Positions 1-64,000 of a DNA stretch of 64,000 bases are shown in pieces. The notes under the pieces are model-generated. The model searched no databases. It saw only the letters and a program-made list of their open reading frames with translations, and had not been told where the DNA came from. How positions within the stretch are numbered: the stretch's first letter is position 1; every line of letters begins with the position of its first letter. Position numbers and translations under genes: made by a program. Source of the DNA: Cyanobacteriota bacterium SRBZ.bins.94.201705 (lineage in GTDB: Bacteria; Cyanobacteriota; Cyanobacteriia; Cyanobacteriales; Cyanobacteriaceae); contig JAUQQP010000044.1 of the NCBI GenBank assembly GCA_030549855.1, positions 62,001 to 126,000 of the forward strand. The letters are read 5' to 3'.

Positions 1-69
1 CCTCTAAATAGGGTCACTGAATAATAATGACATGATTTGACCAGATTGAAAATCCACCCACACAAAACA

Positions 70-93
70 GGAGAAGCATAGATAAACTTCTCC
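70..93 (-). terminator. hairpin downstream of rpsB
   Basis: GGAGAAG and CTTCTCC form a perfect 7-bp stem with a 10-base loop, 22 bases past the rpsB stop on the minus strand. The following bases are only moderately T-rich, so it could be an attenuator or processing site between rpsB and the next gene (often tsf in bacteria, outside this window) rather than a full terminator. Positions 1-69 show nothing else. Confidence 0.35.
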
Positions 94-115
94 CCTCTGG
101 TAAGTGTGTGTCTAT

Positions 116-946
116 CTATTCACCGCCGTAGGATTCCACTAATTCCTCCTCATCCATCTCTAATTCCTCTTCTGCCACTTCTTCTTCCTCTACCTCGTAT
201 TCACTGTCTTCAGCGGCGGATACAGAGGCGAGGAATTCATCCAGTCTCCCCTCGGCGGCTGCCTTATTATAACGGCCTTCGTAGATGGCATCGGCTAGTT
301 TGCCTATAATCAGTTTAACAGAGCGGATGGCATCATCATTGGCCGGGATGGGATAGTCTATACCATCTGGGTCACAATTTGTATCCAACATGGACACTAT
401 TGTCAACCCCAGCTTCTGACACTCCTTTACCGCGTTATACTCTCTCTTGGTGTCAACTATAATTACAATATCTGGCACCCGTCGCATCTCTTTAATACCG
501 CCGAAGTACTTGCGGAGTTTTTCTAGCTTTCGCCTCAAGACGGATGCTTCTTTTTTGGGGCGTCTATCGATGGCACCACTTTCTTCTAGGATTTCCAACT
601 CTTTTAGGTAGCTGATACGGGATTTTATGGTTTCCCAGTTAGTAAGCATTCCCCCCAGCCACCGTTGGTTGATATAATAGGAGCCACATCTTTTTGCTTC
701 TTGGGCTACAATACCGGCTGCTTGTCTTTTTGTACCAACAAAGAGGACTTTTTTTCCCCCTTCTGCTGCTTTTTTCAGGAAGTTATAGGCTTCTTCCAAC
801 AGTGTCGCCGTTTGTACTAAGTCGATAATATGAACCCCATTTCTGGCAGTATATATATAAGGGGCCATCTTAGGATTCCAACGGCGGGTTTGATGTCCAA
901 AGTGGACACCACAATCTAATAATTCCTTTAGGGTGACTACAGCCAT
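116..946 (-). CDS. rpsB: 30S ribosomal protein S2
   Basis: Ribosomal protein S2 of the small subunit, needed for late 30S assembly and for binding of S1 to mRNA. The 276-residue product opens with the typical S2 start ([16 protein letters not shown]) and contains the conserved segments [20 protein letters not shown] and PDIVIIVDT. The last 35 or so residues are an acidic Glu-rich tail beyond the globular core, a common lineage extension. The ATG follows an AGGAGAG ribosome-binding site. Its own promoter and a folded leader lie upstream, so it starts a transcription unit. Confidence 0.97.
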
Positions 947-978
947 GACAATTCTCTCCTGTTTTCGGGTTAATCCTC

Positions 979-1028
979 CATCTGGGCAATGTGATTTCCC
1001 CTCCGGGAAACACCCGATAACCCAGATG
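979..1028 (-). promoter_or_regulatory. structured rpsB 5' leader
   Basis: In the roughly 100-base leader between the promoter and the rpsB start, CATCTGGG and CCCAGATG pair in an 8-bp stem enclosing a smaller CCCGG-type hairpin. Ribosomal-protein operons often fold their leaders for autogenous control; the pairing is seen directly, the S2-binding role is inferred. Confidence 0.4.
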
Positions 1029-1050
1029 TGCGAATTTTGACAGCCTTATC

Positions 1051-1080
1051 ATTATAACAGAAGAGAGGTCTTTTTGTCAT
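1051..1080 (-). promoter_or_regulatory. rpsB promoter
   Basis: On the minus strand an ATGACA -35 element (plus-strand 1075-1080) is followed after 18 bases by a perfect TATAAT -10 (plus-strand 1051-1056). It sits about 105 bases upstream of the rpsB start and lies between rpsB and the pentapeptide gene, pointing at rpsB. Confidence 0.6.
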
Positions 1081-1089
1081 GGTATACTG

Positions 1090-1683
1090 CTAGGCGGAAG
1101 CTATACTTACTTGTAAATCCTCGAAAATGACACCGGTGAGTATGGCGGCAATGAAGTTAGCATTCTCCAGTCTGGCAAGACTAAAATCGGCTTGAATTAG
1201 GATTGCTTCTCCTAAGTCAGCCTCTTGTAGGTTGGCTTCTAGGAAACAAGCCTTTTTGAATATTCCTTTTCTCAGACAGGCATAGGTTAGCTTAGCTGTT
1301 ATAAAAAAGCAATCAGAGGCATTAGCTTGCTGAAAATTAGCTCCCAGTAGCCTAGATCTGCTAAAATCACTCCCAACAAGATAGGCCCCAAAGAAGTTGG
1401 CATCTTGGGCATTGGTTACACTGAAATCGGCGTCTTCTGCATAAACCCTTGCCAGATTAGCTTTAGACAGAGTAGCCTTAGACAGATTGGCATAGGATAG
1501 ATTAGCTTGGGATAGATTGGTTTGTGTTAAATCAGCCTCTTTTAGATTGAAACCACTCAAATTCAAGCCACTTAGGTCAGCCCTACTCAAATCTGGTACA
1601 ATATGGGGGTTATCCTGGCGCCAATCATTCCACTGTTTAGCGGAAAGGGTTTTAACATACTGTAGGTGTTGTAGGTTAGCCAT
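1090..1683 (-). CDS. pentapeptide repeat protein
   Basis: A 197-residue protein with about 30 leading residues followed by tandem A(D/N)LXX pentapeptides across residues 33-185, which predict a right-handed quadrilateral beta-helix. There is no signal peptide or membrane segment, so it is probably cytoplasmic. Pentapeptide proteins are abundant in cyanobacteria and mostly have no known function. The leading part (AKQWNDWRQDNP) resembles N-termini seen in other cyanobacterial members. It is divided from rpsB by the rpsB promoter and appears to be monocistronic. Confidence 0.85.
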   Translation of the reverse strand: MANLQHLQYVKTLSAKQWNDWRQDNPHIVPDLSRADLSGLNLSGFNLKEADLTQTNLSQANLSYANLSKATLSKANLARVYAEDADFSVTNAQDANFFGAYLVGSDFSRSRLLGANFQQANASDCFFITAKLTYACLRKGIFKKACFLEANLQEADLGEAILIQADFSLARLENANFIAAILTGVIFEDLQVSIASA

Positions 1684-2460
1684 AGTTTAATCCCCCCTGC
1701 TTTTTTCCTCTCCGTTTTCATCTCTGCTACTATTACACTGGAAGACTGTGGAAAAGCCATGAAGGTTTTGTGGAATTTTTGTGGATTTTTTTCTTCCCTA
1801 TAGTCTCCCCGCCACACCACTTAGAGACGAATAACTCCCGGGAGGTATCCCTTTGGCATATTTTTTGTCTTTTTTTTGGATAAACCAATGGGAGGTGGTG
1901 TTAATGTCAACGACTCGTTATGCCATTATTGGTGTCAGGAGAGAAAATTTAGTGAAAAAGGGGGCAAATTTTACCTTGTTTCCGATGTGAAAGGAGATTT
2001 TATCATGGGAATGGGATGTGGATTTTATTTTAATAACAACAGGGGCTTTTATTGCCATGATAACAGGGCATTTTCCTTCTTTGCCTGTGGGGGAGAAAAC
2101 AACCGCCGTTGCCATAAACAATTGCCATTATTCAAGGCAGTCTCTATTTCCCCTATTATCACGACTCTACTGACAACCATGCCGTCATCTATTGGAGGCA
2201 GTCTCTACTCCCCTCCCATTACAAAGAAGCTGACAACTATACCCCTCATCTAATCAGATAGATGTGAATCAGCAACCATTATCTCTTAGTTATTACTGTT
2301 TTGTCTTACCACCCTGTCTAATAGATGCGGATACCCCTTATCTGGATAGAGGGGGTTGAATTAACTAAAATGGGGTTAAGTTATCATATCTACTTGTCGA
2401 ATGTTTTGTCTGCTTCCTCTTGCCTTTTAGTATCTTTGTTTTTTCCCTGTTTTTCGGCAA
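1684..2460. other. intergenic region with short tandem repeat
   Basis: No convincing gene. An open frame at 1876-2253 (+) has low-complexity, non-protein-like content and overlaps the tandem repeat at 2136-2253. The region ends with an A/T-rich stretch just before the sigma-like gene. I see no tRNA and no clear terminator. Confidence 0.6.
2136..2253. repeat. two-copy imperfect 61-bp tandem repeat
   Basis: Copy 1 (2136-2196) and copy 2 (2197-2253) both begin GGCAGTCTCTA, continue with a CCCCT run, then CTGACAAC(C/T)AT, and end TCATCTA. They are offset by 61 bases and differ at about a third of positions. The unit is non-coding and of unknown origin. Confidence 0.6.
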
Positions 2461-3966
2461 ATGTTCGTATCCAGGACTATTTTAACTGATAAGTTTTCCA
2501 CTTTTCTATGGCTGGACGACTCTGGCAAAGCCTCTTGGAAGACTGATATTAGACTAAAAAAACATATTCAACAGTTGCTGGAGAAATTAGGAGTATCCCA
2601 ATCAGAGGTGACACCCCTGGAGGAAAACAAAATGGCCTATAATTTCTTAGAGACAGTCAGAAGGGGTGTAGCGGAAAAGATAAAAATCTACAAAAATCAT
2701 CTATCTTCCTATCTGCAGGAGGCATGTTATTGGGCTAGCAGGGAGGTTTACAATAGACTTGACAAAGGGTTAGCCGGCAGTATAACTATTGCCGATTGTT
2801 TTGCCTGGGGTAATAAAGGGGTATCACAGCCAGAAAAACTCCTCAAGACTTACAGAATAGATGGGGGTAGCAGCATAACCACCTATGGTAAGAAGAGACT
2901 AGCCACTATTATCAGGGAGGAAGTCAATGACTATTTGAGGAGAAAAAATACTGCCTCCGACTGGGGGTTGTTAAAGAGTGTCAGTAAGAAAAAACTAGAA
3001 ACAGTCTTAAGAGAGGCAGGAGGCTTTACGGAGGAGAGAATTCAAGAATATCTCCTGGCGTGGCAATGTTTTAAGGATAATTATACTGGTGTTTCTCGTC
3101 ATGGAATTCTGCAACCCCCAAACTCCTCCCAGTGGCAACTTATCACCCAACAATACAATCTGCATATTAGTCAGAGTAGCCAACAATCTTTATCTTTGAA
3201 TGCCTCGCAAATAAGAGAAAGGTTAGAAACCTGTGTTAGACTAATAAGAAGGTACGACAATCCCCCCAATATCAGTTATGAGCAGATTACCGAATATCCT
3301 AGAGGTGAGAAAGATTTAGAGAAGAGGGGGGAAAGGGATGTAGTGGAGGAGTTTTCAGGTTTTTTAGTAGAAGACTTAGACAGTTTAGAAGACTCACAGT
3401 TTACTCGGGTGGCAGAAATTCTAGAAAGCCATTTTGAGAGTCTGGATAAAATATCCCAAGGGATTTTTTACTTGGCATTGGGATTAAATCTTACCCAAAC
3501 ACGGATTGTTGAAATCATTGCCAAAATCCAACCCGAAATCAAACAACAATACCAGCTTTCCAGAAAACTCAAAAAAATCAAAATGCATCTAATCGAGGCA
3601 GTTAGCAAAGACATAAAAGCGGAGGCGGCAGAGGATGGAATTGACAGGGAGAGAATAAAAAAGATTATTGCCATCTTGGAGGAGTGGTTACAGGAATATG
3701 TTGAATCTAGACTTGTTGACATTGCTGCTGAGGTTTATGAGGAATTACCCGAGGCTGAGAAGGGAGGGATTTTGAATCAATATCTTTCCAAGCTAGCCAA
3801 TGGGGGAAATAAACCAAGTCTTTACTCTCCTGTTTTCCTTGAGGCTTTTAGGCGGAAATTAGAGTCTTTATTCTCCATAGGTTTAGCCTCCGAGGATGTT
3901 GAAGATTCCCTTCTGTTTTTAGAAAAATTTTGTGCCTTTTATTCATCCCACATTGTTAGTCAATAA
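2461..3966 (+). CDS. sigma-70-like transcription factor paired with DUF1822
   Basis: A 501-residue protein with weak but recognisable sigma-70 hallmarks. Residues 125-160 (YRIDGGSSITTYGKKRLATI) match the sigma region 2 pattern of a compact sequence ending in a helix that leads to an Arg/Lys-rich segment. Residues 330-375 carry a helix-turn-helix-like stretch (LNLTQTRIVEIIAKI, then YQLSRKLKKIK) like region 4. The middle, about 170-325, is unassigned. The gene is followed after 30 bases by a DUF1822 gene, a pairing I recall from other cyanobacterial genomes. No strong ribosome-binding site precedes the ATG, so the true start could differ. The assignment rests on motif shape; a DNA-binding protein of another type is possible. 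Confidence 0.6.
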   Translation: MFVSRTILTDKFSTFLWLDDSGKASWKTDIRLKKHIQQLLEKLGVSQSEVTPLEENKMAYNFLETVRRGVAEKIKIYKNHLSSYLQEACYWASREVYNRLDKGLAGSITIADCFAWGNKGVSQPEKLLKTYRIDGGSSITTYGKKRLATIIREEVNDYLRRKNTASDWGLLKSVSKKKLETVLREAGGFTEERIQEYLLAWQCFKDNYTGVSRHGILQPPNSSQWQLITQQYNLHISQSSQQSLSLNASQIRERLETCVRLIRRYDNPPNISYEQITEYPRGEKDLEKRGERDVVEEFSGFLVEDLDSLEDSQFTRVAEILESHFESLDKISQGIFYLALGLNLTQTRIVEIIAKIQPEIKQQYQLSRKLKKIKMHLIEAVSKDIKAEAAEDGIDRERIKKIIAILEEWLQEYVESRLVDIAAEVYEELPEAEKGGILNQYLSKLANGGNKPSLYSPVFLEAFRRKLESLFSIGLASEDVEDSLLFLEKFCAFYSSHIVSQ

Positions 3967-3996
3967 CTGTGTGGAATAACAAGGAGGTAGAAAAAG

Positions 3997-5409
3997 ATGA
4001 ATGGGATTGAAATCAAGTCAACACCAGACAGTTACACCAATGAGGTGAAAATAACAATAGATAGCAACCTGAAAAGGGAAGCAAAAAAACTGGTTGCTAG
4101 TCTAAGCAGTGACACCAGTCGTCGGCGGGGATTTTTGAATCTAATCGCTAAGACTATATTTTTGGAGTGGCTGAAGGTGATGTTAGATTTAGACTGTCAC
4201 CAATCCCCTCTAGAAGATTTGACTTCGGATTTAAGTATTTGGGAATTTATAAACGGAAGTAGTATTTTCTTGGGCAACCAAAGAATTGTTTTAATTCCCA
4301 GGGAAAACGAAGACAAAAGCAGTGTAACTATTCCTCAGGAGTGGTTGATGATTCCCCAGTGGGTGGGAAGTTATTACGTGGCGGCTGATGTCAACCTGGA
4401 GGAGGATTATATTGAGTTTTGGGGTTATACCACCTATGAAACAATAAGACAATGGGGAGAAATAGACAACCTCAACCACCATATAGACTTAGAGTTTGTC
4501 TACTGGGAAACTGATATTAACTTAATGATTTTGGAGTGGGAATACAAACTAGAGACTATGCCGACGGTGTCTCCCCTGGCAACCGTATCCTTGGCGGAAA
4601 AAGAAAAGCTGTTTTCCCTGGCAGAAAAAAGTCCTTTCCCTCGTCTAAGTCTCAATTTTTCGGATTGGTTAATTCTGTTAGCCGACGAGAGTTTCCGTGG
4701 GAAATTATTGGCTTCCCGCCAGAAAGTAAATTTAGGCTATTGGCTAAAAAAACAGTGGGATTTGACTATAGCTAAAGGATGGCAAAATATCCAGCAGTTT
4801 ATAGAAGAATATTTCCTACAACCCCCCAAAATTGCTATTAGTTTCCGCTACCTATCTCCGGAGGATACCATAGATGAGGTGTTGAAGGAAAACCCGGACA
4901 ATATCAGTAGCATTCTGCTAGACAATCTCTATAACTATCTGCTGAATAATCCCTTAGAAGGGGAGAGAGGCGGGGAAAACAAAAAAAGCCAACTCATATC
5001 AAAACTATCAGAATTGATGAATAGAACCGACGATGACGAGAGGATTTGGAGTGCCGCTTTGTGTTTGAATATTCTAGACAGTTGCCACCCTCTATCCCCC
5101 GTTGGTTTCGCCAAAATAATCCCCTTTGAATCCCAGGAATTTTCTTGCGCAATGCTGGTGTACATACTAGCAAAAAACCAGGATAAAGTCAATATATTTA
5201 TCAGAATTTTCCCCTGGGAGAATGAGGTAATACCCTCGGGATTTGCCATGGAAATACTAGAAGAAAATGGCTCGGTATTCAAGCGAATTGAAGCAGGAGA
5301 AAAAGACAGAATTATTCAGTACAAATTCTGGGGTAAACCAGGGGAAGGTTTTGTTGTGAGGATGGCCAACATACAGGGAGAGATAAGAGAAGAAAAATTT
5401 GTGATTTAG
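3997..5409 (+). CDS. DUF1822 family protein
   Basis: A 470-residue protein of a cyanobacterial family with no established function. The N-terminal half has the family's typical look: many Trp residues (about 140-180, such as [23 protein letters not shown]), and LSQWL-type helices near residue 220-260. The C-terminal quarter resembles a small beta domain ending near [11 protein letters not shown]. No signal peptide is visible. It follows the sigma-like gene by 30 bases with a GGAGG site in between, so the two are probably co-transcribed, and aroA starts 10 bases after its stop. Confidence 0.75.
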
Positions 5410-5419
5410 GGATAAAATT

Positions 5420-6796
5420 GTGGTAGAATACGAAGGGTGTAGGGAGAAGCAAAGAATTATCGTGATTAAGGAAATAAAAGATTCTGCCAATAGTACAAGT
5501 TTGGTTATTAGGAAAAGTGCCGAGGGACTAAAGGGGAAAATAAATATTCCAGGAGACAAGTCCATTTCCCATCGGGCCTTGATGCTAGGTAGTATAGCAG
5601 AGGGAGAGACCATCATAAGGGGATTACTACTAGGAGAAGACCCGCGTAGTACAGCCAAATGCTTCGCCGCAATGGGGGTGAGAATCTCTGAATTGAATAG
5701 CAACCAGGTGACAGTCAGGGGAGTGGGGGATAGTGGATTACAAGAGCCGACAGATGTATTGGATGCCGGGAATTCCGGCACAACCATGCGATTGATGTTG
5801 GGGATATTGGCAGCCCAACAGGACAAGTTTTTCTGTGTCACGGGGGATGAGTCGTTGAGAAGTCGCCCCATGTCAAGGGTAATAAAGCCATTGAGGGAAA
5901 TGGGGGCTATTATATACGGAAGAAAAGGCAATGAAAATGCCCCCCTGGCAGTGGTAGGACAAAGACTCAAACCCATCCACTATCACTCCCCCATTGCCTC
6001 AGCCCAAGTAAAATCCTGTATCCTCCTAGCAGGCTTAATGACAGAGGGTAAGACTACCGTCACTGAGCCCTTTTTGTCAAGGGATCATACTGAAAGAATG
6101 TTACAAGCCTTCGGGGCAAGGGTAGAAATCGACGCTGAGACTCATAGTGTCACCGTCGAGGGACCTACTCAACTACGAGGGACTACAGTAATAGTGCCCG
6201 GGGATATTAGTTCAGCGGCATTCTGGTTGGTGGCAGGAGCAATAGTGCCTTCCTCGGATATAACTATTACCAATGTAGGGATAAACCCCACTCGCACTGG
6301 CATTTTGGAAGCCCTGGAGAAAATGGGGGCGGATATAACTATTATGAATCAAAGGGAGATGGCGGGGGAGCCGGTAGCAGACTTAAGAGTGAGGTGTAGC
6401 AGTTTGCAGGGTTGTACCCTGTCTGGAGAAATCATCCCCCGTTTGATAGACGAAATCCCCATTTTGGCAGTAGCAGCCTGTTTTGCCAAGGGCACCACCG
6501 TTATCAGGGATGCGGCTGAGTTGCGGGTAAAAGAGAGTGATAGACTAGCAGTAATGGCCTCTCAGTTAGGTAAGATGGGGGCAAAAGTCACCGAGTTGCC
6601 CGATGGGTTGGAAATCCAGGGAGTGGATAGTCTATTAGGGGCCCAGGTAGATAGTTATAATGACCATAGGATTGCTATGAGTCTAGCCATTGCCGCCTTG
6701 AGGGCAAAAGGGGAAACTGTCATCCATCGAGCCGAAGCCGTTTCTATCTCTTATCCCGATTTTGTGGAAACACTTACCCACATTGCCCTGTTCTAA
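5420..6796 (+). CDS. aroA: 3-phosphoshikimate 1-carboxyvinyltransferase (EPSP synthase)
   Basis: Transfers enolpyruvate from PEP to shikimate-3-phosphate, the sixth step of the shikimate pathway to chorismate and aromatic amino acids. Both halves of the inside-out barrel are present: [15 protein letters not shown] near residue 43, [13 protein letters not shown] near 115, SRPM near 150, [13 protein letters not shown] near 195, the LRVKESDR motif near 373 and NDHRIAM near 415. The [10 protein letters not shown] form with DAGNSGTT suggests class II type. The first 25 residues before the conserved core are variable, so the GTG at 5420 or a later start is possible. It may be read from the upstream DUF1822 unit. 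Confidence 0.96.
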
Positions 6797-6933
6797 CCAT
6801 CATACAACAAACAGATGGCTAATGGCTAGGGGAGAAGGGGTAAAATAGAGGTAAGGGTTAATGGTTAACCGAATCCTTCTAAGCCAGGGAATATAATGGG
6901 ATTGTAACAAGTCCTGATGAGGATTTAGGTTTT

Positions 6934-8022
6934 ATGGTAGACGCGATAATTATTGCCATATTCATTCTCGCTTTTGCGGGAATAGGGTTTGACGTGGTAG
7001 AATTGTTGCCGGAGGACATCCAGGCACAAATATCCAACATTCAGGCGTTTAGATGGCTAACAGCAGGTTTTGCCTCCATCATCGGCTTAGCCGTAGGCTT
7101 GGTAGCACAAACCACTTATCGTCGTTTGGAACAAAGAATTAGACAAACTCCCATTGAGGTAATTATAACAAGGGCCATTGGGCTGGTAGTGGGGTTATTG
7201 TTGGCTAATCTGCTACTAGCACCTATTTTCCTATTACCTGTGCCGGAGAAGTTTAGTTTTCTCAAGCCCATGATTGCCATACTGGGCAGTGTGATGTTAA
7301 TATACTTGGGGGTTTCCTTGGCAGACGCCCACGGGCGCACCTTTCTGCGTCTTATCAACCCCAACAGTGTAGAATGGATGCTAGTGGCAGAGGGGACTTT
7401 AACCCCTGTTAGACCTAAAATTATTGATACCAGTTGTATAATCGACGGGAGAATCCAACAACTGCTAGCCACTGGCTTTATAGAGGGGCAAATTTTGGTG
7501 CCTCAATTTATCCTGCAGGAGTTGCAACAATTGGCCGATGCCAGTAATGATCAAAAAAGGGCAAGGGGAAGAAGGGGTTTAGACATTCTCAACCGTATGC
7601 AACAGGAGTATCCCGACAAGATTGTCATCCATCCCGAGGAGTATGAGGATAGTCACACCACAGATGCCAAACTGTTACGCCTTGCCCATGAGATTAATGC
7701 TATGCTCATTACCAATGACTTTAATTTGAGCAAAGTGGCTAGTCTGCAGAAAATTCCCGTGTTAAACATAAACGACTTAGCCCAAGCAGTTCGTCCCATT
7801 TACCTGCCCGGGGATTATATCGATATTAAAATTCTCAAACATGGGAAGGAGCCGAGTCAAGGGGTAGGCTACCTAGAAGATGGTACCATGGTAGTAGTTG
7901 AAGAGGGAAATAACCACGTAGGTGAACAGTTGCGGGTGGTAGTAACCTCTTCCCTGCAGACTGCGGCTGGGAGGATGATTTTTGCCAAGACTCTGGCTTC
8001 TACCGTTTCCCAGAATAACTAA
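6934..8022 (+). CDS. membrane PIN/TRAM-domain protein (YacL-like)
   Basis: A 362-residue protein with about four N-terminal membrane segments (residues 3-20, 40-60, 82-105, 110-132), a PIN nuclease-like domain (about 165-285; acidic residues in IIDTSCIIDGR, FILQELQQLAD, DAKLLRLA and LITNDFNLSK) and a C-terminal TRAM domain (about 290-350, ending GRMIFAKT). This is the architecture of Bacillus YacL and many cyanobacterial homologues. PIN domains usually cleave RNA and TRAM domains bind RNA, so a membrane-tethered RNase is the likely role. A TATAAT lies at 6892, about 40 bases before the start. Confidence 0.85.
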   Translation: MVDAIIIAIFILAFAGIGFDVVELLPEDIQAQISNIQAFRWLTAGFASIIGLAVGLVAQTTYRRLEQRIRQTPIEVIITRAIGLVVGLLLANLLLAPIFLLPVPEKFSFLKPMIAILGSVMLIYLGVSLADAHGRTFLRLINPNSVEWMLVAEGTLTPVRPKIIDTSCIIDGRIQQLLATGFIEGQILVPQFILQELQQLADASNDQKRARGRRGLDILNRMQQEYPDKIVIHPEEYEDSHTTDAKLLRLAHEINAMLITNDFNLSKVASLQKIPVLNINDLAQAVRPIYLPGDYIDIKILKHGKEPSQGVGYLEDGTMVVVEEGNNHVGEQLRVVVTSSLQTAAGRMIFAKTLASTVSQNN

Positions 8023-8037
8023 CCTAATACGGACGCC

Positions 8038-8053
8038 CTCTGCCGAAGCAGAG
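8038..8053. other. short hairpin between convergent genes
   Basis: CTCTGC-CGAA-GCAGAG is a perfect 6-bp stem with a stable CGAA tetraloop between the convergent PIN/TRAM and LON-domain genes. Neither strand has a T-run after it, so it may protect 3' ends rather than terminate transcription. Confidence 0.35.
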
Positions 8054-8089
8054 AGACAGGGGGGATAACCATCTCCCACACAGCTGTAC

Positions 8090-8728
8090 TTACTGGAGTG
8101 CATCTTTTAATGCCACACGGGCTGCCAGGTTGCTCCTTGTGGTACTCAGTATCTCCGCTTCTCTTTGTAGTCTTTGATAAGTATCCTGCATTTCAAGGAG
8201 AAACTGTTGTTCCATGGCAACCCCATAGAGATTGCTAGCCACCCAGTAGGACAATTCTAGCGGTTGTGTGGGGAGGTTTTCCGGCAATTGGATACTTTGA
8301 CCCGTCAGTTTAGCAGATAATCTTACCACATCTTTGAGGAGAGTCAACACCTCTTGCGCCTTGCCATAGACGTCTTCTTGGGTAGGCCAGTCGTCAATCC
8401 ATTCTACCAAGCCGACACGGAAGGGTTTTTCTCGGACATATTCCAGAAGGCGGAATCGTTGTTGCCCAAGGGTGAGAATCTTCCACCGATCGTCTGGTAA
8501 TCTTTCATAGTGGATTATTTCTGCACAACAGCCTACCTTAGCGATTTCCCCATTGAAGGGGTTGATCATCAACACCCCAAAGCGTCGATCATATTCAAGG
8601 ATGGTGTTAACCATCATCCGATAGCGATACTCGAATATGTGTAGAGGAAGAGGACGTCCTGGAAAAAGTACCACTTCCGGTAGGGGGAATAGAGGTAATT
8701 CTCTTACTGCCAGGGAGGAAGATGTCAT
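8090..8728 (-). CDS. LON substrate-binding domain protein
   Basis: A 212-residue protein consisting of the N-terminal substrate-binding domain of Lon protease without the ATPase and protease parts. Residues 10-200 show the usual pattern: LPLFPLPEVVLFPGRPLPLHIFE, RYRMMV, then FGVLMI and VGCCAEI. Stand-alone LON domains are widespread in cyanobacteria; a chaperone or adaptor role is assumed but unproven. The ATG is at 8728, and promoter-like sequence lies upstream among A/T-rich DNA. It is convergent with the PIN/TRAM gene. Confidence 0.85.
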   Translation of the reverse strand: MTSSSLAVRELPLFPLPEVVLFPGRPLPLHIFEYRYRMMVNTILEYDRRFGVLMINPFNGEIAKVGCCAEIIHYERLPDDRWKILTLGQQRFRLLEYVREKPFRVGLVEWIDDWPTQEDVYGKAQEVLTLLKDVVRLSAKLTGQSIQLPENLPTQPLELSYWVASNLYGVAMEQQFLLEMQDTYQRLQREAEILSTTRSNLAARVALKDALQ

Positions 8729-8797
8729 GATTTTTTTCTGAAAAACGCTTCTTTCTTATAATTTATCCCAGGTAAAGGTCTTCTGACACAAAGAAAT

Positions 8798-8812
8798 CCC
8801 CTATGGGAGGGG
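8798..8812 (-). terminator. weak hairpin between nblA and the LON gene
   Basis: A CCCCT/AGGGG 5-bp stem followed on the minus strand by the T-rich sequence ATTTCTTT. It lies 140 bases beyond the nblA stop and could end an nblA transcript. The stem is short. Confidence 0.3.
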
Positions 8813-8841
8813 TTGACAAAATAAAAAAAATGGCATACTAT
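8813..8841 (+). promoter_or_regulatory. near-consensus promoter pointing antisense into nblA
   Basis: TTGACA (8813-8818), an exact -35 consensus, is followed by a 17-base A-rich spacer and TACTAT (8836-8841). No plus-strand gene follows: transcription starting near 8848 would cross about 100 non-coding bases and then run antisense through nblA (8952-9137). This is one of the best sigma-70 matches I noticed in the window. Confidence 0.55.
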
Positions 8842-8951
8842 GTGTATACTGGGTTTTTCCGTGCTTTTTAACCGCCACACCATTTACTGGGACTGTGACA
8901 GGACTCCCCCGGGTTAGGGGGGAGAAATGGCCTGTAGGGGGGATGTCATGG

Positions 8952-9137
8952 TCAGCCCTCTTCCAGGCCCCATTTGTGTTTTAATATATCCTTGTACAGG
9001 TTTTCCCGGATTAGCATTTCTGCATATAGTTTAACCAAAAAATCCTGGGCTTGTTCCCTTGTCATCTTTGCCACCTGCATTTGGAAGTGGCGAAGACTTA
9101 ACTGTTGTTCTAATGATAATCCTTCAAAGTCATACAT
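8952..9137 (-). CDS. nblA: phycobilisome degradation protein NblA
   Basis: NblA is a small adaptor made under nitrogen or sulfur starvation; it binds phycobiliproteins and brings them to Clp protease so that the phycobilisome is dismantled. The 61-residue product has the family length and pattern: FEGLSLEQQLSLRHFQMQV at 4-22, then MTREQAQDFLVKLYAEMLIRE with the conserved LYAEMLIRENLY segment. A GGAGG site precedes the ATG. A candidate NtcA box lies upstream and a strong opposing promoter downstream, so both activation and antisense control are possible. Confidence 0.95.
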   Translation of the reverse strand: MYDFEGLSLEQQLSLRHFQMQVAKMTREQAQDFLVKLYAEMLIRENLYKDILKHKWGLEEG

Positions 9138-9218
9138 ATTCCTTTTTGCCTCCTGATATAACTAATCCCTGCCCAATAGTTAACACATGGGGGAGGAAAA
9201 AACTGCTCACCACGAACA

Positions 9219-9232
9219 GTAGGTATAAATAC
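9219..9232 (-). promoter_or_regulatory. candidate NtcA-binding site upstream of nblA
   Basis: GTA-N8-TAC, the core NtcA recognition pattern, occurs 82 bases upstream of the nblA start. A possible promoter (TTAACT at 9178-9183 and TATATC at 9155-9160, 17-base spacer) lies between, putting the box near -77, further out than the usual -41.5. nblA is NtcA-dependent in other cyanobacteria. A chance match in this short gap has a probability of a few percent. Confidence 0.45.
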
Positions 9233-9271
9233 CGGGGGGATTGGGAGTGGGGGATGTAATTATAAACAGCC

Positions 9272-10459
9272 TCAGAGAATGTCCAGTTGAATTTCCTGTT
9301 TGTTGAAGGGTAAATCCTCGTTGATGGCTTTAATTTCTTCAAGGGTGGCGGCGTTGATTTTGTCAATGTAGTGTTCTAAAATGGCTTGCATCCTTGGATG
9401 ATAAAAACGGTGGAAACTGTAATTGGGGGTAGCGGGAAAACCACGACGACGCTTATGACTCCCTCCCGCACCAGGGTCATACATTTGTATTCCATTTTCT
9501 ATTGCCCACTCTATGGGTTTATAGTAGCATGTTTCAAAGTGAAGACAGTTGTATTCTTGAAGTGCCCCCCAATAACGCCCATACAGATTTTCCCCCTTGC
9601 GAATACAAAAAGACATGCCCACTGGATGGTGTAAATCCTCTTGACGATAGGCTACCATCAACAACACCCGGTGGGAATAATTGGGATATAATTGTTCAAA
9701 AAATTTCCTGGTCAGGTACTTACTTCCCCAATAGAATTTATCACAGGTGCTACTGTAAAAACGATAGATTTCTGGATACAAATAATGGGGTATCTCCTCC
9801 CCCACCAATGGCCTTAAAATTAACCCCGTCTTTTCCACAATCCTCCTTTCTCGTTTGATGTTTTTCCTTTGATCTGAGCTAAAAATACGCAAGAAATCAT
9901 CAAAGGATTGAAAGTTTTGGTTGGACCAAATGTAGCTATAATGCAGCCAGCCACAGAAGCTAAATTTAGAAATAATTTCTCCCCACTGTGGGTCAACAAA
10001 AAGAAAATTACAACCGGATAGTTTATTATTAATACAAAAACGGTCAATGGCACCAATCATCATCTCGGTGATTTGCCATTCATCCTCACCACTGGCTATC
10101 AAAAAACGATAACCCACCGCGGGAGTAAAGGGAGTCATCCCCACTAATTTGGGAAAATAGCGTATACCTAAACGATAAGCTAAATCGGCCCATTGATGAT
10201 CAAATACAAACTCCCCATAGTTGTGACTCTTAATATACAAAGGCGCAGCTGCTACTAGTTGATTCCCCCGCCACACCGTGAGATGACAGGGTTGCCAGCC
10301 TACGCTGCCTTTTACACTCCCAGAAGTTTCCAAATTGTTTAACCATTCCCACTCTAAAAAGGGAGTCTTTAACGGTAATGCCATCTCATCCCAGGCTGAC
10401 TGGGGTATCTCGCTGATTCTCTCATGCCACCGTAGGGTATAGCCGCTATTCCTCATCAC
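9272..10459 (-). CDS. GNAT-like N-acyltransferase (peptidogalycan/DUF482 family)
   Basis: A 395-residue protein of the FemAB/GNAT-like family often labelled peptidogalycan biosynthesis protein. Visible features are the N-terminal WHERISEIPQSAWDE segment, FLEWEWLNNLE near 34, VAAAPLYIKSHNYGEFVFD near 70, SSDQRKNIKRERR near 195, and the C-terminal GRYWGALQEYNCLHFETCYY and DPGAGGSHKRRRGF segments, which are typical of this family. No transmembrane segment is visible. The substrate is unknown. Divergent from argG with 167 bases between. Confidence 0.8.
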   Translation of the reverse strand: MMRNSGYTLRWHERISEIPQSAWDEMALPLKTPFLEWEWLNNLETSGSVKGSVGWQPCHLTVWRGNQLVAAAPLYIKSHNYGEFVFDHQWADLAYRLGIRYFPKLVGMTPFTPAVGYRFLIASGEDEWQITEMMIGAIDRFCINNKLSGCNFLFVDPQWGEIISKFSFCGWLHYSYIWSNQNFQSFDDFLRIFSSDQRKNIKRERRIVEKTGLILRPLVGEEIPHYLYPEIYRFYSSTCDKFYWGSKYLTRKFFEQLYPNYSHRVLLMVAYRQEDLHHPVGMSFCIRKGENLYGRYWGALQEYNCLHFETCYYKPIEWAIENGIQMYDPGAGGSHKRRRGFPATPNYSFHRFYHPRMQAILEHYIDKINAATLEEIKAINEDLPFNKQEIQLDIL

Positions 10460-10567
10460 ACCCTCCCTTATCCGTTATAGGCCATTATAGCTAAACTACT
10501 TAATCTTTCTTTACATCACCTGGGACTGTTCCTTTAATGTGGTCACACTAGATACAAATCTCTAGAA

Positions 10568-10596
10568 TTGGGAAACAATACACTTCTTGTTAAAAT
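10568..10596 (+). promoter_or_regulatory. argG promoter
   Basis: TTGGGA (10568-10573), a 17-base spacer and TAAAAT (10591-10596) lie about 30 bases upstream of the argG start, leaving a short leader that includes the GAGGAG ribosome-binding site. Confidence 0.5.
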
Positions 10597-10626
10597 AAGC
10601 AGGTATTTGAGGAGATGTAGAAAATC

Positions 10627-11835
10627 ATGAGTCGTGCCAACAAGGTAGTATTAGCTTATTCCGGCGGTGTAGACACTTCTGTTTGTATTCCCTACCTAAA
10701 ACATGAATGGGGGGTGAAAGAGGTAATCACCCTGGCAGTGGACTTGGGACAAGGAGATGAATTACAATCTATCCAACAGAAGGCGTTAAAATGTGGGGCA
10801 GATGAGTCTTTAGTGATAGACGCTAAGGAAGAATTTGTCACTCAGTATGCCTATCGCGCCATTAAGGCTAATGCTTTGTATGAAAACCGTTATCCTCTTT
10901 CCACTGCCCTGGCTCGTCCCTTAATTGCTAAACTGTTAGTAGAAACGGCGGCAAAATATGGTGCCGATGCCGTTGCCCATGGTTGTACTGGCAAGGGCAA
11001 TGATCAGGTAAGATTTGACTTGGCTATTACTACCCTAAACCCCTCCCTGAAAATTCTAGCACCCGCTAGGGAATGGAGGATGAGTAGAGAGGAGACTATC
11101 GCTTATGGGGAGAAATATGGCATTGAATTCCCCGTTAAGAAATCTTCCCCCTACAGTATAGATTGTAACCTTTTGGGACGCAGCATAGAAGCCGGGCCTC
11201 TAGAAAATCCTATGACTGAGCCTCCTGAGGAAATATACCTATTGACAAAATCCATCCAAGATGCTCCCAATGAACCTCAGTATGTGGAAATAACCTTTGA
11301 AAAGGGAATACCTGTGGCTTTAGATGGCCAAACCCTACCCCCCGTGGAGTTGATAAGCAGGCTAAATGAAATTGCAGGCAATCACGGCGTGGGGAGGATT
11401 GACATGATTGAAAATAGGGTGGTGGGAATCAAATCCAGGGAAATATACGAAACCCCCGCCTTGCTGGTATTAATAAAGGCACATGAGGATTTGGAAAGCC
11501 TTACCCTCACCAGTGATGTCACCCATTATAAACGAGCCCAGGTGGATTTGACCTATAGCCGTCTGGTATATGAAGGAATGTGGTATAGTCCCCTAAAAGA
11601 GGCATTAGATGTCTTTATCGACAAGACGCAAGAAAGAGTTAGTGGGGTAGTGAGGGTAAAATTCCATAAAGGCAATGCTATAATTGTGGGGAGACAGTCA
11701 GACAACTCCCTATACACCCCCTCTTTAGCTACCTACAGTGAAGACGATGAATTTAACCACAAGGCGGCAGAGGGGTTTATCTACATTTGGGGTTTAGCTT
11801 CCCGCATTTGGGCCTCCAAGACCCGTTCCTCCTAA
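10627..11835 (+). CDS. argG: argininosuccinate synthase
   Basis: Condenses citrulline and aspartate with ATP to form argininosuccinate, the penultimate step of arginine synthesis. The 402-residue product has the ATP-pyrophosphatase loop AYSGGVDTS (residues 9-17), the [14 protein letters not shown] signature near 118 and [10 protein letters not shown] near 180. Length is normal for the family. A GAGGAG site precedes the ATG. It converges with cobQ, leaving only eight bases between the stop codons, with no room for a separate terminator. Confidence 0.98.
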
Positions 11836-11843
11836 CTTTTGTG

Positions 11844-13328
11844 TTATCCTACAATAGGGGTCAGGTCTAAATTTTCTGTTACCAAATCGGCTAGGGCGTC
11901 TAGAATTCTTTCCCGTTGTTGTCGGAAGTTGGGGATTCCCGTAGGCAAACAAGGCAATCCTCTTTTCTTCCTTAGGATATTCAACCACGCCCGACGCCAA
12001 GGCCCATTGTCGAATATACCATGAAGATAACATCCCCACACCAACTGATTTTCTGTTACCATCCCTAAACTGGAATCTTCAAACAACTGCTGGTATTTCA
12101 GTTTCCACTCCTTCACTAGGGATGGGATTATTTCGGTATAGCCTTGGTGTATTTCGTAGCCGTCTATAGGCAATCCTTCATGGGGTTGTAAGGCAGTGGT
12201 TTCCCGTTGACGAGTGATTTTTTCCGGTTTTAAAACTGTACGAAGAGGCAACAAGTCTAACCCTTGACATTTTTCCACCAATCCCTCAAGATGGTGAGGG
12301 TCTAACACCTCATGTCCTAACATTTGAAAGCCACCACAAATGCCAAAAACAGTGCCTCCCGCAGCTACATACTCTTGAATTTCTCTGGCAGTACCACTTT
12401 TGTGCAATACTTGTAAATCGGAAATGGTATTTTTACTGCCCGGGAGAATTACCGCATCCGGATGACCTATTGGTTTTCCTGGTTCAAGATATTCTACCAA
12501 AACACTGTCTTCTGTTTCTAAGGGATCAAAGTCGGTAAAATTGGAAATATGGGGCACTCTTACAATTACTATTCTTAACTGGTATCTTGTCTTTTTGTGG
12601 CGACGCTCCAATAAACTTAAAGAATCCTCTGCTGGTATATGAGAGTCAAACCAGGGAATTACACCCAACACCGGTATTTTAGTGTATTCCTGTAGCCACT
12701 GGATTCCTGGCTGGAGGATAGACATATCCCCCCTAAACTTATTGATAACAATCCCCTTGACTAAAGCCCGCTCTTCTGGTTCCAATAGTTGTAGGGTGCC
12801 CACAATATGGGCAAAAACCCCTCCCCTTTCAATATCCCCCACCAGAATCGTGTCTGCCTTTAGGTATTTTGCCACCCGCATGTTGGTCAAATCCCTATGT
12901 TTCAGATTTACTTCAACTGGACTCCCCGCCCCCTCCGCTATAATCATGTTATACTCTTCAGACAGTATAGAGATGGACTCGGTAATGACCTGCCAGCCTA
13001 GGTCAAAATAGTTTTGGTAGTAGTCTTTGGCGTTAGTAACCCCCACTGGTTTCCCCTTGATAATCACCTGGGAAGTCATGTTACCCTGGGGTTTGAGGAG
13101 AATAGGATTCATTTCCACCCTGGGGATGGTTTTAGCTGCCCAAGCCTGTAAAGCCTGTGCATAGCCTATTTCGCCGCCACTGGCAGTAACATAGGCATTT
13201 AAAGCCATATTTTGCCCCTTAAACGGTGTTACCAGCCATCCCCTTCGCCACATGATGCGACACAAGGCTGTTACTAGGGATGATTTACCCGTATGAGATG
13301 CTGTCCCCACTACCATTATTGCTTTCAT
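11844..13328 (-). CDS. cobQ: cobyric acid synthase
   Basis: Amidates four side chains of adenosylcobyrinic acid a,c-diamide in the aerobic or anaerobic cobalamin pathway. The 494-residue protein has an N-terminal dethiobiotin-synthetase-like ATP domain (GTASHTGKSSLVTALCR at 8-24, DIERGGVFAH near 168) and a C-terminal glutamine amidotransferase domain with the nucleophile motif GICGGFQMLG (Cys near 331) and a late YLHGIFDN catalytic His segment. Its start overlaps the 3' end of the upstream kinase gene by four bases, so the two are translationally coupled. Confidence 0.96.
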   Translation of the reverse strand: MKAIMVVGTASHTGKSSLVTALCRIMWRRGWLVTPFKGQNMALNAYVTASGGEIGYAQALQAWAAKTIPRVEMNPILLKPQGNMTSQVIIKGKPVGVTNAKDYYQNYFDLGWQVITESISILSEEYNMIIAEGAGSPVEVNLKHRDLTNMRVAKYLKADTILVGDIERGGVFAHIVGTLQLLEPEERALVKGIVINKFRGDMSILQPGIQWLQEYTKIPVLGVIPWFDSHIPAEDSLSLLERRHKKTRYQLRIVIVRVPHISNFTDFDPLETEDSVLVEYLEPGKPIGHPDAVILPGSKNTISDLQVLHKSGTAREIQEYVAAGGTVFGICGGFQMLGHEVLDPHHLEGLVEKCQGLDLLPLRTVLKPEKITRQRETTALQPHEGLPIDGYEIHQGYTEIIPSLVKEWKLKYQQLFEDSSLGMVTENQLVWGCYLHGIFDNGPWRRAWLNILRKKRGLPCLPTGIPNFRQQRERILDALADLVTENLDLTPIVG

Positions 13329-13918
13329 TGTCCCCTTTGGCCAGTATTTTCTTCTAAGGATAATTTACCCCCTATTTCTACTTCCGTAGCCTCTTTGTGT
13401 AGACTTTCCAAAATATTATCTACTTGTGAAAAGGCTAAATTTTCTCCCACAAAGGGTATCTCATAAACAGCAAAAAAGCCTTCTTCCTTTGCTGGGGGAG
13501 AGTTTTCTAAAGACAAAAACATGGCTACAATTACCTCATCTGGTACTTGTCTTTCTCGTTTTTTATTCCATTCTAGACATATCTGGAGAGGAGTTTTTAA
13601 ATGCCAGCCAATCCACTTTATTCTTTCATACTTTCTCAGATGCTGCAATAGTCCAATTCTCCACGAAGGTTTGGCATTGGTTGCATCGTAAATAACTCCC
13701 TTCCCTATTTTGAGCAATGCGTCTATTTGTTGATATATTTCCCTTTCTATTGTCGGCCAATCCCCTTGGATATTTTCGTCACCGAATAGCTTTTTTCTTA
13801 TCTCGTCTGTAGCCACAATTTCACAATTTTCTTGTTTCTTTTTCAAGTGTTGAGCCACAGTGGACTTCCCACTAGCAGGACAACCGATGAGAATATGAGA
13901 AAAGGCAGGGGTTGTCAT
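13325..13918 (-). CDS. P-loop kinase of the AAA_33 / polynucleotide-kinase type
   Basis: A 197-residue ATP-binding protein with Walker A GCPASGKST (13-21), a downstream acidic VATDEIRKKLFG segment (about 35-46) and VIYDATNAKP near 78, the pattern of small kinases such as T4 polynucleotide kinase and zeta-toxin relatives. The substrate cannot be told. It overlaps cobQ by ATGA, which implies co-transcription, but no cobalamin role for it is known to me. Confidence 0.75.
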   Translation of the reverse strand: MTTPAFSHILIGCPASGKSTVAQHLKKKQENCEIVATDEIRKKLFGDENIQGDWPTIEREIYQQIDALLKIGKGVIYDATNAKPSWRIGLLQHLRKYERIKWIGWHLKTPLQICLEWNKKRERQVPDEVIVAMFLSLENSPPAKEEGFFAVYEIPFVGENLAFSQVDNILESLHKEATEVEIGGKLSLEENTGQRGQ

Positions 13919-14012
13919 GAAAATTCTAGGGATAATTGTACAGCTTTGATATTTTAACCTGGCTGAGGGTATGATACCATAATTGCTGGTAGTTGGAGAA
14001 AATCACGGAAAA

Positions 14013-14795
14013 TTACAACTCACAAATCACCGGGGCATGATCACTTGGTCTTTCTACTTTTCTGGGGTTAATATCAATATAACAGTCTAAGATTTTTTCT
14101 GCCACAACTGGCGTGACATAGATGTGGTCAATTCGCCAACCACGATTCCTGGCAAAACCATTTTGTCGATAATCCCACCAGGTGAAATAGTTTCCCTCTT
14201 TCCTGAATTTTCTAAATGCATCAATAAACCCCAAATCTACAATTTCCTTTAGAGCATTTCTTTCCTTTGGCGAGGCCATTATATGATTTTCCTTACCCTG
14301 GGGATTGTAGATGTCAATATCTTCTGGGGCAATGTTGAAGTCTCCACAGATTATAATATTCTCCCCATATTTCTCTTTTAAAACCTTCAAATACTCCCTT
14401 AAACTCGCTAGCCATTCTAACTTGTAGTGATATTTCTCAGAATCCACAGAATTTCCGTTTGGCACATAGACATTAACAAGAATAATATCTCCCCTGGCAG
14501 CCATTAGCCTTTTTTGTTCGTCCATTTTGCTGCTTTTTTCTCCGTTGATTATCCCAGAAAATCCGTAGAAGCATTCCAGATTATTTCGACTTAAAATAGC
14601 CACACCATTGTAAGACTTTTGGCCGTAGAAATAGCAGTTATAGCCTATCTGTTCAAAGTCATCCTTGGGGAATTCTTCGTCGGTTACTTTGGTTTCTTGT
14701 ACACATAATATGTCAATATCTTGAACCATAAGCCACTCTTTTACCTGTGGTTTACGGGTTCTAATTGAATTGACATTCCAGGTAGCAATTTTCAT
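14013..14795 (-). CDS. xth: exodeoxyribonuclease III
   Basis: AP endonuclease and 3'-5' exonuclease of base-excision repair. The 260-residue product starts MKIATWNVNSIRTR, with the CVQETKVTDEEFP catalytic Glu segment near 34-46, VYVPNG near 105, ICGDFNIAPEDID near 150 and the final RIDHIYVT and SDHAPV motifs. All endonuclease/exonuclease/phosphatase family residues seem intact. The frame is open for 19 more codons upstream, but the core motif begins at this ATG, so I start there. Confidence 0.95.
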   Translation of the reverse strand: MKIATWNVNSIRTRKPQVKEWLMVQDIDILCVQETKVTDEEFPKDDFEQIGYNCYFYGQKSYNGVAILSRNNLECFYGFSGIINGEKSSKMDEQKRLMAARGDIILVNVYVPNGNSVDSEKYHYKLEWLASLREYLKVLKEKYGENIIICGDFNIAPEDIDIYNPQGKENHIMASPKERNALKEIVDLGFIDAFRKFRKEGNYFTWWDYRQNGFARNRGWRIDHIYVTPVVAEKILDCYIDINPRKVERPSDHAPVICEL

Positions 14796-14933
14796 ATTTT
14801 CCTCTGTAAAATCCAGGAATATATTATAACACGATAGGGATAATTTTTTCAAAATATTTGGTAATTTTATGGAGAAAGAGGAGGGGAAATTAGCATCAAA
14901 AATGAAATATGTGTTATAATCGGAGGCTTGAAG

Positions 14934-16184
14934 ATGGGAGTGAGGGGAAGAGTCTTGGCAAGAGTAAAAATAGAGAATCTTTATAAAACCTATAACGAAC
15001 AGAAGACAACTATTCCAGATAACCCCGAATTGTCACAGAATAGTAGCTGGGTATTGAAGGGGATTAATCTAGACATCCAGGATGGAGAATTCATGGTATT
15101 AGTAGGGCCATCCGGATGTGGTAAAAGTACTCTATTACGTCTGATAGCGGGGTTAGAAACAGTGACGGCGGGGAAAATCTGGATAGACGATGTATGTGTC
15201 AATGATTTACCACCAAAGGCAAGAAATATTGCCATGGTTTTCCAGAATTATGCCCTTTACCCCCACATGAGGGTATATGACAACATTGCCTTTGGCTTAA
15301 GGCGAATGAATAAGGAGAAATTACCACCAGAATCCTGGCAAGACAAAATCCTCTCTCTTTTCACCTCCTTGTTGCCCAACCAGTGGCGATATGTATCTGC
15401 CAGGGAAAAGGCTATTGCCGCCCGAGTAATGGAAGTAGCCAAGATGTTACAAATAGAACACCTATTAGATAGGATGCCAAAACAACTCTCTGGTGGCCAA
15501 AAACAGAGAGTGGCTTTAGGAAGGGCAATTGCCAGAAATCCCAAGGTATTCCTTATGGATGAACCATTGTCCAACTTAGATGCCAAATTGAGGACAGAAA
15601 CCCGGCTACAAATACTACAATTACAAAGACAGTTGGGGGTGACTACTATCTATGTAACACACGACCAGACGGAAGCAATGACCATGGGGGATAGGATTGC
15701 GGTGATAAACAAAGGGGAAATTCAGCAAATAGCCACCCCCATGTCTGTCTACCGACAACCTGTTAACACATTTGTAGCTCAATTTATTGGCAGCCCTCCC
15801 ATGAACTTATTAGAGTTAAAATATGAAAGGCCAAACTTATTAATTCACCCCTGTTTTAGGTTGGAATTAACCCCCCAATGGCAGCAAACTTTAGCTAACT
15901 ATAACTATGAAAAAATCTGGTTGGGAGTTAGGCCAGAATCCTTCTATTTATCCCAGGATTCTGAGGGGGCTATTCCTGTTATAATTCAACTTATTGAGCC
16001 TCTGGGCGCCGAGGTGATTTTAACTGTTACCATTGCCGATGATTCTGGACCTCTTTTACAGGTAAAATTGTTTGAGGATTTGGCTTTTAGAATAGGTGAC
16101 AGACTGAAATTAGGTATTAAAATGGATCAGATAAATCTCTTTGACTATTATCAGAAGAAGAATGTGGAGTTGATGGAGTTATAA
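14934..16184 (+). CDS. ABC transporter ATP-binding protein (MalK/UgpC type)
   Basis: The ATPase of a sugar- or polyol-type ABC importer. Residues follow the order: Walker A GPSGCGKST (58-66), Q-loop FQNYALYPHM (103-112), signature LSGGQKQR (185-192), Walker B VFLMDEP (205-211), then a C-terminal TOBE/MalK regulatory domain (about 270-400). Odd points are extra residues at about 23-37 and a helical insertion of roughly 30 residues at about 128-158, between the Q-loop and the signature. The ATG at 14934 has CGGAGG seven bases before it; the frame opens at a TTG two codons earlier. No permease or binding protein is adjacent, so it is an orphan ATPase. A TATAAT lies at 14915. Confidence 0.85.
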   Translation: MGVRGRVLARVKIENLYKTYNEQKTTIPDNPELSQNSSWVLKGINLDIQDGEFMVLVGPSGCGKSTLLRLIAGLETVTAGKIWIDDVCVNDLPPKARNIAMVFQNYALYPHMRVYDNIAFGLRRMNKEKLPPESWQDKILSLFTSLLPNQWRYVSAREKAIAARVMEVAKMLQIEHLLDRMPKQLSGGQKQRVALGRAIARNPKVFLMDEPLSNLDAKLRTETRLQILQLQRQLGVTTIYVTHDQTEAMTMGDRIAVINKGEIQQIATPMSVYRQPVNTFVAQFIGSPPMNLLELKYERPNLLIHPCFRLELTPQWQQTLANYNYEKIWLGVRPESFYLSQDSEGAIPVIIQLIEPLGAEVILTVTIADDSGPLLQVKLFEDLAFRIGDRLKLGIKMDQINLFDYYQKKNVELMEL

Positions 16185-16194
16185 TTAGGGAGGA

Positions 16195-17727
16195 ATGAAT
16201 ATTAAAGTCCACTTAAATGAGCCCCTGGATAGGGTTTGTGTAGCCATAATTTTTACCCTGACTATTGCTATTGTATTCTTAGTGAGTGGAAACGGAATGT
16301 GTGCCGAGAGGGCGTGTATATTTAACCATAAGCCTAGGGTAAAGGAATTCAGCTGGCACAATAAAAAGGTGGGGGCAATGGATCAGGCTTTTTATTTGGA
16401 ATTTGATAGGCCAATGTCTCAAGAAGAGGTGGAGGAAAATTTAAAAATAGAGCCTCCATTAGATGGTAAAATAAGTTGGTCAGGTAGACGTCTATTTTAC
16501 ACCTTAAATCAAGTCATACCCTATGGCAAAAATTATCGCCTATCCCTCAGAGGTGCCAGGGAAAAATTTAGGGGGCAGAAATTGGGTTTGGAGATGGAAC
16601 CGTTTGTGGCAGAATTTCAGAGTAGGGATAGGGCCTTTGCCTATATTGGTATTGAGGGAGAGGAAAATGGCAGAATTGTTATAACCAATTTAACTAAACA
16701 AAACAAGACAATACTAACCCCAGAAAACCTAACAGTAGTCGACTTTAAGTTTACTGATGATGGGGAAAGAATAGTATTTTCTGCTATAAACGAAGACAAC
16801 AAAGATACCAGTTATAAACAAATAGACATCTACGAAGTTACCACGGGACTATCTAAGGACTTTGAAACAAAAATACCGGGACAGTTAAGACTGTTACTAG
16901 AAGGGAAAGAATACCAAAATAACAAGTTCGATTTAGGGGGAGAGAATCAAGAAATACTGCTGGTACAGAGGATAAAAAGGGACGACCCAATGGACTTTGG
17001 TTTGTGGAAAATTGAGGGGAATAAGCCACCGGAAAAAATAGATAGTGAGGGAGGAGATTTTCTGGTGACTCCTGATAGGAAAGCAGTAGCAATTACAAGA
17101 GGGCAAGGAATAGCCATAATTCCTCTGACGGGGGATAAACAGAGTAAAATAGTGGGTTTTCTTCCCAAATATGGACAGGTATTAACCTTCAGTAGGGATG
17201 GAAGCAGTGCGGCCATGATTAACTTCAACCAGGACAATTCAAATCTCCTCTATATTCGCTCATTATACTATGTTAATAACCTAGGAGTAGAAAAAAAACT
17301 ACTAGACACAAATGGCTCCATTATAGACTGTAAATTTAACCACTATGGCACACAACTATTTTGTCTTTTAACTGAGGCCAAAACCAAGGAGACGGAAATA
17401 GTAGAAAAACCGTATTTTGTAGCCGTAGACATAGAGTCAGGAAAAATCATACCCCTGTTGGCATTGCCGAGGCATCAAGATGTAAAAATAAGCATGGCGC
17501 CGGATGGGTTAGGATTGTTATTTGACCAGGTGATAACGGAAAATGATCTACCAAAGAAGGCATGGAAGAGTTTAGAGGGGGAAACTAATGAAGACTTGGT
17601 AACCGACTCAGCAGAATTGATAGTAAGTAGCCAATTGTGGTTGCTAAAATTGCCGACGTCATCTAACCCCCAAGCGGTATTAGAAGAATTACCCATTGCC
17701 GGATTAAAGCCCCAATGGAGTCCATGA
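16195..17727 (+). CDS. exported or anchored Ig-like/beta-propeller protein
   Basis: A 510-residue protein with one N-terminal hydrophobic segment (about 14-36) that acts as a signal peptide or anchor. Residues 45-120 look like a bacterial Ig-like (Big_5) domain: DQAFYLEFDRPMSQEEVEEN and SGRRLFYTL. The remainder (about 140-510) has repeating beta motifs with segments such as DFKFTDDGERIVFSA and VTPDRKAVAITRG, consistent with a TolB/WD40-like propeller. The function is unknown. It lies 10 bases after the ABC ATPase gene, with a GGGAGG site in between, so it may be part of the same unit. Confidence 0.6.
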   Translation: MNIKVHLNEPLDRVCVAIIFTLTIAIVFLVSGNGMCAERACIFNHKPRVKEFSWHNKKVGAMDQAFYLEFDRPMSQEEVEENLKIEPPLDGKISWSGRRLFYTLNQVIPYGKNYRLSLRGAREKFRGQKLGLEMEPFVAEFQSRDRAFAYIGIEGEENGRIVITNLTKQNKTILTPENLTVVDFKFTDDGERIVFSAINEDNKDTSYKQIDIYEVTTGLSKDFETKIPGQLRLLLEGKEYQNNKFDLGGENQEILLVQRIKRDDPMDFGLWKIEGNKPPEKIDSEGGDFLVTPDRKAVAITRGQGIAIIPLTGDKQSKIVGFLPKYGQVLTFSRDGSSAAMINFNQDNSNLLYIRSLYYVNNLGVEKKLLDTNGSIIDCKFNHYGTQLFCLLTEAKTKETEIVEKPYFVAVDIESGKIIPLLALPRHQDVKISMAPDGLGLLFDQVITENDLPKKAWKSLEGETNEDLVTDSAELIVSSQLWLLKLPTSSNPQAVLEELPIAGLKPQWSP

Positions 17728-17733
17728 TAACAG

Positions 17734-18174
17734 TCATTTGACAGGCTGCAGGAGGGTAACCTTAAGCTGGAAACTACCGATGCCTGTGACACCAAAGGCC
17801 CTCACTCTGATAATATACTTACCAGTTTGGGGTATACGGGTAAAAAGTAGTGCATTTGTGCTACCGTCAGGGCCATCGTCGTTTTCGGCTATAGTCATAC
17901 CGTCTTCCGACATGAGAATCACCATAGGGTCAAACTCGTCAGAAATTACATCTATAGCAATCTGTTGGCCCTTTTGCAACTGTAGTACATAGTCTTTGGC
18001 GAAACCCCCATCACCAGTGGGTATATCCTCCAGGGTGAGTTGATCAACCACCGTCTGACTGGGGGTGAGAAGGATGGGGTGATAAACGCGAGACTGGGCG
18101 AGGATGAGGGGGGGAGAGAAAAAAAACAGCAACGGAAAGGCTAAAATTCTAGAAACCATTGCACCGTTGGCCAC
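17734..18174 (-). CDS. secreted PPC-domain protein
   Basis: A 146-residue protein with a signal peptide (about 1-27, ALAFPLLFFFSPPLILA-type hydrophobic core) and one bacterial pre-peptidase C-terminal (PPC) beta domain at about 45-145, with typical QKGQQIAIDVISDEFDP, DDGPDGSTNALL and TGKYIIRVRAF strings. Such domains usually sit on secreted proteases; here it stands alone, as often in cyanobacteria. It follows the next gene upstream (18178) by three bases, so the two are probably one operon. Confidence 0.7.
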   Translation of the reverse strand: MANGAMVSRILAFPLLFFFSPPLILAQSRVYHPILLTPSQTVVDQLTLEDIPTGDGGFAKDYVLQLQKGQQIAIDVISDEFDPMVILMSEDGMTIAENDDGPDGSTNALLFTRIPQTGKYIIRVRAFGVTGIGSFQLKVTLLQPVK

Positions 18175-18177
18175 TAA

Positions 18178-18846
18178 CTAGAAATCCCAATCATCATCAT
18201 CCTCGTCAGTGGGAGACTCGTCAAGGGGGGGAGAAATAAGACGATAAGGGGCGTCATAAACATCAGGGGGATTAGAGGCAGAGTCAGGGGAGGGTTTAAC
18301 ACGGATTACTGTCCTTTCCCGGGGGGTGTAGGAATAGGTTGCCGCTTGCCTAGGTTTTGGCCACTGCTCCTCGTCGCTCTTTTGTGCTTTATCACACTTC
18401 GGAGGGGATTCTGTGGTATTGGTGTGGGAGGAAGGGATTACGGAGGCAGGGGTTTGGTTTTGGGCAAGGGAATCCTCTGGCAACTGGTCTGTGTTATCAA
18501 AGTAGTAGGAGGGGATAGCCTCGTCTTCTTCGGGGGGTATATCGGTTGACCTTTGGCTTTGTCTTGGGGGGGTATAAACTTCTGCCTCGGGAGGAGGTAT
18601 ATCCTCTGTTTCCCTTCTGGGGGTAGCAGTGGTTTTGGCAGTGACGGGAGGGGGATTATAACTGAGAAGGCCAATAAGCCAACTAGAAATAAAGCCGGCG
18701 GCAAAACTCAATATCACCCACACGGATAGGGGAAGAGAGGGAGAGTTAAAACCGAAAAAGAAAAGGGCTAGCGGTGTCAGGTTTTGCCCAACAAACAAAA
18801 CCACAGCACATAACAATACAAACAACACCAGCCCTTGAAGTCCCAT
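18178..18846 (-). CDS. LapA-like membrane protein with disordered tail
   Basis: A 222-residue protein whose first 65 residues hold two membrane helices (about 5-22 and 38-62) in the arrangement of lipopolysaccharide assembly protein A (LapA/DUF1049). The rest (about 70-222) is Pro-, Ser-, Thr- and Glu-rich, probably disordered, and ends in an acidic DEDDDDWDF. In cyanobacteria such proteins are conserved but uncharacterised. The PPC-domain gene follows directly, and dxs lies upstream on the same strand. Confidence 0.65.
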   Translation of the reverse strand: MGLQGLVLFVLLCAVVLFVGQNLTPLALFFFGFNSPSLPLSVWVILSFAAGFISSWLIGLLSYNPPPVTAKTTATPRRETEDIPPPEAEVYTPPRQSQRSTDIPPEEDEAIPSYYFDNTDQLPEDSLAQNQTPASVIPSSHTNTTESPPKCDKAQKSDEEQWPKPRQAATYSYTPRERTVIRVKPSPDSASNPPDVYDAPYRLISPPLDESPTDEDDDDWDF

Positions 18847-18894
18847 CCCCTACCCTTAGACATCTATCCTTATGATAGCAAATTCTGGGGATTC

Positions 18895-20811
18895 CTAGGC
18901 CATGGAGACGGCAGTTTTAGGGGCAAACCAGGAGGAAAGAATCTTCTCGGCAATTTGAGGGGCAGTCAAGCCCAAGTCGGCAAGGGATTCCTCGGGTTTG
19001 GCATGTTCTACTAGAATATCTGGGACTCCAAACCGTTTTACCTTGACCAGGATTTCCGCATCTGCTAGGGCTTCTAGTACAGCTGAACCAAATCCCCCCA
19101 TCAAGCAACCTTCCTCCAGTGTCACCACCCTGCCGATTTTCTCTGCTAGGGGTAAAATCAACTCGGTATCTAGGGGTTTGACGAAACGGGCGTTGACTAC
19201 GGTGGAACTAATCCCATGTTCCCCCAGTATTTCAGCTACTTGCAGGGCGGTGTATACCATGCTACCATATCCCAGCAACAAAAGGTCGTCCCCATGACGG
19301 AGTACTTCTGCCTTGCCAATTTCCAAAGGCTGCCAGCCGTCTTCCGCTAAAGGCACACCTACACCACTACCCCGGGGATAACGCATGGCAATGGGGCCAT
19401 CAGTGTAATTCACCCCAGTGACAATCATCCGCTGCATCTCTGCCTCATCCTTGGGCGCCATGACAACAATATTGGGGATGCAACGGAGATAAGCAATATC
19501 GTACATGCCTTGGTGGGTTGGGCCGTCAGCGCCTACAATTCCCGCCCTGTCCATACAGAAGAATACAGGCAGCTTCTGGATGCATACATCATGGATAACC
19601 TGATCATAGGCCCTTTGCAAGAAGGTAGAATAAATAGCTACCACTGGCCGCATCCCCTCACAAGCCAACCCCGCCGCCAGGGTTACCGCATGTTGTTCGG
19701 CTATGCCTACATCTATGTATTGCTTTGGTAGTTTTTGTTGTAGTTTATCTAAGCCGGTACCAGTGGCCATAGCGGCAGTAATACCGACAATACGAGGATC
19801 ACGAGAGGCTAAAGTGGTGAGGGTGTGGCCGAATACCTTGGAGTAGCTGGGGGGTTGGGGTTTGCTGGGGGGAATGGGTTTACCAGTGGTGATGTTGAAG
19901 GGGTTTTGGGCATGATAGCCAACCTTGTCCTTCTCGGCAGGGGCGTATCCTTTCCCCTTGATGGTAACCACATGGACGAAAACTGGGCCTTTTACTCGAT
20001 GGGCTTTTTCAAAGGTGTCTATTAACTCGCTTAGGTTATGGCCGTCTACTGGGCCAAAATAGGTGAAACCTAACTCCTCAATCACTGCCCCCACCTTGGG
20101 CATGGCAAGCCGTTTTAGGGCTTCTTTGAGGTTTCTCATTTCCACAGACAAATTCTCCCCATCCCCAAAGAGAGGCAGGTGTTTAAATTGTTCCTCTAAA
20201 TTGCCAGTAATAAACTGTACGGGCTCCGACAAACGTACTTTATTCAGATAGCGGGAAATGGCCCCCACATTGGGAGAAATGGACATCTCGTTGTCATTTA
20301 ACACCACCATCAAATTGGTGTTGGGCAAATGCCCCGCATGGTTGATAGCCTCTAAGGCCATACCCCCAGTCAAAGCCCCATCGCCAATTATGGCCACCAC
20401 CTTGAAGTTTTCCCCCTTCATGTCTCTGGCAATGGCCATACCTAGGGCGGCAGAAATACTAGTAGAGGCATGCCCCGCCCCAAAATGGTCAAATCTGCTC
20501 TCGCTACGTTTGAGATAGCCAGCAATACCGTTTTTTTGTCGGAGAGTGTGGAAATTGTGATACCGCCCTGTTAACATTTTATGGGCATAGGCTTGGTGTC
20601 CTACATCCCAAATGACCTTATCCCGATCTAAATCCAACGTCTTATACAAGGCCAGGGTTAATTCTACTACCCCCAAACCCGGCCCTAGGTGTCCGCCAGT
20701 GGCAGCTACCGTCTGCAAGTGCTTTTCTCTGATTTGTTTGGCTAAATCCTCCAACTCCCTTATGGACAAGTTGTGTAGCTGATTGGGGTGAGTTATCTCG
20801 CTGATGTGCAT
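18895..20811 (-). CDS. dxs: 1-deoxy-D-xylulose-5-phosphate synthase
   Basis: Makes DXP from pyruvate and glyceraldehyde-3-phosphate with thiamine diphosphate, the entry step of the MEP isoprenoid pathway that feeds carotenoids, phytol and quinones. The 638-residue protein has [16 protein letters not shown] near 41, the TPP motif [13 protein letters not shown] near 152, [10 protein letters not shown] near 255, the pyrimidine-domain motif [12 protein letters not shown] near 375 and [15 protein letters not shown] near 427. It is full length. A 223-base divergent region separates it from the glycosyltransferase gene. Confidence 0.98.
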
Positions 20812-21034
20812 TATTCTATCTCCCCTATAATGTCTATTGGTTATTTTTTATCTTTCCCTTGGGTCTTTTAGACTCCTTTTCTTTATTTTGTCTTAATTTC
20901 TGTCTTTCTGCTCCCCTTGTCCAGAAAACCAACTTGAATTATCTATTTATTTAAGACAGTCAAAAAAATATCCCGTTCAGATTGTTGAAAAATACACCTA
21001 CAATAAGTTAACCCCTATTAACAACTAAACCCGG

Positions 21035-22198
21035 ATGCATATTGCCTGGCTAGGAAAAAAAACACCCTTCTGCGGCAACGTCACCTACAGCAGAGAAATC
21101 ACTAACTCCCTGATAGAAAGAGGCTATCAGGTCACCTTCCTCCATTTTACCCAGGAGGGGGAGGAGAATGAAACTGCTGCCAGTAACTCTTTAGGATATA
21201 ATTTTACCAAGGAGGTGCATCTACCCTGTATCTATAAGTCCCAAATCTACACAATACCGGCCCCAAAGTCCAGTAAAATCCTCCTTCAATCCCTGCAACA
21301 GCTAAAACCAGACTTGGTACACGCTTCTTTGACTCTATCCCCCCTGGATTTTACTCTACCAGAAATCTGTCAAAAACTCAATATACCCCTGGTGGCAACC
21401 TTCCATCCCCCCTTCGACCGTCGTGTGCGTAATCTGACCTCTAGCACTCAGTACCTCACCTATCAGCTATATGCCCCCTTCCTGGCTAAGTACGACAAAA
21501 CCATCGTCTTCTCAGAATCTCAAAGGGATTTGTTGGTGAAACTGGGAGTCCCACCAGAAAAATTGGCTATAATACCCAACGGCGTTGATACCCAAAAGTA
21601 TAGCCCAGGAAAATCCCTCTTCAAACAACAATATCCCCATCATCTCCTCTTCCTCTACCAAGGCAGAATCGCCGCCGAAAAAAATGTAGAGTCTCTCCTA
21701 AAAGCCTGGAAACAAAAGAATTTGGCCAGTCGACGGGCAAAATTATTCCTGGTAGGAGATGGACCCCTTGCCGCTACGCTGAAATTGCTTTATAATGAAG
21801 AAGATGGCATTCACTGGCTGGGCGCTATCGCCGAAGAGGAGAAAAGAATCGACATCCTCCGTGGCGTTGACGTATTCGTCTTACCATCCCTCGTGGAAGG
21901 CTTGTCTCTCTCCCTCCTAGAGGCAATGGCGTGTGGCGTAGCCTGTGTTGCCACCGATGCCGGCGCCGACGGGGAAGTCCTAGCTGGTGCTGGCATAGTT
22001 ATTTCTACTCAGGGAGTGGCAAGTCAACTGAAAACCATTTTACCCATCTTCTGTGACCATCCCGAAATAACCCAGATACTGGGAAAAAAAGCCCGCAATA
22101 GGGTTTTGGAAAAATATACCCTGAGTGATAATGTGTCCCAACTAGAAAGATTATACTCCCAACTTCTGGAATCTCGTATACCAATAGTACCAGGATAA
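21035..22198 (+). CDS. glycosyltransferase family 4 protein
   Basis: A 387-residue GT-B retaining glycosyltransferase. The N-terminal half has the family 4 start (HIAWLGKKTPFCGNVTYSREI) and the C-terminal half the donor-site motif (LPSLVEGLSLSLLEAMACGVA near residue 285-305, with the EX7E glutamates). The substrate is not predictable from sequence. Family 4 enzymes of this shape act on lipid or wall glycans at the membrane. The stop abuts the GTG of rsmB directly, so translation is probably coupled. Confidence 0.85.
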   Translation: MHIAWLGKKTPFCGNVTYSREITNSLIERGYQVTFLHFTQEGEENETAASNSLGYNFTKEVHLPCIYKSQIYTIPAPKSSKILLQSLQQLKPDLVHASLTLSPLDFTLPEICQKLNIPLVATFHPPFDRRVRNLTSSTQYLTYQLYAPFLAKYDKTIVFSESQRDLLVKLGVPPEKLAIIPNGVDTQKYSPGKSLFKQQYPHHLLFLYQGRIAAEKNVESLLKAWKQKNLASRRAKLFLVGDGPLAATLKLLYNEEDGIHWLGAIAEEEKRIDILRGVDVFVLPSLVEGLSLSLLEAMACGVACVATDAGADGEVLAGAGIVISTQGVASQLKTILPIFCDHPEITQILGKKARNRVLEKYTLSDNVSQLERLYSQLLESRIPIVPG

Positions 22199-23599
22199 GT
22201 GGTGTCGTTGTCGCCTACACAAGAAAATACACCCTTGATGAATACTAATCCCCGTCAATTGGCTTTCTTGGCTTTACAGGAAGTTTATCAACGTCATGCC
22301 TATGGGGATGTGGCTTTGGAGAGAATTTTCTTCAGTTTCCCCACTGATTCAAAAGACAGACATCTGGTGAATGAATTGGTATATGGTGTTTTAAGAAGAA
22401 AACGCACCCTCGATAGTCTTATCAGTCAACTGGGGACAAAAAAAGCACAATCTCAACCCTTGCCTTTGAGAATTATACTGCAAATAGGCCTATACCAGTT
22501 GCGTTATCTGGATAAAATACCCCCCTTCGCCGCTGTTTCCACTAGTGTGGAATTAGCTAAGGCAAATGGTTTAGCTAAATTGGCACCAGTAGTAAATGCT
22601 ATCCTAAGAAACTATATCCGTAAGTCTACCACACAAGACCCCCTAGTACTGCCTACTGACAGAATAGCCCATCTGGGAGTAAAATATAGCTTCCCAGACT
22701 GGATAGTAAGTCTTTTCCAAAAACAATTCGGTCGCCAACTCACTGAAGAACTGTTACAATGGTTCAATCAAACCCCTACAACCGACATTAGAGTTAATCT
22801 CCTCAAAACCACCAGGGAAGAAGTACAGAAGAGGCTACAACAAGAGGGAATAGAAACAGAAACAATACCCCATCTGCCCCAGGCTTTAAGGGTTAAATCC
22901 CCAGCCGGCAATCTGGCAGAAACCTCCGCCTTTAAAACGGGTTTATTTACTATTCAAGACGGAAGTTCACAATTAGTAACACATTTTCTCAACCCTCAGC
23001 CAGGGGAAATAGTTATTGACGCCTGTGCCGCCCCAGGTGGTAAAACTACCCATATGGCAGAGTTGATGGAAGATAGGGGCAAAATCATAGCAGTAGAGTT
23101 GTATCCCCAACGGATTGCTAAAATCCAAGAAAATGTCCAACGGTTGGGGTTAAATTCCGTGGAAATTCATCAGGGAGATAGTCGCTATCTTAACCAATGG
23201 GAAGAAATGGCTGATAGGGTGTTAATAGATGTACCCTGTTCGGGGTTGGGGATACTACACAGAAATCCGGATATTCGTTGGCTTCGCAAACCCCAACAAA
23301 TCCAACAGTTGGTGGAATTACAAACACAGTTGTTGGAAAATTGCAGTAGGTGGGTGAAAAAAGGAGGAATTTTGGTATACTCCACCTGTACCCTCAACCA
23401 GGCAGAAAATGAGGCAATAATTCTTAGCTTCCTACAATCTCACCCCGAGTGGCAGTGGGAAACAAAAGATAGTGAACTTTCTCCAATTTCTTGGCTACTA
23501 TCAGAAAAAAGGGGTGTATCTGACTCTATGGTTACTGTGTTGCCCCCTATTCACCATTTGGATGGCTTTTTTATGGCAAAATTGAGAAGAGGAGATTAG
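22199..23599 (+). CDS. rsmB: 16S rRNA (cytosine-967-C5)-methyltransferase
   Basis: Methylates C967 of 16S rRNA using SAM. The 466-residue product has an N-terminal NusB-like domain (about 15-150) and a C-terminal methyltransferase domain with DACAAPGGKTTHMAEL (motif I, near 277), the IDVPCSGLGILHRNPD motif with the Cys near 347, and STCTLNQAENE (near 395) with the second catalytic Cys. GTG codons at 22199 and 22202 or the ATG at 22238 could start it; the conserved part begins at NPRQLAFLALQEV. Confidence 0.94.
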   Translation: MVSLSPTQENTPLMNTNPRQLAFLALQEVYQRHAYGDVALERIFFSFPTDSKDRHLVNELVYGVLRRKRTLDSLISQLGTKKAQSQPLPLRIILQIGLYQLRYLDKIPPFAAVSTSVELAKANGLAKLAPVVNAILRNYIRKSTTQDPLVLPTDRIAHLGVKYSFPDWIVSLFQKQFGRQLTEELLQWFNQTPTTDIRVNLLKTTREEVQKRLQQEGIETETIPHLPQALRVKSPAGNLAETSAFKTGLFTIQDGSSQLVTHFLNPQPGEIVIDACAAPGGKTTHMAELMEDRGKIIAVELYPQRIAKIQENVQRLGLNSVEIHQGDSRYLNQWEEMADRVLIDVPCSGLGILHRNPDIRWLRKPQQIQQLVELQTQLLENCSRWVKKGGILVYSTCTLNQAENEAIILSFLQSHPEWQWETKDSELSPISWLLSEKRGVSDSMVTVLPPIHHLDGFFMAKLRRGD

Positions 23600-23602
23600 C
23601 AA

Positions 23603-24022
23603 ATGAATAGTTATGAGAAGACAAAGCTACTAGTAAAAATCCTAATAGGTGCCGCCTGGATTGATGGCGTTATCCAACCACAGGAGAGGGAATATCTAAA
23701 AAAGGTGGTGGAAAAACATCAACTGGCAGAGGAGGGTGAAATCAAGTCATTGCTTTCGGGAATAAAGGCTGTCACCCCCCAAGAGTGTTATCAGTGGCTA
23801 GATGAATATCTTGGGAATAATCCCAGTCAAGAGGATTTTCAACAACTGTTGGAGTCAATTGGCGCCCTAGTCTACAGCGATGACGACATCCACACCCAAG
23901 AGGCTAAACTTTTAACCTATCTCCAACAATGGGAAACCAATGGTAATAATAACACGTCCCTTCTTCAAAAGGCACTCAGTGCCATACGCCAATTATACCG
24001 TCAGGCTGTAGAGGGGCAGTAG
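23603..24022 (+). CDS. TerB-family (tellurite-resistance-like) protein
   Basis: A 139-residue all-helical protein with the TerB pattern: AAWIDGVIQPQEREYL near 18-33, and a second acidic helix YSDDDIHTQEAKLL near 92-105. The two acidic clusters bind metal in TerB. The family is common in cyanobacteria and seldom linked to tellurite. It starts four bases after rsmB, so it is likely in the same unit. Confidence 0.7.
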   Translation: MNSYEKTKLLVKILIGAAWIDGVIQPQEREYLKKVVEKHQLAEEGEIKSLLSGIKAVTPQECYQWLDEYLGNNPSQEDFQQLLESIGALVYSDDDIHTQEAKLLTYLQQWETNGNNNTSLLQKALSAIRQLYRQAVEGQ

Positions 24023-24068
24023 AAACCTAGTCATTTGCCAACTGACCAGTGTTTCTCTAAAATTATCT

Positions 24069-24719
24069 TTGAATGATGCTATCTGTATTTTAATGACTGA
24101 CTCCCACGCCAATATTGTTACCAGTCAATCCCAATCCCCTCCTGTTGGCAATAATCTCGCACCTATTCCCAATTTTACTCTACCACCCGCCCAGGGAATG
24201 ATGCGAGTCCAACAACACTTGGACTTACTCCTTTTGGCATTGGAAGCATTGCAAATAGGTGGCGGGGAGGAGATGTTAGCAACTGCTAGGGAGTTGGGAT
24301 TAAATCACATTATCAAAAATCGAATTTCCCTCTGGCGTCTCCGTTGTAGCAACCCCTGGCGAAAATGTTACTCCAGAGAAACCCTTACCCTCCCCCAACT
24401 CAAAGCCTTAATTCTCCTTGTAGTCAGATGCGCCCAAAAATTCGTCATCCCCATCCGCCAACTCCTCGTCTACTCCCAACAGATGGAAGACAAAGGCTTA
24501 CCCCCCGAAAACCATTTCCGCCTCTGGGATTATTTCTCCCGTTTTCAATCCTATTTCCTCCGTCGTATGAATCCCTTGCGCGCCAAAGTCTCCTTCTATG
24601 CCTCTCATCCTGACAAATTAAATCAACTAGCCCTCTCTCTTCTCCAGGAACTTTTGTTCTACACTGGCGCCCGCGGCGAGGAAAGACTCTGGATTCGCCT
24701 CTTCGACGGTGAAATATAG
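24069..24719 (+). CDS. DUF3038-type conserved cyanobacterial protein
   Basis: A 216-residue protein I assign to DUF3038 from its overall look: a variable N-terminus, then QQHLDLLLLALEALQIGG near 50-70, ARELGLNHIIKNRISLWRLR near 80, and a final helical LLQELLFYTGARGEERLW. No function is known. Start is TTG at 24069 or ATG at 24093; neither has a good ribosome-binding site. A DUF4335 partner gene, often adjacent in related genomes as I recall, is absent. Confidence 0.6.
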   Translation: MNDAICILMTDSHANIVTSQSQSPPVGNNLAPIPNFTLPPAQGMMRVQQHLDLLLLALEALQIGGGEEMLATARELGLNHIIKNRISLWRLRCSNPWRKCYSRETLTLPQLKALILLVVRCAQKFVIPIRQLLVYSQQMEDKGLPPENHFRLWDYFSRFQSYFLRRMNPLRAKVSFYASHPDKLNQLALSLLQELLFYTGARGEERLWIRLFDGEI

Positions 24720-25098
24720 TCCCCTCTCTCTCTCTTTAATTCTACCCCTCCTTCTGATTATTATTTTCATTAATAAAACGCGGTGCACAAGCGTCTTGGT
24801 AGTACTTGCGCCCACCGCCCATCCTTCCATTTCTACCCCCATCCTAGCATGACTCTTCCTTTTTTGTCAAGGACCTTTGCCTCTCCCTCCATCCCCAAGG
24901 AGGAAAACGAAAGAAGTAAAGCTTTTTCGGTAATGGCAAGACTATCCATTGGCAGAGAATTGACAGAAAGGGCGACCAGAGAGTAGGTGTTGTCAGGGAG
25001 TATATGAGAGGGAATGGGAAGCTAACCACGAACAAGCCAATTCCGGCAAGAGAGTAAAAAGCGGGGGGAAGACTGTAGAAGGCTGGCCTTACAGACGA

Positions 25099-25115
25099 AG
25101 GATAATCATTATCCT
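25099..25115. promoter_or_regulatory. Fur/Zur-like box A
   Basis: AGGATAATCATTATCCT is a perfect 17-bp palindrome about a central C, matching the Fur-superfamily operator consensus (GATAATGATAATCATTATC) closely. No gene starts within 700 bases downstream. Confidence 0.6.
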
Positions 25116-25406
25116 ATATCTGGATTGGGAAGAATGTGGATACCAGTGAGAATGTTTCAGTTACACATGGGAAAAAGTGGCTGGTGACAGAAAAAATGGT
25201 AATTGTTATTCTCTGGGAGGATATCTGCTTGGAGGAAAAAGACTAGGGTTAGCTGGCAATGAAGTGAAATGCCTCTCCCTTCATCGGTGATAGAAGATAG
25301 CTAATGGCAAACGACTGCCGTGACTAGTATAACCACATGGCCAGTAGGGAAAAATAGTTGCTAGTGTAAAAAAATGGCAATGTCTGGAAGAAAATTAAAC
25401 AAAATC

Positions 25407-25417
25407 ATAATCATTAT
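25407..25417. promoter_or_regulatory. Fur/Zur-like box B (short)
   Basis: ATAATCATTAT is an 11-bp palindrome with the same core as boxes A, C and E but without the outer bases. Confidence 0.4.
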
Positions 25418-25518
25418 TGTATTTTTGGGCCATTTCGCCGGTGGTTATTTGTGTATGACTGCCAATCCTTTTTCTCCCGGCTGGGGTAACTGAGGGGGAG
25501 AAGTAGCCAAACGTAGAC

Positions 25519-25533
25519 GAATGATAATCATTC
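25519..25533. promoter_or_regulatory. Fur/Zur-like box C
   Basis: GAATGATAATCATTC is a perfect 15-bp palindrome about a central A. It is preceded by GTAGCCAAACGTAGAC, which recurs in modified form before the degenerate box at 25697. Confidence 0.6.
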
Positions 25534-25696
25534 TCTTATGTTGGCAACAGAAAACAATGACTAAACCTTGGAGACAAAAAGGTGTCAATGCCGGCAATGC
25601 TTCGTCGGTTGTTTTGTAAGGGAAAAGTCACTAACGGCAAACTGGAAAAAAGTTAGGCAAGTAGTCTATAAAAAACGAGTGGTAGCCAATGGCAGA

Positions 25697-25712
25697 CGAA
25701 TGATAGTCTTCC
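25697..25712. promoter_or_regulatory. degenerate copy of the Fur/Zur-like box
   Basis: CGAATGATAGTCTTCC keeps the left half of box C and has lost symmetry on the right. The flanking GTAGCCAATGGCAGA shows that it derives from the same repeat unit. Confidence 0.4.
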
Positions 25713-25781
25713 GCCTAGGTATGAAAGCTGTCGCCGAAGCAAAGCAGACAAATTACCAACCCCGACTTTCAATTAGATACG

Positions 25782-25794
25782 AATGATAATCATT
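25782..25794. promoter_or_regulatory. Fur/Zur-like box E upstream of the PAP/fibrillin gene
   Basis: AATGATAATCATT is a perfect 13-bp palindrome 78 bases before the PAP/fibrillin start. A weak -10 (TATCAT, 25833-25838) lies between, placing the box near -55. It could regulate that gene. Confidence 0.5.
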
Positions 25795-25871
25795 GTCCTA
25801 TGGAATGGGAAAGAAAAGGGTAAAACATTTGCTATCATCAAGGGGGAAATCTAGATAGGAGAGGGAAATCA

Positions 25872-26525
25872 GTGGGTAGTAATTGGGAGTTGAAAAGAAG
25901 ACTTCTGGAAAAGATTGAGACTGTGGCAAGACAAAGGGGTTTAAAGAAGGAATGTCCCCTGACTGATACACTAATTACCCAGGAGGAAAAAGAGGAAATA
26001 GAAGGAATAACTAGCTACTTAGAGTCTCTTAACCCCTTCCCAAAGCCGCTGGTGTATGGGGTGAATTTACTAGAGGGGGTGTGGCAACTACATTATTCTA
26101 CGGCAAGGGAAATTCGCCGTCTCAGTCAATTGCCTTTTGGCTTACAACTGCGTCATGTTTATCAAACTATTAATACCAAGGAAAAAACGTTTTTTAATAT
26201 AGCCTTTTTCGGGCACAAGTCGGGATTGATTAGAGGGTATGTGAAGGTGACTGCTAGTTTTTATCCCAGATGTGAAGGAGGAAGTTTTCTCCCTGATAAT
26301 GTGATTAATGTTAGATTTGATAAACGCTACTGGGCTATTCAGAAAATAGCAGGCATAAAAACACCATTTTTTGAACCAATTAGGGTGGTGGAAGCTAGAA
26401 ATACTCAGGAAAGAATACCCAGTTTAACAATAACATATATAGATGAGGATATGCGTATAGGAAGGGGGGGAGATGGGGGCTTATTTATACTATCAAAACG
26501 TCCTAACATTCCGGAAATATCTTAG
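25872..26525 (+). CDS. PAP/fibrillin family protein
   Basis: A 217-residue member of the plastid-lipid-associated protein (fibrillin) family, which coat lipid globules or thylakoids in plastids and occur in most cyanobacteria. The segment NLLEGVWQLHYSTAREIRRL (about 65-85) is the typical start of the PAP beta-barrel, and ITYIDEDMRIGRGGDGGLFIL near the end is its usual closing signature. It starts at GTG 25872 with AGGAGAGGG before it. The upstream Fur/Zur-like box suggests metal-linked expression, but this is inference. Confidence 0.85.
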   Translation: MGSNWELKRRLLEKIETVARQRGLKKECPLTDTLITQEEKEEIEGITSYLESLNPFPKPLVYGVNLLEGVWQLHYSTAREIRRLSQLPFGLQLRHVYQTINTKEKTFFNIAFFGHKSGLIRGYVKVTASFYPRCEGGSFLPDNVINVRFDKRYWAIQKIAGIKTPFFEPIRVVEARNTQERIPSLTITYIDEDMRIGRGGDGGLFILSKRPNIPEIS

Positions 26526-26536
26526 AAAAAATAAGG

Positions 26537-27889
26537 TTATTTGCAGTCAAAGCATTCCAGGTGGGCAGGAAGAGTAACAATAACATTTGTGCCCCGATTT
26601 TCTTGGCTTTCCACCTGAATTTCTCCCCCATGATTTTCTACTATAGCCTTAGCGATTGCCAACCCTAGTCCTGTACTATAATAGTCGGAATTGGGCTGAC
26701 TTCGGGCCTTGTCTCCCCGGGAAAAACGCTCAAATACATGGGGTAACAGACTGGCTGGAATGCCAACCCCATCATCCTCAACCTCTACTTTATAAAAGAA
26801 TTTGTCCTGTTTTTTGTGGCAACTAAGAGTTACTTTTACTGTTAGTGTCTCCTTCTGTTTGTCTGAGCCTTTGCCGTGAATAACACTGTTGGATATGATA
26901 TTAGTAAAGAGGCGGTATAATTGATTCCATTCCCCCAACACTGTAAAAGGTTCACCAGGAAAATCGGAGGTATATTCCTGGATTATGAAATCGATTTTAA
27001 CCAGGTTATACTGGGCTATAAGTTTTTGTTCCTCTACTACCTCTAGTAACAAGGAATCGAGGGGAATACAGGAAAAATTAGAATCAGAAATACCACTATC
27101 ACAGCGAGCCAAAAATAGCAAGTCGTTAACCAGATTATTAACTCTGTCAACCAACTTATTAACCGTTTTGAGAGATTGAAGAAGACTGTCCAAATCGGGA
27201 GAAGAAGAGGATAATAAACTTTCAATATTAGCCTTGATGGTAGCAAGAGGATTACGTAATTCGTGAGAAACATCTGCCGTGAATTGTTTTAAACGCTGAT
27301 AGGAGTCTTTGACAGGTTGAATGGCAATGCCAGATAACCACCAACCGGTAGAGGCAACTGCAACAATCAAAAGGATAATCCCAACAGTTAAATCGAAAAT
27401 AAGTTGACGAATGGGTTTAACAATGTCAAAAAGGGGATGGCTAACCCGCAAGTATCCCAAAATATGTCCGTTTTTTTCGATTCTTTTGGTAATCTGGCGG
27501 AGAAGATAGTGGGAAGAGATACGAATAGTTTTGCCACCGGGATGAGGCGAAAAAGAAATGCCAAGGGGTTTATCTGAAGTCTGCCACAAAAGTCGACCAT
27601 CAGGACTAAACCATTCTAAGTCAATATGGTCATCTTCAATCTGATTGGTAGCCGGGGGATGGGTAGAAAAACTTTGTAAATTAACTTCATAATTGTCCTC
27701 CTTCGAGAGTGGGTGAGTGATAATTAGAGAAGGTTCTACCACCTCGATAACATGTTTTAAAGTGTCGTCAATGCGGGCTAACAGGGTATTGTAGAAGTAA
27801 ACATAAACAGATATGGCGAAGATAACTAACAAAATGGCAGTGATGGCAGTATACCACAAGGCTAAACGAAGACGAGTAGTCTGAAACAC
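26537..27889 (-). CDS. sensor histidine kinase
   Basis: A 450-residue membrane histidine kinase. Two membrane helices (about 13-33 and 163-187) enclose a periplasmic or luminal sensor domain of about 130 residues. The kinase core has the H-box FTADVSHELRNPLATIKA (His209), N-box TNIISNSVIHG, G1 VEDDGVGIP, F-box FERFSRGD and G2 STGLGLAIAK. There is little room for a HAMP domain between helix 2 and the H-box. No response-regulator gene is adjacent, so the partner is elsewhere. It is divergent from mdh with 53 bases between. Confidence 0.92.
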   Translation of the reverse strand: MFQTTRLRLALWYTAITAILLVIFAISVYVYFYNTLLARIDDTLKHVIEVVEPSLIITHPLSKEDNYEVNLQSFSTHPPATNQIEDDHIDLEWFSPDGRLLWQTSDKPLGISFSPHPGGKTIRISSHYLLRQITKRIEKNGHILGYLRVSHPLFDIVKPIRQLIFDLTVGIILLIVAVASTGWWLSGIAIQPVKDSYQRLKQFTADVSHELRNPLATIKANIESLLSSSSPDLDSLLQSLKTVNKLVDRVNNLVNDLLFLARCDSGISDSNFSCIPLDSLLLEVVEEQKLIAQYNLVKIDFIIQEYTSDFPGEPFTVLGEWNQLYRLFTNIISNSVIHGKGSDKQKETLTVKVTLSCHKKQDKFFYKVEVEDDGVGIPASLLPHVFERFSRGDKARSQPNSDYYSTGLGLAIAKAIVENHGGEIQVESQENRGTNVIVTLPAHLECFDCK

Positions 27890-27942
27890 AGCTGTTGAAG
27901 TTAAAAGGTGGTAATGGTAACAATTGTGGGGGATGAAATAGT

Positions 27943-28929
27943 ATGACTACAGCAGCACAAAAAGAGAAAGCATGCTCTCGACATGCTAAAGTATCTATTA
28001 TAGGGGCGGGGAATGTAGGAAAAACCCTTGCCCAGAGGATAATTGAGAAGGATTTGGCAGACGTCTGTCTACTGGATATTGTAGAAGGGTTGCCACAGGG
28101 AATTGCCTTAGACTTGATGGAGGCACGCCCCTTGGAGTATCATAGTCGCTCAGTTGTAGGCACTAATGACTATAAAGACACGGCAGACTCGGATATAGTA
28201 GTGATTACGGCAGGGGTGGCAAGGAAACCGGGGATGAGTAGAGAAGACTTGTTGAAAACAAATGCCCAAATAGTCACCACCGCCGCCAAAAAAGCGATAG
28301 AATACTCCCCCAATGCGGTATTCCTGGTAGTCACCAACCCCCTGGATGTCATGACATACCTGGTGTGGAAGACAGTGGAGTTATCCCCTGAAAAGGTGGT
28401 GGGGATGGCAGGGGTGTTGGATTCCGCACGTTTACAGACATTCATTGCCCTGGAATTAAAGGTAGCAGTCAGTGACGTCTATGCTTTGGTTTTAGGAGGA
28501 CATGGAGACCTAATGCTACCTATACCTAGATATTGTACAGTAGCAGGGGTGCCAATTACAGAATTAATGCCCAAACAAACCATTGAGAATTTGATTCAAC
28601 GCACAAGAGACGGAGGTGCGGAGATTGTAAGACTGTTAAAAACAGGCAGTGCCTATTATGCCCCAGCCTCTAGCGCCTGTTATATGATAAAATCCATCCT
28701 GCTAGACGAATCCAGGATTCTCCCAGCAGCCGTTTATTTAGACGGGCAATACGACTTGAAAGACATATATATAGGTGTGCCCTGTAGACTAGGTTATAGA
28801 GGAGTGGAAACCATCATTGAAATAGCCTTAACTGAGGAGGAAAAAGAAGCCCTACACGCCTCTGCCAGGGCGGTACGTGCTAACATAGATATAGCCCTAG
28901 AATACCTTGCCCAGGGGGGTGGCAGCTAG
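27943..28929 (+). CDS. mdh: malate dehydrogenase
   Basis: NAD-dependent malate dehydrogenase of the LDH-like type, interconverting malate and oxaloacetate. The 328-residue protein carries the nucleotide-binding loop IIGAGNVGKT (residues 19-28), LLDIVEGLPQG near 48, VITAGVARKPGMSREDLL (substrate Arg loop) near 87, VVTNPLDVMTYLVWK near 130 and the GGHGDLMLP catalytic His motif near 186. The Arg in the mobile loop (ARKPGMSR) and lack of an LDH-type Gln favour malate over lactate. Confidence 0.93.
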   Translation: MTTAAQKEKACSRHAKVSIIGAGNVGKTLAQRIIEKDLADVCLLDIVEGLPQGIALDLMEARPLEYHSRSVVGTNDYKDTADSDIVVITAGVARKPGMSREDLLKTNAQIVTTAAKKAIEYSPNAVFLVVTNPLDVMTYLVWKTVELSPEKVVGMAGVLDSARLQTFIALELKVAVSDVYALVLGGHGDLMLPIPRYCTVAGVPITELMPKQTIENLIQRTRDGGAEIVRLLKTGSAYYAPASSACYMIKSILLDESRILPAAVYLDGQYDLKDIYIGVPCRLGYRGVETIIEIALTEEEKEALHASARAVRANIDIALEYLAQGGGS

Positions 28930-29016
28930 TGTCGGCATTGCCAATGCCCCAAAGAGATTGGATAACCCCACAAAAGCAAGATATAATCTAAGGGGCAGTC
29001 CAACTATAGGGTGTAA

Positions 29017-29562
29017 ATGGGAGACTTAGAGAGAGAAATCTATCGCCCCACCTGGGATGAGTATTTCATGTTACTAGCCAAATTAGCATCCACCCGCTCT
29101 ACCTGTCTAGCCTTTCCCGTAGGTGCGGTCATTGTCAAGGATCGTCAAGTACTAGCTACAGGCTACAATGGTGCTCCCCCTGGTTCAGTACACTGTACTA
29201 CACAAGGATACTGTTATGAAGGGTTAAGTACTTGTATCGATAGTAGTAGTTTACCATCCCGCTCAGTCCATGCGGAGGCCAACGCCATAGCACAAGCAGC
29301 AAGACACGGCATCTCCACCCAGGGGGCAAGTATATATGTTACCCTAGAACCCTGTATAGCCTGTCTAAAGTTGATAATATCGGCAGGGATAAAAGAGGTA
29401 TATTACGAGACAGACTTCAATTCCGGCGAGAAGTTGATTGTAAGAGATGCTTTCATTGCCGACGGCTTAATCACCCTCAAGAAAATAAGGGTAAGAGAGG
29501 AGGTAGCAAGGAATGCCTGTCGCTTTCTCCTCAACCCGGTTTCCCTCCCCAATTTCTGCTAG
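29017..29562 (+). CDS. deoxycytidylate deaminase
   Basis: Zinc-dependent dCMP deaminase (ComEB type) that turns dCMP into dUMP for thymidylate synthesis. The 181-residue protein has the catalytic HAEANAIAQAA segment (near 86-96) and LEPCIACLK (near 110-118), which give the His, Glu and two Cys of the zinc site, and N-terminal RPTWDEYFMLLAKLASTRSTC, typical of this family rather than of free cytidine deaminase. Located 87 bases after mdh. Confidence 0.9.
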   Translation: MGDLEREIYRPTWDEYFMLLAKLASTRSTCLAFPVGAVIVKDRQVLATGYNGAPPGSVHCTTQGYCYEGLSTCIDSSSLPSRSVHAEANAIAQAARHGISTQGASIYVTLEPCIACLKLIISAGIKEVYYETDFNSGEKLIVRDAFIADGLITLKKIRVREEVARNACRFLLNPVSLPNFC

Positions 29563-29599
29563 TGAAGACATTGCCCCAACCTACCCCATCATAACACAG

Positions 29600-30205
29600 T
29601 TACTCAAAAGAGTCAAAGAACACCACCTCGGACATGTCCAATTGGCCTGACCTTTCTCTTGCAGGTTCCAGGGCTTTACCCACGGCTATCATCAGACATA
29701 TCACATGGTCTTCGGGTAAACGAATGATTTCAGCTACCTTATCCGGCTCAAAGCCAATCATCGGGCAGGTGTCATAACCCATGGCTTTAGCGGCCAGCAT
29801 GATAGTCTGAGCGGCAATTCCTGCTGACCTCATGGCCTCATCTCTTTGCAATTGTTCATTATTTTGATAGAATGAAGTTATCATGGGGACGATCTGTCTT
29901 TGTACCGCCTCCGGGGCGTTACGCCAATATCTTTCCGGCTGTTTGGCCCAGGCTTTCAAATCCCCACAAATTAAAACTACAATGGAGGCGTCTGTGACTT
30001 GTGCCTGATTGTAGGACACCTTTCTTAGTCTTTCCTTCACCTCTGGTGTCTTCACCACCACAAACCGCCAATTCTGCATGTTAAAGGAAGTGGGGGAAAG
30101 AAGGGCATATTCCATTAGGGTTTTTATCTCCTCATCTGTCATCTGGTGGTGAGGATTGAATTTTTTTATTGAGCGTCTTTCCCTTATTGCTGTCAGTGTG
30201 TCCAT
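29600..30205 (-). CDS. nitroreductase family protein
   Basis: A 201-residue FMN-dependent oxidoreductase of the nitroreductase superfamily. It shows the FMN-binding RERRSIKKFNP at 8-18, LLSPTSFNMQNWRFVVV near 35-51, and MAAKAMGYDTCPMIGFEPDKV near 135-160. The physiological substrate cannot be inferred. It lies between dCMP deaminase (convergent) and the MBL-fold gene (divergent). Confidence 0.85.
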   Translation of the reverse strand: MDTLTAIRERRSIKKFNPHHQMTDEEIKTLMEYALLSPTSFNMQNWRFVVVKTPEVKERLRKVSYNQAQVTDASIVVLICGDLKAWAKQPERYWRNAPEAVQRQIVPMITSFYQNNEQLQRDEAMRSAGIAAQTIMLAAKAMGYDTCPMIGFEPDKVAEIIRLPEDHVICLMIAVGKALEPARERSGQLDMSEVVFFDSFE

Positions 30206-30291
30206 TTGTTAAGAATTAATAATAATTGTTTCGTTTCTTTAATTTTAGCCCCCCTTGGCTACAATTGACTAAACCCAGAAGGGATTTGGTT

Positions 30292-31044
30292 ATGCGACTG
30301 ACGTGGCTAGACAGTAACTCCTGGTTAATAGAATTATCCCAGATAAGGATTCTACTGGATCCTTGGTTGGTAGGCACACTAGTGTTTGGCAATCTACCCT
30401 GGTTATTTGAAGGGAAGAAGAAAACCAGTAATCCCCCGCCGGAGGAAATTGATTTGATTTTGTTGTCTCAGGGGTTGGAAGACCATGCCCATCCCCCCAC
30501 CCTAACAATCCTAGACCATAATTTGCCAGTGGTGGCCTCTGTTACTGGGGCAAAAGTCTGTCAAGGTTTAGGATATACAAACATAACCCCCTTAGACCAT
30601 GGACAAACCCATGTCTTTCGTGAGAGAATAGCTATTACGGCCTTCCCTGGCTCTCCCGTAGGCCCGACTACCACAGAAAATGGTTATATTATCCGGGATA
30701 TAGTCACAGGGGAGTCAATTTATTATGAACCCCATGGTTTTCATTGTCCCAGTTTACAACAACAGTCGCCAGTAACTGTTGTCATCACCCCTGTGATTAG
30801 CATTAGGATACCCTTTTTGGGGCCAGTAATCAAGGGGGGAGAAAATGCAGTGAGGGTTTGTCAGTGGTTAAAGCCGCAATATCTTCTCCCCACGGCTGCC
30901 GGTGGTGACGTCGAGTTTCAGGGTTTATTAACTAGAATTCTGAAGACGGAAGGCAGTTTAGAAACTGTACAAAAACTGCTGTTTGATGCCAATTTACCTA
31001 CTAAAATTCTTGAGGCTAAACCCTGGCATACTATTGAGATTTAA
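30292..31044 (+). CDS. UlaG-like MBL-fold protein with altered active site
   Basis: A 250-residue metallo-beta-lactamase-fold protein of the UlaG-like branch ([28 protein letters not shown] start). The usual HxHxDH zinc motif reads SQGLEDHAH near residues 60-68: Asp-His remain, but the first two His are replaced. Hydrolytic activity is therefore doubtful or the metal site is changed. The open frame extends 22 codons upstream, but the conserved start is this ATG. The C-terminal half keeps typical UlaG-like beta strands. Confidence 0.75.
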
Positions 31045-33035
31045 TTGCCTCTTAATCTCTCTCTCAGGCGTATAATTTTGTCCCTATATTCTGCGGCTTT
31101 TTCAAACTCTAACTGGGAAGCCGCTTTTTTCATCTCTTCCTCCAGCATCCCTATTAATTCTGGTATTTTATCCAGGCTAACTGTCTCAAAATCCTCATTC
31201 TTTGTCGTCGTAGACTTCTCCCTGTTTAACTGTCTAGATAATTCCAGGAATTCCAGGATAGAATTTCCAGATTTTTTCTGAATAGCCTTGGGGGTAATAT
31301 TGTGTCTGCGATTGTACTCCATCTGAATGAAACGACGACGGTTAGTTTCTTCTATTGCCCTTTCCATACTCTCCGTTATATTGTCAGCATACAGAATTGC
31401 TTTGCCATTGACATTTCTTGCTGCCCTACCAATTGTTTGAATAAGGGATTTTTCTGATCGCAAAAACCCTTCCTTATCTGCATCTAAAATAGCTACTAAA
31501 GATACCTCTGGCAAATCCAATCCCTCCCTCAACAAATTGACTCCCACTATTACATCGAAGTCTCCATTTCTTAATCCCTGTAAAATCTCAATCCTCTCAA
31601 GAGACTGAATTTCCGAATGAAGGTATTGGACATTTATACCCTTTTGCTGTAAATATAGAGTAAGGTCTTCTGCCATTTTCTTTGTTAAGGTGGTTACTAA
31701 GACTCTTTCTTTGCGCTTTACCCTTTCTGTAATTTCAGCTAACAAATCATCTATTTGACCCTTAGTGGGGCGCACCACAATTTCTGGATCTAAAATACCG
31801 GTAGGGCGAATAATTTGCTCAAAAATATTGTCTCCAGATTGCTGTAATTCCCATTCACCCGGGGTAGCAGAAACGAAGATACATTGATTCACCTTTTGCC
31901 AAAATTCTTCAGCTTTAAGGGGGCGATTATCTAAGGCACTTGGTAATCTAAATCCATGTTCAATTAATACCTCTTTTCTAGAACGATCTCCATTATACAT
32001 AGCCCTAATTTGGGGTACAGTTACATGGGATTCATCTACTACTAATAGCCAATCCTCAGGGAAATAATCTACCAGACAATCTGGGGGTTGGCCTGGTTTT
32101 CTTCCTGCCAGGTGTCGGGAGTAATTTTCAATGCCGTTACAGTAGCCAGTATTTCTCAACATTTCTAAGTCATATTTTGTTCGTTTTTTCAACCTTTCTG
32201 CTTCCAAAAATTTCCCCTGTTTTTCTAATTGTTGCAATCTCTCCTCCAACTCCTCTTCTATTGCCAAAATTGCCCTTTGTAATTGTGCCTCAGGGGTGAC
32301 AAAATGGCTGGCAGGATAAATATTAACCCTTTCTAACTGTGTCTCCTCCCTACCAGTAAGAGGATTCAAGATAACAATGGAGTCAATCTCATCCCCAAAA
32401 AATTCCACCCGCAGGATACGCTCGTCATAAGCTGGTACAATCTCTAATACATCTCCTCGTAGTCTAAAGGTGGCACGAGACAATTCGGCATCATTACGAC
32501 GGTATTGAATATTAACCAAATCCCGAATCAACTGACGGGGGTTATACTCTTGAGATACCCTGAGGGAAATGGCGGCTTTTAGGTATTCCACTGGCATCCC
32601 CAAGCCATAAATGCAACTAATTGAAGCTACGACTATAACATCTCGTCTTTCAAAAAGGGAACGAGTGGCAGAGTGGCGTAACATCTCAATTTCGTCGTTG
32701 ATGGAGGCAGTTTTCTCAATGTAGGTATCGGTAACGGGGATATATGCCTCCGGTTGGTAATAGTCGTAGTAGCTGATAAAATACTCCACTGCGTTGTAAG
32801 GGAAAAACTGTCTTAACTCATTACACCATTGGGCTGCCAGTGTCTTATTATGGGTTAACACCAAGGTAGGTTTTTGATATTGTTCTATGACACAGGCTAT
32901 GGTATAAGTCTTACCAGTACCGGTAGCACCCTTTAGAGTTTGAAACTTATTGCCAGCCCTTAACGATTTTAACAAACCCTCTATAGCTTGTGGTTGGTCT
33001 CCCGTTGGCGAAAACTCAGATTTAAGGATAAACAT
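31041..33035 (-). CDS. uvrB: excinuclease ABC subunit B
   Basis: UvrB, the damage-verifying helicase of nucleotide excision repair. The 664-residue protein has the Walker A GATGTGKT (near 37-44), the beta-hairpin segment [12 protein letters not shown] near 92, DESHVT near 338, SATPGEWE near 377, QTIGRAARN near 539 and a C-terminal UVR motif ([24 protein letters not shown]) for UvrC contact. The ATG at 33035 matches the conserved start ([18 protein letters not shown]). Its stop overlaps the end of the MBL gene by four bases in convergent orientation. Confidence 0.98.
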
Positions 33036-33947
33036 AGCCCCATAGTATACTGCCACGCTTCAGATTCAATTTACCACAACCTTTCTGTATAAAATTCCAA
33101 ACCGCTACGGATAGGTAAAGGGGAGTGTAGGTATGAGTATGTGATTACAAGCCTACACTTCCCAAAAAATACAGTCTCTCCGAAAGGATGCAAGACAGTG
33201 TGAAAATGGCGTTTGCCATCACAGGCGGTGGCTTTACTATGTCTTTCCCCCTCCAGATTCTTTCCGCCTCACCTCCTTATGGGATGCTAGGTGGCGGTAA
33301 GGAAGGAGTAAGGGGGGATTTCCCAAGGCAGCTTCTAGAGTCTGCCACCCACCCTTACTGCTATCTTCTCTAACCATATCTTGCAGATGAGTAATTGGAT
33401 TTTCTCAGCATCAGGGGGTTAACGCCATGAAAGCATTTCAACAATGGTTAGAATTCATAGGGATAATTGCAACTCTTATTAAAAAGCATGCCGAAGGGAA
33501 AGTCAAACAGGAAACAGTAAACAGATGTTAATATTTGTATCCCTGGCAAATGGTGGAAGGAGGGTTGGCAGTGAGTGGTGGGTGAATAATGTTTCCCCAC
33601 CATCCGCAGATGCAGATGCATAACCACTAATTCCCTATATACCCTTTCTTCTATCAGGGTGTGGGTAGGAGGTTATATTTTCTTCTTTACATTCCTTAAT
33701 TTTTCCCCCCGGCCGCCGCCATTTCTTGTTAGGATGGAGATGTAGGACGGCAGGAGGTAGTGACTGCCAGGGGTGGGCCTGCGAACAATTTAAACAGTAA
33801 GAATTAGCAATAAAATTGGCGCGGTTATTACTGGCATTAGGATGGGTTTTCTGGTTCTTTAGTTGATAAAGAATACTAACAAAGTCTAGTAAAGATAGTA
33901 AAAGGCGGGGATAAGGGGATGGGATTAAGCAATGGGGAGACGGTATA
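33036..33947. other. 0.9-kb intergenic region, mostly non-coding
   Basis: Between uvrB and the NUDIX gene. Apart from a plausible 34-residue ORF at 33427-33531 I see no protein. A possible plus-strand promoter (TTCAAT, 17 bases, TATAAA; 33065-33093) would give a leader of over 300 bases with G-rich and C-rich segments able to pair (ACCTCCTTA at 33270 with TAAGGAAGGAG at 33298). The minus-strand open frame 33635-34006 overlaps the NUDIX gene and is low-complexity. Confidence 0.5.
33427..33531 (+). CDS. candidate 34-residue small protein
   Basis: Reads MKAFQQWLEFIGIIATLIKK, then HAEGKVKQETVNRC and stop. The first half is an amphipathic or weakly hydrophobic helix and the second half is charged, a layout like known cyanobacterial small regulatory proteins. 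A G-rich AGGGGG site lies 9 bases before the ATG. I do not recognise it and cannot name a family; a long leader plus a helix of this kind is reminiscent of small ATP-synthase or membrane regulators, which is speculation. Confidence 0.4.
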   Translation: MKAFQQWLEFIGIIATLIKKHAEGKVKQETVNRC

Positions 33948-34349
33948 TCAGGAAAACTGTTGTTGCAGAAGGGAGACAATGGGGAGATTGGCTGGAGGAA
34001 ATTCAAAGAGGTGCAGTTGTGACACCTTTACCCAGGATATTTCGGCACATTGTAAAGGCTGTGGGACGCCGGTGACAATCTCACACAGATAAACATAGAG
34101 GGTAACAACAAAGGAGGGGTAAGAATAGGTAATTTTCGTCAGAAAGCGACTCACCCCAACCACAACCCCCAATTCCTCTTGGATTTCCCTGACAATACAT
34201 TCCTCTGGTGTCTCCCCCACTTCTATCTTACCACCGGGAAACTCCCACAAGTTAGCCATTTCCGCCTCAGGCAAACGCCTGTCAATCAAAACCTCCCCCT
34301 CATTGTTGAGGATAACTGCTACACCAATTCTCTTATGAGGCAGTGTCAT
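33948..34349 (-). CDS. NUDIX hydrolase (MutT-like)
   Basis: A 133-residue NUDIX pyrophosphohydrolase. The Nudix box is complete: GGKIEVGETPEECIVREIQE followed by ELGV, matching GX5EX7REUXEEXGU at about residues 38-60. Length and the LWEFPGGK start resemble MutT, which removes 8-oxo-dGTP, but specificity cannot be fixed from sequence. It is monocistronic and divergent from the restriction-modification remnants. Confidence 0.88.
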   Translation of the reverse strand: MTLPHKRIGVAVILNNEGEVLIDRRLPEAEMANLWEFPGGKIEVGETPEECIVREIQEELGVVVGVSRFLTKITYSYPSFVVTLYVYLCEIVTGVPQPLQCAEISWVKVSQLHLFEFPPANLPIVSLLQQQFS

Positions 34350-34629
34350 GGGTTTTTGTCAAAACATGTCTGATGATTTAAACCTAGAATAATACCTCTC
34401 CATCCTCAAACGCACTAGTATTTTTTCCGAGCATTATTTGGGATAAACTAGGATTGCTTTTGCTGCGAATTATAGTTATAATGTTCCCAGTTTTTATCCT
34501 ATACATTAATACACAAATATTTCAAATAAACCAGGGCCAAATTTTGATATACTGATATAATAAGTTAGATATTTTGTTCATCATATCTAACCCAGAGACA
34601 TTATATATCTATTGAGGGAAAAAGATAAA

Positions 34630-35066
34630 TAGTATTACCCATTAAACGACGTTGCAATAGGAACAAAAATAGAACACCATTTTAAAAATTACCTAGGAAA
34701 AAGTATATCGTGGAACTGGGCTCCTCCGCAAGTGGTATAGATTTGCCTTCTTGAGAGATCAAAACAGACATAAAGGTAACCTCAATCAGACAGCCACAGT
34801 CTTCTTTTCCCCTTAAAAAGGCAATACAAAAAGTTTATGGTTTGGGGTATAATCTACTCGTTCTAGTTTACGACAAAAAATACGATTATGCTACGAGAAG
34901 TTATATAATAAAATTCGTCGGTTGCTTCTTTGTTGCTAAAGAAAGGACAGCCGATTATACCACCAAATATCCTCTGCGGCAAATGATAGAAGATGGGGCG
35001 AATAAGGAGGACATTATCGCCTATCTTGTAGACAGAAATCTCCCGGCGGCTGTCTCGTTGACTTAA
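34630..35066 (+). pseudogene. decayed type II restriction endonuclease
   Basis: Fragments of one protein occur in two frames. First, YYPLNDVAIGTKIEHHFKNY-type sequence runs from 34633 to about 34728; then the frame changes to ASGIDLPS, a TGA stop (34752-34754), and EIKTDIKVTSIRQPQSSFP. It continues through YGLGYNLLVLVYDK and KERTADYTTKYPLRQMIEDG to the end at 35066. The IDIKVTSIKQPQSS and LLVFVYDK-like strings are, as far as I recall, shared by a family of type II restriction enzymes next to DNA methyltransferases. At least one frameshift, one nonsense codon and loss of the N-terminus make it non-functional. The DNA is markedly more A/T-rich than its neighbours. Confidence 0.65.
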
Positions 35067-35214
35067 AAACAGAAATAGGGCGCCAATTTAACCTCCCCAG
35101 CGTATATTTTTTTTCTCCATAAGAAATTACTCCATTCTCTTGATAACTTCGAAGATTTAAATGCATATATATGTATAAAACTGCCTATTAAACTTTCTTG
35201 GTAATCAGGAATAA

Positions 35215-36783
35215 TTGGAGTTATTCAAAAAGAAAATAACCGGAAATAGAAGTGAAGTAACAGAATCAGAAAAAGTTGAATACGGGTACTATCAAACTCC
35301 TCCTAAACTTGCCAACTCGGTTACTCGTTATCTTGCGCAAAAGATAAACCCTGATATTATAATTGAACCTACCTGTGGCAGGGGGCATTTTATTGTTGCT
35401 GCCCTAGCTTCATTTGATAACCTTGATAAAATCATAGCTGTTGAAATCCACAAACCCTATGTTTGGTAGACTAAGTTTAATATAATTGATTTCTACATTT
35501 CTAGGGGCTTAAACAATGTCAAAAGAAAAATACCTGAAGTCGAAATACACCCCTCATATATTTTCCATTTTGACCTCGAATCTATTTTACATTCTTGCGG
35601 AGGTAAAGAGTTACTTATTCTGAGGAATCCTCCCTGGGTGACTAATTCAGCCTTAGGAAAAATCTCATCTAGTAATTTACCGAAAAAGTCAAATTTTAAA
35701 AGACATATTGGCTTAGACGCCATTACAGGCAAAAGCAACTTTGATGTGGGAGAGTACATAGTTTTGAGACTACTAGACACTTTCCAATATGCCAACGGCC
35801 CTTTGGCACTTTTACTTAAGGATTCTATTATTAGAAACCTTTTACTAGGGCAAAAATTGTTTAACTTCCGAAGGGGAAGTTCCCATAAGTTTAACATAGA
35901 TTGTAAGAAGGAATTTAGTGCGTCTGTGGATGCATCTTTACTTTTTTGCCAGTTAAACTCTACCCCAGAATATATCTGCAAAGAATTTAATTTCTACCAT
36001 TTGGCAGGGGAGAGGATAGAATTTGGTTGGCTTAATGACAAATTCGTTTCTCCCATTGAATTGTATAGGGAAAGTGGGGAAATTGATGGAAATTCTCCCT
36101 GGGAATGGAGACAGGTAATAAAACATGATATTGCCCCGATAATGTAGTTAGAAAAAATCAACGACTTTCTCTCCCAAAACAGCAGAAACGAGATGGTCTT
36201 ATTGGAGGATTATTTTGTATAGAGAATGATAAAATTTTTTGGTATAATAAAAAGTTACTCAAAAAATCTAGAAAAATTGTTATTTTTTACTCAAAAATAG
36301 GCGACTATACTCACTTTATTAAGTATAAATATCCCGAAAATTTTGAATATCTAAAGAAAAATGGCCCCCCGTTCAAAGCGCGCAAATCACGGGTATATAA
36401 AAACCAGCCCGAATTTTCAATATTCGGCATTGGAGAATACTCCTTCTCTCTACAAGGTGGCTATCTCGTGGTTATATAAATCATTTGACTTCAGCCTAAT
36501 TCTTCCCTGGAAAGAAAAACCACTAATGTTGGATGACCCCTGCTACTTTTTGAGTTTTGACAGTCTGGATTATGCCGTATTTACTTGGCTGATATTGAAC
36601 TCGTGGAGGGGAAAAAGTTTCCTGAAATCTATTACATTTCCCTATAACAAAAAAGTGGTGACGAAAGAGGTGTTAATGGGTATAGAAATGGGGAAAATAG
36701 CAGGCATTCTTCCGGTGTCGGAGATAGAAAATGGAGTAAATCGAATGAGAAAAGAATATGGATTCCATGACAGCCTGGGATGA
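35215..36783 (+). pseudogene. decayed DNA adenine methyltransferase
   Basis: A SAM-dependent DNA methyltransferase broken in several places. Motif I (EPTCGRGHF, near codon 64) and motif IV (NPPW, about 35626) lie in the same frame but are separated by a TAG at 35467-35469; the frame then runs to TAG at 36145. Downstream coding sequence (DGLIGGLFCIENDKIF and onward to KNQPEFSIFGIGEYSF) is in a second frame from about 36186, and the rest (YKVAISWLYKSFDFSLI to the stop at 36783) in a third from about 36445. So there are at least two stops and two frameshifts. With the upstream endonuclease remnant it forms a dead type II system. Confidence 0.75.
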
Positions 36784-37091
36784 CTATTTAGAAATCTTAA
36801 AGCACAATAATACCATGAGGCAACTAAAGCTATTCTAGCCCTAAGATAAGTGATACAGTTTAGGCTGTGTCAGCCTTATAATTAAAATTGGTGGAGTTAA
36901 GCCCATATAGAGGGGAAAAACACAGGTTTTAAAAGTGTCCACCTGCCACAGCAATTACAAGGAAATACAGGGGGTAAAAGAGGGACAATTAATGCTCAAA
37001 TATAAAGTCACTGTAACCGTTGGACAAATGGGAAAGAGGGGAGGAAAGAAACAATTGGGGTTAAAATATAAGACAAGGTCATGGGTTTTTG
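36784..37091. other. intergenic region, no gene
   Basis: A/T-rich spacer between the methyltransferase remnant and the dihydroorotase-like gene. It holds a small hairpin (AGGCTG-TGT-CAGCCT, 36862-36876) without a T-run; I see nothing else. Confidence 0.5.
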
Positions 37092-38366
37092 CTAACACCA
37101 CATAGCAATGACCTTCCCCTTGATTTCCTTATCCAACCAATAGGTATTACAAGAGAGGGATTTTAAAGAAGAGGCAGTGACTTGCCAGCGAGACTGGGGA
37201 GAGAATATCACTAACTCTGCCTTTTCCCCCTTAGCCAGTCTTACCGGCTTTTGGTTTAGGCAGCGAAGGGGATTAACACTTAATAAACGCCATAACTGTA
37301 ATGCTGACAAATAGCCGGCGTCTACCAAATTTTGCCATAACAGTGGTAAAGCCAATTCTAACCCAATAGCCCCAGGAGGCGCAGCGGCAAAACCAACATT
37401 CTTCTCCTCGATGGTATAAGGGGTGTGATCAATGGCAATGGCGTCAATTATACCAGACTTTACCCCCTCTAGCAGGGCCAAACGATCTTCTTCTGTGCCC
37501 AGGGGAGGCTCAAAACGTAAGTTAGGATCATAACTAGCTACTGTTTCTATGTTAAGAAGTAGATGATGCCAATTAACACTGGCGGTGACGGGTAAACCCT
37601 CTTCCTTGGCACGTCTTACCAACTCTACACCTTTTTGGGTGGAAATGCGCATCAGATGAATAGGGGTTTTAGTAAAAGCCACAATTTCCAGAAGGGATGC
37701 GATAGCCACTGTTTCCGCAATGGCAGGATTTCCCGTAAGACCTAAACGGACAGAAGTGCGACACTCCCTAGCTACCCCATCCCCCCGCAACTGTAAATGG
37801 GTGGGGCATAAGGCTATGGGGAGTTGAAACATGCGCCCATACTCCAACGCCCTTCTTACTAATTGAAGATTGTCATGGGGGCGGTTGTCAGTAAAACCCA
37901 CTACCCCCGCAGAAGCCAAATCTGCTAACTGGGCAATAGTCTTACCTTCAAGACTGTCTGTAATTGCGCCCCAAATATACCAGCGAAGGGGAAAAGAGTC
38001 AGTTTGTGTCTTCAACCAGGCTACCGTATTGGGGTTATCCACAGGGGGATTGGTGTCGGGGAGAATGGCCACCCTTGACACCCCCCCCGCCATTGCCGCC
38101 GCCGCCAGACTTTCTAGTGTCTCCCTTTCCTCGTAACCAGGAGTACCACTATGGCAAAATATGTCTACTAACCCTGGTGCTACAACCAAACCAGTGCCAT
38201 CAATGATTTCTGCCGAGTCTTCACTGGGGAGGGGGATTTTTGGGGCAATGTCCTGGATAATACCATTTTCAACGAGAATATCCCCTTGAATTTCTATTTC
38301 CGTTATAGGATCTAGAATTCTAACCTGTTGTAACAGTTTTCTACCACTCACCTTATTTTCTCCCAA
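37092..38366 (-). CDS. dihydroorotase-like protein, probably non-catalytic
   Basis: A 424-residue amidohydrolase of the dihydroorotase family by overall sequence (VVAPGLVDIFCHSGTPGYEE, PDTNPPVDNPNTVAWL, VTASVNWHHLLL, AIAIDHTPYT). Key metal and substrate residues are changed: the DxHxHxR motif is D68-I-F70-C-H72-S-G74, the later metal His is replaced by Cys187, and Arg240 stands where a His is usual. This resembles inactive PyrC-prime subunits that assemble with aspartate transcarbamoylase. A true dihydroorotase of another class would then be encoded elsewhere. It is usually annotated pyrC. A 79-residue gene lies just upstream on the same strand. Confidence 0.75.
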   Translation of the reverse strand: MGENKVSGRKLLQQVRILDPITEIEIQGDILVENGIIQDIAPKIPLPSEDSAEIIDGTGLVVAPGLVDIFCHSGTPGYEERETLESLAAAAMAGGVSRVAILPDTNPPVDNPNTVAWLKTQTDSFPLRWYIWGAITDSLEGKTIAQLADLASAGVVGFTDNRPHDNLQLVRRALEYGRMFQLPIALCPTHLQLRGDGVARECRTSVRLGLTGNPAIAETVAIASLLEIVAFTKTPIHLMRISTQKGVELVRRAKEEGLPVTASVNWHHLLLNIETVASYDPNLRFEPPLGTEEDRLALLEGVKSGIIDAIAIDHTPYTIEEKNVGFAAAPPGAIGLELALPLLWQNLVDAGYLSALQLWRLLSVNPLRCLNQKPVRLAKGEKAELVIFSPQSRWQVTASSLKSLSCNTYWLDKEIKGKVIAMWC

Positions 38367-38372
38367 AGGGCC

Positions 38373-38612
38373 CTAATCAATCAAACTCTCCCAAGCCCGA
38401 GTTATTATTTTACTCAACCAGCGCCTCTGCACTGAATCTAGTATAGGATCTTCTCTTAGTATTTCCCTTACCAACTCTTCTAAGGTTTTTCCCTCTTTTC
38501 TGGCTCTCTTCACTACTTCTGCTATCGCTTGTGCTACTAACTCAGGGGAAACCCTTGTTTTCGCCTCTTTTGCCCTTCTCGCTACTTCTTCTACACCTAT
38601 AGAGCCTATCAT
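38373..38612 (-). CDS. small helical protein of unknown function
   Basis: A 79-residue highly charged helical protein (VARRAKEAKTRVSPELVAQA, ending RRWLSKIITRAWESLID). No signal peptide or known motif. It lies six bases upstream of the dihydroorotase-like gene in the same direction, which suggests one operon. A GGAGAGG site precedes the ATG. It looks like a real conserved gene from composition and placement, but I do not recognise a family. Confidence 0.6.
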   Translation of the reverse strand: MIGSIGVEEVARRAKEAKTRVSPELVAQAIAEVVKRARKEGKTLEELVREILREDPILDSVQRRWLSKIITRAWESLID

Positions 38613-38860
38613 TTTCCTCTCCCTCCTCTGTTAAGTTTTGTTACAACAGTTCTCATCTTCCCTCCTCATTAAGTCTAACGCCAAAGGCCTCATTCCTCAA
38701 GTTAATAACCTTTTTTCTTAACATTTACCCCTCCTCCGCTTAACATTCATTTATATTAAGTCCAATGTTAATTTTTGTAAAAAAAAGAAATTCAGTAAAA
38801 TTTTATACAGAAATCTGTTATAATAGGGGCAAGAGGAGGAAAGAAAAGGAGGGAAAGGGT

Positions 38861-39061
38861 ATGAGGACAGAAAACCAAGCAAGGGCGCTAATGGCAAGAC
38901 ATCACCATCTGATCAAAAATCGCCAACAGTCCATGTTAGGAAGGACAGCGGCAGAATTGGGAATTGACATAAACCCCACAGAGTATTGGAATCCGGTACA
39001 AGGGAAACCTAATCCCGCCTTCCGGGTAACCTACGATCGCAGTCATGCCGGCCTAAGCTAA
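38861..39061 (+). CDS. small conserved cyanobacterial protein
   Basis: A 66-residue basic protein (MRTENQARALMARHHHLIKN, then a short ordered segment with EYWNPVQGKPNPAFRVTYDR). The ATG at 38861 has an AGGAGGG site eight bases upstream; the open frame extends further 5' but that part is leader, and a TATAAT lies at 38819-38824. I do not know its function. It converges with hfq, eleven bases apart. Confidence 0.65.
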   Translation: MRTENQARALMARHHHLIKNRQQSMLGRTAAELGIDINPTEYWNPVQGKPNPAFRVTYDRSHAGLS

Positions 39062-39072
39062 AACACAAGTAC

Positions 39073-39282
39073 CTATCGGTGTCTCATATAGGCAATGGCA
39101 TGAGTCCAAACCAAAACCTTCTCCTGATTCACAGTGGATATTGCCAGACAATTGTCATCCTGCCAGCGAATTACCCCCTCGAAAGTCTTGTTATTGAGCA
39201 AGACAATCTCCACGGGGGTTTGATTTTTGATTAGGGACTGGATTAGTCGTATACTAGGTAAACCGGTGTTGAATACGGTCAT
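39073..39282 (-). CDS. hfq: RNA chaperone Hfq (cyanobacterial type)
   Basis: A 69-residue Sm-like protein. It shows the Sm1/Sm2 strands in the cyanobacterial form: RLIQSLIKNQTPVEIVLLNN near 12-31, FEGVIRWQDDNCLAIST near 34-50, and VLVWTHAIAYM in place of the enterobacterial Hfq KHA motif. In Synechocystis the protein is required for type IV pilus motility and binds PilB rather than most sRNAs. It is divergent from dapF with only about 40 bases between, as I recall in other cyanobacteria. Confidence 0.9.
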   Translation of the reverse strand: MTVFNTGLPSIRLIQSLIKNQTPVEIVLLNNKTFEGVIRWQDDNCLAISTVNQEKVLVWTHAIAYMRHR

Positions 39283-39321
39283 AATAGTTCCTGTCAGTAA
39301 TTACAAGTGAAAAGTTTAACC

Positions 39322-40173
39322 ATGACACTGGAGTTTAGCAAGTATCACGGCTTGGGCAATGATTTTATTTTGATTGACAATCGTCACCAGTCCCAACCCC
39401 TAGTATCCCCGGAAGAGGTAGTAAAACTGTGTGATCGACATTTTGGCGTGGGGGCGGATGGGGTAATTTTAGTACTACAGGGGCAGGATGGCTGTGATTA
39501 TACCATGAGGATATTCAACTCTGACGGCTCAGAAGCCCAGATGTGCGGCAATGGGATTCGTTGTTTTGCTAGATTTGTTAGCCAACTGGAAGGGAAAGAG
39601 GAAGTAAGCAAGACTTATCGCATCAAAACCCTAGCTGGCGTAATTTGCCCCACCCTGATGGGAAATGGACAAGTGAGGGTAGACATGGGGCAACCTCAAC
39701 TGGAGGCGGAGAAAATTCCCACCACCCTCGGTGAAGCCGGTAAGCCAGTGGTAAATGTGCCCCTTTCTGTAAACCACCAGGAGTATCTGGTTACCTGTGT
39801 TAGTATGGGCAACCCCCACTGTGTTATTTTTGTAGAAGATGTTAACAGGATAAAACTGGAAGAAATTGGCCCTCTTTTGGAAACTCATCCCGCCTTCCCC
39901 CAGAAAACTAATGTAGAATTCGTCCAGCCAGTCAGCCGCAACCACCTGAAAATGCGAGTTTGGGAAAGAGGGGCTGGTATTACCCTTGCTTGTGGTACTG
40001 GCGCCTGTGCTACCCTTGTAGCTGCTGTGCTCAATAACCTATGTGACCGGAACGCTACAGTCCAACTACCAGGAGGGAGCCTACAGATAGAATGGAATCC
40101 CCAAGACAATCACGTCTATATGACTGGTCCCGCTACAAAGGTGTTTTCTGGAAAAATACAGGCCATTAATTAG
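39322..40173 (+). CDS. dapF: diaminopimelate epimerase
   Basis: Converts LL- to meso-diaminopimelate for lysine and peptidoglycan synthesis. The 283-residue protein has both catalytic cysteines in their motifs: [12 protein letters not shown] near residue 72-83 and [13 protein letters not shown] near 221-233. It begins [19 protein letters not shown]. The frame opens at GTG 39307, but the ATG at 39322 gives the conserved start. Divergent from hfq across a very short shared control region. Confidence 0.96.
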
Positions 40174-40343
40174 TCAGCCAGAAAAAATTAAGGATTTTTT
40201 TATAATTTTCCGAAAATATCATAAAAAAAGAACAAAAAGCAACTAACAGGGGGATTGGTAGTCCACTTTACAACCAAAATCCAGTATAGAATGTTAACTT
40301 AGGTGTATAAACCTAGGAGAAATTAACTGACTAGAAAACGGCC

Positions 40344-40652
40344 ATGGTACAAATACTAGACCCAATCCCCAATGACGGTGGTAAGAGTATCCTCTGCTGT
40401 TATGTGAATGCTACCAGCCGCATCCAAGTGGTGAGAATAACTAATATCAAAAATTGGTATTTTGAAAGGGTGGTATTTCCAGGACAAAGACTGATTTTTG
40501 AAGCCTTCCCAGAGGCAGTTTTAGAAGTACATACCGGCATGATGGCCAGTGCAGTCCTCTCCGACAGAATTCCCTGTAGGACCCTGTCTATAGAAGAACA
40601 AGAAGAACAAGAAGAGGCATTCTCCCAAAGAGAAAAAGCCCTAACTTCTTAA
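40344..40652 (+). CDS. DUF1830 family protein
   Basis: A 102-residue cyanobacterial protein of DUF1830: CCYVNATSRIQVVRITNIKN near 19-38, then WYFERVVFPGQRLIFEA and LEVHTG. Function unknown. The C-terminus is Glu/Gln-rich (EEQEEQEEAF). An AGGAG site lies further upstream at 40314 and the immediate ribosome-binding site is weak. It converges with rseP. Confidence 0.85.
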   Translation: MVQILDPIPNDGGKSILCCYVNATSRIQVVRITNIKNWYFERVVFPGQRLIFEAFPEAVLEVHTGMMASAVLSDRIPCRTLSIEEQEEQEEAFSQREKALTS

Positions 40653-40783
40653 CAAAAAGCGGTGAAAAAAAGAAGAATACTCCTTGCACAAAAACTACCA
40701 AATAACAACAAAAAGTTAAATGTAAAACTCCTTATAACTGACAAAATCTCATCCCTTTCGCCAATGGAAATCGGAGGAAAAAA

Positions 40784-40805
40784 GGGCATATTTTTCCCTA
40801 TGCCC
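40784..40805 (-). terminator. rho-independent terminator of rseP
   Basis: On the minus strand GGGCATA and TATGCCC form a 7-bp stem with an 8-base loop, followed at once by six T residues (TTTTTTCC). It lies 20 bases beyond the rseP stop. This is the clearest intrinsic terminator in the window. Confidence 0.75.
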
Positions 40806-40824
40806 TCCCTGTTGATTGGCCTGG

Positions 40825-41919
40825 TTAGTTGGCCAGGAATTTTTGCACAAAAGCCAGATTGGCAGTATCCCTTAAAATCAGGAAAAACCCCAAACCCAAC
40901 AAGAGTGCCAATCCGGTTTGCATAATTCCCTCTTGTATCTTATTGGGGAGAGGTTTGCCCCTAATGGCCTCCAACAGGAGAAACAAAAGCTGTCCGCCAT
41001 CAAGGGCAGGCAGGGGTAGAATGTTTATGATGGCAAGGTTTATACTAATAAGGGCCCCGAATTGTAACAAACTGTTCATATCGTCCTTGGCTAACTCCGC
41101 CCCTACCGCCACAATGGCCACTGGCCCTGCCAGCTGGTTGGCATTCTCCTGGAAATTGGTCAGAAGCTGTCTGAAACCATTAAGGGTAAGCTCAGTGTAG
41201 TTTTGGAACAAGTCGGCTGCGGCGTTTAAAACTTCAAAGAAACTACGAGCTGGGCGTCTGACTACCTCCCCGTTGGGGGCTAACATGACACCGATTTTCC
41301 CCTCCCCCTTGTCGCCAGGAATGGGAGTGACAGGAATGTGAAAAATCTCATCCCCCCTCTTGACTGTAAACTGAAGGGTGGTATTGGGAGACTGTCGGAT
41401 AAGTGTCCTTAACGCCTCCATTCCCTCTTCTCTAGGAGGAAGGGGTTTGTCATTGACGGCCAAAACAATGTCCCCCTCTTGCAAACCGGCGGCGATGGCG
41501 GCAGAGTCGGGTTGGTCTAGGATTTGCGGAATCAAAACCCCCTGGTGGTAGTTAATTTGCTGGATGCCACTAATGGCTACATGCCCCACCAGAAGAAAAT
41601 AGGCAAAAATCAGATTGGCAATAACCCCGGCACTAATGACAATAATCCTGTCCACTATAGGACGATTGCGCATTAAATCTGGATCATTGGCGGGGATACC
41701 ACTGTCCGGCTCATCATCAGGAAAGGCTACATATCCCCCCAAAGGGAAAGCCCGGATGGCATACTCCGTCTCTTTACCTTTATACTTGAAAAGGGCAGGT
41801 CCAAACCCAATAGAAAACCTATTTACATGAATCCCTTGTAGTCTCGCCGCCCCAAAATGTCCCAACTCGTGCACCACAATCAGAATACCTAAAACAGCAA
41901 TCGCCGCCAAGACTGACAT
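40825..41919 (-). CDS. rseP: RIP metalloprotease RseP (site-2 protease)
   Basis: Membrane-embedded zinc protease that cleaves anti-sigma factors and remnant signal peptides. The 364-residue product has the catalytic HELGHFGA near residue 18-25 in the first membrane helix, a PDZ domain (about 120-210, QEGDIVLAVNDKPL), and the LPLPALDGGQLLF motif (third metal ligand Asp) near 310, with further membrane helices at the ends. The ATG at 41919 is preferred to the one ten codons upstream because the family starts just before this helix. Confidence 0.93.
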   Translation of the reverse strand: MSVLAAIAVLGILIVVHELGHFGAARLQGIHVNRFSIGFGPALFKYKGKETEYAIRAFPLGGYVAFPDDEPDSGIPANDPDLMRNRPIVDRIIVISAGVIANLIFAYFLLVGHVAISGIQQINYHQGVLIPQILDQPDSAAIAAGLQEGDIVLAVNDKPLPPREEGMEALRTLIRQSPNTTLQFTVKRGDEIFHIPVTPIPGDKGEGKIGVMLAPNGEVVRRPARSFFEVLNAAADLFQNYTELTLNGFRQLLTNFQENANQLAGPVAIVAVGAELAKDDMNSLLQFGALISINLAIINILPLPALDGGQLLFLLLEAIRGKPLPNKIQEGIMQTGLALLLGLGFFLILRDTANLAFVQKFLAN

Positions 41920-42111
41920 ATATTCTTTCACTTCTCTCTGAAATGCCACTTATGACCCATTATAGTAGGAAAAGAGGTGAACTAAATGCCCTGTTTGACG
42001 ACTTTACCCTGTGTCTGCCACTAAAGTGGACCATCTTCCTAAATTCTCCCCTGCCAGCCTCCTCTGAAAGCTACAATACAATACCTAGATGGTCTCATAG
42101 TTTGGGATAAT

Positions 42112-42633
42112 ATGCCGAGAACTCAGAAAAACGCCAATTTTATAGATAAAACCTTTACGGTAATGGCAGACATCCTCCTGAAAATTCTCCCCATCGACTC
42201 CAAGTCAAAGGCTGCCTTTGCCTACTACCGAGATGGTATGTCTGCCCAAGCAGAAGGGGAATATGCCGAAGCCCTGGAAAACTACTATGAAGCCCTAAAA
42301 CTAGAAGATGATCCTATAGATCGTAGTGAGATCCTGTACAATATTGGTCTGATCCATGCCAGCAATGGGAAACTAGAAGAGGCCTTGGACTACTACCACC
42401 AATGTATAGCCCTAAATCCTCGTAAAGCCTCCGCCTTCAACAATATTGCCGTTATCTATCACTTCCAGGGGGAAAAACTGAAACAAATGGGCAAAGAAGA
42501 TGAGGCAGAGGCTATGTTTGACAAGGCTGCAGAATACTGGAAACAGGCTATTCGTCTGGCCCCAAACAACTATCTGGAAGCCCAAAACTGGCTAAAAACT
42601 ACTGGTAGAGCTGATATTGACCTACTATTATAA
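42112..42633 (+). CDS. ycf3: photosystem I assembly protein Ycf3
   Basis: A TPR protein required for assembly of photosystem I, acting at the thylakoid membrane. The 173-residue product begins [20 protein letters not shown] like its homologues and contains three tetratricopeptide repeats ([20 protein letters not shown] near 40-60, [20 protein letters not shown] near 77-96, [18 protein letters not shown] near 107-124). It is followed by gatC after 19 bases. Confidence 0.95.
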
Positions 42634-42652
42634 CAGCAATAACAGGAGTACT

Positions 42653-42940
42653 ATGAGTTTAAGTGAAGCAGAAGTAAGAAAAGTGGCAAATCTGGCCCGT
42701 TTACAGCTAACAGAGGCAGAAGAAAAAGAATTCGCCCGTCAGTTGGGTGATATTCTGGACTACTTCCAACAATTACAGGAATTGGACACAGAAGGAGTCG
42801 AACCAACCACCAGGGCCATCGAAGTCAGCAACGTCACCCGTGAGGACGTCCATATCCCCTACGAAAATCGAGAGGCACTCCTTAACCTGGCCCCCATAAG
42901 GGAAGATGAATTCTTCCAGGTGCCTAAAATCCTCACCTAG
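42653..42940 (+). CDS. gatC: Asp/Glu-tRNA amidotransferase subunit C
   Basis: Small subunit of GatCAB, which amidates misacylated Glu-tRNA(Gln) and Asp-tRNA(Asn). The 95-residue protein has the family start [20 protein letters not shown] and closing [17 protein letters not shown]. The frame opens at 42617 inside ycf3, but the ATG at 42653, preceded by AGGAG, gives the usual length. gatA and gatB are not in the window. A strong hairpin follows. Confidence 0.95.
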
Positions 42941-42957
42941 GGAAGGCCAGGAATTGG

Positions 42958-42984
42958 TAGGGATAGGGCTTATCTCTATCCCTA
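42958..42984 (+). terminator. hairpin between convergent gatC and ftsH
   Basis: TAGGGATAG and CTATCCCTA form a perfect 9-bp stem with a 9-base loop. An outer AGGCC/GGCCT pairing flanks it, and a short T-run lies some 25 bases further on the plus strand. It probably ends transcripts from one or both sides, although the T-run is not adjacent. Confidence 0.5.
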
Positions 42985-43020
42985 ACGAGAAGGCCTGTCC
43001 CCCTTTTTCCCCAAAGTCCC

Positions 43021-44898
43021 CTACAGTTGCGGTACAAATCTCTCTTTTTCGGGGACCTCGGTATATTCCGCTACAATTTGCCGAAACTCCTCGCCATCAA
43101 TGGTTTCTTTTTCAATTAACAAGTCCACCAGGCGATCGATAACCTCCCGGTTGTCGCGGATTATCTGACGGGCAATTTGATGCCCATGTTCTACAATTTT
43201 CCTGATCTGCTCGTCAATATAGGCAGCTATTTCTTCTGAATACTCTGCCCTACTCATCCAACCGGCACCCAGAAAGATTTCGCCTCCCACCTCCAAAGAA
43301 AGAGGCCCTAACTCGCTCATCCCAAACCGGGTTACCATCTGTCGTGCTAACTCTGTAGCCTGTTGTATATCTCCAGCCGCTCCGGTAGTGACCTCGTCAT
43401 ACCCAAATACTTCCTCCTCGGCAGCACGACCCCCCATGGCACCGGCAATACGAGCCATCAGTTGAGCCTTGGTAAGCATGTTTTGTTCTTCCCCGGGCAT
43501 AAACCAAGTTAAGCCTTGGGCGCGGCCACGAGGGATCAGTGTTACTTTTTGTACTGGATCGTGATCTTTGAGGAGGGTGCCCACGATGGCATGTCCCACC
43601 TCATGGTAGGCGATAAGACGTTTACTCTTGCTGTCTACCAGGGGAGTACCCTCCATCCCCGCTACCACCCTGTCAATGGCATCGTCAATCTCCAGCATGG
43701 TGATTTCCGGTTTGCGACGACGGGCGGTCAAAATAGCCGCCTCATTGAGGAGGTTGGCCAAGTCTGCCCCACTAAAACCAGGGGTGCGACGGGCAATAGC
43801 CTCTAAAGACACTTCGGGGGATAATTTCTTGTTGCGGGCATGAACTTCCAAAATAGCTACTCTGCCCTTGAAATCTGGTGGATCTACCATTACCTGACGG
43901 TCAAATCGGCCAGGACGTAACAAGGCGGCGTCTAACACGTCTACCCGGTTAGTGGCGGCAATGACAATAATCCCCGTGTTGCCCTCAAAACCGTCCATTT
44001 CTGTGAGTAGCTGGTTGAGGGTTTGTTCCCTTTCGTCGTTACCGCCACCAATACCGGCACCTCTTTGTCTCCCCACCGCGTCAATCTCATCGATGAAAAT
44101 CAGACAGGGGGCATTTTCTTTGGCCTTCCTGAATAAATCACGCACCCTGGAAGCCCCAACCCCTACAAACATTTCTACAAATTCTGAGCCAGAAATGCTG
44201 AAAAAGGGAACCCCCGCTTCGCCAGCAATAGCCTTGGCCAGTAAGGTTTTACCAGTGCCAGGGGGGCCCACCAACAGGACTCCCTTGGGAATTTTTGCCC
44301 CTACAGCAGTGAATTTTTCTGGATGTTTTAAGAAGGTAACAATCTCCTGTAACTCTTCTTTTGCCTCGTCAATACCGGCTACATCATCAAAAGTAACCCC
44401 TGTTTTTGCCTCCATCATGAAACGGGCGCGGGATTTCCCGAAATTCATTGCCTGTCCAGGACTTCCCGGTATATTGCTGGAACGACGGAATAGCAAAAAC
44501 AGAGAGCCTATGAGCAACATGGGGAATAGCAAATTGCCCAAAAGTCCCCAAATTGCCCCGTCATTACGTGCTGGGTGGTAATCAAAGGTAACCCCCGACT
44601 CCTTCAATTTTTCAATTAGTTCAGGAGTAGCCCCAGGTAAGTCCACCCTCAGCCGTTGGATTTGATGTAATTCCGGATCAATGGCTTCCACAATAGCTGT
44701 ACGGCCGTTGTCATACAGGTCAACACTGCTAACCCTTCCCTTTTCTAGATATTCCAAAAAGCGACCATAGGTCATACGGGTGCTTGCAGTGTTAACACCA
44801 TTGCCTACGTTAACTACAAAACTCCCCTGCCATAGGAAAAAGCCCACCAGCAACAGGGGGATAGCCCACAAAAGAATTGTCCGCCAAGATGATTTCAT
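43021..44898 (-). CDS. ftsH: ATP-dependent zinc metalloprotease FtsH (FtsH2-like)
   Basis: Hexameric membrane AAA protease. The 625-residue protein has two membrane segments (about 7-25 and 112-132), AAA motifs GPPGTGKT (near 207) and [15 protein letters not shown] (near 265), the second region of homology with arginine finger, and zinc site HEVGH (near 428). The start [21 protein letters not shown] and the long N-terminal region closely resemble Synechocystis FtsH2 (Slr0228), which removes damaged D1 in photosystem II repair. The FtsH2 assignment is from memory of that sequence. Confidence 0.95.
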
Positions 44899-45201
44899 AA
44901 TTGTTTCCCTTTTAACTGTTGTCTGTTGTCCATTGTGTTTTTTTTTTGCTAAAGAGGGTACAATCTATTGCCCCTAGTTAATCTATTATCCCTATTTCTT
45001 TTCTTGCTTTTCTGTTTTTGTGCCAATTAAAATGACAACTCCTTCTTAACTAAACTTAACATAATTCTCAGGGAGGTGACAACAAGGGCCTAACCAAGAC
45101 ATTTCGGTTTTCCCCCCTAGGCAGGACTATTATCATCAATGTTGCTAAAACCGCTAAGATAAAAAGGAGAAAAGAAAGCGTAAGGGGTGACAACAACTCT
45201 T
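44899..45201. other. intergenic region between ftsH and the pentapeptide gene
   Basis: Divergent spacer of 303 bases. It holds A/T-rich promoter-like sequence and a GTG 15 bases before the pentapeptide ATG. I see no RNA gene. Confidence 0.45.
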
Positions 45202-45921
45202 ATGAAACTGAAAATAGCAGAGATATTGGCCAAATATGAGCAGGGAGAGAGGAATTTTGAGGGAGTCAAGTTAGTAGAAGGAGAAATTGTCAGAGTCAAC
45301 CTGAAGGGGATAAACTTTAAAAGAGCAGACCTGAGAGAAGCAAGATTAGGCCAGAGTAACTTCCAGGAGGCAGATTTACAGGAAGGAGACTTAAGCGAGG
45401 CAGTGTTGTGGGGTACGGATTTCCAGAATGCCAATCTAAGAAAGGTAAGACTAAGAGAGGCCGATTTGAGCAATGCTAACTTAACTGGTGCCAATCTGGA
45501 AGGGGCATGTCTGATTCAAACCATTCTCACTGGGGCAAATCTGAAAGACGCCAATCTCGCTGGTGTCATTGCCATTAATGCCGATTTTAGACCCTCTTTT
45601 GACCACCGTACCAATCTCACAGGTGCCAATTTAAGCAATGCCGAGTTGAGTTACAGTCATTTCTCCCATGCTATCCTCTACCGGGCAATTCTAGACGGTG
45701 CTAGACTTTGTCGGGCCCATCTAGGAAGATTGATAGGAAGAGGCAATCTTGGCGCTGACTTAACAGAGGCCAGTTTACAGGGAGCAGATCTCAGTTACGC
45801 CGATCTTACCGGTGCAATACTCATCCGCGCCAACCTTAAAGATGCAGACCTAACCGGCGCTATTCTCGACGAGGCCACCCTCACCGGCGCCGTCATGCCC
45901 GATGGTACTGTCCATCCCTAG
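45202..45921 (+). CDS. pentapeptide repeat protein
   Basis: A 239-residue protein with A(N/D)LXX repeats running over about residues 40-235, for example ANLTGANLEGACL and ADLSYADLTGAIL. The leading 35 residues (LKIAEILAKYEQGERNFEGV) match the N-terminus of many cyanobacterial pentapeptide proteins. Cytoplasmic, beta-helical, function unknown. The ATG at 45202 has no strong ribosome-binding site; a GTG fifteen bases upstream is also in frame. Confidence 0.85.
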   Translation: MKLKIAEILAKYEQGERNFEGVKLVEGEIVRVNLKGINFKRADLREARLGQSNFQEADLQEGDLSEAVLWGTDFQNANLRKVRLREADLSNANLTGANLEGACLIQTILTGANLKDANLAGVIAINADFRPSFDHRTNLTGANLSNAELSYSHFSHAILYRAILDGARLCRAHLGRLIGRGNLGADLTEASLQGADLSYADLTGAILIRANLKDADLTGAILDEATLTGAVMPDGTVHP

Positions 45922-46388
45922 GCTGCGCTCCACAACAACAGTATGGGCATATTGCTTTATTCCCCCATGTGCCCTCTTGACATTTCCCTCGCGCCTGTGC
46001 TAGGATAGAGGGAGATAGAGTGGCGGCGGGTGTAGAGACCGCCAAGACACTCGGGCAGCGAACTTTTTAAATAACAATTATTATCATTTGAATGGCCTAG
46101 AGGAGGGTTTTTGGTGGCTTTGGGGAGAAAGGCTTTTGGTTTTATATAATTAACATTAGGTGATAAAAGATTCCGTCAAAGGGAAATTACAGGCGGTAAT
46201 GGGGCCTATTTTAGCGATGTTCGTTATGGGATAAGTGATAATTAATATCAACAAAAAAGAGCGCAAGGGCAGCCTTGGTAGTCTCCTTACCTACCGTCGG
46301 GCGCGCCGGCGACGGGGGGATAAATTAAGAAGTGTAAAGAGGAAAATACAGGGAGAAGGACAAGCCCCTCCCCCAATAGCCCCAACTG
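45922..46388. other. intergenic region with an orphan Fur/Zur-like box
   Basis: 467 bases between the pentapeptide gene and ribD (convergent). It has a GGCGG/CCGCC-capable stem (46022-46043) and a Fur/Zur-like sequence at 46076. The open frame 46235-46537 is Arg-rich, overlaps ribD antisense, and is not protein-like. Confidence 0.5.
46076..46088. promoter_or_regulatory. orphan Fur/Zur-like box
   Basis: AATTATTATCATT matches the 13-bp palindrome AATGATTATCATT found before hemB with one change. No credible gene follows within 300 bases. Confidence 0.35.
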
Positions 46389-47471
46389 CTAAGAAAGATA
46401 ACCCTCGAGAAGGACATCATCGTGGAAGCGGTGGACAACAAGATTATGGAGAGATAGGGCGTCTTGCATGGAGTGGATATTCAAATCGGCTACGGGGGTG
46501 GGGGCATTACTACCACCGACGATTTTGGGGGCAATAAAGCAATAAACTTTCTGTACACAGCCAGAGGCAATAGCTTGTGCCGCCAAGAAGCCACCACACT
46601 CCCACAAAACGGAATTACAACCCCGGCGCACCAAGTCAGCCATCACCGAGGAGGGGGTTAAATCCTCCATCTCCACAATCTCTACCCCCCTAGCGAGGAG
46701 TTGTTGTTTTAAAGGGGAATCCTCCTGCTTACCGGTGAAGACAATAGTAGGGGCTGTCTCAGTGTGCCAGAGTTGAGCGTCAGGGGGTAAAACAAAAGTA
46801 CGTGTCATCACCACCCGAAGGGGATTGTGGTCACTAACACCATGACTTGTCAAGAGGGGGTTGTCCCTTCTTATTGTATTTCCTCCGACTACAACTGCAT
46901 CACAAGCAGCGCGCAATTGATGAACAAAATGACGAGAAGATTCACCGGTAATCCACTTGCTGTCGCCGGTGGCTGTGGCGATTTTACCGTCTAGAGTCAT
47001 GGCGTATTTGAGGATGCCAAAAGGGAGGCCAGTCTTAACCCGGTGCACAAAAGCCTCATTGAGACGGAAACACTCCTCCTGTGCCACCCCCACCTTGACT
47101 TCAATGCCAGCCGCCCTCAACCGTTCAATGCCCCTACCACAAACCCTCTCATCCGGATCGATCATTCCCACTACCACCCTTTTTACACCAGCGGCAATAA
47201 GGGCCTCTGTACAGGGGGGGGTTCGGCCATAATGATTACAGGGTTCTAGATTAACATAAACAGTAGCGCCCCGGGCAGCCTCTCCCGCCTGTTGTAGGGC
47301 AAAAACCTCCGCGTGGGGCTGACCTACACCAGGGTGAAAACCCTCGCCCACCACCTCACCGTCCTTTACCACCACCGCGCCCACCATGGGATTGGGGGAC
47401 GTCTTTCCCAGGGCCTTCTTGGCCAATTCTATACACCTTCTCATCATCAAGGTGTCAAAGTCCTCGGTCAT
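46389..47471 (-). CDS. ribD: bifunctional riboflavin deaminase/reductase RibD
   Basis: Carries out the second and third steps of riboflavin synthesis. The N-terminal deaminase domain (about 1-145) has the zinc motif HAEVFALQQAG (near 54) and LEPCNHYGRTPPCTEAL (near 77). The C-terminal reductase domain (about 150-360) has GILKYAMTLDGKIAT, GNTIRRDNPLLT and CGGFLAAQAIASG. Length 360 is normal. It converges with the pentapeptide gene and lies just downstream of ssrA on the same strand. Confidence 0.96.
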   Translation of the reverse strand: MTEDFDTLMMRRCIELAKKALGKTSPNPMVGAVVVKDGEVVGEGFHPGVGQPHAEVFALQQAGEAARGATVYVNLEPCNHYGRTPPCTEALIAAGVKRVVVGMIDPDERVCGRGIERLRAAGIEVKVGVAQEECFRLNEAFVHRVKTGLPFGILKYAMTLDGKIATATGDSKWITGESSRHFVHQLRAACDAVVVGGNTIRRDNPLLTSHGVSDHNPLRVVMTRTFVLPPDAQLWHTETAPTIVFTGKQEDSPLKQQLLARGVEIVEMEDLTPSSVMADLVRRGCNSVLWECGGFLAAQAIASGCVQKVYCFIAPKIVGGSNAPTPVADLNIHSMQDALSLHNLVVHRFHDDVLLEGYLS

Positions 47472-47490
47472 CCCCCAACCTCGCCTGTTA

Positions 47491-47875
47491 TGGAGCTGAG
47501 CAGAGTCGAACTGCTGTCCAGACTAGCTATTCACCTCCCGCTCCTTCACAGGCTTAGCCCTTCTGACCCTCAGGGCGGGAACTGTCATTTGTCCCTGACA
47601 GTGGGGATTTCTGGTTTTCTCTTATCCCTAAGACAGACCAGACACCATCTTAGGGAGCACCCGTTGGGGTTTGCCCATAGTGCTTAACGGGGTCACACTA
47701 TGAGCGCTCGAGCCTTTCTCTAGGCCTTAGGCAGCTACAGGAGCTGCTTTACGAGCAAAAGGAACGATGTTGTTCGCACTTACTTTTTTTGAGCCTTTTT
47801 TTTACGAGAGAAGACTCACTCTCGGCCTGCTTCACGGTTCGGCTTTCGCTAGCCTGTCGAAACCGTTACAGCCCC
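47491..47875 (-). ncRNA. ssrA: transfer-messenger RNA (tmRNA)
   Basis: Rescues stalled ribosomes and tags the nascent protein. The 5' end GGGGCTGTAACGGTTTCGAC (from 47875) is the standard tmRNA start and pairs with the 3' end CAGCTCC (47492-47498) as the acceptor stem, with a T-arm CAGTTCGACTCTG. The CCA end is not encoded. It is a one-piece molecule of about 385 bases with a resume codon and tag frame at 47777-47727. Confidence 0.96.
47727..47777 (-). other. tmRNA tag-peptide reading frame
   Basis: Encodes ANNIVPFARKAAPVAA followed by TAA, the tag shared by most cyanobacteria and ending in the usual hydrophobic AA recognised by ClpXP-type proteases. It lies inside ssrA. Confidence 0.95.
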
Positions 47876-47896
47876 ATGCCTTTCTTCTACCTATTA

Positions 47897-47926
47897 ATCA
47901 TAACCCATTGCCCTCCGGATTGACAA
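47897..47926 (-). promoter_or_regulatory. ssrA promoter
   Basis: TTGTCA (plus-strand 47921-47926), an 18-base spacer and TATGAT (plus-strand 47897-47902) lie about 20 bases upstream of the mature tmRNA 5' end; RNase P would trim the short leader. Confidence 0.55.
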
Positions 47927-48002
47927 GGGGCTAGGACAAATTTTTTCACAAAGGATTAATTATACTGTAAACTGACCACTGTTGGAACAAAGGAGAAGAG
48001 CC

Positions 48003-49325
48003 TTGTCTAGCTTCATATCCAAGACTCACGGGGAGAACAAATATCAGAAGAGAAGAATTACGGCAAAATCCAGACGAGTTACAGGAAAACCACAGGAAGT
48101 GGCGGCAGGTGAGGAAAAAGCCAGTAAGCCACAAAACTGGATGGCTATTATAGTCAATAACGTTTTCCGGCTGACCATTGCAGGGGTAGGGATGGGAACC
48201 ATTTTTGGCACCCTCTTGGCCAATTTAGACCTAACCAAGCCGGTTTTTCCCAAAATAGACCTGCCTTTTGTGGAAAAAATACCTCTTAAACGGGTAAAAG
48301 AAGAGGAAAAGACAACGTCTCCCTCCCAGTCAGCCGCTAACCACACCCAGCAACCATCCCCCAATACCCCCAAACCTATCGCCTACATTCCAGAAGCCCG
48401 CAAACCGGATTTGTTGAAATTCACCAGGGAATTGATGCCGTTGCGGGAGAAATTCAAAACCGTGGCTGCTAAGTATCCTAAATTACAACTGAGCGCCTTT
48501 TTTGTGGATTTGGACAATGGGAATTATGTGAATTACAACGGAAACACGGCCTTCCCAGCGGCGAGTACCATCAAAGTGCCCATATTGGTGGCCTTTTTCC
48601 AGGATGTGGACAGGGGCTTAATCCGGCTGGATGAAAAGCTGACGATGACGGAGAAGAATAAGGCGGGGGGTTCTGGTAGTATGCAATACCAACCACTAGG
48701 TACACAATATACTGCCCTCTACACCGCCACGGAAATGATAATAAGCAGTGACAATACAGCCACCAACATGTTGATAGAGAGAATGGGGGGCATAGAGGAG
48801 CTGAATAGACGTTTTCGGGAGTGGGGATTGGAACATACAGTAATACGCAATCTGTTGCCGGATTTGGAGGGGACCAACACCACCAGTGCAAGAGATTTGG
48901 CTGTCCTGTTGGGGAAAGTGAATCAGGGAGATTTGATCTCCTTACGCTCAAGAGATCGTCTTTTGGAAATAATGCGACAGACGAAGACTAGAACCCTTCT
49001 ACCCCAAGGCCTTGAGCCGTCCGCTACTATCGCCCACAAGACAGGGGATATTGGGATGGTATTGGGGGATGCCGGTATTGTAGACATGCCCACCGGTAAG
49101 CGTTACATTGCCGCTGTGTTGGTGAAACGGCCCCATAATGATCCGGCAGGCAGGCTTGCTATACAAGAAGTGTCTCGTACTGCCTATCAACACTTCAAAT
49201 GGTACCAGGCGACAGCCCCCAGCAAGGTAGAGACAAACCCAACTCCCGTCACTACTACTACTAGTGATGACAGAAATGACAGTCCCCCCCCCTCAGGTAT
49301 CCACAACAACAGGATTACCGACTAG
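48003..49325 (+). CDS. class A beta-lactamase-like serine hydrolase
   Basis: A membrane-anchored penicillin-binding or beta-lactamase-related protein. From the TTG at 48003 it has 440 residues; the frame also opens at TTG 47982, but AAGGAG sits just before 48003. One membrane helix (about 48-68) follows a basic tail. The catalytic domain has STIKVP (Ser-x-x-Lys), SSDNTATNML (SDN), PDLEGTN (Glu) and HKTGDIG (KTG), so the active site looks intact. Such chromosomal proteins in cyanobacteria probably act on cell wall; hydrolysis of antibiotics is unproven. The C-terminus is Thr/Pro-rich and likely disordered. Confidence 0.8.
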   Translation: MSSFISKTHGENKYQKRRITAKSRRVTGKPQEVAAGEEKASKPQNWMAIIVNNVFRLTIAGVGMGTIFGTLLANLDLTKPVFPKIDLPFVEKIPLKRVKEEEKTTSPSQSAANHTQQPSPNTPKPIAYIPEARKPDLLKFTRELMPLREKFKTVAAKYPKLQLSAFFVDLDNGNYVNYNGNTAFPAASTIKVPILVAFFQDVDRGLIRLDEKLTMTEKNKAGGSGSMQYQPLGTQYTALYTATEMIISSDNTATNMLIERMGGIEELNRRFREWGLEHTVIRNLLPDLEGTNTTSARDLAVLLGKVNQGDLISLRSRDRLLEIMRQTKTRTLLPQGLEPSATIAHKTGDIGMVLGDAGIVDMPTGKRYIAAVLVKRPHNDPAGRLAIQEVSRTAYQHFKWYQATAPSKVETNPTPVTTTTSDDRNDSPPPSGIHNNRITD

Positions 49326-49359
49326 GGGAAATATTGGGTGTTGCCCAGGGGCACTGTCT

Positions 49360-50532
49360 TTAGTATAGAGGCACAGAGGGGTCTACTTCTTTACTCCAGG
49401 CGTTGATGCCTCCCTTTACATTAATCCCCTCAATGCCGTGTTGTTTTAAGATTTGTAAAGCCTTAGCAGAGCGACCACCCATCTTGCAGTGGGCAATGAG
49501 ACGTTTTTTGCCTTGGAGTAATTCCTTAACCTTGGCTACCCCCTCCCCACTCTCAATCTCCGGAAGAGGTACTAGTACAGCCTTGGGAATACGGGCTATT
49601 TGGTACTCGTTGGGATTACGGACGTCTATCAACACATAATCATCAGCGGGGCTATCCAACAAGGCCTTTAGTTCGGTTACCGTCATTTCTGGCAAACCGG
49701 TATCTGCCGGCGCCTGTTGGGAGGGTATACCACAAAACTGCTCGTAGTCGATGAGTTTATCAATTACAGGACGTTCGGGGTTGGGACGCAATTTCAACTC
49801 CCTAAACTTCATCTCCATGGCATTGTACAACAGGAGTCTACCGCTTAGGGTTTTGGCAGGATCCACCCCAAGGATGATTTTGATGGCTTCGGTAGCCTGG
49901 ATAGTGCCTATTACACCTGGTAAGACTCCTAAAACGCCCCCTTCAGCACAGGAAGGCACCATTCCCGGTGGTGGGGGTTCAGGGTATAAATCGCGATAGT
50001 TAGGCCCCCCCTGATAGTTGAATACCGTTGCCTGGCCCTCAAACCGGAAAATCGACCCGTATACGTTTGGTTTATTTAACAATACACAGGCATCGTTGAC
50101 GAGATAGCGGGTGGGGAAGTTATCTGTGCCATCGATGATAATATCGTAGGGTTCAAGGATAGAGAGGGCATTTTCTGAGGTAAGACGGGTATTGTATAAG
50201 TCTACCTGACAGTTGGGGTTAATTTCCAGAATGCGGTATTTAGCGGATTCTATTTTAGGCTTACCCACCCAGGACATGCCATGGATGATCTGTCTTTGGA
50301 GATTAGAAGCCTCTACCACATCAAAATCTACAATGCCAATGCGGCCAATACCAGAGGCAGCAAGGTACAACAGCAGGGGACTACCTAATCCCCCCGTGCC
50401 TACACAGAGGACACTAGCAGCCTTTAAACGTTTTTGCCCCTCCAAACCCACCTCGGGTAAGATGATGTGTCTAGCATATCTCTCATACTCGTCCTTGGTG
50501 AGGGAGATGGCATCCAAGTTGGGATTCAGCAT
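49360..50532 (-). CDS. moeB: MoeB/ThiF-type sulfur-carrier adenylyltransferase with rhodanese domain
   Basis: A 390-residue two-domain enzyme (also called MoeZ). The N-terminal ThiF domain (about 10-260) has the ATP loop GTGGLGSPLLLYLAASGIG, then FDVVEASNLQRQI and CAEGGVLGVLPG. It activates the C-terminus of MoaD- or ThiS-type sulfur carriers. The rhodanese domain (about 285-388) has the persulfide loop AHCKMGGRSAKA, so it can also supply sulfur. It is needed for molybdopterin and probably thiamine or tRNA thiolation. Divergent from ctp with overlapping 5' regions. Confidence 0.93.
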   Translation of the reverse strand: MLNPNLDAISLTKDEYERYARHIILPEVGLEGQKRLKAASVLCVGTGGLGSPLLLYLAASGIGRIGIVDFDVVEASNLQRQIIHGMSWVGKPKIESAKYRILEINPNCQVDLYNTRLTSENALSILEPYDIIIDGTDNFPTRYLVNDACVLLNKPNVYGSIFRFEGQATVFNYQGGPNYRDLYPEPPPPGMVPSCAEGGVLGVLPGVIGTIQATEAIKIILGVDPAKTLSGRLLLYNAMEMKFRELKLRPNPERPVIDKLIDYEQFCGIPSQQAPADTGLPEMTVTELKALLDSPADDYVLIDVRNPNEYQIARIPKAVLVPLPEIESGEGVAKVKELLQGKKRLIAHCKMGGRSAKALQILKQHGIEGINVKGGINAWSKEVDPSVPLY

Positions 50533-50654
50533 TATTTTGTATTTACGTACCTCTCGGAAACTGTTTGCAAGCTACCACCAATAAAGGGGAGGGACAGACC
50601 ACTCCCCTTACAGTCATTCTAGCATGTATTTACCCCGGCCCCTCAAGGGAGGGC

Positions 50655-52049
50655 ATGTGGGCTACAATGAAAAAGAGGCTGTTGTCCCTTCCTATTGTCG
50701 GAATAGATATGAAAAAACTAGTCCCCGGGGTGTTATTCTCCCTTTTTCCCCTCCTCTACAAGCAGTCTAGGCTAATATGGATGTCATTGATAGTAGGCAG
50801 TATAGTCTCGGCCACACTCCCAGAAACGGTAAAAGCCGAGATGAAGGACAGTCCAAAACAGGTAATAGACGAGGTATGGCAGATAGTAAACCACCAGTTT
50901 GTGGACAGCAATTTCAATAGGATAGATTGGCGGAAAAAGAGAGAAGAGTTGCTCAGCCGCAGTTATACCAGCAAAGCCCAAGCCTACAAGGCCATACAAC
51001 AGGCATTGAAAGAATTAGGTGATCCCTACACCCGTTTCTTACCACCAGAGGAATTTGAAGCCCTTACCAGTCAGACAGCCGGGGAGATATCTGGGATAGG
51101 TATAAGGATTGTAACAGATCCACGCACCCAGGAGTTATACATTGCCGATGTGGTCAAAAAATCCCCCGCCTTCCAAGCCGGCTTAAAAAGGGGTGATCGC
51201 ATCGTGAGAATAGACGGCCAACCTACAGTGTTAATGAGTCTGGAAAAAGCCCAAGAGGCATTGAAGGGGGAAATAGGCACAGAGGTGAGTCTAGAAGTAG
51301 TAAGGGAGGGTAGACCATCCTTTGTAGTGAAAATCACCCGTCTTAAGTTTGAAATCCCCTCTCTGGAATTCAGTCTGAAAAGGGAAGGGGAGATGAAGGT
51401 AGGCTATATCAGACTAGAGGAATTCAACTCCCATGCGGTGGCCCAGATGCGGAATGCTATAAGACAGCTACAAAAGGAAAACCCCCATGCCTTCGTTTTG
51501 GACTTGAGGGGCAACCCCGGAGGACTTTTATTTGCCAGTGTAGATATAGCCCGTTTATGGCTGGCTAAGGGGGAAATTGTAGACATTGTAGACCGTCAGG
51601 GGGGACACCAACGCTACTCAGCCAATAATTCCGCCCTCACCGACTTGCCTCTGGTAGTATTGGTAGACAGTAACTCTGCCAGTGCCAGTGAAATCCTTGC
51701 TGCTGCCTTGAAAGAGAACAAAAGGGCAATTCTTGTAGGTACTAATACTTACGGCAAGGGAACAGTACAATCAGTATATCCCCTCTCGGACGGTTCGGGT
51801 TTAGCAGTGACCATTTCCCGTTATTACCCCCCCAGTGGCACCAACATCAACAGGAGGGGGATTGCCCCAGACATCTTCCAACCCCTAACCCGAGAAGAAG
51901 AAAGCCTCCTCACTGAAAACCCATCCCTGATGGCCACTAGCAGGGATTCTCAGTATACCAAAGCTATATCAGTATTACAAAACCTGGTTTCGGGCAAACA
52001 GGGCAATAGGGCCCAAGGGAGACAGGGAAATCTGTTAAAGCCCCTCTAA
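50655..52049 (+). CDS. carboxyl-terminal processing protease (S41)
   Basis: A secreted serine protease of the Ctp family. The product has an N-terminal membrane/signal segment, PDZ domain (GEISGIGIRIVTDP to LEVVREGRPSF), and S41 core with SNSASASEILAAAL (catalytic Ser) and GTNTYGKGTVQ (Lys). Among cyanobacterial paralogues CtpA matures D1; which paralogue this is cannot be settled here, but it lies closer to CtpB/CtpC type by my reading. The frame opens at 50565; ATGs at 50655, 50667 and 50709 are all possible, and 50655 follows GGGAGGG. The end overlaps ycf4 by 15 bases (convergent). Confidence 0.85.
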   Translation: MWATMKKRLLSLPIVGIDMKKLVPGVLFSLFPLLYKQSRLIWMSLIVGSIVSATLPETVKAEMKDSPKQVIDEVWQIVNHQFVDSNFNRIDWRKKREELLSRSYTSKAQAYKAIQQALKELGDPYTRFLPPEEFEALTSQTAGEISGIGIRIVTDPRTQELYIADVVKKSPAFQAGLKRGDRIVRIDGQPTVLMSLEKAQEALKGEIGTEVSLEVVREGRPSFVVKITRLKFEIPSLEFSLKREGEMKVGYIRLEEFNSHAVAQMRNAIRQLQKENPHAFVLDLRGNPGGLLFASVDIARLWLAKGEIVDIVDRQGGHQRYSANNSALTDLPLVVLVDSNSASASEILAAALKENKRAILVGTNTYGKGTVQSVYPLSDGSGLAVTISRYYPPSGTNINRRGIAPDIFQPLTREEESLLTENPSLMATSRDSQYTKAISVLQNLVSGKQGNRAQGRQGNLLKPL

Positions 52050-52595
52050 GGGCACAGACAGGAAGCGGGCTAGGAGTGCCCCCTGGTTTTCTAATTGGGA
52101 GAGGGGCATAAGGCGGCCTACGGGGGTAAGGGGTATGTTCTTTCCAGGTTTCACTCGTAGATACAAGACTCGTCTGGGGTTGAAGCCTTCCTTGATTTCC
52201 GCCCGAATGGCCTGTACATCCTTCAAGTCGTAAACAAGTTCAATTTTCCGATTTTTTCCAGGAAAACCGCGACGAAAGATGGTAACCTTCCCCTTTTCCT
52301 TGTCAAACTCGTTGTAGCCTGAGCCTACGTTCAAAATGACAATCAACCAGAGATAGGTGGCCAGAAGAATGCCAGCCACCCCGTAGAAGGTGAGGGCAAT
52401 TCCTTGGGGGATGAATTGCAGCTGGGAAGTGTCTGTGACTGGTAACAGTCTTGTGTGAAAATAGCTAGACAAGCCAGCTAAGAGGAAACCTAACCCCCCC
52501 AGGGAGGTGACAACAGCCCAAAAGAAGTTGCTAAACCTTCTGGCACCAATTATTTCCTGTCGGAGGATGGTTTCGGATTTAGTCTCTGTAGCCAT
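52035..52595 (-). CDS. ycf4: photosystem I assembly protein Ycf4
   Basis: Thylakoid membrane protein that helps assemble photosystem I. The 186-residue protein has two membrane helices (about 20-42 and 65-88) followed by a soluble domain with the family strings GYNEFDKEKGKVTIFRRGFP and IRAEIKEGFNPRRVLYLR. The ATG at 52595 gives the family start; the frame opens 16 codons upstream, past the ilvB stop. With ycf3 ten kilobases away, both PSI assembly factors lie in this window. Confidence 0.95.
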   Translation of the reverse strand: MATETKSETILRQEIIGARRFSNFFWAVVTSLGGLGFLLAGLSSYFHTRLLPVTDTSQLQFIPQGIALTFYGVAGILLATYLWLIVILNVGSGYNEFDKEKGKVTIFRRGFPGKNRKIELVYDLKDVQAIRAEIKEGFNPRRVLYLRVKPGKNIPLTPVGRLMPLSQLENQGALLARFLSVPLEGL

Positions 52596-52642
52596 TAGAT
52601 GGGATGAGCAGTAGAAGACAATACCGCCCATCCATTGTAACA

Positions 52643-54283
52643 CTAAATGGGGGGACAGTTGAGACTACCAGCCCTTTGGGAGAAACGAAGATTTTCGCGA
52701 TAGTCCACAGGACAGTCTATAATAGCAGGCACTTCGTCTTCCAGGGCAGTTTTGAGAATGGGAATCAAGTCACTGGCCGTCTCAACACGATACCCTTTTA
52801 ACCCCATACTTTCTGCAAATTTGACAAAATCAGGATTACCGAAGTCCACATAACAGGTGTAGCCAAATTGATTCATCTGTTTCCAGGCAATCAAGCCGTA
52901 GCCATTGTCGTTAAAAATGAGGGTTACAAAAGGGGTGCCCACTCGCAAAGCCGTCTCCAACTCCTGGCAATTCATCATAAACCCCCCATCTCCTGTTACT
53001 GCCACCACCTTTCTGTTGGGGTAAACCAGTTTAGCGGCAATAGCCCCAGGGATGGCAATACCCATGGCAGCAAAGCCGTTGGAGATAATACAAGTGTTAG
53101 GGCTTTCGCAATGATAGTGACGGGCAATCCACATTTTATGGGCGCCCACATCGGAAATGACAATATCTTCTGAGCCCATTACCTCTCTTAAATCATAGAT
53201 GATTTTTTGGGGCTTGAGGGGGAAACTGTCGTCTTGGGCATAACGTTCATAGTCGGCTACAATCTCCTCTCTGAGGGATACCGCAAAAGGGGTAGGTTTG
53301 CCGGTACGATCACATCGTTGTAAAATTTCCATCAAGGAGTCGGAAATGTCCCCCACCACCTCCACAATGGGAATGTAGCTGCTGTCAATTTCAGCGGCAG
53401 TGGCGGCAATGTGGACAATGGGGATGGTACCATTGGGATTCCAACGCTTGGGGGAGTATTCGATTAAATCGTAACCTACGGCAATGACCAAGTCCGTTTG
53501 TTCAAAGGCACAGCTGATAAAATCCCGTTGTTGTAGCCCCACCGCCCACAAAGCCAGGGGATGACGATAGGGGATTGCCCCCTTGCCCATGAAAGTATTA
53601 GCCACGGGGATATTGAGGCGGGTGGCGAATTCCGTCAAGGCTGCAGAGGCACGGGCACGAATTACACCATTACCGGCCAGGATGATGGGGTTTTTAGCCT
53701 TAGCGATGGCCACGGCGGCGCTGTTGATACTACGATAGGAAGCATAAACCTTCTCCTGAATGCCAGTAGGAAGAGGCTGCCCCTCTACAGGCATGGCGGC
53801 AATATTCTCTGGTAAGTCTATATGTACTGCCCCTGGTTTTTCCATCTGTGCTATTTTAAAGGCCTTTCTCACCACCTCGGGGGTAATACTAGGTCTTACA
53901 ATTTGTTGATTCCATTTGGTCACAGGGGCAAACATGGCTACCAAATCCAGGTACTGATGTGATTCGATATGCATACGGTCGGTGCCCACCTGCCCGGTGA
54001 TAGCCACAAGGGGTGCCCCATCCAAGTTAGCATCAGCTACACCTGTCATCAAGTTTGTAGCACCTGGTCCCAGGGTAGAGAGACAAACCCCCGCCTTCCC
54101 CGTCAACCTACCATAAACGTCTGCCATGAAAGCAGCCCCCTGTTCATGACGAGTAGTGATAAACTTGATGGAGGAATTGTTTAAAGCCGCCAGCAGGTGT
54201 AGATTCTCCTCACCAGGCAACCCAAATACATACTCCACACCCTCATTCTCTAAACACTTAACCAATAATTCTGCCGTATTCAT
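52643..54283 (-). CDS. ilvB: acetolactate synthase large subunit
   Basis: Thiamine-diphosphate enzyme condensing pyruvate (and 2-ketobutyrate), the first step of branched-chain amino acid synthesis. The 546-residue protein has the catalytic Glu in TTRHEQGAAFMADVYGR (near 45), the LSTLGPGATNLMTG loop, and the TPP motif TGDGGFMMNCQEL near 438. No small subunit is adjacent. The sequence is closer to the alternative ALS type (AlsS-like) in places; substrate preference is not certain. ycf4 follows 47 bases downstream. Confidence 0.92.
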   Translation of the reverse strand: MNTAELLVKCLENEGVEYVFGLPGEENLHLLAALNNSSIKFITTRHEQGAAFMADVYGRLTGKAGVCLSTLGPGATNLMTGVADANLDGAPLVAITGQVGTDRMHIESHQYLDLVAMFAPVTKWNQQIVRPSITPEVVRKAFKIAQMEKPGAVHIDLPENIAAMPVEGQPLPTGIQEKVYASYRSINSAAVAIAKAKNPIILAGNGVIRARASAALTEFATRLNIPVANTFMGKGAIPYRHPLALWAVGLQQRDFISCAFEQTDLVIAVGYDLIEYSPKRWNPNGTIPIVHIAATAAEIDSSYIPIVEVVGDISDSLMEILQRCDRTGKPTPFAVSLREEIVADYERYAQDDSFPLKPQKIIYDLREVMGSEDIVISDVGAHKMWIARHYHCESPNTCIISNGFAAMGIAIPGAIAAKLVYPNRKVVAVTGDGGFMMNCQELETALRVGTPFVTLIFNDNGYGLIAWKQMNQFGYTCYVDFGNPDFVKFAESMGLKGYRVETASDLIPILKTALEDEVPAIIDCPVDYRENLRFSQRAGSLNCPPI

Positions 54284-54428
54284 TGCCTATATGCCCTTGA
54301 TTGCCCTATTCTAGAAATAGAAGAAAAAAACCAAACCCGGAAAGCCACTGGCATCCTCCTAGTCGTGGCTGGTGTTTGTTGTTGTATTTCAATGTTAGCC
54401 TAGTTTTCTGGTCACCAACGGGAGGAAT

Positions 54429-55019
54429 GTGAATAACAGTCTTTCTTCTTCCCCCACCCTTTTTCCCCTCGAACACCCCGCCATTGGTATTCCTTCTCAT
54501 CCTCTCCAATATCGCGCTATAGGAGTAGTTAAAGGCATATACAAACCAGAGGAGGGGGTTTTGACCAAGGGGGTGTTGATAACGGAGGACAACTATTCAT
54601 TTTCCGCCGTCTTGTTAGGCAAAACCATCTGTGCAGTCAGAAAGCATATCAATCTGGAGGAGGCACAATTGTGGGTAGTCTATCCCCACAGTCTGCCTGG
54701 GAAGGATGAGTTGCACTTTCAAATTGCCGGCATCTATAAACCCCACCAACCGCAAAACCCACCCCTGCCAGAAAATTATTTTTCCATCCGAGGGGAAGTA
54801 GTCTACTCCTCCAAGTCTAGAGAGAAGGTAGTGGTAAAAATCTATCACAACAACTATCCTCTCAGAAAAGGGGCTCCCTGCTTTAAAGTGGAACTAAAGG
54901 GCAAAATTCCCAACAACCGTCTTAAGAGTTTTTTCACCTTTAGCGCCCGTCTAGAAGGGAAGTATTTGGTAATCCAGGAATACTTTAACCTAGGACTTAT
55001 GGCAGCCTATGTGAAATAA
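54429..55019 (+). CDS. conserved protein of unknown function
   Basis: A 196-residue soluble protein of mainly beta character (YRAIGVVKGIYKPEEGVLTK near 28-47, FSIRGEVVYSSKSREKVVVK near 117-136). I do not recognise a domain with certainty; the layout suggests two related beta-barrel or OB-like halves. Start is GTG at 54429, with GGAGG only three bases before it. It lies between ilvB (divergent) and hom and is probably its own unit. Confidence 0.55.
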   Translation: MNNSLSSSPTLFPLEHPAIGIPSHPLQYRAIGVVKGIYKPEEGVLTKGVLITEDNYSFSAVLLGKTICAVRKHINLEEAQLWVVYPHSLPGKDELHFQIAGIYKPHQPQNPPLPENYFSIRGEVVYSSKSREKVVVKIYHNNYPLRKGAPCFKVELKGKIPNNRLKSFFTFSARLEGKYLVIQEYFNLGLMAAYVK

Positions 55020-55089
55020 ACCTCCCCACTGTCAACGGTTGGGTGTACAATAGGCACAAAACAGAAATAAACGACCAAGGATAGACACT

Positions 55090-56397
55090 GTGGCTTTTAA
55101 GATAGGTTTACTAGGACTGGGCACTGTAGGCGGTGGTACTGCAGACATACTTTTGCACCCTGAAGGTAGACACCCGCTAGTACAGGAAATTTCCCTTCAT
55201 CAGATTGGAGTTAAGTCTCTTACGAAAAAACGCAGTATCCAGGTGCCTCCTAACCTCCTGACTACAGACTTGGAAGCCATTGTCACTAACCCCGAGATAG
55301 ACATTGTAGTGGAACTAATAGGGGGATTGGAGCCTGCCCGCAGTTTAATTCTCAAAGCCATCGCCCACGGAAAACACGTAGTTACCGCCAACAAGGCCGT
55401 AATTGCCCGTTATGGCCGAGAAATCTTTACCGCTGCCAATCAAGCCAATGTCTACGTCTTGTTGGAAGCGGCAGTGGGAGGCGGCATCCCCATCATTGAA
55501 CCTTTGAAGCAATCCCTTGGCGCCAATCGACTTCGTAACATAATTGGAATTATAAATGGCACAACCAATTATATCCTGACGGAAATGACCCAAAAGGGGG
55601 CTTCCTTCTCTGAAGTGTTGGCCACTGCCCAAAAATTAGGCTATGCAGAAGCTGATCCTGTTGCCGATGTAGAAGGCTATGATGCCGCCGATAAGATAGC
55701 CATTCTCGCCTCCCTCGCCTTCGGTTGTTATCTGAAACGGGAAGAGGTTTACTGTGAGGGGATAACCAAAATTACCAGCAGTGACATCAACTATGCCGAT
55801 AAACTGGGCTTTGTCATCAAGTTGCTGGCTATAGCCTCCTGTCCAGACAACCAGCCAGGCAACAACACCGCGCCCCTACAGGTGAGAGTACATCCTACTT
55901 TAGTACCCAAGTCCCACCCCCTAGCCAGTGTAAACGGGGTGAACAATGCCATTCTAGTAGAAGGAGAGCCATTGGGACAAGTAATGTTTTATGGCCCCGG
56001 TGCCGGCTCAGGTCCTACTGCTAGTGCCGTGGTAGCTGATATAATGAACATAGTGGGGGTGTTAGCCACAAATCCTCAACCCTCTCGTTTGGATGCCCTT
56101 TTGAGTTATGCCCCCCAGGGAGAAAGGGAAATTAGCCCCATATCTGAGGTATATACTCGCTTCTACGCCCGTTTCCTCTGTGAGGATGTACCTGGGGTAA
56201 TTGGTCATTTGGGCACTGCCTTTGGGCGCGCCAACGTGAGTCTGGAGTCTGTGGTGCAAATCGGCTTAGTAGGCGAGTTGGCGGAAATAGTAGTAGTGAC
56301 TCACCACGTCAAGGAGGGGGATTTTAGAAAGGCCATCGCTGATATAGAGAAAATTGAGGCCATTAAAAGCGTTGCCAATATCATCCGGGTGCTTTAA
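55090..56397 (+). CDS. hom: homoserine dehydrogenase
   Basis: Reduces aspartate semialdehyde to homoserine for threonine and methionine synthesis. The 435-residue protein has the N-terminal NAD(P) loop GLLGLGTVGGGT (residues 6-17), ANKAVIARYG (near 99), the IINGTTNYILTEM motif (near 155), YAEADPVADVEGYDAADK (near 195) and a C-terminal ACT domain (DVPGVIGHLGTAFGRAN), likely for threonine feedback. It starts at GTG 55090. Confidence 0.96.
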   Translation: MAFKIGLLGLGTVGGGTADILLHPEGRHPLVQEISLHQIGVKSLTKKRSIQVPPNLLTTDLEAIVTNPEIDIVVELIGGLEPARSLILKAIAHGKHVVTANKAVIARYGREIFTAANQANVYVLLEAAVGGGIPIIEPLKQSLGANRLRNIIGIINGTTNYILTEMTQKGASFSEVLATAQKLGYAEADPVADVEGYDAADKIAILASLAFGCYLKREEVYCEGITKITSSDINYADKLGFVIKLLAIASCPDNQPGNNTAPLQVRVHPTLVPKSHPLASVNGVNNAILVEGEPLGQVMFYGPGAGSGPTASAVVADIMNIVGVLATNPQPSRLDALLSYAPQGEREISPISEVYTRFYARFLCEDVPGVIGHLGTAFGRANVSLESVVQIGLVGELAEIVVVTHHVKEGDFRKAIADIEKIEAIKSVANIIRVL

Positions 56398-56876
56398 TTA
56401 ACATATGCCTCCCCAGTTACCCTTTTTGCCTTGGTGTCGATACCAGGTGGCGCCCAATACCAGTATACCTGTCAAACAAAGAGAAAGGGTAAAGGGCACA
56501 ATATCCCCCCGGGAAATCCCTGCATCCCTAAAATGGTGCCCAAAATAGTCCCTACCAACTAGTCTCTGCTGCTAATAGAAGTCAAACCGGCACCATAGTT
56601 GACAATTCCATAGAGGGTTAGAGGCAAAAGACGCAAAGCGAAGATATACCAAACCCCTCCCCCCTTCTCCTCCCTATCCATCCGCCGCCAATAAATCCCC
56701 ATGGCAGTCACAATAGCGGCACAACTAGTCCAAAATAACCCCCCACTAGTCCAAAAATCAACCCTCCACTTGCATTCAAAGGGGTAGAAGGTAACAGTAA
56801 AATTGTCCCCACTACATAAAACACAATATACCCCAACGGCGCCCACTATCCCAACCCCCATCCAGACAAGTGTCAA
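56398..56876 (-). pseudogene. frameshifted membrane-protein gene
   Basis: From 56876 a 105-residue membrane-protein-like frame (hydrophobic segments at about 5-22, 45-62 and 76-96) stops at 56559. Just before that point another frame (-1/+1 relative) carries on LVGRDYFGHHFRDAG, RGDIVPFTLSLCLTGILVLG and a final WYRHQGKKGNW to TAA at 56398. The two parts read as one four-helix protein of about 155 residues, joined if a single base is added or removed near 56555-56570. It is therefore a broken gene or a sequencing error. It abuts hom. Confidence 0.5.
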
Positions 56877-56951
56877 TTTTCTCCTCCCCAGTCACCTCCC
56901 TACCATTGCCAACCCTCGTTGTATTCCCTTTCCCAGGGCCAAATTTAAGCG

Positions 56952-56964
56952 AATGATTATCATT
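56952..56964. promoter_or_regulatory. Fur/Zur-like operator of hemB
   Basis: AATGATTATCATT, a perfect 13-bp palindrome, lies eight bases upstream of a TATACT -10 (56972-56977) with no good -35, so a bound repressor would block RNA polymerase. Zur regulons described in cyanobacteria include hemB- and folE-like genes, as I recall, which favours Zur over Fur. Confidence 0.65.
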
Positions 56965-56971
56965 TTCGTGA

Positions 56972-57988
<1,017 letters not shown>

Positions 57989-58079
57989 TCCCATTCATAC
58001 CTCACCAGAAGGACAAATCCTATCCCTCCTACATCTTAACGAAGGACAAGCCTTCTGGCTACCAACCCCTAACCCATAC

Positions 58080-58126
58080 TTGTCATTTCCCTTTACACCT
58101 AATATAATGAAAATGGTTATCATTTT
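58080..58126 (+). promoter_or_regulatory. folE promoter with overlapping Fur/Zur-like operator
   Basis: TTGTCA (58080-58085), a 17-base spacer and TATAAT (58103-58108) form a near-consensus promoter. Directly after it AAAATGGTTATCATTTT (58110-58126) is a 17-bp palindrome with one mismatch and covers the expected transcription start. This is a classic repressor layout. The folE ATG is at 58137. Confidence 0.7.
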
Positions 58127-58136
58127 AAATGAATTC

Positions 58137-58778
58137 ATGGAGTTGACACAGCGACAAAATCATAGACAAATACTGGCTACCCCTCCACAAAGGCGAAGAC
58201 AGGTAACAGAGGAGGAGATGGTAGCAGCAGTGGAAACCTTACTGTTGGGGTTAGGAGAGAATCCCCATAGAGAGGGGTTGAAAGATACCCCAAAAAGAGT
58301 GGTAAAAGCCCTAAAATTTCTCACTTCTGGCTATTTTCAGTCGTTGGATGAGGTTTTAAATGGTGCAGTTTTCCATGAAGATACCCAAGAAATGGTGTTA
58401 GTCAGAGACATTGACCTATTTAGCCTATGTGAACATCATATCCTACCTATTATTGGCAGGGCCCATGTGGCTTATATTCCAGACGGCAGGGTAATTGGTT
58501 TGTCTAAAATTGCCCGTCTGGTGGAGATGTATGCTAGACGACTACAGGTGCAAGAGCGTCTTACCGCCCAAATTGCCGACGCCTTAATGGGATTACTCAA
58601 GCCTAAGGGGGTGGCAGTAGTAATAGAGGCAACCCACATGTGTATGGTTATGCGGGGGGTGCAAAAACCAGGTTCTTGGACTTCTACAAGTGCACTACGC
58701 GGCATTTTTGCCACCGACGGTAAAACCCGTCAGGAATTTATGAATTTAATCCAACATCGTCCTACCTTTGGGGGTTAG
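58137..58778 (+). CDS. folE: GTP cyclohydrolase I
   Basis: Turns GTP into dihydroneopterin triphosphate for folate or pterin synthesis. The 213-residue product has the zinc ligands in LCEHHILP (Cys98, His101) and HMCMVMRGV (Cys169), plus [10 protein letters not shown] and RLQVQERLT. So it is the zinc-dependent type I enzyme. The frame opens at 57954 inside hemB, but the ATG at 58137 follows the promoter and gives the family length. The downstream genes run in the same direction. Confidence 0.95.
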
Positions 58779-58868
58779 GAGGGATGGGGTTTGTCTTCAC
58801 TTAAGTGGGGTTTATCTCCAACCCAGGTGGGTGTTGTATCCATGTCCTTGACTAGCCGAAAATAAAAG

Positions 58869-59633
58869 ATGATAATTGCCGTTTTGGGAAATTATGGTGT
58901 GGGTAAAACTCATTGGATTAGGAGAGAGATTGCCCAATTGCCAGACAAAAATGCTGTTGTATATCTAAGTCCAAAAACCGATAAATTTCCCCTAGATGCC
59001 ACTATTTTGAAAAGCGAATTCCCAGATATTTCAATACAGCAAACGGCTTCAATAGAAAAACTAAAGGATGCTGGTCAAAATACCACGGTTTACCTAGAAA
59101 TTCCTCCCTACTTAGAATGGAAATCAGTGGAGGAGGTTTTACAAAAACTCCAATCTAAAAAGGTCGTACTGCAGTATAAGGGGGAGGAATCTCCGTGGAT
59201 AGCGGCAGCAGATGAAGTTATTGTCTTTGACAGGGAATTCAATCTTGACCCTTTCGATCCTTTAGAAATTCACCGAGGCCTGTTAACGGGAGAAGTGTTA
59301 GATTACCCTAGCCTAGAAACCTTCTGGCAGGAATTGACGGGAGGGGCTTATGGAGAAATTTTAAGGGTAAAAGGAATATTTAATGTCTTCACTGGAGAAT
59401 GTATTTATGGGGAATATTTATACCCGGATTTTAACCCAGATTTTCTTTCCCTTAATTTTCCTCTTTGTTTACAGGGAAGGCCAACTAATTTTAGTGGCAT
59501 AGAAATTATAGGCAAAAATCTGGATAAACAAACTATTGCTGATACTCTTAGTGAGTTTTGTCTTTCTGACGAAGCTATTGCCTATTACCAACAACAGATT
59601 AGAGACAATAGTCAACAGGAGGAAGAGGGATGA
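58869..59633 (+). CDS. divergent CobW/COG0523-like P-loop protein
   Basis: A 254-residue protein that resembles a stripped-down COG0523 metallochaperone GTPase. Residues 7-14 are a Walker A loop (GNYGVGKT), VYLEIP at 74-79 stands where the ExxG/P strand of COG0523 proteins lies, and residues 155-230 look like a CobW C-terminal domain (EILRVKGIFNVFTGE). The usual CxCC metal motif and NKxD loop are missing. Related proteins deliver zinc or cobalt to enzymes. It follows folE by 90 bases and overlaps the next gene by four, so a zinc-linked role is inferred from context. Confidence 0.6.
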   Translation: MIIAVLGNYGVGKTHWIRREIAQLPDKNAVVYLSPKTDKFPLDATILKSEFPDISIQQTASIEKLKDAGQNTTVYLEIPPYLEWKSVEEVLQKLQSKKVVLQYKGEESPWIAAADEVIVFDREFNLDPFDPLEIHRGLLTGEVLDYPSLETFWQELTGGAYGEILRVKGIFNVFTGECIYGEYLYPDFNPDFLSLNFPLCLQGRPTNFSGIEIIGKNLDKQTIADTLSEFCLSDEAIAYYQQQIRDNSQQEEEG

Positions 59634-60439
59634 AAATCGCAGTTTTGTCTTGTATTCATGCCAACTTACCAGCTTTAGAAGCTGTTTTGAGAGATATTGA
59701 AAAAAACCACTGTGACGCCATTTATAGTCTAGGAGATTTGGTAGGTTATGGCCCTCATCCCAACGAGGTAGTCAACAAAATTAGAGAATTACAAATTCCC
59801 TCCACCCAAGGCTGTTGGGATGAAGACATTGTAGAAGGATTAAACGCCTGTGAATGCAGTTATCCCTCATTGTTAGCGGAAAAAAGGGGAAGGATGGCCC
59901 ATGAGTGGACAAATCAACAAATTACCCCGGAAAACCGTGAATTTCTGGCTAAACTGCCTCTAATGCTACACCTGGACAATCTCTGTTTTACCCACGGAAG
60001 CCCCCATAGTAATCATGAATACATATTACCAGAAATGGATGCCTTTTGTGCCCTGGAAAGGGTGTTAGCCGCCTCTGCCGATGTCCTCTTCTGTGGCCAC
60101 ACTCATATCCCCTATGTGCGTACCTTAAACCCAGGACAACTCTCTGTCAAGCTAAAAAAGGGGAATGGGGTTACCGAAAGACAATTCAGCAGTAGTGTAA
60201 AACGTATTATAAACGTAGGTTCTGTTGGTGAACCCAGGCATGGAAGGCCAAATGCTACTTATGTAATTTACGACCAAGACACAGAAAGGGTGTGGATAAG
60301 GGAGGTGGAGTATGACTATGAAAAAACCTGTAGGGACATTATTGAAAGGGGATTACCGTCTATTTTCGCCTGGAGGTTGAGTAGAGGATTGGAATTTGCA
60401 GAAAAGGCGCCAGACGCCAGTCATGTATGTCAGCGTTAG
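59630..60439 (+). CDS. metallophosphoesterase with cysteine-substituted metal site
   Basis: A 269-residue calcineurin-fold phosphoesterase. The five family blocks are visible but altered: DxH reads S-Cys8-I-His10; GDLVGYG (Asp36) is normal; GNHD reads G-Cys62-Trp63-Asp64; THGS (His122) and CGHTHIPY (His157, His159) are normal. Cys at two ligand positions suggests a different metal or lost catalysis. The substrate is unknown. It overlaps the CobW-like gene by ATGA, so the two are translationally coupled. Confidence 0.75.
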   Translation: MKIAVLSCIHANLPALEAVLRDIEKNHCDAIYSLGDLVGYGPHPNEVVNKIRELQIPSTQGCWDEDIVEGLNACECSYPSLLAEKRGRMAHEWTNQQITPENREFLAKLPLMLHLDNLCFTHGSPHSNHEYILPEMDAFCALERVLAASADVLFCGHTHIPYVRTLNPGQLSVKLKKGNGVTERQFSSSVKRIINVGSVGEPRHGRPNATYVIYDQDTERVWIREVEYDYEKTCRDIIERGLPSIFAWRLSRGLEFAEKAPDASHVCQR

Positions 60440-60454
60440 GGAGGGGGGAAGGAG

Positions 60455-61150
60455 ATGTGGTGGGTGATAATGGCAGGCATTGAGGGGAATTTAGCCGCCT
60501 TAGAGAGGGTATTAAGGGATGTTTACAAACAAAAACTGCCCGTAGAGGAGATTTATATTCTGGGGGATGTGATAGGTATTGGGGGGGACAATGAAGGGGT
60601 GGTAGAGAGGATATGCAATCCCCCAGCCACAGAGTTAATCCCCCATGTGTGTCGTGGGTGGTGGGAGGAACAAGTCTTGACAGTCCACGGCCTTTATGGT
60701 AGTGTTGCTCCCATAGAACTGATAGAACAATTTGGGCCACAAGCCAGTAGACAGTTAGGGGAGGGGGTATCTGAAAAGCTAGTTTGGTGGATACAGTCTT
60801 TACACTTTGGCTTTTTAGAGTTTGACTGTTTGCTGGTGCATGGGAGTAGTGTGAGTGTCAGCGAGTGTTTAAGTCCAGAAACCTCTCCTTGGGTAATTTT
60901 AGACCGTTTTCAGCGCGTGGGAGCGCGTTATCTGTTTTCTGCACGTTCCCACTCTCTATTTCACTGTATTATAGAGGAAGGCATGGTAGAGTCCCAGGTA
61001 GAGACTGTAGAGGGAAGACGGATTAATCAGGTAAAACAGGCAGAGACAAAACACCTCATAGGGGTAGGCAGAGTCAATGGGAAAGACGGCAGTAGCTATG
61101 TCTTGTATAATCCCTACACTGGAGAGATAAGACTGCGTAGAATGGACTAA
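60455..61150 (+). CDS. degenerate metallophosphatase-fold protein
   Basis: A 231-residue paralogue-like protein. Only parts of the metallophosphatase pattern survive: MAGIEGNLAAL replaces SDxHGN, LGDVIGIGG keeps the Asp, CRGWWEE replaces GNHD, VHGSS keeps one His, and ARSHSLF replaces GHTH. It is therefore probably a pseudo-enzyme or a structural partner of the gene before it, from which it is separated by 15 bases with a GGAGG-like site. Confidence 0.65.
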   Translation: MWWVIMAGIEGNLAALERVLRDVYKQKLPVEEIYILGDVIGIGGDNEGVVERICNPPATELIPHVCRGWWEEQVLTVHGLYGSVAPIELIEQFGPQASRQLGEGVSEKLVWWIQSLHFGFLEFDCLLVHGSSVSVSECLSPETSPWVILDRFQRVGARYLFSARSHSLFHCIIEEGMVESQVETVEGRRINQVKQAETKHLIGVGRVNGKDGSSYVLYNPYTGEIRLRRMD

Positions 61151-61365
61151 ACAATGGCAGGCGAGTGAAGGCTAATGGTGGCAACCAGGGCGAGGGGGGC
61201 TTTGTTTTTTCTTAAGTTTCTTAAAATAGGAGATAAACAGTCCCCCACAGGGAAATTTGTGGTAGTTTAGAGATAGGATGTGCAATTATACCACTAATCG
61301 GCTAAATTGTACAAAAAAATTAAGAATTAAGTAGAGGTGAGGGGGACTTTCCCCGCCCTGGGATT

Positions 61366-62259
61366 ATGCCGAACGATGTATACGATATCTTACTAGTGGA
61401 AGACGAGGCAGTGAATGCCGAGAAGATAGGGGCTTTACTGTCCAATTCCCAGAATCTGTCTATTTCCAAGGGGATAAGATTTCAGTTGTATCATGTGACA
61501 ACCTTGGGGGAGGCGATAGAGATACTGAAGAAAAGAGAAAAGGAATTTGCCGCCATTGTCTTGGACTTGACTTTGCCGGATGCCAAGGGGTTTGAATCTT
61601 TGTTTAGGATAAGGGAGAATTTCCCGGATATACCTACCATTGTGCAGATAGAGTCGGAGGATGAGAGTGTAATTGTACGCGCCTTCCAGATGGGGGCAAA
61701 CGGTTATATTCGTAGAGACGAGTTGGATTCTAACTCCCTAGTATATGCCCTGCGTCTGGCCATAGAGCGGCAACAATACATAGATAAATTAGCAGCCCTT
61801 AGACAGGAACAAGTGAAACAGAGGGAGTTGGCCAGTTTGGAGAGTTTAGCCCAGTCTATTCGGCCTACCATTACCGCCAAGATGTTTGCCTCTGATGCCC
61901 TCAAAGACGCGGTGCCTGACGTTTTTGCCGAATTGGTTGCTAAATATGCGGAGCTATTGGAGTTATCATTAGAACAGAGGGCATTAAAGGTGGATTATAA
62001 CATCCCTGAGCAATTACGACAACTGGCGGCCAAATTAGGTTTTTTCAAAGCCAGCCCCAGGGATGTAGTAGACATCCACACCAAAGCCCTCAGGGATAAG
62101 TGTCAAAATGTTAACCTAGCCAAAGTCCAGGCTTATGTGGACGAAGGCAGACTAAGACTATTAGAGTTAATGGGTTATCTAACCTCTTATTATCGCAAAT
62201 ACTATATTGGTTTGAGCAATTTAACTCTTCTTTCTAGTCCTGATTTTGACGAGTTTTAA
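61366..62259 (+). CDS. kaiA3: KaiA3-like protein: receiver domain fused to KaiA C-terminal-like domain
   Basis: A 297-residue chimera. Residues 5-130 are a response-regulator receiver domain (acidic pair Glu12-Asp13, phospho-acceptor Asp67 in VLDLTLPD); the usual Thr and Lys switch residues are Ile95 and Arg117, so phosphorylation switching may be lost. After a coiled-coil linker (about 133-165) residues 185-285 form helices resembling the KaiC-binding domain of KaiA (FFKASPRDVVDIHTKALRDK). As I recall, the Synechocystis homologue Sll0485 is called KaiA3 and is encoded beside kaiB3. The gene is followed four bases later by a kaiB homologue. Confidence 0.7.
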   Translation: MPNDVYDILLVEDEAVNAEKIGALLSNSQNLSISKGIRFQLYHVTTLGEAIEILKKREKEFAAIVLDLTLPDAKGFESLFRIRENFPDIPTIVQIESEDESVIVRAFQMGANGYIRRDELDSNSLVYALRLAIERQQYIDKLAALRQEQVKQRELASLESLAQSIRPTITAKMFASDALKDAVPDVFAELVAKYAELLELSLEQRALKVDYNIPEQLRQLAAKLGFFKASPRDVVDIHTKALRDKCQNVNLAKVQAYVDEGRLRLLELMGYLTSYYRKYYIGLSNLTLLSSPDFDEF

Positions 62260-62263
62260 TTAC

Positions 62264-62539
62264 ATGGCTAGCTATCTATTAAGATTATACATAACCGGCA
62301 ATTCTATAAATTCTCAGAGGGCCATCGCCAATTTGTTGCGTCTTTGTCGAGAAGAATTAAACAATAAATACCAGGTAGAGATTATAGACGTTTTAGAAGA
62401 GCCAGATAGGGCGGAAAGGGAGAAAATACTAGTAACGCCCACCCTTATCAAGCAACTGCCGCCGCCCTTACAGAGAATAATTGGCGACTTGTCCAATAAA
62501 GAAAACGTCCTGTACGGTTTAGATCTTATCGACCAATGA
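62264..62539 (+). CDS. kaiB3: KaiB-like circadian clock protein (KaiB3-like)
   Basis: A 91-residue thioredoxin-like protein. It matches KaiB across its length: LRLYITGNSINSQRAI (residues 6-21), EIIDVLEEPDRAEREKILVT and the near-universal PTLIKQLPPPLQRIIGDLSN. KaiB switches fold to bind phosphorylated KaiC and sequesters KaiA. The ATG at 62264 gives a normal N-terminus; the frame opens earlier inside the upstream gene. No kaiC is present in the window, so this is an operon of kaiA3-kaiB3 type rather than kaiABC. Confidence 0.85.
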   Translation: MASYLLRLYITGNSINSQRAIANLLRLCREELNNKYQVEIIDVLEEPDRAEREKILVTPTLIKQLPPPLQRIIGDLSNKENVLYGLDLIDQ

Positions 62540-62556
62540 GGGAGAAGACAAGGCCC

Positions 62557-64000
62557 CTACTGGAGATAGGCGATGGTGACACCGGTACCCCCTTCGTTTT
62601 CTGGGGCGTCTGTATAGTGGCTAACTTGGGGGTGGTTAGCCAGGAATTCTTGTACTCCCTTGCGGAGGGCGCCCGTGCCCTTACCGTGTATAATCCATAA
62701 GGTACCCACATCCGAGGCGGAGGCGATGGCCTTTTCTAGGATAGAGTAGGCCAGGTGTATTTGTTTACCCCGGATGTCAACCGTGTTACGGGCAGTCCGA
62801 ATAGGAATGGGGGGAGGGGAAGAAGACTGAGGGGTAGTTTTTGGGGGTTGGGGGGGGGTTGTGTTAGTTTTGGGGGTGGTAGTAGCCTTCTCGCCTCCTA
62901 AAGACTCAATGTCGGAAAAGGGCACAATCATCTTCATGATACCGAAACGGGCAGTTACCTGTTGGTTGTCTTCATTAACCTCTAAAACTTCTGCCACCTG
63001 CCCAATAGAGACAATTTTAACCCTCTCTCCCACCTTAGGACGATAACCGGCATTGGCCTTTTCTGCTGGGGGGGTAAGGAAACGCTGTGCTATTTTATTA
63101 AGACTTTCTGTGGCTTTTTGGGCGTCTTGGGGGCTAGGGCTGTTTTTTCGTTTAAATTCCTTGATAACTTGATTTATTTGGCTCTTAGCGTCCAATAGCT
63201 GCTTTTTTATCTCCCTTTCTAGTTCTCGCTTTAAATCCCTCTCTCTTTCTTGTAAGGCTTTGGCCTTGGCAGACACTTCTTGGTAGAATAACTCAGTTTT
63301 CTGTAACAACTCTTCTGCCTGACGGTGTTTTTCTTCCTGTTGTCGTCTTTGGGTTTCCAAGGCGGAAATCAACTGGTTTATATCCAGGGAGAGGTTACCC
63401 ACCAGAGTTTCTGCCTGCTGGAGGATTTCCGGTTTTAACCCCAGTCTTTTAGCAATGGTAATGGCATTAGAACGCCCGGGGATGCCCCATAATAGACGGT
63501 AGGTAGGTTGGAGAGTGACATCATCAAACTCCACTGAGGCGTTTTCAAAACGGGAATCGCTATACTTAAGAGTCTTCAACTCGCCATAGTGGGTAGTGGC
63601 AAGGGTAAGGAGATTGTGGTCTGCCAGATATTTTAAGATAGCAATAGCGATGGCGGTACCTTCCTGGGGGTCTGTCCCTGCTCCGATTTCATCTAGTAGT
63701 ACAAGACAATTAGCCCCCTCAATAGCCTCCAGAATTCTGACAATACGGCAGATATGTCCGGAAAAGGTGGACAGGTTTTGTTGTAGAGACTGTTCATCGC
63801 CAATATCAGCCAAAACCTTGTCAAACCAGGGGAGTCTGGCGGGAGGCTTGGCGGGGATATACATACCAGCCTTAGCCATCAGACATACCAAGCCGATGGT
63901 TTTTAGAGTAACAGTTTTGCCACCGGTATTAGGCCCGGTAATAGCTACTACCCTTGTCTGGGGAGAGATGTAAACGTCTATAGGTACAACAGGACTCCCA
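62557..64000 (-). CDS. mutS2: endonuclease MutS2 (partial, 5' end beyond window)
   Basis: The C-terminal roughly 480 residues of MutS2, a MutS paralogue that limits recombination or rescues collided ribosomes. The P-loop GPNTGGKT lies near 63930 and continues upstream off the end; then VLLDEIGAGTDPQEG (Walker B) and TTHYGELK follow, a long charged coiled coil (about 63130-63420), a KOW-like beta segment (KVGERVKIVSIGQ), a Pro/Thr linker and the C-terminal Smr domain (VDIRGKQIHLA, IIHGKGTGALRKG). It converges with kaiB3, 17 bases apart. Confidence 0.95.
   Translation of the reverse strand, partial: GSPVVPIDVYISPQTRVVAITGPNTGGKTVTLKTIGLVCLMAKAGMYIPAKPPARLPWFDKVLADIGDEQSLQQNLSTFSGHICRIVRILEAIEGANCLVLLDEIGAGTDPQEGTAIAIAILKYLADHNLLTLATTHYGELKTLKYSDSRFENASVEFDDVTLQPTYRLLWGIPGRSNAITIAKRLGLKPEILQQAETLVGNLSLDINQLISALETQRRQQEEKHRQAEELLQKTELFYQEVSAKAKALQERERDLKRELEREIKKQLLDAKSQINQVIKEFKRKNSPSPQDAQKATESLNKIAQRFLTPPAEKANAGYRPKVGERVKIVSIGQVAEVLEVNEDNQQVTARFGIMKMIVPFSDIESLGGEKATTTPKTNTTPPQPPKTTPQSSSPPPIPIRTARNTVDIRGKQIHLAYSILEKAIASASDVGTLWIIHGKGTGALRKGVQEFLANHPQVSHYTDAPENEGGTGVTIAYLQ

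Follow-up and report, generated by a model that had tools for sequence, protein, structure and literature searches.

A lineage-specific promoter candidate facing the 3' end of nblA, and a conserved hairpin found behind nblA in relatives

NblA starts the breakdown of the phycobilisome, the light-harvesting antennae of the cell. In the window (the whole stretch of 64,000 nucleotides that was analysed), nblA lies on the minus strand between a FemAB-like gene and a LON substrate-binding-domain gene, and a promoter-like site behind its stop codon points back into it (Table 1). The locus raises the question of whether this site directs an antisense RNA that controls nblA.

Table 1. Features around nblA in the window, with example loci of the hairpin (R1) conserved behind nblA in relatives
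Feature	Position	Strand	Evidence
LON substrate-binding-domain gene, downstream of nblA	8090-8728	-	Pfam PF02190, 2.2e-37
Lineage-specific segment, joins homologous LON and nblA blocks	8790-8951		Comparison to sister genome G001
Second terminator-like hairpin CCCCTCCCATAGGGG, then ATTTCTTTGT	8798-8812	-	Terminator scanner
Promoter-like site TTGACA-N17-TACTAT, predicted start about 8848	8813-8841	+	Direct read, 10/12, shuffles
Weak hairpin GUAUAC-ACAUA-GUAUGC, 2 nt, U8AU4; possible nblA terminator	8818-8849	-	Fold, strict scan
Hairpin CTCCCCC-N7-GGGGGAG without U-tract, within putative short RNA	8904-8924	+	Fold
Terminator-like hairpin (8929-8969, -22.4 kcal/mol), 3 nt, then TTTGTGTTTT	8929-8982	+	Fold, strict scan
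nblA, 61 aa	8952-9137	-	Pfam PF04485, E 1.3e-21; G001 counterpart 93% identical
FemAB-like gene, upstream of nblA	9272-10459	-	Pfam PF04339, 3.5e-140
R1, example loci outside the window	L174:1372-1448; L167:1377-1453; L011:1681-1757	-; -; +

The promoter-like site behind nblA

Direct reading of the plus strand confirmed the position and direction given in the first-pass annotation, with TTGACA at 8813-8818 and TACTAT at 8836-8841 separated by 17 nt and facing nblA. The hexamers stand within the 16-18 nt of a sigma70 (SigA)-type promoter, and the promoter scanner counted 10 of 12 consensus matches with no TG before the -10. Locally the site is mildly unlikely by chance, a plus-strand site this good or better occurring in 54 of 2000 shuffles of the 8729-8951 spacer. 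Across both strands of the window, 32 sites of at least 10/12 were found compared to a mean of 16.4 (range 10-27) in 10 dinucleotide shuffles, and about half of the window's sites of such quality are expected by chance. The narrower pattern TTGACA-N16-18-TANNNT occurred seven times compared to 2.0 expected. A palindrome over the -10 was considered as a regulon operator and rejected, with one site in the genome. The annotation's remark that the site has no plus-strand gene to serve was also supported, in that none is evident: the first family match further along the plus strand is argG (10627-11835), and the plus-strand ORFs before it, of up to 118 aa and antisense to nblA and FemAB, look like chance frames.

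An imperfect inverted repeat upstream of the gene (9202-9220, minus strand), also scored as terminator-like, is a possible operator. TGTTC-N4-TGAGCA is present in all nine aligned family nblA loci and is preceded by GTA-N4-TAC in eight of them. The genome also carries a second, divergent nblA (G000:C21:6150-6296; loci L001 and L202), behind which lies a simple C4/G4 hairpin with a T-run and no R1 match.

Hairpins on both strands and the extent of a putative RNA

A transcript beginning at about 8848 had been expected to overlap the whole nblA mRNA, a claim weakened by the strong hairpin with a U-rich tail that starts 81 nt past this predicted start. In a separate fold the hairpin at 8929-8969 reached -23.2 kcal/mol, and 13 of 200 shuffles of 8925-8985 were as stable. 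Terminator-like sites of this kind at -20 kcal/mol or lower numbered two in the window compared to a mean of 0.25 and a maximum of two in 24 shuffles. The terminator scanner reported no plus-strand terminator within 7800-10500, and probably missed this one because its stem is interrupted and its U-tract begins only after 3 nt. Going by the fold, a transcript begun at 8848 should end near 8980 and cover only the last nine or so nblA codons. Together with the interrupted stem, an imperfect U-tract set 3 nt off the hairpin makes read-through possible. The 5' arm lies in the lineage-specific DNA and the 3' arm in the last nblA codons; as the 5' arm pairs with these codons, the nblA mRNA can end in a matching hairpin as well.

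Combining a promoter motif with two hairpins and a terminator-like end in about 130 nt of one strand, the region from about 8848 to 8980 resembles an independent small RNA gene, which would have targets in trans and overlap the nblA tail incidentally. The hairpin at 8904-8924 (-15.2 kcal/mol) was no better than shuffles (45 of 200). Against such a gene, the fold of the whole putative RNA was no better than shuffles either (z = 0.22). Apart from tmRNA matches and two chance hits, Rfam searches of the window and of 8600-9400 were negative, and no homologue was found in 14 other family genomes beyond short chance matches. We consider a small RNA gene very unlikely here. The tmRNA matches lie at 47488-48042 on the minus strand, where a standard match (137.8 bits) overlaps a permuted-tmRNA match of 48.8 bits that is borderline to the cut-off of 47 and is perhaps a shadow of the standard one.

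On the minus strand, about 100 nt past the nblA stop, a hairpin and U-tract share their bases with the -10 and the spacer and reach the final base of the -35. As RNA, 8849-8818 reads GUAUAC-ACAUA-GUAUGC-CA-UUUUUUUUAUUUU; its stem of six pairs, one of them G-U, folds at -4.9 kcal/mol, a stability reached by none of 200 shuffles. Measured against the stable, usually G+C-rich stem and U-tract of an intrinsic terminator, the U-tract is strong and the stem weak. A strict hairpin and U-tract rule found four sites in the window including this one, compared to a mean of 0.31 in 100 shuffles, a count biased in its favour by a rule that was fixed after the site at 8830 had been seen. None of the other three sites clearly marks a gene end: one follows an ORF at a distance of 148 nt, another is over 1 kb away from any same-strand ORF end and the third falls inside ORFs. 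The hairpin at 8849-8818 was missing from the terminator scanner's list and from a permissive hairpin scan of the window; that scan returned 76 plus-strand and 122 minus-strand sites, which was too many, and it was replaced by two stricter scans. The second terminator-like hairpin on this strand was matched in stability by 72 of 200 shuffles and does not stand out from them.

The hairpin and U-tract at 8849-8818 form a possible nblA terminator, and since its complement supplies the -10 and the A-rich spacer, the promoter resemblance may partly be a by-product. Carried to its end, this would leave no promoter at all, the plus-strand motif being the complement of an nblA terminator that happens to hold TTGACA and TANNNT. 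The position of the -10 within the hairpin, a spacer that is largely the complement of the U-tract, and the share of such motifs expected by chance all fit that explanation. However, TTGACA stands at ideal spacing outside the hairpin and, except for its last base, outside the U-tract, motifs of this kind are two- to threefold above chance in the window, and the terminator is itself weak; we hold the absence of any promoter to be rather doubtful. Overlapping or bidirectional terminators place the transcript ends of both strands in one intergenic stretch of DNA, and the predicted ends within 8818-8982 would share this layout.

A lineage-specific joint and the case for antisense control

The promoter-like site lies within 162 bases that have no match in the sister genome (G001), the closest compared genome and a member of the same genus, in which the LON, NblA and FemAB counterparts are 96.7%, 93% and 94% identical, respectively. 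Homology between the window and this genome extends up to 8789 on the LON side, covers 8952-9232 around nblA and resumes from 9272 on the FemAB side. The three genes are on separate contigs there (LON on C43, NblA on C79, FemAB on C60), with nblA in mid-contig between different neighbours. On C43 there are 264 bases between the contig end and LON, and C60 ends 317 bases past the FemAB match, the ends facing as FemAB and LON do in the window, so that these two genes could still be adjacent there, with an assembly gap and no nblA in between. By their coordinates, FemAB, nblA and LON are far apart in three other genomes of the family (G004, G007, G008), and nblA and LON occur together in none of the compared loci with 1.5 to 3 kb of flank. 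Searches of 14 other family genomes with 8790-8951 gave only short chance matches (E 0.02 or worse). A repeat or mobile element at 8786-8950 was rejected, the sequence being single copy in its own genome with otherwise short matches of E 0.1 or worse. As the segment is unmatched in the sister genome and the 14 family genomes and the genes lie apart in relatives, the joint between nblA and LON, with the promoter inside it, looks derived in this lineage.

Antisense promoters did not recur behind nblA in the relatives. Within 250 nt behind the nblA stop, an antisense-directed site of at least 10/12 was found in 3 of 45 relatives compared to 1.75 expected from shuffles, which is no enrichment, and a sense-direction site of the same quality was found in two; the count is confined to these 250 nt, and more distant promoters, or those with a poor -35, fall outside its reach. 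The 45 relatives remained from 56 loci after five duplicate genes were dropped together with L001 and five loci fetched for the LON side, which had no NblA match.

Antisense transcription of nblA is itself published: in the available text of a study of Anabaena (Nostoc) PCC 7120, it spans the nblA ORF and both UTRs, and antisense nblA reads prevail ahead of nitrogen step-down and are fewer at 12 h (PMC3141674). The first-pass annotation's reference to antisense nblA control in filamentous cyanobacteria is supported for this strain at the level of transcription. Neither the segment, with its short chance matches in the family genomes, nor the motif, without enrichment behind nblA, gives a sign of selection at the site; the idea is sound in kind, and the site here is a candidate for it. 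The target gene and the antisense strand are the same in both organisms, but the evidence in Anabaena is a sequenced transcript, while here it is a motif in DNA unmatched in relatives with an early stop predicted. Control of nblA at the RNA level is also known through NsrR1, a small RNA of Nostoc 7120 that regulates nblA in trans and was tested on the nblA 5' UTR; according to the sections available, it is encoded at a separate locus between alr1709 and all1710 and not beside nblA (PMC6166021, PMC7281752).

That the site is not conserved weighs little against it: the close strains Synechocystis 6803 and 6714 have 4% of antisense start sites in common in the available portion of PMC5386190, where antisense start sites, functional ones included, are described as often unconserved. 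PsbA2R, an antisense RNA of 6803 that is missing from 6714, resembles the present case in that its promoter is confined to one lineage and differs from it in that its expression was tested by Northern blot, the site here being known from sequence (PMC5386190, same portion).

A genuine antisense regulator of nblA, as proposed for Anabaena PCC 7120, would be expressed from the promoter in nitrogen sufficiency, extend through nblA and silence leaky nblA expression by duplex formation or polymerase collision. The strong motif, the want of an evident plus-strand gene, the dominance of antisense reads in Anabaena before step-down and the frequent lack of conservation of antisense start sites, functional ones included, speak for such a regulator. 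Against it stand the terminator-like hairpin early in the transcript, the missing segment in the sister genome, the lack of enrichment in the 45 relatives and, in the table text of a Nodularia spumigena study, an NblA row without an antisense mark (PMC3610870). On balance we judge it unlikely.

The best explanation, which we put at an even chance, is a lineage-specific sigma70-type promoter candidate in a joint between DNA blocks, nblA having come to lie between FemAB and LON in this genome. It builds on features observed directly, namely the motif, the capacity of both hairpins to fold and a segment missing from the relatives compared. Use of the site by RNA polymerase we infer at roughly even odds. 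If used, it would give a short RNA that begins at about 8848, stops near 8980 after the 8929-8969 hairpin and so measures about 130 nt; this RNA would pair with the nblA 3' UTR and the last nine or so codons. The effect on nblA would probably be minor, through local pairing at the 3' end or collision of polymerases, with no dedicated switch. The strong TTGACA at the ideal 17-nt spacing, the reality of antisense nblA RNA in Anabaena, the general lack of conservation of cyanobacterial antisense start sites and the unremarkable fold of the putative RNA as a whole count against this explanation. Most likely the promoter candidate is young and its activity uncertain, with nothing longer than a short RNA across the nblA tail as its product; it is perhaps active and probably not a dedicated regulator of nblA.

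A conserved hairpin behind nblA in relatives

Alignment of the nblA 3' flanks from the relatives revealed a conserved hairpin (R1) on the sense strand. A pattern derived from it lies 14-49 nt past the nblA stop in 37 of the 45 relatives, a covariance model adds two of the other eight (L012, L172), and its consensus core is GGCGACCTCCTTCTCTTGCTT-N-GTTCC ... GAAA-N-AAGCTGGGGATG-N-TGGGGCGT. The alignment comprised 34 of 35 sequences, L026 being left out by choice for its long insert. A 22-pair structure, written by hand after inspection of the sequences, paired in 89.7% of cells across the 34 sequences compared to 46-59% when slid by 1-3 columns. Changes on both sides were present in 10 pairs compared to 4-6 when slid, and 2 of 500 shuffles reached 10; further pair types in the same alignment were not above shuffles (26 compared to 25.0). 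The RNAalifold consensus was much more modest, with nine pairs and one compensatory.

At E 0.001, R1 gave 112 matches. Of the 156 genomes belonging to the window's order, which we take to be Cyanobacteriales, 110 were matched, 108 of them once. By a hand count, 31 of the matching genomes had contributed seeds and 79 had not, some of the latter being near-identical to seeds. A listed NblA match preceded 104 of the 112 on the same strand at a distance of 32-350 nt, six more were read by hand as lying 49-73 nt behind NblA matches, and the last two, both weak (E 2.3e-4 and 7.9e-4), had no listed NblA match next to them. Phylum-wide, 69 of 244 genomes matched at E 0.01, and in all 10 matching genomes from other orders of the class R1 was located 21-89 nt behind NblA. 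Adjacency in the phylum, for which the weak matches were checked in part, failed in two of the 69 genomes, which have no nblA (best E 8.4e-4 and 2.6e-3), and for five weak extra matches in G018, G022, G252 and G286 (E 7.6e-4 to 9.2e-3) not beside NblA. Nine phage nblA records were matched, and in the two examined, L237 and L238 (Microcystis phages LMM01 and MaMV-DC), there is no R1 match around the gene.

No R1 match was found in the window, in its own genome (G000) or in the sister genome, nor in the family genomes G002 (67% complete), G005, G008, G010 and G014. Among the family loci compared, the window nblA is closest, after the sister copy, to the G007 copy that bears the element (76% identical). 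The hairpin runs into a T-tract in L007, L008, L011 and L013 while most other aligned loci are without one, and termination alone therefore does not explain its conserved sequence; it may stabilise the 3' end, serve as a protein site or be a processed small RNA. Rfam gave no match in six R1 loci at E 1 and none at the element in five more at E 5. No description of a conserved RNA structure behind nblA was found in the accessible text of the open-licence literature (including PMC8400943, PMC7760959 and PMC6166021), PMC4734099 contains no occurrence of nblA, and R1 is apparently undescribed.

It is conceivable, and in our opinion quite improbable, that the genus lost the conserved hairpin RNA and replaced it by a head-on module, with the promoter of an RNA of some 130 nt over the nblA tail and a new nblA terminator in the same bases. 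Control at the 3' end of nblA would then have been rebuilt from other components, and R1 would be a regulatory RNA, so far undescribed, that acts in phycobilisome breakdown.

Because NblA triggers the breakdown of the phycobilisome, leaky expression of nblA should be costly and control at the RNA level is plausible. The candidate site offers a test of whether antisense nblA control has recurred outside Anabaena, with control over the whole gene possible but not favoured. The promoter site is ordinary in kind, and the conserved hairpin together with its absence here is the better lead. The hairpin may also be the more important of the two: its matches at E 0.001 are almost strictly tied to nblA, it occurs in several orders, it shows compensatory changes, and it has no Rfam match in the tested loci, so that tractable strains allow a direct test of whether it acts at the 3' end of nblA mRNA.
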